Assembly (NCBI GenBank): GCA_029003555.1 | Contig: JAQYCE010000034.1 | Span: 1 to 34,169, forward strand | Direction of reading: 5' to 3' | Source: Bacillota bacterium | GTDB lineage: Bacteria; Bacillota; Clostridia; Tissierellales; Peptoniphilaceae | Length of the DNA: 34,169 nucleotides | Shown: in pieces, positions 1-34,169 of the stretch | Layout of the letters: each line of letters begins with the position of its first letter | Position numbering within the stretch: the first letter of the stretch is position 1 | The notes under the pieces: generated by a model | What the model saw: only the letters and a program-made list of their open reading frames with translations | Told to the model about the DNA's origin: nothing | The model's database searches: none | Made by a program: the position numbers and the translations under genes

Positions 1-50
1 CAAACAAGAGATGTGTTCCTTTTTTCCGTCTTCTGGTAGAATGTACGTAG

Positions 51-116
51 CTCATGAATACCTCCCAATGTTATCTTGTGTCAGATTCATTGTAACAGAG
101 TATTCATGAGTTTTTT
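51..116 (+). terminator. Long-range hairpin followed by T6 (probable terminator of an upstream gene outside the window)
   Basis: Perfect 11-bp inverted repeat ctcatgaatac (51-61) / gtattcatgag (100-110), then TTTTTT. The 38-nt loop contains an inner CAATG/CATTG pair. Confidence 0.5.
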
Positions 117-252
117 GTTGCATTTTATTCTACAACTCGCCACCGGCCGGATTGATGCCTGTCTTTCCTGAAAGGCTATTTAACAATCCATATGCCGCTT
201 AAAAATGCAATTCATATAAATTATTAAAGCAATCAATGAGGAAAAGGATTCC

Positions 253-281
253 TTGACTTATTCATTATACTGATATACTAT
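253..281 (+). promoter_or_regulatory. Putative sigma-A type promoter for the small secreted protein gene
   Basis: TTGACT (253-258), 17-nt spacer, TACTAT (276-281) in AT-rich intergenic DNA. Confidence 0.4.
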
Positions 282-429
282 TAATATAAAGAAAAGTAAA
301 ATTTTAAGGATAATGAAATGACCATCGAAGAATGCGTTTAGCATCGGTACATGAAATGACCATTTAGATCTCTTTTTTGAATAGTTTGATTGAGTACTTT
401 TTCTGTTCTTTTTTATTGAAGGGAGATAT

Positions 430-813
430 ATGATGAAACGAATTTTAGCTCTAATGCTCGCCCTCTTTTTGATGATTCCTACTTTCTCTTATGCAAAATC
501 CGTTAGTATTGTTGATCCATCTCTCAATTCAGTGGTTCATACTGTTATTTATTATGGTGAATGTTGGAATGATAGGATAAATACTGTATATAAAGGACCA
601 TTGACCACGCCAACAGGTATTAAAGAAATCACCAAAACAAAGGGTCCTCCAGTTATTGATTCCCGTACTGGCGAGATTCTTCAGTGGGTCATCGCAATAT
701 ATATTTATACAGACAAATATAACAATGTTTATATCCCTTACTATCATCCCAGCATCCCTAAATATCAGCTGATTGAAGAATATGGCGACTTTGGTCCTTG
801 CCCAGTCAATTAA
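430..813 (+). CDS. Small secreted protein of unknown function (127 aa)
   Basis: ORF with N-terminal signal peptide (MMKRILALMLALFLMIPTFSYA); GGGAG upstream; start is 430 or 433. Confidence 0.7.
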   Translation: MMKRILALMLALFLMIPTFSYAKSVSIVDPSLNSVVHTVIYYGECWNDRINTVYKGPLTTPTGIKEITKTKGPPVIDSRTGEILQWVIAIYIYTDKYNNVYIPYYHPSIPKYQLIEEYGDFGPCPVN

Positions 814-830
814 TCAAGAATGGAGTTAGC

Positions 831-1199
831 ATGAAAAAAATAATTGCATTTCTCCTCTGTTTCGTATTTCTTTTAACAGCATGTGGAAGAGGCCAACATA
901 AAAGTGAAAATTTCAAAGTATATGGTCATCTTTTGTTCGATGAAAACGGAGATGTATATGTCAGGGGGCGGGCCGCAGCTCTGTTGAAGGAGGGCGCTGA
1001 TGATGTGACCATCACTTTCTTTCTACAGCTTCCTGAAGAAGATCGTTTCGAGTTGGGCTCTATCCATTTTGAAAACATGGATTATGGTGAAATTAAAAAA
1101 ATCGACCTTAAGGTGAACCAGGCGATAGAAGATCATAAGGTAAAGGAAAAGGAATCGGTCAGCTTAGGAAAAATGTTAGTTACCTATGAAGTAAAATAA
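831..1199 (+). CDS. Small putative lipoprotein of unknown function
   Basis: Start moved from 798 to ATG 831 (MKKIIAFLLCFVFLLTACGRG: signal plus lipobox LTAC); TGGAG just upstream. Confidence 0.75.
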   Translation: MKKIIAFLLCFVFLLTACGRGQHKSENFKVYGHLLFDENGDVYVRGRAAALLKEGADDVTITFFLQLPEEDRFELGSIHFENMDYGEIKKIDLKVNQAIEDHKVKEKESVSLGKMLVTYEVK

Positions 1200-1264
1200 T
1201 GCTTAGATTTTTCCCTCCTCTAACCAAGAAAAGATTTTTCTCAGCAGAACCAAGGACTGTATCG

Positions 1265-1302
1265 ATGGCCACTTTTCTCTAAATGGAGAGTGGCCATTTT
1301 TT
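1265..1302 (+). terminator. Rho-independent terminator after the lipoprotein gene
   Basis: atggccact (1265-1273) / agtggccat (1289-1297) followed by a T-tract. Confidence 0.75.
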
Positions 1303-1484
1303 ACTGTTCCTTTTACAGACCAATTATTTTTGATAGGACCTCCAAAAGAGAAGGGTTCCGATAAATATATCCGCTGAAATATGATAAAATGCTCTTACTA
1401 TGAAATGCCGAATTTTAACCATTTTTCCGCCAGTCCGGCTTAAAAAATCAGGTCGGCTGACGGCAAAACTTTTTGGAGGACATT

Positions 1485-4382
1485 TTGCATAAATCAATCG
1501 GAAAAACGATCGCAAACAGCCTGGGGATTTTCTTCGTCTCCCTTCTGATCTTCTTGGGCATCCTTGGCGGCTACCTAGCCGGTTCCATGCTCCTCATCGC
1601 CTCTGAAGCTCCTGAAGTGGATTCCAAGGAACTCCTTTCCGGCTTGACCGAATCGTCCAAAATTGTCGACCAGGATGGGAAGCTCATCAAGCAAATTGAA
1701 ACGGCCGAATTCCGCAAGGTCATCCCCTATGACAAGATTCCGGAGGACCTGGTCAACGCCTTCGTCTCTGCGGAAGACAAGCGTTTTTGGACCCATAATG
1801 GGGTTGACCTCCTCGGCATTGCCGCTGCCTTGAAGGATTTGATGAGTTCCGGCGGTCTTCGCGGGGCTTCAACCATCACCATGCAGCTGGCCCGGAATGT
1901 CTATTTGAATTATGACGTCAACTGGACCCGGAAGATCCAGGAAATGTACCTGGCCCTCCAGATGGAAGAGGCCCTCAGTTCCCGCCTGGGCAAGGAAGAA
2001 GCCAAGAAGAAGATCATGGAAAGCTATCTCAACCGGATTTTCTTCGGCCAACAGGCCTATGGGGTCGAGGCTGCGGCGGAGGTCTACTTCTCCAAGCCCG
2101 CCATTGAATTGGACCTCCCCCAATGCGCCACCCTGGCCTCTGTTGTCCCTGCCCCCTCCCACTACTCCCTCTATTCCACCTACCGTCCTTCCCAGGTGAC
2201 CGATGAAAGGGTTCTGGGCGAGACCACCATCAATGGGGAGCGTTATGTCTGCGTCTACAATGCCCCCGCCTATGAGCGGTCCAAGTACGTCCTTAAAGAA
2301 ATGCTGGCCAACGGCTACATCACCGAAGACCAATATGAGAAGGCCTCCAAGGTGGATGTGGCGGAGACCATCAAACCGGTAACCAAGCAGATGGAGGCCT
2401 CCACCTCCTATTTCACCGACCTCATCCGCGACCAAGCCATCCAAATTCTTATGGACCAGGGCAACATTTCAGAGGAAGAAGCCAAGAACAAGCTCTTCTA
2501 CGGTGGCCTCTCCATCACCTCAACCATCGACCTGGCCCTCCAGGAGAAGCTCCAACAATCCATCTCCTCCATCAACACGACTGTCAACCAAACGGCCGGT
2601 GGCTCTTCCCGGAACTTCCGCCTCAACCTCAACTACGACCGCTGGGGCAATGTCCTCAACGCCAATGGAACCATCATCTACTTCAAAAAAGAAAACCTCA
2701 TGGATGACCAGGGCCGGGTGGTCCTGCCTCCAAAGACTTTCACCCAGGAGGAGGACGGGTCTTTGACCATCCAGCCGGGCAGGGTCCGGGCCTACAAGGG
2801 ATCCCTGGATATCACCAACTTCTACACCTGGGATGAAAATGATGTCTTCCGGACCCACCAGGTGGGATCTATCGCCATCGGCGAGGACTATGTTTCCAAG
2901 GACCAGGACGGAACCATCCATATTTCGGCCGACTATTTTAAGACCAGCGAGAATCAGCTCTATTCCATCCGAGAGGACGGAGCTCTGGTCATCAATGCCG
3001 ACCACTACACCTATGATGAAGTAGGCGTCAAGCAACCACAAACAGCGGTGACGGTCCTTGATACCAAGACCGGTGAAGTCCGGGCCATCATCGGCGGGCG
3101 GGAGGATGATAACAGCAACTTCGTCAACCGGGCCTACGGCCTCCCCCGGTCCCCCGGCTCCTCCATCAAGCCCATTGCGGAGTACACGGCTGCCCTTGCC
3201 CAGGGCTATAACCAAGCCTCCCCCATGGACGATGTCCCCATCTCCATGGTGGACGGTAAACCCTGGCCTTCCAACAACAATGGACGCTACCAGGGGATCG
3301 TCTACATGAAGAAGGCGGTTTCCGAATCCCTTAACCCCCCTGCTGTCCGCTGGTTGGACAAGGTGGGCATGAAAGCCACCAAGGATGCCCTAACCCGCTA
3401 CGGGATTATCAACAAGGACCACCGGGACCGGGACCACTTTATTGAAGAAAGCGAGTCCATTGGCGGGGCTAATGATGAGAACCTCTCCCTGGCTTTAGGG
3501 GCCATGACCCGGGGACTGACCACCCTGGATATGGCCAACGCCTACCAGGCCATCGGCAACAACGGGAAGCGGATACCCGCCCTGGCCATCTCCAAGATTG
3601 TGGATAACACCGGGAAGGTTTACTTTGAAAATAAACATCCCGAAACCGAAGTCCTCAATCCCCAGGTCAACTACCAACTCCTGGATATGCTCCTGGCGGC
3701 ATCCAAGCAGTCCTGGATCAACCCCAGCATCTACATCCGGGGGCTTGACCAGGGAGCCAAGACCGGGACGACCAACGACAATAAGGACTTCTGGTGCTGC
3801 ATCACCAACCCCTATTACACCACCTCTGTCTGGGTGGGCATGGACAATGCCCAAATGTCCATGGCCTCCAATTCCGCCAACGGGGTCACCATCTATGGAA
3901 GAGTGGCCAAGATCCTCATGGAGGACAAGGAACCGATGAAATTTGAAAAACCCGAGGGGGTCTATCCCACTTACCTCTGTGCGGCTTCCGGTCTCAAGCC
4001 GGGTTCCTACTGCAAACATGATGACCGCCATCCCATCATCCAGGTCCTCTGTTCCAAGGAAACCGAACCCAAGGATGTTTGTGATATCCATGTATCTCGT
4101 CTAGTCGATACCCGGAACCTCCTCCTGGCTACTTCCAAGACACCTGAAGAGGTCAAGGGCTACTGGGTCTTCACTCAAAGAAAAGAACCCTATGATCCTC
4201 AAAAATTCAATGGAATTACTCCGGAAGACTGGCGGTCGGAACTGCCTACCATCTATTCAGATCTGGGTCCCGTCGAACCCAAATCCTCCGACTCGGCCGA
4301 GAAGGAGGAAAGTAAGCCCCCTGAAGATGCGCCCGGAGAAGCCGTCAACCAACGACAGGGCGGCCAGGCCGGGGCAGAATAA
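1485..4382 (+). CDS. Class A penicillin-binding protein (transglycosylase/transpeptidase)
   Basis: GT51 motifs (EDKRFWTHNGVD, GASTITMQLARN) and transpeptidase motifs SSIK, SLN, KTGTT. TTG at 1485 preferred because GGAGGA lies at 1475-1480; the ORF track starts at an upstream TTG (1473). Confidence 0.95.
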   Translation: MHKSIGKTIANSLGIFFVSLLIFLGILGGYLAGSMLLIASEAPEVDSKELLSGLTESSKIVDQDGKLIKQIETAEFRKVIPYDKIPEDLVNAFVSAEDKRFWTHNGVDLLGIAAALKDLMSSGGLRGASTITMQLARNVYLNYDVNWTRKIQEMYLALQMEEALSSRLGKEEAKKKIMESYLNRIFFGQQAYGVEAAAEVYFSKPAIELDLPQCATLASVVPAPSHYSLYSTYRPSQVTDERVLGETTINGERYVCVYNAPAYERSKYVLKEMLANGYITEDQYEKASKVDVAETIKPVTKQMEASTSYFTDLIRDQAIQILMDQGNISEEEAKNKLFYGGLSITSTIDLALQEKLQQSISSINTTVNQTAGGSSRNFRLNLNYDRWGNVLNANGTIIYFKKENLMDDQGRVVLPPKTFTQEEDGSLTIQPGRVRAYKGSLDITNFYTWDENDVFRTHQVGSIAIGEDYVSKDQDGTIHISADYFKTSENQLYSIREDGALVINADHYTYDEVGVKQPQTAVTVLDTKTGEVRAIIGGREDDNSNFVNRAYGLPRSPGSSIKPIAEYTAALAQGYNQASPMDDVPISMVDGKPWPSNNNGRYQGIVYMKKAVSESLNPPAVRWLDKVGMKATKDALTRYGIINKDHRDRDHFIEESESIGGANDENLSLALGAMTRGLTTLDMANAYQAIGNNGKRIPALAISKIVDNTGKVYFENKHPETEVLNPQVNYQLLDMLLAASKQSWINPSIYIRGLDQGAKTGTTNDNKDFWCCITNPYYTTSVWVGMDNAQMSMASNSANGVTIYGRVAKILMEDKEPMKFEKPEGVYPTYLCAASGLKPGSYCKHDDRHPIIQVLCSKETEPKDVCDIHVSRLVDTRNLLLATSKTPEEVKGYWVFTQRKEPYDPQKFNGITPEDWRSELPTIYSDLGPVEPKSSDSAEKEESKPPEDAPGEAVNQRQGGQAGAE

Positions 4383-4394
4383 GAATGAGATAAA

Positions 4395-4421
4395 AGACCA
4401 GCCTCCAGATGAGGCTGGTCT
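4395..4421 (+). terminator. Strong hairpin between the PBP gene and the response regulator gene (terminator or attenuator)
   Basis: Perfect 11-bp stem agaccagcctc/gaggctggtct with 5-nt loop; no clear T-tract follows. Confidence 0.5.
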
Positions 4422-4453
4422 CTCTACATAACGGAAAACGAAAGGAAGGGACC

Positions 4454-5152
4454 ATGGCAAAAATCCTGATCTGTGAAGATGAACGCTCCATCTTGAATAT
4501 TGAAAGAGCCTACCTGGAAAAGGAAGGCTATGAGGTAACTACTTCCACCGACGGCAAGGAAGGCTTGGCCCTCTACCGGAAGGTCCAACCGGACCTGGTC
4601 GTCCTGGACCTCATGCTCCCGGGCCTGTCCGGCGAGGACTTCCTCAAGGAGATCCGCCGGGAGACCCAGACCCCTGTCATCATCGTCTCGGCAAAAACCG
4701 ATGTGTCCAACCGGATCGGTAACCTCCGGGAGGGGGCTGATGACTACATGACCAAGCCCTTTTCCGCCAGGGAGCTGGTGGAAAGGGTCAAGGCCATCCT
4801 CCGCCGGGTCTCAAGCTCGGAGGAAAGCTCTACCACCCTCCTCTCCGGCGATGGCCGGGTGGAGATGGACCTGGAATCCATGCGAACCTACAAGGACAGG
4901 GAGGAAATTCACCTGACCAAAAATGAATTCCTCATCCTCCAAACCCTCCTCTCCCACCCCAAAAAGATCTTCACCCGGGACGAAATTATTGAAGTGACCT
5001 TTGGCATGGACTATGAGGCCTATGACCGGGCCATCGACACCCACATCAAAAACATTCGCCAGAAAATTGAGGACGATCCTAAAAATCCGGAATACATTCA
5101 AACGGTCTATGGCGTGGGTTACCGTGCCGGCAGTCCGGCTAAGGAATCATGA
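4454..5152 (+). CDS. OmpR/PhoB-family response regulator
   Basis: Starts MAKILICEDERSILN; receiver-domain D and K motifs (DLVVLDLMLPG, MTKPFSARELVERV); C-terminal winged helix. Start moved from 4409 to ATG 4454. Confidence 0.95.
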   Translation: MAKILICEDERSILNIERAYLEKEGYEVTTSTDGKEGLALYRKVQPDLVVLDLMLPGLSGEDFLKEIRRETQTPVIIVSAKTDVSNRIGNLREGADDYMTKPFSARELVERVKAILRRVSSSEESSTTLLSGDGRVEMDLESMRTYKDREEIHLTKNEFLILQTLLSHPKKIFTRDEIIEVTFGMDYEAYDRAIDTHIKNIRQKIEDDPKNPEYIQTVYGVGYRAGSPAKES

Positions 5153-6498
5153 GACTCCGAACCCGGTTGGCCATCCAAGTCCTCCTCTTCATGACGGTGG
5201 GGGTCTTGGTCATTGCCGGCGTCCTGGTTTTCTCCTTTACGGATTCCTTTGACCGACTCCTGGTCCATGTGGAAGAGGAAAGGATCCAAAGGGTGGTCGA
5301 AGATGTGTCCGATATTGTCCGCCAAGAGGGCTTTTCCTTCCGGGAGGATTCTTGGCGGGAAAAATTGGCCGCCTATGCCAAGAATTCCAATATCAATATC
5401 TCCATTATGGATGAGTCCTCACGGATCCAGGCAAGCTATGAGGGGCTGGTCGAGCATGAGGACCAGGACCTCCAGGTTGCCCGCTACCTCCTGGTGGACA
5501 ATGACCAGAACCAGATCGGGACCCTCCTGGTCACCCATGACCTCAACAACCCCATCTATGAAAGCCTCCAAAACCGCTTTGTGACCGGGGCCCTGAGCTC
5601 GCTGGCCTTCCTGGTCCTGGCTTATTTTGTCGGGGCCTTCTTCTTGACCGGCCGCTTTTCTCGCCGGATCACCGAGCCCATTGAAATCCTCTCCAAACAA
5701 ACCTCCCGGATTGCTCGGGGAGACTACGACTTGGACCCGGTTCCTTCCAAGGTTCCGGAAATTCAGAACCTCTCCTCCAACCTCAACTACCTGGCCTCCA
5801 GCCTGAAAAACCAGGACAAGACCCGACTGGACTATGCCCAGGATATTGCCCATGAGCTCCGGACCCCCCTCACCAACCTTTCTTTGGAGTTGGAAGCCCT
5901 GGAAGACGGGGTCATGGATTGGGACGAGGAGGTCCTAAAAGGCCTCCAAGCCAATGTCAACCAGCTCTCCTCCATTGTCGTCGGCCTCCGGGAATCCTTC
6001 GATGATGCCTCCTCCGAGAACCGCCTGGCCTTCGAAGCCACCAACCTCACCCTCCTGACCGACCAGGTTCTGGATTCCTTTGAAGGGGCTATCCAGAAAA
6101 AGGGTGGGAACCTGATCCGTGTCCTGGACCCTATGATCAAGATCGATACCGACCGTCGGCTCTACCGCCAGATCCTGGGTAACCTCCTTTCCAATGCCAT
6201 CAAGGCCATTGACCGGGGAGGAAAGATCCGGGTCAGTTTGAACCAGGCAAAAAACACCATCTATTTGACGGTGACGGATAACGGGGTGGGCATTTCCAAG
6301 GCGGACCAGGCCCATCTCTTTGAACGTTTCTACCGGGTGGAATCCTCCCGAAATAAAAAAATGGGTGGGTCAGGCCTAGGCCTTTCCATCACCCAAAATT
6401 TTGTCCACCAGCTGGGCGGACAGATTGAAGTCACCTCCCGGCCCGGTCGAGGGACCAGTTTCCAGGTTATCTTTGAACAAGATCCTTTGAAAGACTAG
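5149..6498 (+). CDS. Membrane sensor histidine kinase
   Basis: ATGA overlap with the response regulator gene; TM regions, HAMP-like region, H-box DIAHELRTPLTNLS, N/G boxes (NLLSNAIKAI, DNGVGIS, GGSGLGLSI). Confidence 0.95.
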   Translation: MRLRTRLAIQVLLFMTVGVLVIAGVLVFSFTDSFDRLLVHVEEERIQRVVEDVSDIVRQEGFSFREDSWREKLAAYAKNSNINISIMDESSRIQASYEGLVEHEDQDLQVARYLLVDNDQNQIGTLLVTHDLNNPIYESLQNRFVTGALSSLAFLVLAYFVGAFFLTGRFSRRITEPIEILSKQTSRIARGDYDLDPVPSKVPEIQNLSSNLNYLASSLKNQDKTRLDYAQDIAHELRTPLTNLSLELEALEDGVMDWDEEVLKGLQANVNQLSSIVVGLRESFDDASSENRLAFEATNLTLLTDQVLDSFEGAIQKKGGNLIRVLDPMIKIDTDRRLYRQILGNLLSNAIKAIDRGGKIRVSLNQAKNTIYLTVTDNGVGISKADQAHLFERFYRVESSRNKKMGGSGLGLSITQNFVHQLGGQIEVTSRPGRGTSFQVIFEQDPLKD

Positions 6499-7444
6499 AC
6501 AGGCGGTCCCCATAGGCGGATAGGATGTCAAACACTTCCTCCCGGGTCCCTGCCCCGTTCACTTCCTTCCGGATCTTAGCCGCCCCGAAAAAGCCTCCAA
6601 TATAACAAGGAAGCTGGGTCCTCATGATGAGGAGGGCCCCCCTCTCTCCCCTTTCCCGGATCTCCAGGTCATAATGGCGACGAACCAATTCCAGAACCCG
6701 GTCATAGGTCATGACCCGGTAGGTCCCCTTCTCAAAATACTCCTTAATCTGCCGGAAAAGGAAGGGGTGGCCCATGGCCCCTCTCCCGATGGCTATCCCG
6801 TCACAGGCGGTCACCTCCAGCATGGCCTTGGCGGCCTCCGGCGAATCCACATCCCCGTTTCCTATGACGGGGATTTTTACGTGGTCCTTGAGCTTCCGGA
6901 TGGCCTCCCAATCCGCCTTCCCCGAATACATGGCCTCCCGGGTCCGGGCGTGGAGGGTCAAGGAGGCAATCCCTTCTTCCTGGGCGATCCGCCCGATCTC
7001 CAGGTAGTTGATGTGGTCCCGGTCCCAGCCCAGACGGAACTTGATGGTAACGGGCTTGTTGGAGGCCCGGACCATGGCCCCCATGACCCGACCGGCCAGG
7101 AGGGGGTCCTTCATAAGAGCTGAGCCCTCCCCGTTCTTCACGATCTTGGGTGCGGGGCAGCCCATATTGAGGTCGACGGCCACGAAGTCCTCCCTGGGGT
7201 TAACCTGGTCCTCCACCACCTTGGCCAGGATGTCCGGCTCATGGCCGAAAAGCTGAAGGGACAGGTCCCCTTCCTCGGGATGGGTGGCCATGAGGTCTTG
7301 GGTTTTTCCGCTTCCATAGTAGAGACCCTTGGCGGAGACCATCTCCGTGACGGCGAAGTCCGCCCCTCCTTCAAAGGCCAGGCGGCGGAAGGAGAGATCG
7401 GAAACCCCGGCCAGGGGGGCCAGGCCGACCTTCTTACTTTTCAT
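6467..7444 (-). CDS. dusB: tRNA-dihydrouridine synthase
   Basis: LAPLAGVSDLSFRRLAFEGGADFAVTEMVSAKGL, LNMGCPAPKIVKNGEGSALMKDP, HARTREAMYSGKADWEAI; start set to ATG 7444 overlapping the coaX stop. Confidence 0.92.
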   Translation of the reverse strand: MKSKKVGLAPLAGVSDLSFRRLAFEGGADFAVTEMVSAKGLYYGSGKTQDLMATHPEEGDLSLQLFGHEPDILAKVVEDQVNPREDFVAVDLNMGCPAPKIVKNGEGSALMKDPLLAGRVMGAMVRASNKPVTIKFRLGWDRDHINYLEIGRIAQEEGIASLTLHARTREAMYSGKADWEAIRKLKDHVKIPVIGNGDVDSPEAAKAMLEVTACDGIAIGRGAMGHPFLFRQIKEYFEKGTYRVMTYDRVLELVRRHYDLEIRERGERGALLIMRTQLPCYIGGFFGAAKIRKEVNGAGTREEVFDILSAYGDRLSSLSKDLVQR

Positions 7445-8273
7445 TGGCCCTGGCCCGCATGGTTCTTTCATAGATGAGGCGGAGACCCTGGAGGGTCAGG
7501 TCGTGGTCGATGTATTGGGTGTAGACGGAATTGGAGGAGAGAAGGCTGGAGAAGCCGCCGGTGGCCACCACGGTCACCTCCTTGTCCCTGCCTTCCGTTT
7601 CCTTAATCTCATCAATCAGGATGGCCGTCAAATGGTCAACCAGGCCGATGTAGCCTTGAATGATCCCCACCTGCATGGCTTCGGCTGTGTTCTTCCCGAT
7701 CGCATGGTCCAGCAATTGGAGTTCCACTTTGGGGAGTTTGGCCGTCCGGGAAGTCAGACCGTCCGTGGCAATGCCCACGCCGGGAGCGATGGTCCCACCC
7801 AGGTATTCACCTTTGGAGGAGATGACATCGTGGGTAATGGCGGTCCCGATATCCACAACAATAAGGGGGCCTCCGTACTTCTCATAGCCGGCTACAGCAT
7901 TGACGATCCGGTCCGCTCCCACATCCTTAGGGTTGTCCATCCGGATGGCCATCCCGGTCCTGGTTCCTTCTCCCACGATGATGGGCTCATGCTTGAGATA
8001 GCGTCGGGACATGGTGGACATCCGGTGGTTCATCAGGGGAACCACGGAACCCAGGATGACATCCTTGAGGCAGGAGGCGGAATAGCCCCAATGGTTGAGG
8101 ATCTGCTCAATTTCAATCCCGTATTCATCCGAAGTCTTGAGGGAGTTGGACTGGAGCCGCCATTGGTGCTCAATGGTGGACCCCAAAAAGATCCCCATGG
8201 TGATGTTGGTGTTGCCCACATCCAGGGCAAGAAGGCGGGAATCCGGTACATTTTTGTTTAATACGCTCGCCAT
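7434..8273 (-). CDS. coaX: Type III pantothenate kinase
   Basis: LLALDVGNTNITMGIF, GADRIVNAVAGYEKYGGPLIVVDIGTA, GEYLGGTIAPGVG; start set to ATG 8273 (MASVLNKNV). Confidence 0.93.
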   Translation of the reverse strand: MASVLNKNVPDSRLLALDVGNTNITMGIFLGSTIEHQWRLQSNSLKTSDEYGIEIEQILNHWGYSASCLKDVILGSVVPLMNHRMSTMSRRYLKHEPIIVGEGTRTGMAIRMDNPKDVGADRIVNAVAGYEKYGGPLIVVDIGTAITHDVISSKGEYLGGTIAPGVGIATDGLTSRTAKLPKVELQLLDHAIGKNTAEAMQVGIIQGYIGLVDHLTAILIDEIKETEGRDKEVTVVATGGFSSLLSSNSVYTQYIDHDLTLQGLRLIYERTMRARANEK

Positions 8274-8298
8274 GGTAAAACAACCTTTCATCCGAGTA

Positions 8299-8333
8299 AA
8301 AAAGAAAGCCGGTCGGCCTGGGGACCGACCGGG
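8299..8333 (-). terminator. Intrinsic terminator or attenuator between the ECF S-component gene and coaX
   Basis: Minus strand CCGGTCGG(TC)CCCA(GG)CCGACCGG followed by CTTTCTTTTTT; 8-bp GC core, about 10 bp with a wobble. Confidence 0.7.
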
Positions 8334-8347
8334 AAGGTTCAAATCGA

Positions 8348-8965
8348 TTAGTGACTGGTCAAGCTAGAAGCCGTCTTGGACTTTCCGGTCTTGGCATCAT
8401 AGGCCCCCATAACCGCCAGGGCCAGGATGGCCGCGAAGACCGCTTCCGGAAGTCCGTTGGTGGCAAAGACGCCCAGGACCATGGCCCGAACCGCTTCCAT
8501 ATTTCCCCCGATCATTTCCGCCAAACGCTGTCCATAGGCCAGGTAGATTCCACCCATGACCATGGTTGTGTGAACCATGGTGCCCAGGAAGGCGGGGAAG
8601 GCATAGTGGAAGAAGGGGTTCTTGCCCTTTAACCGGTCCACCAGGAAGCCTACAAAGAGGCCGAAGAGGAGGCGGGGCAGGATGGACAGGAGGGGGTTCA
8701 TAAAGAAGGGGGTCATGAGACCGACTCCCCCCTGGAGGGCCCTGAAGAAAGAAGTCAGGCCGAAGGCTAGGCCCAGGATTCCGCCGTAGCGCCAGCCGCC
8801 GATGCAGGCCCCGATAATGACCGGGATATGCAAGGAAGTGACGGAGATGACGCCAATGTTGAAGTAGCCCAGGTGGGTGATGTCAATAACCAGGATAATC
8901 CCGATGAGGAGGCCCAGGTAGGCCAGGTTCTTTGCATTGAAAAAACGTTGATCTTTTGTGTTCAT
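8348..8965 (-). CDS. ECF transporter S component, probably pantothenate-type (PanT-like)
   Basis: Multi-TM protein with GVISVTSLHIPVIIGACIGGWRYGGILGLAFGLTSFF; adjacent to coaX. Start set to ATG 8965 preceded by GGAGG. Substrate inferred from context. Confidence 0.75.
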   Translation of the reverse strand: MNTKDQRFFNAKNLAYLGLLIGIILVIDITHLGYFNIGVISVTSLHIPVIIGACIGGWRYGGILGLAFGLTSFFRALQGGVGLMTPFFMNPLLSILPRLLFGLFVGFLVDRLKGKNPFFHYAFPAFLGTMVHTTMVMGGIYLAYGQRLAEMIGGNMEAVRAMVLGVFATNGLPEAVFAAILALAVMGAYDAKTGKSKTASSLTSH

Positions 8966-9014
8966 GAAAAACCTCCGATCCGGCTCGCTCAGGATGCCGG
9001 TCTGTTTCGAGTCA

Positions 9015-9965
9015 TTAGGAAGAGGAGGACCTGAGTCCGTAGGCTTCTTCCGCTGACTCCCCTGCGTTGACAATGGCTCTTTGAAGGACCTTAGCCCCAA
9101 GGATACCTACGAGGTTAGGTTCCGCATCCACCTGGTTGGAGGCCAGGCAGAAGAGGCTATCTCCATCAAAGAGAGTGTGGACGGGTTCGATGGCCCGGGC
9201 CAGGCCGTCGTGGCCCATCTGGCAAACTTTAAGGGTCCCGGCCTTGTCCAGCCTTGCGTTTGTAGCGATACAGCCAATGGTGGTATTTTTCCCCAGGAGG
9301 TCGGCCCCTCTCTCCCCGTCCAGGAGAAAGTCCATGGTCGATCCCGGCTCCCCGTCGGGGCCAAGGAGGCCGGCGATGGGGAGGTTACCCCTTTCCGGAT
9401 CCCGGATGTCCCCCACCGCATTCACCGCGACCAGGCAGGAGACCACCAGGTCGCCAAGCCGGAGGGAGGCCTGACCCAGGCCGGATTTCATGGCCCGGTC
9501 CATGCCGGCAATCTTCCCAACGGAACAGCCCGTCCCGGCGCCGACATTTCCCTGGGAGGCATCCTCCGAGGAGGCATAGAGAAGGGCTTCCTTCCCCATG
9601 GCTATATCGGGCCACTTGACCTGGCCCAGGCCCAGGTCGTAGAGGACGGCTGAGCAGACGATGGGAACCTTGGCAAAGCCGGTTTCCAGACCTAGGCCTT
9701 GGGCCGCCAACTCATTCATTACCCCGGATGCCGATTCCAAACCAAAGGCCGAACCGCCGGAAAGGACCACGGCGTGGACCTGGGAAACCTGATTCTCCGG
9801 GCGGAGGAGGTCGGTTTCCCGGGAGCCCGGGGCCCCACCCCGGACATCCACTCCGCCGGTGGCCCCTTCAGGGGGAAGGATGACGGTCACCCCTGTCCCC
9901 CAGTCCCTATTTTGGGCATGGCCCACCCGGAAGCCCGGAACATCAACCAAATGACCTGGATACAT
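9015..9965 (-). CDS. P1 family peptidase (DmpA / L-aminopeptidase / beta-aminopeptidase superfamily)
   Basis: VDVRGGAPGSRETDLL, HAVVLSGGSAFGLESASGVM, GNVGAGTGCSVGK, NTTIGCIATNA. Confidence 0.88.
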   Translation of the reverse strand: MYPGHLVDVPGFRVGHAQNRDWGTGVTVILPPEGATGGVDVRGGAPGSRETDLLRPENQVSQVHAVVLSGGSAFGLESASGVMNELAAQGLGLETGFAKVPIVCSAVLYDLGLGQVKWPDIAMGKEALLYASSEDASQGNVGAGTGCSVGKIAGMDRAMKSGLGQASLRLGDLVVSCLVAVNAVGDIRDPERGNLPIAGLLGPDGEPGSTMDFLLDGERGADLLGKNTTIGCIATNARLDKAGTLKVCQMGHDGLARAIEPVHTLFDGDSLFCLASNQVDAEPNLVGILGAKVLQRAIVNAGESAEEAYGLRSSSS

Positions 9966-9974
9966 GGGAACCCC

Positions 9975-11603
9975 CTACTTTTTAGTCTTCTTCGTTGTGG
10001 CCACCGGATCCAGACCCATGGCGGCCCGGATCAGGCCCATGAAGAGGGGGTGGGGGCTGTTGGGCCGGGAACGGAACTCGGGATGGAATTGGCTGGCAAT
10101 GAAGTAGTTGAGGTCAGGTCTTTCCACGATTTCCATCAGGTTCATGGAGAGCTTTTCTCCGGAAAAATGGAGGCCCGTCTTCTTTTCAATTTCATCCACA
10201 TACTTGCTGTTAACTTCATAGCGGTGGCGGTGGCGCTCCACAATGTCCGACCGTCCATAGAGCCGGTGGGCCAGGCTTCCTTCCTCCACATGGCAGTCCT
10301 GGTTGCCCAGGCGGAGGGTCCCGCCCAAGTCATTTTTATTTTCCTGGTCCGGGAGGAGGTGGAGGACAGGAATACCGGCATCGGGGACAAATTCCGTGGA
10401 ATCCGCCTCCTTCCAGCCCAATTCATTCCGACAGGCTTCAATGACCGTAAGCTGCATGCCCAAGCAGATGCCCAGGAAGGGTTTGTCGTGGACCCGGGCA
10501 TACTCGATGGCATTGAGCATGCCCTGGATCCCCCGGTTGCCGAAGCCGCCGGGGACCACAATCCCGTCCATGTCCTTTAGGACCGCATCCATGGAATCCC
10601 TGGTCAGGGATTCGGAATCAATGTAGTCCACGGAAACCCGGGCGCCCAGGTTGTAGCCGGCATCGGTCAGGGCCTCATAGACAGAAAGATAGGCGTCCCT
10701 AAGCTTGGTGTACTTGCCGACCAGGGCGATATGGACTTCTTTATCAGCCGCCTTAAATTCCCGGCACATGTCTTCCCAGCGGTCAATCCGGTTGGCCTTG
10801 GGCTTGAGCCCGAAGTGCTTGAGAATATAGGTGTCCAGGTTTTGCTGGTGGAAAACCAGGGGAACCTCATAGATCAGGTCCACGGTCTTGGATTCGATGA
10901 TGGCTTCCCTGGGAAGGTCGCAGAAGAGAGAGATCTTCTGGAAGACCTCATCAGTGATGGGCTCCTGGGCCCGGAGGATGAAGACGTCCGGCTTGATCCC
11001 GTAGGACATGAGCTCCTTAAAGGAGTGCTGGGCCGGCTTGGTCTTCAGCTCGTTGGAGGCCGGAATGGTGGGGATCAGGACCGTATGAATATACATGACA
11101 TCATCCGGTTGAGAGGAGTGGATTTGCCGGATGGCTTCCACAAAGGGCTGGGATTCAATATCCCCCACCGTGCCTCCGATTTCCGTGATGATAAAGTCCG
11201 CTCCGGTATCTTCCGCCACCGCAAAGACCTTTTCTTTAATCACATCCGTAACGTGGGGGATGACCTGAACCGTCTTCCCCCCATACTCCCCGGCCCGCTC
11301 CCGGCGGATGACCGTGGAATAGATCCGTCCTGAGGTGATGGAGGAATTCTTGGTCAGCTCCTCATCAATAAAGCGCTCATAATGGCCCAGGTCCAGGTCC
11401 GTTTCTCCCCCGTCCTTGGTCACAAAAACCTCTCCGTGCTGGTAGGGAGACATGGTCCCCGGGTCGACATTGAGGTAGGGGTCAAACTTCTGCATAAATA
11501 CCGAATAACCCCGGTCCTTGAGCAAACGCCCCACACTCGCTGCGGAAATTCCCTTGCCGATCCCTGAGATGACACCGCCCGTTACAAAAATAAACTTCGC
11601 CAC
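9975..11603 (-). CDS. pyrG: CTP synthase
   Basis: MAKFIFVTGGVISGIGKGISAASVGRLLK; YLNVDPGTMSPYQHGEVFVTKDGGETDLDLGHYERF; amidotransferase PFLGICLGMQ. Confidence 0.98.
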   Translation of the reverse strand: MAKFIFVTGGVISGIGKGISAASVGRLLKDRGYSVFMQKFDPYLNVDPGTMSPYQHGEVFVTKDGGETDLDLGHYERFIDEELTKNSSITSGRIYSTVIRRERAGEYGGKTVQVIPHVTDVIKEKVFAVAEDTGADFIITEIGGTVGDIESQPFVEAIRQIHSSQPDDVMYIHTVLIPTIPASNELKTKPAQHSFKELMSYGIKPDVFILRAQEPITDEVFQKISLFCDLPREAIIESKTVDLIYEVPLVFHQQNLDTYILKHFGLKPKANRIDRWEDMCREFKAADKEVHIALVGKYTKLRDAYLSVYEALTDAGYNLGARVSVDYIDSESLTRDSMDAVLKDMDGIVVPGGFGNRGIQGMLNAIEYARVHDKPFLGICLGMQLTVIEACRNELGWKEADSTEFVPDAGIPVLHLLPDQENKNDLGGTLRLGNQDCHVEEGSLAHRLYGRSDIVERHRHRYEVNSKYVDEIEKKTGLHFSGEKLSMNLMEIVERPDLNYFIASQFHPEFRSRPNSPHPLFMGLIRAAMGLDPVATTKKTKK

Positions 11604-11620
11604 AATCTCCTCCTCAACCT

Positions 11621-12169
11621 CTACTTGCCCAGCTTCAATTCGCGTATCTTCAGGTTGACGGCTTCCATCAAATCCGTCCCCACATGGATGGTGGTGTTGG
11701 ATTCCGCCTTTCCCCTCTCCTTAATCAGGAGGACCAGGTCCCCCTTCTTGGGGTCCCAGGCCCATTTTTTGACCTCATTCCAGGGAACAAAGACATTGTT
11801 GGACAATATCCCATTCTCCGCCAGATAGATGGGGGACTTCATGAAGTAGAAGAAGACCACACCCAGGCCCACCATGATGGCCCCGTCAACCCACTTCTTA
11901 TTAAAACAGGACAGGACGCCCAAGCCCACCATCAGGAGGCAGAGGAGGACGTTGGTTTTGGCGGTCGACCGGTCAAAGCGGGAGACTTCCCCCTGCAACT
12001 TCCGGGTTCCCCGACTGGCCTGGATAAGCTGGAAGAGGAAGTAGGCCAGAAGGCCCCCATAAATAACCGTAATAAAGGTGATTCCCAGGGGCCCCTCGGA
12101 GGTCAGGAGGGGATTTCTCGCCACCTGGCCGGAAGTGGCCATCTGACTGCTGATCCCTTCTCCGCTCAT
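11621..12169 (-). CDS. Small membrane protein, DUF5673-like
   Basis: TM segments followed by IYLAENGILSNNVFVPWNEVKKWAWDPKKGDLVLLI. ATGA overlap with the ftsH stop; GGAG spacing favours ATG 12169. Confidence 0.6.
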   Translation of the reverse strand: MSGEGISSQMATSGQVARNPLLTSEGPLGITFITVIYGGLLAYFLFQLIQASRGTRKLQGEVSRFDRSTAKTNVLLCLLMVGLGVLSCFNKKWVDGAIMVGLGVVFFYFMKSPIYLAENGILSNNVFVPWNEVKKWAWDPKKGDLVLLIKERGKAESNTTIHVGTDLMEAVNLKIRELKLGK

Positions 12170-14028
12170 TCGCATGCTCCTTTCATCTCTTCAAAAGTAT
12201 GACCATATTCCTGGAATAAGGATTCAAAGGCATCCTTGCGGACCGTTTCCTCATCCAAAAGAAGATTGGCCAGTTTCTCCATCATGGTTCGGTTGGCTTC
12301 CAAAATTTCCATGGCCATATCATAGGCGGACTTCATCAGCCCCCGGACTTCTTTGTCGATCTGTCGGGCGGTCTCTTCCGAATAGTGCTTGACCTGGCCC
12401 AACTCATTGCCCAGGAAGACATTCTCCCGGTCGAGTTCATAGGCCACCGGCCCCAGGTCCGGGCTCATCCCGTAGCGGACGACCATGGACCGGGCCATCT
12501 CGGTTGCCCGCTCAATGTCGTTGGAGGCTCCGGTAGAAATGTCATCCAGGAAGAGAGCTTCAGCGGCCCTTCCACCCAGGAAGGAGACCAGCTCGGCCTT
12601 CATGGATTTCATGGACATAAACATGAGTTCATCCTCAGGAAGGAAGGCGGTAAATCCTCCGGCCATTCCCCGGGGAACAATAGTGATCAGGTTGACCTGG
12701 TCCGTATCCGGGAGGGCCCGGGTGACCACAGCATGGCCCGCCTCATGGTAGGCGGTCAGGATTCTCTCCTTTTCCACCACCTTCCGTGACTTCTTTTCCG
12801 GACCGGCCTGGACCTTGATGGCCGCTTCTTCAAAGGTGGCCATGTCGATCAGGCGTTCATTTTTCCGAGCCACCAGTAGGGCTGCTTCATTGGTCAGGTT
12901 CTCCAAGTCAGCCGGGGTGAAACCTGCCGTCTGGCGGGATAGGGCATCTAAGTCGACGTCGTCGGCAATGTGCTTGTTTCTCAGGTGGACCTTGAGGATT
13001 TCCGCCCGCTCCTTGGCATCCGGCATACCCACCATGATCCGCCGGTCAAAACGGCCCGGACGGAGGAGGGCGGGATCCAGGATGTCAGGACGGTTGGTGG
13101 CGGCCATGATGATAATGCCTTCATTTTCATCAAAGCCGTCCATTTCGACCAGGAGTTGGTTGAGGGTTTGTTCTCTTTCGTCGTTTCCCCCACCCAGACC
13201 GGCTCCACGACGGCGACCAACCGCATCAATCTCATCCACAAAGACAATGCAGGGGGCGTTTTTCTTTGCCTCCTTAAAAAGGTACCGAACTCGGGAAGCG
13301 CCCACGCCGACAAACATATACACAAAGTCGGACCCGGAGATGGAGTAGAAAGGAACGCCGGCCTGGCCGGCAACGGCCTTGGACAGGTAGGTCTTGCCGG
13401 TGCCCGGAGGACCTACCATGAGGATTCCCTTGGGGATCCGGGCCCCTACCTCCTGGTACTTGTTGGGGCTTTTTAAGAAGTCCACCACTTCTCCCAACTC
13501 CTCTTTTTCCTCTTTTAAGCCGGCTACGTCTTCAAAGGTGATCCGCTTACCCGTATCCTTGTGGAGTTGGGCCTTGGACTTGCCGAAGGTGTTCATCCCT
13601 CCTTGGGCAGCCTGGGTTCTTTTGTAAAAGGTATAGAGAATAAAGCCCATAAAGCCCATGAAGAGGAGGTCGGGGAGGAGGGCCAGGAGGAAGTTGGGTT
13701 GGGGCGTTTCTTCAAAGACCATCTTGACCTGGCCCTTCTCCACTCCCTCTTTGATGTACTGATCATAAAACTCCGGGAAATATTCCTTGGGGATAACCAC
13801 CTCAAAGGATGAGGCCTTTTCATCTTTTAGGACCCCCCGAAGCTTGTCGCCTTGGTAAACCAGACTTTTCACCTGGTCCTTATTAAATTGCTCGATCAAT
13901 TGGCCATGGGTCATGGCTTCCTTGGTCTCCGGATTCCATCCGCCAAAACTGAAGAACATGGCGATGATGGCGATGGGGATCAGGTAGCCCAGCAAGAGTC
14001 GCCAATTTCGGTTCCTGTTATTATCCAT
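12166..14028 (-). CDS. ftsH: ATP-dependent zinc metalloprotease FtsH
   Basis: [22 protein letters not shown] Walker [28 protein letters not shown], zincin HEAGHAVV. Confidence 0.98.
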
Positions 14029-14089
14029 GCTTTCTTTCCCAACTCCTTTTTTTCTTCCAAATCCTCATTAAGATGAGGAGGTAAAAAAT

Positions 14090-14644
14090 TTACTTATAAT
14101 ATCTTTCCTTCAAGATCGCTACAAAGGGAAGGTTGCGGAGCTTTTGGTTGAAATCCATGCCGTAACCGATCACATACTCATTTGGGATTTCAAAACCCAC
14201 ATAATCGGCATGGAATTCGTTAGCCCTTCCACCTTCCTTATTGAGAAGGGCGACCACCTTCACCGATTTTGCCCCCCGGTCCTTGAAGTTCTTGGTCAGG
14301 TACTCCAGGGTGTAGCCGGTATCAATGATGTCCTCAATAATCAGGATATTCTTTCCCATGAAGGATTCCTGGATATCCTTGATGATCCGGACGTCCCCGG
14401 AGGAGACGGTGGAGGACCCGTAGCTGGAGACCGCCATAAAGTCGATTTCCACATCCAGGTCGATTTCCTTCATGATGTCAGCCATAAAGATCACCCCGCC
14501 CTTTAAGGTGCAGACCAAAAGAAGGTCCGCTTCCTCCTTTTCATAGTCCCGGGTAATGATCTTGCCCATTTCCTTTACCTTGGCTTGGATCTCCTCTTCA
14601 CTGATCAGGATTCGGTCCACATACTTCATTAAATCTTGGTCCAT
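14090..14644 (-). CDS. hpt: Hypoxanthine phosphoribosyltransferase
   Basis: LLLVCTLKGGVIFMADI, ILIIEDIIDTGYTLEYL PRPP motif; start set to ATG 14644 with GGAGG upstream. Confidence 0.95.
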   Translation of the reverse strand: MDQDLMKYVDRILISEEEIQAKVKEMGKIITRDYEKEEADLLLVCTLKGGVIFMADIMKEIDLDVEIDFMAVSSYGSSTVSSGDVRIIKDIQESFMGKNILIIEDIIDTGYTLEYLTKNFKDRGAKSVKVVALLNKEGGRANEFHADYVGFEIPNEYVIGYGMDFNQKLRNLPFVAILKERYYK

Positions 14645-16188
14645 TTTGGCCTCCACTCCATTTCAATTGCTGGGGCTTCCCCCTCCAGGGGACCATACCC
14701 TGACCGTCCGGCCCAGGGTATCCAGATGATCCTTTTCCCCTCCCAAACAAGGGGGTAGTTTTCGCGTAAACAGGAAGGGATCTTCCATTCGTTGAAGACC
14801 TTCCGCAGGGTCTTTCTTCCACCGCCGAATTTTTCAAAAACTTCTCCGGGCCGGCCGGGGCCAAGAGAAAGTCGGGTCAAAGCCTGGGCCGGAAAGTAGG
14901 CGAAGCGGGGGTTGGTCAGGCGGTCAGCGGAGACCGGCCCCCGGCAGGTCCGGACCAGGATTTGCCCGGCCGGATAGGCCCAAGACAGGGTGATGGTCCG
15001 GGAATTCTCCGGAAGGCGGAGGGCTTTTCTTTGCCCCATTTTCCCTTTCTTTGTGGCCGATTTTTCCCCAAATCCGGGGTACGGAAAAAAGGAAAGACCC
15101 TGAAAATCACATAGAATTATCATACCACAAAGCCGGGCCCATGTTGAAACCTGACCCCCCGCCAAGTGGAAAATTTGCTCAATATCTTTATAGGTAACTT
15201 GCCGGTCTGGATCCTCCAAAGATAGGAGGCTCCGGATTAAATCTCGGATAACCCGGTAGGCCAGGGCCGGATCCAGGTCCAAGAGATCTTTTTTTCGCAA
15301 GCTGACCCCTCCCAAAAGATGGGCATTGCGCTGGAAGACCCATTCATCCATCTCCCCCCGAGCTAAAAGCCGGTCCAAGTTCGTCAGGTCCTCTTCCGTC
15401 CGGATGAAAATCATGTCAGTCAAGGCTTTTTGGCTCATCCGGTCCAAACAATCATTCTCGGCCTGAAGGATGGAGGCAAAGCGCGAAAGGGCTCCAACGG
15501 CTTGGGGGTTAATCGTCGATTGGATGTCGGGAAGGAGGTGGAGTCGGATCCGGTTCCTCAGGAAGTCATCCTTCCGGTTGCTGGCATCTTCCCGGTAAGG
15601 GATCCCCCTCTCTTCCAAAAAGCCCAGTAAATCTTCCTTGCTCAAGTCCAGAAAGGGGCGAAAAATCCGGTAGCTCGGCCATGGTCCCGGTTGGGAAAAT
15701 TTTCGGTCGGAAAGAGGACGGATCCCCCCTCCTCCTTCCAGCCCGCTTCCTCTGAGGATATGGAGGAGGACGGTTTCCGCCTGGTCATCCTGGTGGTGGG
15801 CCGTCAGAAGGATAGGAGGATGGTCGGCATGGACCATCCGGTCTTCAAAAAACCGGTAGCGTGCCCGACGTCCTGCCGCTTCCAGGGAGAGGCCCTCATC
15901 CTTGGCCAGCTTATTTACGTCCACAGACTCGGAAAAGCAGGGGACCCTGTGGTCCTGACACCAGGCTTCCACAAACTCCCGGTCTTCGTCCGCCTCCTTC
16001 CCCCGGAGCTTGTGGTTGAGGTGGAGGACGGTCAGGTCGGGTCGAAAATGGCGGGCCGTTTCCAGAAGGGCCATGGAATCCGGACCGCCGGATACGGCAA
16101 TAAAAAGGGAAGAAGGGGCACTTCCCGGCCCCTTCTTCCACTGTCTGGTCCACTCTTCAAAGATTTTTTTTGTAAAAATCATCGTCAT
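14629..16188 (-). CDS. tilS: tRNA(Ile)-lysidine synthase
   Basis: LFIAVSGGPDSMALL PP-loop; LTAHHQDDQAETVLLHILRGSGLEG; downstream hpt-ftsH synteny. Confidence 0.95.
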   Translation of the reverse strand: MTMIFTKKIFEEWTRQWKKGPGSAPSSLFIAVSGGPDSMALLETARHFRPDLTVLHLNHKLRGKEADEDREFVEAWCQDHRVPCFSESVDVNKLAKDEGLSLEAAGRRARYRFFEDRMVHADHPPILLTAHHQDDQAETVLLHILRGSGLEGGGGIRPLSDRKFSQPGPWPSYRIFRPFLDLSKEDLLGFLEERGIPYREDASNRKDDFLRNRIRLHLLPDIQSTINPQAVGALSRFASILQAENDCLDRMSQKALTDMIFIRTEEDLTNLDRLLARGEMDEWVFQRNAHLLGGVSLRKKDLLDLDPALAYRVIRDLIRSLLSLEDPDRQVTYKDIEQIFHLAGGQVSTWARLCGMIILCDFQGLSFFPYPGFGEKSATKKGKMGQRKALRLPENSRTITLSWAYPAGQILVRTCRGPVSADRLTNPRFAYFPAQALTRLSLGPGRPGEVFEKFGGGRKTLRKVFNEWKIPSCLRENYPLVWEGKRIIWIPWAGRSGYGPLEGEAPAIEMEWRPKWTKI

Positions 16189-16215
16189 CTCCGCTTATTT
16201 CAAGAGGCGAAAGGA

Positions 16216-16878
16216 TTACTGGTTGGGCTTATTTTCACTCGGTGCTTCCTCTGAAGAAGACTCCCCATCCTGGCTTTCTTGTTCAGATTCCTCGGATTCC
16301 TGGGCCTTTCTTCCCTCCAACAATCCCTTGACCGCTTCCTGGTTGACGTCATAGGACCCATCCTGGGTCTGGACCAGGATTTCATTGGGCCGGATCATAC
16401 CCAGCTTTTCGTGGGCATATTTTTCCACATAGTCATCGGTCTTGACCATCTTGAGCTGGTTATTCAGGTCGTCCAGAGAAGCCGCCAATTGCTTCCTCTC
16501 CTCTTCCAGCTGACTTTGGACTTTTTTGGCCTCTGCCAGCTGCTGGTTGGTCGTGTAGAGTTTGACACAGGCCGGTACAAGAAGGAGGAGAAGGATGACA
16601 CCGGCGACGATGAGGTAGAGGAATGGCGTGGACCCTCCCTTTTTCCCCCCATCCCTGCGAGGACGAGACCGCCGACCTTCCCTGGACCGACGGTCGGGCC
16701 TTTCCTGGGGATCCTGCCGACGTTTCCTTGAAGAGGGGCGGCCCCCTTCTTCCTCATAGGGACGGCCGCCCCTATCCTCTTGGGAAGGCCGGGGGCTCTC
16801 CCTATAGACTTCATCCTGACTTCTCTCCCCATGGGAACAGTTGGGTTCCTGGGGAAGGATGGAACGAAACTTACTCAT
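16216..16878 (-). CDS. Septum formation initiator (DivIC/FtsB-like) with a long charged N-terminal region
   Basis: Basic N-terminus, one TM (FLYLIVAGVILLLLLVPACV), coiled coil, YVEKYAHEKLGMIRPNEI; located between the S4 gene and tilS. Confidence 0.85.
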   Translation of the reverse strand: MSKFRSILPQEPNCSHGERSQDEVYRESPRPSQEDRGGRPYEEEGGRPSSRKRRQDPQERPDRRSREGRRSRPRRDGGKKGGSTPFLYLIVAGVILLLLLVPACVKLYTTNQQLAEAKKVQSQLEEERKQLAASLDDLNNQLKMVKTDDYVEKYAHEKLGMIRPNEILVQTQDGSYDVNQEAVKGLLEGRKAQESEESEQESQDGESSSEEAPSENKPNQ

Positions 16879-17128
16879 AATCACCCTCCTCAATCTCTTC
16901 ATAGAGGGAGTCTGCGTCCTCCTTGCGGACGACTTCCGGTGTTTTCAGAACACGAATATAAAGAGGGGCCTTGGCAAAGGAGATTTTCACCCGGTCTCCT
17001 TCAACCACCTCGGTTCCCGCCTTGGCCGGCCGGCCATTGACTTCAATTCGACCGCCGTCCGCCGCTTCTTTGGCGACGGTTCTCCTTTTGATGATTCGTG
17101 AATTCTTCAAAAACTTATCGATCCGCAT
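16871..17128 (-). CDS. RNA-binding S4 domain protein (RqcP/YabO/Hsp15-like)
   Basis: MRIDKFLKNSRIIKRRTVAKEAADGGRIEVNGRPAKAGTEVVEGDRVKI; start set to ATG 17128. Confidence 0.9.
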   Translation of the reverse strand: MRIDKFLKNSRIIKRRTVAKEAADGGRIEVNGRPAKAGTEVVEGDRVKISFAKAPLYIRVLKTPEVVRKEDADSLYEEIEEGDYE

Positions 17129-17204
17129 CTTGCACCCTTTCCCCTCAATAGGGCCCGAACCCATCTTGTCCGGACCTCATCTTTTTTTACCAGTATACCA
17201 AATA

Positions 17205-17675
17205 TCAGAAACGGCCGGAAGAACCGAATCCTTCATGGCCCCGATCCGTTGTGTCCAATTCCTCCACTTCTTCAAAAGCCACCTGGATATAGGGCATGAG
17301 GACCATCTGGGCCACCCTCTCCCCCTCCTCCAACCGGATGGGGTCCTTCCCATGGTGGAAAAGGGGAATCATGATCTCCCCCCGGTAGTCGGGATCGATG
17401 ATCCCCACCCCGTTGGACAGGATCAGCCCCCGCCGGCCCAGGCTGGACCGGATACAGACCAGGCCGAAATAGCCCTCGGGTATGGCCAGCTTGACCCCGG
17501 TATGGATGGTCTTATGGTCTCCCGATTCAAAATCCACTCCGCCCTTGTCGGCGATAGAAAGGTCCATGCCGGCAGCAAATTCATTGGCATAGATGGGGGG
17601 TCTCCCCTCCGCAATCACCTTCATAGTCTTCAATTCTTTCTCTCCCGTCTTCTCCGACAAATCTCCTGTCCTCAT
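17205..17675 (-). CDS. dut: dUTP diphosphatase
   Basis: NEFAAGMDLSIAD, IRSSLGRRGLILSNGVGIIDPDYRGEI, EEGERVAQMVLMP, RGHEGFGSSGRF. Start 17675 has GGAGG upstream; 17624 is an alternative. Confidence 0.92.
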   Translation of the reverse strand: MRTGDLSEKTGEKELKTMKVIAEGRPPIYANEFAAGMDLSIADKGGVDFESGDHKTIHTGVKLAIPEGYFGLVCIRSSLGRRGLILSNGVGIIDPDYRGEIMIPLFHHGKDPIRLEEGERVAQMVLMPYIQVAFEEVEELDTTDRGHEGFGSSGRF

Positions 17676-17693
17676 TTCTATTTTTCCCCCCTC

Positions 17694-18521
17694 CTAGGCC
17701 AAAAGGAGGCCGGCCTCGGGGTGGGCGATGATCCAGTCAACCGCCTTGACAAAGCCCATCCGGTCAACCGGATCCGTGGTCATCTTGGCGGCTTGAATGG
17801 CCCGGTCCGACCCGTCGCTCATGGCGAAGGACCAGCCTGCTCCCTCCAGCATCTCCACATCGTTATCGAAGTCGCCAATGGCCACCACCCGGTCCATGGG
17901 AACCTGGAGGGTCCGGGTCAGAGTCCGGATCCCTTGGAGCTTGTTGACCCCTCCGGCCATCACTTCCACCTTATCATCCCCGGATTGGGTGGCCGACAGG
18001 CCTCCGGACGAATTGATCTCATCGATGAGCCCCTGGAGATTCTTCTTCACATAGATGTTCATTTTATAGGCCCCTTCTTCCAGAAAATGGGGCTTTCGGG
18101 GAGAAAAAGACCCGACCTTCATTCCCGTGCGCAGGTTGACGATCCCGGAAGCTATGCAGGAGCCCAAGAGCCGGGACCAGGATGTCGGAAAAAAGCAGAC
18201 CTTTTCGCTGTAGAAAAGATACCTCCAGCCTTCTCTTTCCGCCCGGTCAATCAGGGCCTTGGCCTCCTCCGGCAGGATAGGGTAACCTTGGGCCGGCCCT
18301 GCACCACCCGGGAGGCATAGGGCCCCGTTGTTGGCAATGATGTGGCCCCTTATCCCGTATTTTTTGAAAAGATACCGGATATTCCCAGCCGGCCGACCGG
18401 AAACCAGGACAAATTCCATCCCGTGGTCATTCAGACGGTGGACGGCTTCCACGTTTTCTTTCGGGATCTTCCCCTTCCGCGCAATCGTATTGTCAAAATC
18501 GCTACAAAAAAGTCGCTTCAT
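17694..18521 (-). CDS. Cof-type HAD-IIB family hydrolase
   Basis: MKRLFCSDFDNTIARKGKIP, VLVSGRPAGNIRYL, VVAIGDFDNDVEMLEGAG. Confidence 0.88.
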   Translation of the reverse strand: MKRLFCSDFDNTIARKGKIPKENVEAVHRLNDHGMEFVLVSGRPAGNIRYLFKKYGIRGHIIANNGALCLPGGAGPAQGYPILPEEAKALIDRAEREGWRYLFYSEKVCFFPTSWSRLLGSCIASGIVNLRTGMKVGSFSPRKPHFLEEGAYKMNIYVKKNLQGLIDEINSSGGLSATQSGDDKVEVMAGGVNKLQGIRTLTRTLQVPMDRVVAIGDFDNDVEMLEGAGWSFAMSDGSDRAIQAAKMTTDPVDRMGFVKAVDWIIAHPEAGLLLA

Positions 18522-18673
18522 TTGGGCTCCTTCAGGATAAAATGGGTAATTCTTCTTATTTTAACATAGAGACCGGGGGAAACCTAGGCGGGAAAAGGAG
18601 ACAAGGGTTTAAGATATTCCGGATCTGGTAAATATAAAGTATATGCGTTTTCGAATAGAAGGAGGACGATGAA

Positions 18674-19546
18674 ATGAAATGGCAAAACCGCAGACAATCT
18701 TCAAATGTACGCTCGGGCGGACGGGGACGGGCTGGCATGGGCCTGGGCCTGGGAGGCATCATCATGGGCCTGGTCGTCTTCGCCCTGACCGGGAACCCCT
18801 TCGCTGCTCTGAATGCCGGCCTATCCGGCGGGGCCATCCAAACCAAGAATATCAAGCAGGAGGAGCTCCAGCTTTCTGAAAAGGAAAAGGTCCTCTATGA
18901 CTATTCCAGTGTGGCCTTGGCCGACACTGAGGATACCTGGCATAGCCTCCTGGCCAAGGAAGGCATCCAATATAAGGAAGCCACAATGTATATTTTCCAG
19001 GATAATGTCAAATCCGGCTGCGGCATCGCCCAATCCGGCATGGGCCCCTTTTACTGCGGACAAGACCAATCCGTCTATATGGACCTTTCCTTCTATGACA
19101 CCTTGATTAAAGAATTCGGTGCCGATGAGGGCGACTTCATCCTCTCCTACGTCATCTCCCACGAAATCGGTCACCATGTCCAGAATGTCCTGGGCATCAT
19201 GGACCAGGTCAACCGCCTCCGGTCCAAGGCCAGCCAATCCGACTTCAACAAGCTCACCCTCCGATTGGAACTTCAGGCCGACTACCTGGCCGGGGTGGTG
19301 GCCCGCTACCAGGCCGACCGGGGCTATCTGGAGAAGGGGGATATTGAGGATGCCATCAAAGCCGCCTGGGCCATCGGCGATAACACCATCCAAAAACGGA
19401 TGCAGGGCCATGTCACCCCCGAATCCTTCACCCACGGGACCGCCGACCAAAGAATGCGCTGGTATAAAAAAGGCTATGATACCGGAGACCTCTCCCAATT
19501 CAACACCTTCGATACCAACAAATACCCCGATGTATCCGACCTTTAA
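18674..19546 (+). CDS. Neutral zinc metallopeptidase (YpfJ family)
   Basis: HEIGHHVQNVLGIMDQV zincin motif, LRLELQADYLAGVVARY, HGTADQRMRWYKKGYDTGDLSQFNTF; GGAGG upstream. Confidence 0.93.
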   Translation: MKWQNRRQSSNVRSGGRGRAGMGLGLGGIIMGLVVFALTGNPFAALNAGLSGGAIQTKNIKQEELQLSEKEKVLYDYSSVALADTEDTWHSLLAKEGIQYKEATMYIFQDNVKSGCGIAQSGMGPFYCGQDQSVYMDLSFYDTLIKEFGADEGDFILSYVISHEIGHHVQNVLGIMDQVNRLRSKASQSDFNKLTLRLELQADYLAGVVARYQADRGYLEKGDIEDAIKAAWAIGDNTIQKRMQGHVTPESFTHGTADQRMRWYKKGYDTGDLSQFNTFDTNKYPDVSDL

Positions 19547-19560
19547 ATCCTCCTCCAAAA

Positions 19561-19610
19561 AAAGAGGCGGTGTCCGAAAGATTCTCTCTTTCAGACACCG
19601 CCTCTTTTTT
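19561..19610. terminator. Bidirectional terminator between convergent metallopeptidase and SDR genes
   Basis: AAAAAAgaggcggtgtc ... gacaccgcctcTTTTTT inverted repeat. Confidence 0.85.
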
Positions 19611-19634
19611 ATGCCCATATCGCCCCAAAGGCAT

Positions 19635-20396
19635 CTAATAAAAACCCATCAAACCCTCCACCCAAAGAACAAAGGAGTGGGGGAGGATTTTTGAGAAAAA
19701 ACGGATGACATAGGCTGTGGGGTGGGTGATTGATAGGTCCTTCCCCCGCCGTGACCGGTCCAGGGCCTTCCGGGCAACCCGGTCAACCCGGTCCAGTCCC
19801 AATCGTTTCAAACCGGTCGGCCCGATTCCTCCGGAGAGGTTAAAAAATTCAGTCATCATGGGGTTGGGACAAACCGCAGTCACTGAAATCCCCCTTTTCC
19901 TGACCTCCCGGTGGAGGGCCCGGGAAAAGGAAAGAACATAGGACTTGGAGGCCGAATAGATGGCCAAGCCCGGTTGGGGGAGGAAGGCGGCAACGGAGGC
20001 GACATTGATAATCCGCCCCCCCTTCCTCATGTAAGGAAGACAGATGTGGGTGGCCAGGGTCAGTCCCCGGATATTGAGGTCCAGAAGGCTTTGAATATGG
20101 TCTCCCTCCAAGTCTTCGAAGACCCCGGCCTTCCCGATTCCGGCATTGTTGATGACCAGGGCCAGGTCCGGTTCTTCTTTTTCCATGAGGTCTTTGAGCT
20201 TCCCTGCCCACTCCTCCCCGCTCATATCCCAGGGAAGGAGGCGGCAGGGGGTCTTCAGGGATTGAGCCAGTTCTTTCAGACGGTCTTCCCGGCGGGCAAG
20301 GAGCCAAATTTCATCCATGACCTCTTCTTGGTCAACCAGTTCGGCCAATGTCCATCCCAATCCTGAAGAAGCCCCTGTAATCAGCGCCACTCTCAT
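19635..20396 (-). CDS. SDR family NAD(P)-dependent oxidoreductase
   Basis: MRVALITGASSGLGWTLAELV (TGxxxGxG), LVINNAGIGKAG, YSASKSYVLSFSRAL (YxxxK). Confidence 0.92.
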   Translation of the reverse strand: MRVALITGASSGLGWTLAELVDQEEVMDEIWLLARREDRLKELAQSLKTPCRLLPWDMSGEEWAGKLKDLMEKEEPDLALVINNAGIGKAGVFEDLEGDHIQSLLDLNIRGLTLATHICLPYMRKGGRIINVASVAAFLPQPGLAIYSASKSYVLSFSRALHREVRKRGISVTAVCPNPMMTEFFNLSGGIGPTGLKRLGLDRVDRVARKALDRSRRGKDLSITHPTAYVIRFFSKILPHSFVLWVEGLMGFY

Positions 20397-20980
20397 TTCG
20401 ATTCTCCTCCATCAAGCAGTTTTGCCAAGCCCGCTTCTAAATCCCCCTCCATTACCATCCCCTGTATGGTTTGAACCACCCTTCCCTCCTTGATCAAAAC
20501 TGTAGTCGGATAGGCCGCCACCTGGAAGGCGGAGACCCCTTCCAAGTTCGTATCATAATAGACCGGGAAGGAAAAATCCTTGTTTTTCAAAAAATCCTGG
20601 GCGGATTCCTTGGTCTCCTGGAGACCGTCCGTTACATTGAGAAAAATAAAGTTTACCTTATCCTTGTATTCCCGGTATGTGGCATCAAAGAGGGGCATTT
20701 CCGCCCGGCAGGGTGGACACCAGGAGGCCCAGAAGTTGAGGACGATCGGCTTGTCCATGAAGTCCTTTAATGAGACCTCATTCCCCATGGCCCCTTCCAT
20801 GACGAAGTCTGGAGCTTCCAACCCCGTCTCTTGCTTTTTCTCGACGGCACTGCTTTGGGGAAGGGATTGAGCTCCCTTGTCTTTAAGGAAATGGTAGGAT
20901 AGGCCGGCGCAGACCAGGACCAGGATGATGGCTAGGAGATAAACCAGCCCCCAATTCTTTTTTGCATTCTTCTTTTGCAT
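20393..20980 (-). CDS. TlpA/ResA-like membrane-anchored thioredoxin-fold protein
   Basis: N-terminal TM anchor, NFWASWCPPCRAEMPLF active site, VAAYPTTVLI cis-Pro loop. Confidence 0.92.
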   Translation of the reverse strand: MQKKNAKKNWGLVYLLAIILVLVCAGLSYHFLKDKGAQSLPQSSAVEKKQETGLEAPDFVMEGAMGNEVSLKDFMDKPIVLNFWASWCPPCRAEMPLFDATYREYKDKVNFIFLNVTDGLQETKESAQDFLKNKDFSFPVYYDTNLEGVSAFQVAAYPTTVLIKEGRVVQTIQGMVMEGDLEAGLAKLLDGGESK

Positions 20981-20998
20981 GATTGACTTCCCTTCTGT

Positions 20999-21661
20999 TT
21001 AGGAGAGGACGGTGAAAAGCCTCTGGAGGAGACCCGTCGCCATGAGAAGGCCCATGATGACAAGAGCTATCCCGGAAACTTTTTGGATGGTTCCGTAATG
21101 GGCCTTGATCCCATCAAAGGTGGATTCCAGCTGGTCGATCAGGAGGGCGGAGAGGAAAAAGGGGATAGCCAAGCCCATGGAGTAGGCAAGGAGCATGGCC
21201 AAGCCCTCCACCATGTGGGCCTGTTGACCGGCCAACATGAGGGCTGCGCCAAGAAAGGAACCCAAACAGGGGGTCCAGGCCAGGGAAAAGGTCAGGCCGA
21301 AAAGGAAGGATTTCCATGGCGTGAGTCCTGCCCTTTCCTTCCCCGCCCCCATCCCTCGGAAGAGGGAAAGTTGGAAGAGGCCCAGGTATTGGAGGCCGAA
21401 AAAGACCACTACTCCCCCTGTCAGGAGGTTGACCAGGACACGGTGCTTCCTTAAAAGAAAGCCCAGGCTTCCTGCCAGGGCCCCCATGGCCATAAAGACC
21501 AGGCTGAAGCCCAGGATAAAGGCCAGGACATTCTTCACCATCCCGGACCTGGTCCTCCCCCCTCCACCGCCGAAGTAGGCCAGGTAGATAGGGAGCATGG
21601 GCAATAAACAGGGGGAAATAAAGGTAATCAGACCTTCTAAAAAAGATAAGAGATAGGACAT
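20999..21661 (-). CDS. CcdA/DsbD-type cytochrome c biogenesis / thiol-disulfide transmembrane protein
   Basis: SPCLLPMLPIYLAYFGG and LAWTPCLGSFLGAAL paired cysteine motifs, six-TM-like hydrophobicity. Confidence 0.92.
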   Translation of the reverse strand: MSYLLSFLEGLITFISPCLLPMLPIYLAYFGGGGGRTRSGMVKNVLAFILGFSLVFMAMGALAGSLGFLLRKHRVLVNLLTGGVVVFFGLQYLGLFQLSLFRGMGAGKERAGLTPWKSFLFGLTFSLAWTPCLGSFLGAALMLAGQQAHMVEGLAMLLAYSMGLAIPFFLSALLIDQLESTFDGIKAHYGTIQKVSGIALVIMGLLMATGLLQRLFTVLS

Positions 21662-21665
21662 GGTC

Positions 21666-22583
21666 TCAGTCGCTCCTTCCGTCTTGCCTTTCGTCCTGTC
21701 GGGGCAAGGCCCCTTGGATCAGGCGGATATGGTAAAAAAGATATTGTTGGATGAGGCCGGCATGGGGAGAATAGGCAGCCAGGTCCATCTCTCCCCCATA
21801 ATAGTCCCGACTGACCCTCTCCATCCAGACGTCGATAGGGGCCAGGTCCAGCCGCCTATAGGCGAAAAGGGCTACGCAGGAGGCGATCTTGATCCCTACG
21901 CCGTAAAAGGAAAGAAGGCGGTCCATGAGGTCAGGGTCGGAGAGGTCACGGAAACTCTCCAGGATGCCGGGGACCTCAGCCAAGTCATCGGCCAGCCTCC
22001 GGATGTATTTTTCCCGGTAGCCCAGTCGAACGTGCATGAAGGAATCCTCCGAAAAAGCGTGGACCTCCCGAGGGGCCGGGAAGCGGTAAATGGGCCTTCC
22101 CTCCCCATCGAAGGCCAGGAGGTCTCCCCCCTCTTGGGCCAATCCTTCCACGGCCTTTTGAATGGCGGGAATATTTTTTCGTTGGGAGATGATAAAGGTC
22201 ACCAGACATTCCCAGGGATCCTGGCGGAGGATCCGGATCCCCTTGCCCGATTCCAAGGCTTGGGCTAAAAAAGGATCCTCCTTGGCGTCCACCCCCTCCC
22301 GGACGGTCCGGTAATCCCTATCCAGGTCAAAATAAGGGGCCCAGATTTCTTCAAAATCCTCATCCGAACAATCCATATACACCCGGCCTTCCCCATCCTG
22401 TCCCAGGAAAAGAACCCGGTCCTTCACAGGGAGTCGGTAGGATTGCATAGCCATTCCCTTATTCTGAAGGAGTGAGAAAAGCTCAGTCTCACGGGGAGGC
22501 TGAGCCGGGATTAGGCGGAAACACTGGCCGCTATCTGCAATCTTCTTCAGGTCGAAATCAGCTTGGGAAGGGAGGCGGATCAT
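21666..22583 (-). CDS. 8-oxoguanine DNA glycosylase (OGG1-like HhH-GPD family)
   Basis: LSFYGVGIKIASCVALFAYRRLDLAPIDVWMERV; start set to ATG 22583 (MIRLPSQADFDLKKIADSGQCFR). Confidence 0.85.
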   Translation of the reverse strand: MIRLPSQADFDLKKIADSGQCFRLIPAQPPRETELFSLLQNKGMAMQSYRLPVKDRVLFLGQDGEGRVYMDCSDEDFEEIWAPYFDLDRDYRTVREGVDAKEDPFLAQALESGKGIRILRQDPWECLVTFIISQRKNIPAIQKAVEGLAQEGGDLLAFDGEGRPIYRFPAPREVHAFSEDSFMHVRLGYREKYIRRLADDLAEVPGILESFRDLSDPDLMDRLLSFYGVGIKIASCVALFAYRRLDLAPIDVWMERVSRDYYGGEMDLAAYSPHAGLIQQYLFYHIRLIQGALPRQDERQDGRSD

Positions 22584-22601
22584 GTGTTTTCCTTTCAAAC
22601 T

Positions 22602-23231
22602 TTATACCCCGGGGATCGCCTGGAGAACCAGCTGGACCAGGACGCCGAAGGCCGCCCCGCCCAAAAGGAGCTTGGTCATATCCGTCTTTTTGGACAGGAA
22701 GTAGAGGGCAGCCAGGAAGGGGATAAAGGCCATGAGGTCCAGACCGATTCCCCCAAAGCTGATGAAAGCCCCTGCCCCTTCCTCCATGCCGGATGGAAAG
22801 AGGTTGGTGAAAAACAGGTTGACTGTGATGGCGGCAATCAGGCCGACCGTGGCGGACCGGAGGGCTTGGATGGCCCAGTTGAGGGGCTTGAAGGTCCTTC
22901 CCTTAAACATGAGGTGGGCCAGTATGGTCATGAGGATGACTTGGGGGGTGATGACGCCCAATGAGGCAACAATGGATCCCAGGACCTGGCCAAATATGCC
23001 CAGACCCAGGGTTGCCCCCATCTTGGTCCCCACGAAGGTGGCGGCGTTGATGGCGATGGGACCGGGGGTCATGTTGGAGATGGTAAAGACGTCGGTCCAT
23101 TCGGTGGCAGACAACCAGGCCTGGTCATGGACCAGGGCTTGCTGGAGGAGGGGGAGTGTGGCCAGGCCACCGCCGAAGGCCAGAGCCCCGACTTCCAACA
23201 GAACCAGGTAGAGTTTGACTAATAAAATCAT
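22602..23231 (-). CDS. Chromate transporter family protein (ChrA half, subunit B)
   Basis: LEVGALAFGGGLATLPLLQQALV, NMTPGPIAINAATFVGTKMG. Confidence 0.9.
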   Translation of the reverse strand: MILLVKLYLVLLEVGALAFGGGLATLPLLQQALVHDQAWLSATEWTDVFTISNMTPGPIAINAATFVGTKMGATLGLGIFGQVLGSIVASLGVITPQVILMTILAHLMFKGRTFKPLNWAIQALRSATVGLIAAITVNLFFTNLFPSGMEEGAGAFISFGGIGLDLMAFIPFLAALYFLSKKTDMTKLLLGGAAFGVLVQLVLQAIPGV

Positions 23232-23851
23232 TGGGGCACCTCCTCGGACTCATTCTCTCCATCTTCTTTCAGGATGAAGCCGAAGACCACGATGCCGATG
23301 ACGATCATGATCAGGACGATGTAGGCCACATCCAGGATCTCAAAGTAAGAGGCGACAAAAGCAAAGGCCATAAGGGCCAGGGAGAGGGCCTTATGTTTTT
23401 TCACGGCGGGGGCAAAAAGGCCTTTTACCGAAAAAATCAGCATGGCCACGATAACGCCCGACATCGCCCGGAGGGCGGCCCTGACCAGGGGGTTGTTGGC
23501 CATGGCCGAGTAGATGAAGTAAACCACCGTGATGATGATCAGGGGCGGGAGTGTGGAGCCCAGGATCCCCATGAGCCCCCCGAAAAACCCGTCCAGCTTC
23601 ATCCCCAGCAAATAGGAGGTGGAGACGGCCATAGCTCCGGGGCCCGACTCCGCCACGGCAATGATATCCAACATATCATCATCGGAGAGGAGGCCTCGCT
23701 TCTCCACAAATTCCTGGCGGATGATGGGGATGATGGTATAGCCTCCCCCAAAGGTGACGGCATTGATCCGGAAGAGGGTGGAAAAAATGTCCCAACCGGA
23801 AATCTTTTTGTCCTTGACCGGACTGGTCTGGTTCTTTTTCATGGGGTCCAA
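23228..23851 (-). CDS. Chromate transporter family protein (ChrA half, subunit A)
   Basis: FRINAVTFGGGYTIIPIIRQEFVEK, AVAESGPGAMAVSTSYLLGMK; ATGA overlap with the partner. Start uncertain (TTG 23851 or ATG 23842). Confidence 0.88.
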   Translation of the reverse strand: MDPMKKNQTSPVKDKKISGWDIFSTLFRINAVTFGGGYTIIPIIRQEFVEKRGLLSDDDMLDIIAVAESGPGAMAVSTSYLLGMKLDGFFGGLMGILGSTLPPLIIITVVYFIYSAMANNPLVRAALRAMSGVIVAMLIFSVKGLFAPAVKKHKALSLALMAFAFVASYFEILDVAYIVLIMIVIGIVVFGFILKEDGENESEEVPQ

Positions 23852-23958
23852 TACTTTATCCTTTCTGATTGCCGGTGAAAAATTACCGGCCAAGCCTTAG
23901 AAGATTATAGCAGACGATGTCACACATTATACCAAATCTCACCAAAAAGTTTCAGATG

Positions 23959-23987
23959 AAGACAATATGTAGTAAACTGGGTATGCT
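23959..23987 (+). promoter_or_regulatory. Putative promoter of the NCS2 permease gene
   Basis: AAGACA (23959-23964), 17 nt, TATGCT (23982-23987) in the divergent intergenic region. Confidence 0.35.
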
Positions 23988-24034
23988 TTTATTTTTTATC
24001 GCACCCTTTTTATTCTTTAACTAAGGAGGAATCT

Positions 24035-25393
24035 ATGTTCGAGAAATACTTCAAGCTCTCTGACCATAAGGTAACGGTCCGGAGCGAAATCATGGCGGGC
24101 ATTACGACCTTCGTGACCATGGCCTATATCCTGGCGGTCAATCCCCAGATTCTAGGCGATGCGGGCATGCCGGCCGGCGGCGTATTGATTGCCACCGCCA
24201 TTGCATCCGCCATTGGCTGCTTCTGCATGGCCATCTTCGCCAACCTGCCCTTTGCTCTTGCTCCGGGCATGGGGCTGAATGCCTTCTTTGCCTACACGGT
24301 GGTCTTGAAGATGGGCTATCCCTACCAGATCGCCCTCTTTGCCGTATTCCTGGAAGGGCTGATCTTTATTGTCCTGTCCCTGACCAATGTCCGGGAAGCC
24401 ATTTTTAATGCCATCCCCCTGTCTTTGAAAAACGCCATCTCCTGCGGAATCGGCCTTTTCATCGCCTTTATCGGCCTCCAGTCCTCTAAGTTGGTTGAGG
24501 CCAGCCCGGCCACCCTGGTTTCCTTCTCCGGCCTGAATAAAAACTTCAACACCGCAGGTATCTCTGCCCTCCTCTGCCTGATCGGGATCATCATCATTGT
24601 CGTCCTGACCCACAAGAAGGTCAAAGGGGCCATCCTGATCGGCATCCTTGCCTCCTGGGTCCTGGGCATGATCGCCCAGGCCGCCGGCCTCTATGTTCCC
24701 AATATTGAAGAAGGCTTCTTCTCCCTCTATCCCTCCTGGTCCGCCCCCCACTTTGAGGAGTTCTCCGGCCTGGTTGGACAAGCCTTCAAGATCGATTTTT
24801 CAGCTATTTCTCCCTTGGAGCTCTTCTCCATCACCTTTGCCTTCCTCTTCGTCGATATCTTTGATACCGTCGGAACCCTGGCCGGCGTAGCGGCTAAGGC
24901 AGACATGCTCGATAGCCAAGGCCGCCTCCCCCAGGCCCGCGGTGCCCTTTTAGCTGACGCCGTCGCCACCTCCACCGGAGCTGTCCTGGGGACTTCCACC
25001 GTCACCACCTTCGTCGAATCCTCGGCCGGAGTGGAAGCCGGCGGACGGACCGGACTCACGGCAGTCACCACCGGTGTCCTCTTCGCCCTGGCCATGATCC
25101 TCTCCCCGATTTTCATCGCCATCCCGGGCTTTGCGACCGCATCCGCCCTGATCTATGTCGGCTTCTCCATGTTCACCGCCGTCGTCAAGATCGACCTGTC
25201 TGACCTGACCGAGGCCTTCCCCGCTTACTTGGCCATCCTCTCCATGCCCCTCTTCTACTCCATTGCTGAGGGCATCTCCATGGGCGTAGTCTCTTTCGTC
25301 ATCCTCAAGCTTCTGACCGGGAAGAAAAAAGACATCTCCCCCCTCATGGCCGTCCTCGCCTGCATCTTCATTCTCCGCTATATCTTTATGTAG
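24035..25393 (+). CDS. NCS2 family nucleobase permease (guanine/hypoxanthine-type)
   Basis: ITTFVTMAYILAVNPQIL, FANLPFALAPGMGLNAFFAYTVV, TFVESSAGVEAGGRTGLTAVTTGVLF. Confidence 0.95.
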   Translation: MFEKYFKLSDHKVTVRSEIMAGITTFVTMAYILAVNPQILGDAGMPAGGVLIATAIASAIGCFCMAIFANLPFALAPGMGLNAFFAYTVVLKMGYPYQIALFAVFLEGLIFIVLSLTNVREAIFNAIPLSLKNAISCGIGLFIAFIGLQSSKLVEASPATLVSFSGLNKNFNTAGISALLCLIGIIIIVVLTHKKVKGAILIGILASWVLGMIAQAAGLYVPNIEEGFFSLYPSWSAPHFEEFSGLVGQAFKIDFSAISPLELFSITFAFLFVDIFDTVGTLAGVAAKADMLDSQGRLPQARGALLADAVATSTGAVLGTSTVTTFVESSAGVEAGGRTGLTAVTTGVLFALAMILSPIFIAIPGFATASALIYVGFSMFTAVVKIDLSDLTEAFPAYLAILSMPLFYSIAEGISMGVVSFVILKLLTGKKKDISPLMAVLACIFILRYIFM

Positions 25394-25418
25394 GCTGGAA
25401 AACAACCCTGTATTTGCT

Positions 25419-25465
25419 AAAAAAACTATGGTAGAGCAACTTCGTCGCTCTACCATAGTTTTTTT
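25419..25465. terminator. Bidirectional intrinsic terminator after the NCS2 permease gene
   Basis: Perfect 19-bp inverted repeat aaaaaaactatggtagagc (25419-25437) / gctctaccatagttttttt (25447-25465). Confidence 0.92.
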
Positions 25466-25498
25466 CTGTCGTGGAAAATCGATGAGGGTGGTTTCTGA

Positions 25499-25575
25499 CC
25501 CTGATAATTTCGAGATTCTACGAATTGTCAGGGCTCGGGCCCCTGATAATCCTGAGATTATCTGAATTGTCAGGG
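25499..25575. repeat. Two tandem 35-bp imperfect inverted-repeat units (42-bp period)
   Basis: CCCTGATAATTTCGAGATTCTACGAATTGTCAGGG (25499-25533) and CCCTGATAATCCTGAGATTATCTGAATTGTCAGGG (25541-25575); 29/35 identical; identical 10-nt 5' and 12-nt 3' ends that pair. Confidence 0.9.
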
Positions 25576-25628
25576 TTTATACCTCGAAAGAGCAATTTCC
25601 GGATACCCCATGGCTGACCCACTTGGGA

Positions 25629-25634
25629 TATAAT
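25629..25634 (+). promoter_or_regulatory. Putative -10 element (TATAAT) of the ppx-ppk1 operon
   Basis: TATAAT about 87 bp upstream of the ppx ATG; no good -35 seen. Confidence 0.35.
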
Positions 25635-25720
25635 AAGGCTGGTGGGCCCGGGCTCCGGGCTCATGAAAAAAAGAATCTCATTTGCTTTTTCACAGGATGC
25701 ACAGAAATAAAGGGGGGATA

Positions 25721-26635
25721 ATGTCAAAAGACTATTTAAGCGGTGTGATCGATATCGGGTCCAATACCATCCGGCTCAATTTGTACCGACCGACAAAAAA
25801 TGCTGAGGGCTTTAAGACAGTGGTCTCCAAAAAGACTTTTGCCGGCTTGGCTTCCTACCTCATCGATGGGAAGATGACGGATTCCGGGATCCAGAAGGCT
25901 TCCAAGACCCTGAAGAAATTCAAGCGGATCCTGGATGACTTGGAAATTGATGAATGCTATGCCTTTGCCACGGCTGCCATCCGGAATGCTTCCAATGCTC
26001 AGGAGATCTTGAAAACTATTGAAAAAGAATCCGGTATCCGGGTGGAATTGGTCTCCGGACAGGATGAGGGCTACTTCTCCTATTTGGGCCTCTGCCTTGA
26101 CCTGGGTCCCTTCGAAGAGGGTTATGTCATCGACATCGGGGGCGGATCAACGGAGGTCACCCTGGTCAGAAAAGGGGAGTACATCTCCACATCATCCATC
26201 CCCGAAGGCTCCCTCTCCCTCCACCGGGCCTTCGTCAAAGACCTGATTCCCACAGTAGAAGAATACCGCTTAATCAAATCCTATGTCGTCGAGCTCCTTG
26301 GGCGCTACCCCCTCCCCTTGGCCGCTTCCAACCAGGCATTCGGCGTGGGCGGGACTATTCGTGCGGTCGGGAACCTGGCCCAGGAAATCAACCAAAAGGA
26401 AGGCAATGGGCAAACCACTTTGGCGGAGATTGAAGACCTCTCCCTTCGCTTCTTAACCCACGACTCCTCTTCCCTGAAGACGGTCTTAAAAGTCACTCCT
26501 GAACGTCTCCACACCCAGCTTCCCGGAATGATCATCCTCCAGGAGGTCATGAAGGCCCTCTCCTGTTTTGACCTCACCATCAGCCAGAACGGGGTGCGTG
26601 AGGGCTACTTATTCAACAAGCAAAAGGAGGATTAA
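25721..26635 (+). CDS. ppx: Exopolyphosphatase / Ppx-GppA family phosphatase
   Basis: GVIDIGSNTIRLNLY, YVIDIGGGSTEVTLV, QAFGVGGTIRAVG; start moved from 25682 to ATG 25721 with GGGGGG upstream. Confidence 0.93.
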   Translation: MSKDYLSGVIDIGSNTIRLNLYRPTKNAEGFKTVVSKKTFAGLASYLIDGKMTDSGIQKASKTLKKFKRILDDLEIDECYAFATAAIRNASNAQEILKTIEKESGIRVELVSGQDEGYFSYLGLCLDLGPFEEGYVIDIGGGSTEVTLVRKGEYISTSSIPEGSLSLHRAFVKDLIPTVEEYRLIKSYVVELLGRYPLPLAASNQAFGVGGTIRAVGNLAQEINQKEGNGQTTLAEIEDLSLRFLTHDSSSLKTVLKVTPERLHTQLPGMIILQEVMKALSCFDLTISQNGVREGYLFNKQKED

Positions 26636-26637
26636 CG

Positions 26638-28812
26638 ATGGACCTTGGCGAAAACCGCCTAGCGGACAACATCTCCGTGACCGATAAAGCCCCCAATGAA
26701 GAAGAAAAATGGAACACCTCATTCACTCAAAACCGGGAACTCTCCTGGCTCAACTTCAACCGCCGGGTCCTGGAGGAAGCCCTGGATGACGACGTCCCTC
26801 TTTTTGAAAAGCTCAACTTTATTAAGATCTTCTGCTCCAACCTGGATGAGTTCTGCATGGTCCGGGTGGGCCGACTGACCGATCTGGCCCTCTTCAATGA
26901 GGATAATATCGACAACAAGAGCGGCCTCACTCCTTCCGGCGAGCTCCGGGCCATCTTCGCCAAGATGCAGGAACTCTACCTCCTTAAAGACCGGGTCTTT
27001 GAGAAGATCGACCGGGAATTCGAGAAATATGGAGTCTACAACCTCACCATTGATGAGCTGACCAATGCCCAGGTCCGAGCGGTAAAAAAATATTTCCAGG
27101 ACTACATCTTCCCTATCCTCTCCCCCCAGACCCTCTCCCTCCACCGTCCCTTGCCCTTCCTGGAGAACAAGTCGGAATACGTCATCCTCAAGCTGGAGAA
27201 AAAGGGGAAAGTTACCTATGGGATCGTCCCCATCCCCAATTTTCTCCCCAAAATCATCAAGCTGCCTACGGATTTGGGCTACCCCTTCATCCGAACCTCC
27301 AAGGTCCTCTATGAGCATGTGGACCTCTGCTATCCCAAGTTCAAGATCCTCCAGAAAACCATCATCCGGGTCACCCGGAATGCCGACCTGTCTGCGGATG
27401 ATGAGGTCTCCTATGAAGACGTGGACTACCGGTCCCTGATGAAAAAAATCCTGAAAAAGAGAAACCGCCTCCAGGCCGTCCGGGTGGAAGTCAATGAGAA
27501 GGACAAGGAAGCCTTTGTGGACTTCCTTTGCGGGGAGCTGGGCCTGGAGCCCAACCAGATCATCCAGTCGGATGCCCCCCTGGCCATGGATTATGTCTCC
27601 GAGCTCAAGAAATACCTGGACCGGGACTTCATGATCGACCATACCTACGACCGCTACCTCCCCCGTCTGGGCGAGAGGATGGGCTTCTCCGGCGACCTGA
27701 TCGACAGGGTTCGCGAAAAAGACTGGCTCTTCTCCTATCCCTACGATTCCATGGACTCCTACCTCAAGCTCATGGACCAGGCGGCCCACGACGACCGGGT
27801 GGTCTCCATCAAAATCACCATCTACCGCCTGGCCAACAACTCCCGCCTGGTGGATGCCCTCTGCCGGGCAGCCGAAGCCGGCAAGGAAGTCCTTGTCCTC
27901 ATGGAACTCCGGGCACGCTTCGATGAGCAGTCCAACCTAGACTACTCCCGTGAGCTCTACGATGCCGGTTGCGACATCATCTACGGAATGGGAGGCTATA
28001 AGGTCCACTCCAAGGTTACCCTTATTACCCTGAAGAACGGGAACTCCTGGTCCTATATCACCCAGATCGGGACCGGGAACTACAATGAATCGACGGCCAC
28101 GGCCTATTCTGACCTCTCCCTCATGACCGCCAACCCGGAGATCGGGAACGACGCCAACGACTTCTTCCGCAACCTCCAGCTGGGCAACCTCTTCGGGTCC
28201 TACAAGCACCTCCTCCAATCCCCATCCACTGTCAAACCCACCCTCCTTGACCTCATGGAAAAAGAAAAGGAAAAGGGCCCTGAGGGCTTCTGCTTCTTCA
28301 AGATGAACTCCTTTACTGACCGGGACTTCATCGACAAGGTGGCGGATGTCTCCCAGGCCGGGGGGCGGGTTCAGATGATCATCCGGGGGATCAACTGCCT
28401 CCTTCCCGGGATCCCGGGCAAGACCGAGAACGTGGAATGCCGGTCCATCGTAGGCCGCTTCCTGGAACATGCCCGGGTCTACATCTTCGGCAAGGAGGAC
28501 CCCAAGATCTACATCGGGTCCGCCGACCTCATGACCCGGAACACCGAACACCGTGTGGAGATCCTCTGTCCGGTCTATGACCCCCAGATCAAGGAAGAAA
28601 TCCTGGACTTCATGAACCGGCAATTCCAGGACAACAAAAAAGGCCGAGTCTTCGGCCCTGACGGGGACTTACACCCCATCGAAGATGGAAGGGATCCCTT
28701 TATCGCCCAAAACCACTTCATGGAAGAGTCCTCCAAAAGCCTGGTTAAACTTCCTTTGGACGAAAAAAAAGGACCCTCCCTCTGGACGAGGATCAAGTCC
28801 TTCTTTTCCTAA
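26638..28812 (+). CDS. ppk1: Polyphosphate kinase 1
   Basis: NRELSWLNFNRRVLEEALD, VSIKITIYRLANNSRLVDALCRAAEAGKEVLVLMELRARFDEQSNL, YGMGGYKVHSKVTLI, GTGNYNESTATAYSDLSL. Confidence 0.98.
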   Translation: MDLGENRLADNISVTDKAPNEEEKWNTSFTQNRELSWLNFNRRVLEEALDDDVPLFEKLNFIKIFCSNLDEFCMVRVGRLTDLALFNEDNIDNKSGLTPSGELRAIFAKMQELYLLKDRVFEKIDREFEKYGVYNLTIDELTNAQVRAVKKYFQDYIFPILSPQTLSLHRPLPFLENKSEYVILKLEKKGKVTYGIVPIPNFLPKIIKLPTDLGYPFIRTSKVLYEHVDLCYPKFKILQKTIIRVTRNADLSADDEVSYEDVDYRSLMKKILKKRNRLQAVRVEVNEKDKEAFVDFLCGELGLEPNQIIQSDAPLAMDYVSELKKYLDRDFMIDHTYDRYLPRLGERMGFSGDLIDRVREKDWLFSYPYDSMDSYLKLMDQAAHDDRVVSIKITIYRLANNSRLVDALCRAAEAGKEVLVLMELRARFDEQSNLDYSRELYDAGCDIIYGMGGYKVHSKVTLITLKNGNSWSYITQIGTGNYNESTATAYSDLSLMTANPEIGNDANDFFRNLQLGNLFGSYKHLLQSPSTVKPTLLDLMEKEKEKGPEGFCFFKMNSFTDRDFIDKVADVSQAGGRVQMIIRGINCLLPGIPGKTENVECRSIVGRFLEHARVYIFGKEDPKIYIGSADLMTRNTEHRVEILCPVYDPQIKEEILDFMNRQFQDNKKGRVFGPDGDLHPIEDGRDPFIAQNHFMEESSKSLVKLPLDEKKGPSLWTRIKSFFS

Positions 28813-29531
28813 TTTTTCTCCAGCAAACGACTGACCGCCTCCGCCTCCATCTGGCCGGGGGCGGTTTTTTTTCCAAGAGAAGCAAAGGTCCAAAGGGAGG
28901 GATTGGTTGGTCCGGGCAGGCGGCTGGCCCGACCCGCCTCCCCCATCCCGACCAGGATGGGGCGGATGTCCGGTCTCCGGGCCATGGCCCGGGCCAACCC
29001 TTGGGTGGGCCCCGCCAGGTCCTCGGGCCGGTCCACCCGGAAGGCCAGCTTTTGGTAGCCGGCCCCGGCTTCCACCATTTCCAGGTAAAGGCCCTCCGCC
29101 TCCCGGGCGGAGTAGGGGCCGTCAAAGCGGTGGGCGGAGAGGATGAGGCCCATCCTTTTCGTCCGGACCAAGTCTCCCAAGTCTTTGACTTCCTCCCTCC
29201 CCATGGACCATTCCAAGTCCACCAGGTCTGGTCCAGGGCCCTCCTCAGGACAGACCTCCAGGAGGTCCCATAAGATAATGGCCTTTTTCTTCTCATCCAT
29301 CCCGGGATCCTCCCCTCCCTCCCGGGCGGTTCGAAGGGTCAAAATCAGGGGGTGGGGGCCAATTCTTTTTTTTATGGCCCGAACGGCGGTCAGGAGACCT
29401 TCCCCGGTCCAGGCTCGGTCCCAGGCATCTGCCCGAAATTCCAGGAAGTCGTAGGTCAGGCCCTCCAGAAGGTCCAGGCGGGCCACAGCATCCCCCCTAT
29501 CCCTAGCCGACAGGCAGACGACCAGCTTCAT
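28809..29531 (-). CDS. aroD: Type I 3-dehydroquinate dehydratase
   Basis: YDFLEFRAD, ILSAHRFDG, YQKLAFRVD (probable Schiff-base Lys), MGEAGRASRL, APGQ. Confidence 0.88.
   Translation of the reverse strand: MKLVVCLSARDRGDAVARLDLLEGLTYDFLEFRADAWDRAWTGEGLLTAVRAIKKRIGPHPLILTLRTAREGGEDPGMDEKKKAIILWDLLEVCPEEGPGPDLVDLEWSMGREEVKDLGDLVRTKRMGLILSAHRFDGPYSAREAEGLYLEMVEAGAGYQKLAFRVDRPEDLAGPTQGLARAMARRPDIRPILVGMGEAGRASRLPGPTNPSLWTFASLGKKTAPGQMEAEAVSRLLEKN
28834..28872 (+). terminator. Intrinsic terminator for ppk1 located inside the antisense aroD coding sequence
   Basis: ACCGCCTCCG (28834-28843) / CGGGGGCGGT (28856-28865), 10 bp with one wobble, then T8. Confidence 0.7.
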
Positions 29532-30556
29532 CCCCTCCCTCCTTGGGCCAGGTCCATGAGGAGGGCCCGGGTCTTTTCCCAGCCCAGGCAGGGGTCGGTG
29601 ATGGACTTCCCCTCCACTATCCCATCCTCAGCCTGGGCCCCATCCAGGAGATAGGATTCCACCATGAAACCTTTGACCAGGGTCTTGACCCAGGGCAGGC
29701 GGAAACGGAGGTCCATGAGGGTCTGGATAATATTCACCTGCCGGTCCGGGTCCTTGCCGGAATTCGAGTGGTTGGCATCCACCAGGACGGCCGGATTCAT
29801 GGCCCCGCTTTCCTTGAACCGGTCCCGGACCTCTTCCAGGAATTCCGGGCCAAAATTGGGCCTGGCCCGGCCCATCCGGTCACTGTAGCCCCGGAGGATG
29901 AGGTGGGCATAGGGGTTGCCCGAGCTCTCCCACTCCTTCCCCCGGTAGGGAAAGCGCTGGGCCATCTGGATGGAGAGGAGGGAGGCCATGGCCACCGAGA
30001 GGTCGCCTGAAGTGGGATTTTTTACCCCCACCGGGATGTCCATACCGGAAGCCAGCATCCGGATACTCGGGCTTTCCACCGACCGGGCCCCGATGGTCAG
30101 GTAGGCCATGAGGTCATCAAAATAGGCATAGTGGTCGGGATAGACCAGCTCCATGGCCGGGGCAATAGAGCCTTCCTCCAGGACTTCCCGGAGGAGGTCG
30201 CGGCTGGTGAAAAGGCCCCGGGAGAGATCGGGACCCTCCAAGGGATCCGGAAATTCCACCATCCCTTTATAGCCGGTCCCCCGGGTCCGGGGTTTTTCAA
30301 CGTAGACTCGGGGAACCAGGAGAATTTGTTCGGACACTTCCTTTTGGAGGCGGCCAAGCCTTCTGATGTAGTCCATGACCGGACCCTTCCGGTCAGCGGA
30401 ACAGGGGCCGATGATGAGAAGGAGGCGGTCATCTCTTCCGGAGAGGATTTCCTTCATTTCTCGGACCTTGGACCGGCGGAGGCAGCCGGAAGCAGAAGAA
30501 AGAGGAAGGTCCTTCTTCAAGTCCCCGGGGCGGGGCAGGTCCCGTAGTTCTTTCAT
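29528..30556 (-). CDS. 3-deoxy-7-phosphoheptulonate (DAHP) synthase, AroF/G/H type
   Basis: LLIIGPCSADRKGPVMDYIRRL, RVYVEKPRTRGTGYKG, GARSVESPSIRMLASG, PVGVKNPTSGD, VLVDANHSNSGKD. Confidence 0.93.
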   Translation of the reverse strand: MKELRDLPRPGDLKKDLPLSSASGCLRRSKVREMKEILSGRDDRLLLIIGPCSADRKGPVMDYIRRLGRLQKEVSEQILLVPRVYVEKPRTRGTGYKGMVEFPDPLEGPDLSRGLFTSRDLLREVLEEGSIAPAMELVYPDHYAYFDDLMAYLTIGARSVESPSIRMLASGMDIPVGVKNPTSGDLSVAMASLLSIQMAQRFPYRGKEWESSGNPYAHLILRGYSDRMGRARPNFGPEFLEEVRDRFKESGAMNPAVLVDANHSNSGKDPDRQVNIIQTLMDLRFRLPWVKTLVKGFMVESYLLDGAQAEDGIVEGKSITDPCLGWEKTRALLMDLAQGGRG

Positions 30557-30577
30557 CTCAGCCTCCTTTCTTATGAT

Positions 30578-31804
30578 TTAGAGATGGCGGTAGTTCAGGG
30601 ATAGACTTTCCAGCTTTTCAAAATAGGAGGGGAAGGACTTGTCCACCGCTTCCTCTCCCTCCAAGATCCCCCCGGTCATGGTCAGAAGGGGGACCAGTGC
30701 CATGACCAGGCGGTGGTCTCCATGGCTTGAAAGGGCTTCCCTTGGCGGACGGAGGGATCCGGACTCCACCCGGGCCCAGTCCTCCCCCAGCTGGACTTCG
30801 ATGCCCAGCTTGACCAACTCCTCCTGCATGGTTTGGGCCCGGGAGGATTCCTTGTCCTTGAGCCGACGGGTCCCCGTGAAGTAAGCTCCGCCGGTCATGG
30901 CGGCCAGGCTGAAGAGAATGGGCCCTAGGTCGGGGTGGTCCTCCAGGTCCACCCGACCGGGGCCCCGGACCAGGGCTTGGAAAAACCGGGGGTAGTCCCG
31001 GTCTCCCTGTAGGCTGGAGGCGTCCGGCCGGTCCAGGTCCACCCGACCGCCAATGAGGTTAAAAAGATCCAAAGCGGCCCCGTTGGACCAGTCCCCTTCC
31101 AGGGTCAGGTTTTTCGGCCAGGCCTCCCGGGGACCTTCCACAAGATAGGTCACCCGTTCTCCCCGGTCCCGAACCTCACAGGCCAGGCCGAAATCCTCCA
31201 TCATGGCCAGGGTCATCTCCAGATAGGGGGCGGAGACCAGGGGCTTGGTTATCGTCAAGGAGGACCTCCCCTCCAGACGGGGAAGGGCCAGGAGGAGGCC
31301 GGAGAGGAACTGGGAGGAGACATCCCCCGGAAGGACAAAGTCCCCAGCTTCCAGGGGTCCCTTGACCAGGAGCCTGTCCCCCTCCCTCTTGAAGGTCAGG
31401 CCCCGGGCGGTGAAAAGGACACGGTAGGCGTCCAGGGGGCGGTCCATGAGCCGGCCCTCCCCATGAAAGAGAACCGGTCGGTCAAGGACCATAGCCTGGG
31501 GGATGAGGAAGCGGAGGCTAGTCCCCGACTCCCCTACAGGGATATTGAGGGGATCTTGGTCTCCCCCGGTCCGACCGGCCAAAGGACCCTGGACCCGGAC
31601 CCCCTCCCCTTCCTTATGGATGGCGGCCCCCAGGGCCTCCAGGCCGGTCCAGGTGGCCAGGAGGTCCCGGCTCTCCGCCCAGGGATGGAGGAAGGTCTCC
31701 CGGCTCGAAAGAGAGGCTAAAAAGAGGGCCCGGTGGGCCTGGCTCTTGGAAGGCGGGAGTTCAACCCGGCCCTCCAGCCGGCAGGGGAAAATCTCAATGG
31801 TCAT
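30578..31804 (-). CDS. aroA: 3-phosphoshikimate 1-carboxyvinyltransferase (EPSP synthase)
   Basis: LPPSKSQAHRALFLASLS, VGESGTSLRFLIP, GDVSSQFLSGLLLALP. Confidence 0.93.
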   Translation of the reverse strand: MTIEIFPCRLEGRVELPPSKSQAHRALFLASLSSRETFLHPWAESRDLLATWTGLEALGAAIHKEGEGVRVQGPLAGRTGGDQDPLNIPVGESGTSLRFLIPQAMVLDRPVLFHGEGRLMDRPLDAYRVLFTARGLTFKREGDRLLVKGPLEAGDFVLPGDVSSQFLSGLLLALPRLEGRSSLTITKPLVSAPYLEMTLAMMEDFGLACEVRDRGERVTYLVEGPREAWPKNLTLEGDWSNGAALDLFNLIGGRVDLDRPDASSLQGDRDYPRFFQALVRGPGRVDLEDHPDLGPILFSLAAMTGGAYFTGTRRLKDKESSRAQTMQEELVKLGIEVQLGEDWARVESGSLRPPREALSSHGDHRLVMALVPLLTMTGGILEGEEAVDKSFPSYFEKLESLSLNYRHL

Positions 31805-33068
31805 GACCGCCCCCCATCAGGCAATGCCGGGGCCAATCGGCCATGATTTTCTCTGCTACCCGGTCAGATTCCATGGACCGGATATCCAGGTGGACGTCGG
31901 CCTGGCGGTAGAGGTCCACCCGCTCCCGGTAGCGGTCCTCCATGGCCCGGCGGTTGGGGGTCAAAGGGCGCCGGTAGGTGGAGAAGAGTTCCTCCACCGG
32001 ACGGTCCAGGAAGTAGACCAGGCCATTGGCCCTGAGGGCATCCCGGTTCTCCTCCCGGAGGATGGCCCCGCCCCCGGTGGAAATGACCAATCCGGTCTCC
32101 AGGCGGAGGTCGGAGATGACCTTTGCTTCCCGGTCCCGGAGGGCCTCCTCCCCATCTTCCAGCAAAATCTCCGAGACGTGGCGTCCGGTTCGCTCTTCAA
32201 TGACCCGGTCGGTATCCACCAATTTCCGCCCCATCTTCCAGGCCAGGAAACGACCCACGGTGGTCTTGCCCGAAGCCGGCATCCCGGTCAGGACGATATT
32301 CCGCTTTTCCGCCACCAAGTCCCGGAAGACCCTATCCGCTTTGGTTCGGTCCAGGTCTTGACCCAGGAAAAGCCGGGCGGCATAAAAGGCCTGGAGGACC
32401 AGCATGTAGAGGCCACCCACAGAGAGAATTCCCTCCTTTTCCCCTTGGATGACCAGGGGTGTCCGGAGGGGGTTGTAGACCACATCATAAATCCCCTCCA
32501 GCTTGGAGAAGGCGGAGGGAGGGATGGCCAGGCGGTCCATGGGGTCCGGGGCCATGCCCACCGGGCTGGTGTTGACCAAAAAGTCCACACCCTTCTCAAG
32601 GTCCAGGGCTTGCTCATAAGTCAAGGCACCTTCCCGTCCGGTCCGGGAGACCTTCCGGACCCGGCCTGCCCCCAGCTTGTCCAGGACATAGGCGGCGGTC
32701 TTGGAGGTCCCTCCGGTCCCCAAGATCAAGGCGGACTTTCCGGCCAGGGAGAAGCCGGCCTGGCGGAGACCCTCCTCCATGCCCAGGACGTCCGTGTTGT
32801 AACCGTAGAGCTTCCCTTCCCGGTTGACCACCACATTGACCGCCCCACAGGCCCGGGCCCCCTCATCCATCCCCTCCAAATAGGGAATGACCGCCTCCTT
32901 GTAAGGGATGGTCACATTAATGGCCCAGAAGGACCTTTGGGTCATAAATTCGGCAAAGGAGTCGGGAGGGACTTCAAAATAGGCATAGGAATAGTCCGCC
33001 AGGCGTTGGTGGATGTCTTGAGAAAAGCTCTGGGCCAAGGGCCAGCCTAAGAGTCCATAAGTATGCAT
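31794..33068 (-). CDS. Bifunctional shikimate dehydrogenase / shikimate kinase fusion
   Basis: N-terminal AroE: YGLLGWPLAQSFSQDIH, NVTIPYKEAVIPYL, YNTDVLGMEEGL, LGTGGTSKTAAYVL. C-terminal AroK: IVLTGMPASGKTTVGRFLAWKMGRKLVDTDRVIEERTG, VISTGGGAILREENR. One uninterrupted frame. Confidence 0.93.
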   Translation of the reverse strand: MHTYGLLGWPLAQSFSQDIHQRLADYSYAYFEVPPDSFAEFMTQRSFWAINVTIPYKEAVIPYLEGMDEGARACGAVNVVVNREGKLYGYNTDVLGMEEGLRQAGFSLAGKSALILGTGGTSKTAAYVLDKLGAGRVRKVSRTGREGALTYEQALDLEKGVDFLVNTSPVGMAPDPMDRLAIPPSAFSKLEGIYDVVYNPLRTPLVIQGEKEGILSVGGLYMLVLQAFYAARLFLGQDLDRTKADRVFRDLVAEKRNIVLTGMPASGKTTVGRFLAWKMGRKLVDTDRVIEERTGRHVSEILLEDGEEALRDREAKVISDLRLETGLVISTGGGAILREENRDALRANGLVYFLDRPVEELFSTYRRPLTPNRRAMEDRYRERVDLYRQADVHLDIRSMESDRVAEKIMADWPRHCLMGGGHDH

Positions 33069-33089
33069 GGTCCCTCCTTTCTTATTTGG

Positions 33090-34169
33090 TTAGTACCGGG
33101 GATCTTCCGGCGAAAGGAAATAATCCGGTCCTTCCTGGGACAAAATGAAATCAAAAAGAACCAGGGCGGTCAGGGAATTGACCACCTCATAGGCCCGGTG
33201 GACGATGGCCGGGTCGTGGCGGCCCCGAATGTGGATCTCCTCTTCCTTACCCGTTTTCAGGTTGACCGTCCTCTGGACCTTTCCGATGGAGGGAGTGGGC
33301 TTGACGACCGTTTGAAATACCAGAGGCATGCCGTTGGAAATCCCCCCTTGGATCCCCCCCGAATGGTTGGTCAAAAAGCTCGGCCCCTTTTTGGTCATAA
33401 CCATGGAGTCGTTGGCCTGGGACCCCTTCATGGATGCCAGTTGGAAGCCCGATCCGAAGGAAATTCCCTTTACCCCGGGTATGGTCAGGATGGCGTGGGC
33501 CAGGCGGGCATCCAGCTTATCAAAGAAGAGGCTCCCATAGCCGGGACCCAGTCCGGTAACCATGGTCTCCAGCCGGCCACCCAGGGAATCCTTCTCCTCC
33601 CTGACCCGGGTCAGGAGGGTCAGGAAGTCGGACCGGAGGTCCTCATTCACCAAGGGAAAGTCGGATTTCGCCACTCTTTTCACCGCCTCTTTCGGGTCCC
33701 CGCAGTCGGCAAATCGACCGTCTTTCAGGAGGCCCACCTGGGCAATATGACTCCCAATAAAAATCCCCCGGTCTTCCAGGACCTTCCGGACCATGGCCCC
33801 GGCAAAAACCACCGGACAGGTCAAACGTCCTGAGAAGGCGCCCCCTCCCCGGTAGTCCTGGAAGCCCCGGTAGCGGACATTTCCGGTGTAGTCCGCATGG
33901 CTGGGCCGGGGAAGGTCTTTAAGATCCTCATAGGGCTTGGCATCCAGGTCCTTGTTCCAGATTAGGACAGCCAGGGGTGTTCCGGAAGCCCAAATCCTCC
34001 CGGATTCCGGGTCCTTCCTGATCCCGGAAAGGAAGACATAATCGTCCTTTTCCCGCCGAGGGGTGGAGACGGATTCCAGACCCCTCCTCCGGCCCAGGGC
34101 CTCTTCGATATAGTCCTTGTCAATGGGGAGGCCCGGAGGGAGGTTGGTCAAAACAAAGCCCATGCCCAG
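33090..34169 (-). CDS. aroC: Chorismate synthase (5' end truncated by the window edge)
   Basis: LPPGLPIDKDYI, GTPLAVLIWN, RPSHADYTGNVRYRGFQDYRGGGAFSGRLTCPVVFAGAMVRK, SNGMPLVFQTVVKPTPSI. Frame continues past 34163 to the window end. Confidence 0.95.
   Translation of the reverse strand: MGMGFVLTNLPPGLPIDKDYIEEALGRRRGLESVSTPRREKDDYVFLSGIRKDPESGRIWASGTPLAVLIWNKDLDAKPYEDLKDLPRPSHADYTGNVRYRGFQDYRGGGAFSGRLTCPVVFAGAMVRKVLEDRGIFIGSHIAQVGLLKDGRFADCGDPKEAVKRVAKSDFPLVNEDLRSDFLTLLTRVREEKDSLGGRLETMVTGLGPGYGSLFFDKLDARLAHAILTIPGVKGISFGSGFQLASMKGSQANDSMVMTKKGPSFLTNHSGGIQGGISNGMPLVFQTVVKPTPSIGKVQRTVNLKTGKEEEIHIRGRHDPAIVHRAYEVVNSLTALVLFDFILSQEGPDYFLSPEDPRY

Follow-up and report, generated by a model that had tools for sequence, protein, structure and literature searches.

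What are the two short palindromes that stand in tandem between a permease gene and a ppx-type gene in the 34,169-nucleotide stretch of DNA analyzed here (the window), and what might recognize them? A preliminary description, made from sequence alone, had recognized a tandem pair of 35-bp units with a 42-bp period, identical at 29 of 35 positions (83%) and placed past a complete terminator and before ppx. It had proposed a REP/MITE-like family, a protein operator, or a structured RNA. The pair and its setting stand as described (Table 1), including the terminator stem and T run, which an automated scan misses because the loop is 9 nt long, and the inverted repeat behind the alternative fold proposed for unit 2. 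The pattern CCCTGATAAT-N13-GAATTGTCAGGG matches both units exactly and gave no matches in dinucleotide shuffles. Downstream, the mechanical open reading frame of ppx runs from 25682, and the likely ATG, as read from the sequence, follows AAGGGGGG; the encoded protein is 97% and 89% identical to those of Kallipyga massiliensis and Kallipyga gabonensis, respectively.

Table 1. Palindromic units of the window and neighboring features.
Feature	Position	Strand	Description
Palindromic unit 1	25499..25533	+	35 bp; A-type, CCCTGA...TCAGGG; exact match to the family pattern
Spacer CTCGGGC	25534..25540	.	7 bp; short-spacer class (6–8 bp)
Palindromic unit 2	25541..25575	+	35 bp; A-type; contains GATAATC-CTGA-GATTATC; exact match to the family pattern
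Intrinsic terminator of the upstream permease gene	about 25425..25465	+	13-bp stem, 9-nt loop, T run, read from sequence; context, outside the array
Xanthine/uracil-type permease gene	24035..25393	+	PF00860, E 2.8e-39; context
ppx/gppA-type phosphatase gene	25721..26635	+	PF02541, E 4.6e-50; context

The window pair belongs to a large family of strictly 35-bp palindromic units. Defined by perfect ends as CCCTG-N25-CAGGG and counted against the reversed pattern as a control, the family has 56 copies in the window's own genome (taken as a Kallipyga, 81% complete, 79 contigs) and 91 and 144 in two Kallipyga congeners, with 2–4 control matches in each. Three genomes of a second genus, taken as Murdochiella from the records and sequences that matched, hold 155, 281, and 240, which gives a range of 56–281 perfect-ended units per array-bearing genome; the control ranges from 0 to 4 over all genomes counted. 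A mismatch-tolerant pattern found at least 20 matches in the window's genome, counting both strands, versus none in its control. The preliminary description's suggestion of a dispersed family, constant at the ends of its units and variable in the core, was sound, and the family is extragenic. Its distribution is narrow. A scan of an 84,980-species genome collection for pairs of adjacent units returned matches only in Kallipyga and Murdochiella records. A search of 130 genomes of the taxonomic family gave matches only in all three of Kallipyga and three of five of the second genus, plus one isolated pair in a third genus. The other two Murdochiella genomes (G122 and G124) are nearly array-free, with 1 and 0 units, so that this genus offers a natural comparison for finding the protein involved. 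No viral contig matched the array pattern, and a link to phages was rejected on that count. We found no description of these repeats in the open-access literature, nor any mention of them in the text of the K. massiliensis genome paper, and the family is apparently previously undescribed.

The geometry of the family is strict. CCCTG and CAGGG are separated by 25 bases in 196 distinct cases from Kallipyga loci and 161 from Murdochiella loci, with off-length gaps (24 or 26) in 6–7 and 4–6 cases, respectively; all of these loci had been selected for carrying arrays, and the counts therefore characterize the family, not genomes sampled at random. Units recur with a period of 41–45 bp, about four helical turns: 42 (55 pairs), 45 (40), and 41 (12) for A-type units in Kallipyga, 43 (30 pairs) for G-type units, and 42 (49 pairs) and 44 (20) in Murdochiella. 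A third end type, CCCCTC..GAGGGG, keeps the 35 bp at a period of 45 in two species. Array size runs from 2 to 9 units in Kallipyga, and Murdochiella arrays reach 26. In Kallipyga the most frequent form is a six-unit array whose spacers are 7(8)-10-6/7-10(9)-7(8), a pattern present in 25 arrays, in which a short class (6–8 bp) alternates with a long class (9–10 bp) and the longer spacers are T-rich on one strand. The GC content of A-type units is 79% at the ends but drops to 28% inside; that of the window is 55%. Arrays lie between main genes, the A-type cases in 11 convergent, 18 co-directional, and 5 divergent settings as judged from mechanical open reading frames, and several, the window pair included, sit after a terminator. 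Third-type units (CCCCTCC..GGAGGGG) with a 10-bp spacer can be read at L039 5822–5991 and L108 2535–2749, where the length is kept despite the different ends.

Comparison of the three Kallipyga species shows how arrays change. K. massiliensis carries seven units next to ppx, one of them 36 bp, preceded by a different terminator stem; K. gabonensis has two that match units 2–3 of the K. massiliensis array; and the window's two resemble the last units of that array, with its unit 1 resembling, by eye, the fifth unit of canonical six-unit Kallipyga arrays. Because the three species hold different subsets of units here, arrays shrink by whole units, and the window pair is, to judge by these resemblances, a shortened copy of a longer array. 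Within orthologous arrays, differences between species amount to 4.6% in the outer five bases, 13.3% in the next five, 21.0% in the core, and 23.7% in the spacers. The local-identity filter behind these figures used no end columns, and a first estimate was similar, but orthologue pairs were chosen where both species keep the array, which may favor conserved cases. By this measure the unit ends are constrained in place between species. Paralogous whole arrays within one genome reach 86% identity, versus 85–87% for orthologues, and units that occupy equivalent places in different arrays are more alike than they are when unit order is shuffled (0.597 versus 0.543, sd 0.002); both observations indicate that six-unit blocks are copied as wholes. 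Gain and loss are also seen. Six more loci were selected for having no known orthologous array; wherever the site could be located in the sister species, it held no A-type array or had G-type units instead. At one orthologous gap (L100, L101, and L075), K. gabonensis carries an A-type array and K. massiliensis nine G-type units, and the window's species has no units at all; array type is, on this three-way comparison, turning over fast at that site.

We prefer, as something close to an even call, the reading in which the window pair and its family are inverted half-sites bound by a dimeric protein, copied as blocks and with an architectural or insulating role. In each unit, a degenerate AT-rich core would separate two inverted copies of a half-site (CCCTGAY...) by a constant distance, and a putative dimeric DNA-binding protein would occupy successive units cooperatively, turning the array into a nucleoprotein patch that organizes or insulates the DNA between transcription units. 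New arrays arise by copying of the whole six-unit block, arrays decay through whole-unit loss, and the half-sites would be retained by selection. Among the three options of the preliminary description, the operator-like one is best supported because of the strict length, the constrained ends, the regular helical spacing, and the independently varying half-sites. We infer that the ligand would most economically be a dimeric protein that binds cooperatively; as for what these candidate sites do, architecture or insulation between transcription units is our best guess. Weighing against binding by a protein are the large internal differences among units, more than is usual for one operator, and the gain, loss, and replacement of whole arrays, which also fits selfish DNA. 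A wider proposal, which we advance with more doubt than belief, is that Kallipyga and Murdochiella carry an undescribed system of chromosome architecture or insulation, with putative dimeric-protein sites of fixed 35-bp length, canonical six-unit patches, at least three half-sites (CCCTGA, CCCTGG, and CCCCTC), and block spread without a RAYT.

The main rival to a protein-site reading is selfish, nonautonomous palindromic DNA of REP- or MITE-like kind, in which an enzyme of a mobile element recognizes the 35-bp units and copies units or arrays that bring the host no gain and persist in intergenic dead space. We regard this explanation as the less probable of the two but a substantial possibility. 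The copying of whole arrays between loci, the presence or absence of arrays and the replacement of A-type by G-type at orthologous sites, and the REP-like size and extragenic placement (PMC3733652) all speak for it. However, PF01797 (Y1_Tnp, RAYT-type) is absent from all six array-bearing genomes in a search whose controls were positive, and a RAYT origin was rejected on this ground; one match each was found in two array-free relatives, G124 among them. An IS110-type mobilizer (PF02371) was rejected as well, being present in only one of the six. The sole clean array-minus site (L003 versus L103) shows no target-site duplication, and a deletion would explain it equally well; neutral copies should not hold their ends 4–5 times more conserved than their cores between orthologues. 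The selfish reading is thus weakened by end constraint and by the absence of a RAYT and supported by block copying and by presence and absence.

REP elements are short palindromes of 20–40 bp that are extragenic, present in many copies, and divided into several subfamilies per genome (PMC3733652), and the 35-bp family shares each of these features. GTAG REP families are tied to a RAYT transposase and have been described from other phyla, with Firmicutes not mentioned (PMC3733652), whereas the present family, from a Firmicutes lineage, has strict length, a degenerate core, no RAYT, and no GTAG/CGTC tag: within 8 bp of either end, CGTC occurs in 2 of 209 units and GTAG in none. BIMEs are strings of palindromic units in alternating orientation with two spacer classes (PMC2817692). 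The 35-bp arrays are like them in their regular spacing, two spacer classes, and other repeat motifs alongside, but their units point the same way (192 one way and 7 the other; adjacent pairs the same in 158 and opposite in 7), and most commonly they form a block of exactly six units, each position having its own sequence. The arrays are REP/BIME-like extragenic palindromic DNA that departs from those systems in three defining features, namely the tag, the RAYT, and alternating orientation. The REP/MITE-like option of the preliminary description holds as far as a dispersed palindromic family goes and fails for membership in the known GTAG/CGTC REP group. With MITEs the arrays share a short noncoding block at several loci and, in each unit, inverted-repeat ends; no fixed border and no parent transposase was found, and the one clean array-minus site, possibly a deletion, showed no target-site duplication. 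Regular, constant-length, palindromic-ended repeats between genes also recall CRISPR arrays, a candidate rejected on unit identity and spacer length: mean internal identity of the units is 0.53–0.60 where near identity would be expected, and the spacers are 6–10 bp in fixed classes where unique ones about as long as the repeats would be expected. With abundant arrays in a Gram-positive lineage, a stricter geometry, no RAYT, and measurably constrained ends, the old question of whether such arrays of extragenic palindromes serve the host or only themselves becomes directly testable here.

A structured RNA, in which transcribed arrays fold into strings of stem-loops, is in our judgment improbable. 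Arrays do have much more stable folds than shuffled sequences have (mean z about −7), and both window units fold well too (minimum free energies of −15.1 and −13.9 kcal/mol for units 1 and 2, z −4.6 and −3.4). The gain in folding energy is equal on both strands, however, there is no Rfam match, and the window pair sits past a terminator. The preliminary description had asked for a covariance analysis, and covariation was examined inside units, over spacers of both classes, and for every pair of positions. Arm pairing was not above column expectation, within units or between neighbors, beyond the invariant 5-bp ends. Only the pair of positions 15 and 21 showed notable Watson-Crick covariation, in Kallipyga A-type units, and this was absent in Murdochiella and G-type units. 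An RNA hairpin family was rejected, since compensatory base changes were not found and the one pair that stood out did not recur. Positions 6 and 30 change together (A-T versus G-C), but between subfamilies, a linkage that a symmetric protein site would explain as well as a stem would. The 10-bp stem with a T.G wobble noted earlier is real in both window copies, but across the family, conservation of pairs is limited to the outer 5 bp (CCCTG/CAGGG). At positions 7/29 the combinations are T/G (79), T/A (73), C/A (34), and C/G (19); each half-site independently allows T or C (Y) there, which produces the apparent wobble of the window units. The 35-bp units look, on these sequence comparisons, more like repeated protein-docking DNA sites than like RNA hairpins or the usual products of REP transposases. 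That the pair is a chance local duplication without wider meaning, as the preliminary description had allowed for a locus lacking other copies and conservation in relatives, is hardly credible: the window holds only two units, but the 56, 91, and 144 perfect-ended units of the three Kallipyga genomes, against 2–4 for the reversed control, and the units at the ppx locus in both congeners rule it out.

Several features lie beside or within the arrays. Many arrays, though not every one, have a left motif, GGCTCCTGCCTCGGGCTCTGAACTCATGAGTT, next to them, and comparison of array flanks found no fixed element border. To the left of arrays at L004, L009, L024, L039, and L041 there is a MITE-like inverted repeat of 100-odd bp (CCCTTGACGGCAGGACAAAATTCGC ... 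GTCAAGGG), followed by the motif GGTGGCTCCTGCCTCGGGCTCTGAACTC. At L110 (K. gabonensis C2:502500–507000), an IS3-type element with two open reading frames, so identified by reading, lies at about 1456–2855 inside the core of unit 5, in an array whose counterpart in the window's genome is intact; this 1.4-kb insert was considered as a mobilizer and rejected, its frames reading like those of an ordinary IS3-type element within a unit core. On the minus strand of 25499–25575, each window unit carries a weak promoter-like match (CTGACA-N16-AATTAT/GATTAT, 9/12), probably a by-product of the family consensus. In Murdochiella, 27–28-bp palindromes (GCGCCG...CGGCGC) occur near the ends of large arrays at L027, L031, L034, L035, and L038, and at L033 5431–5780, palindromes of 39 bp (GGACAC...GTGTCC) form a series of their own with a spacing of 62 bp.
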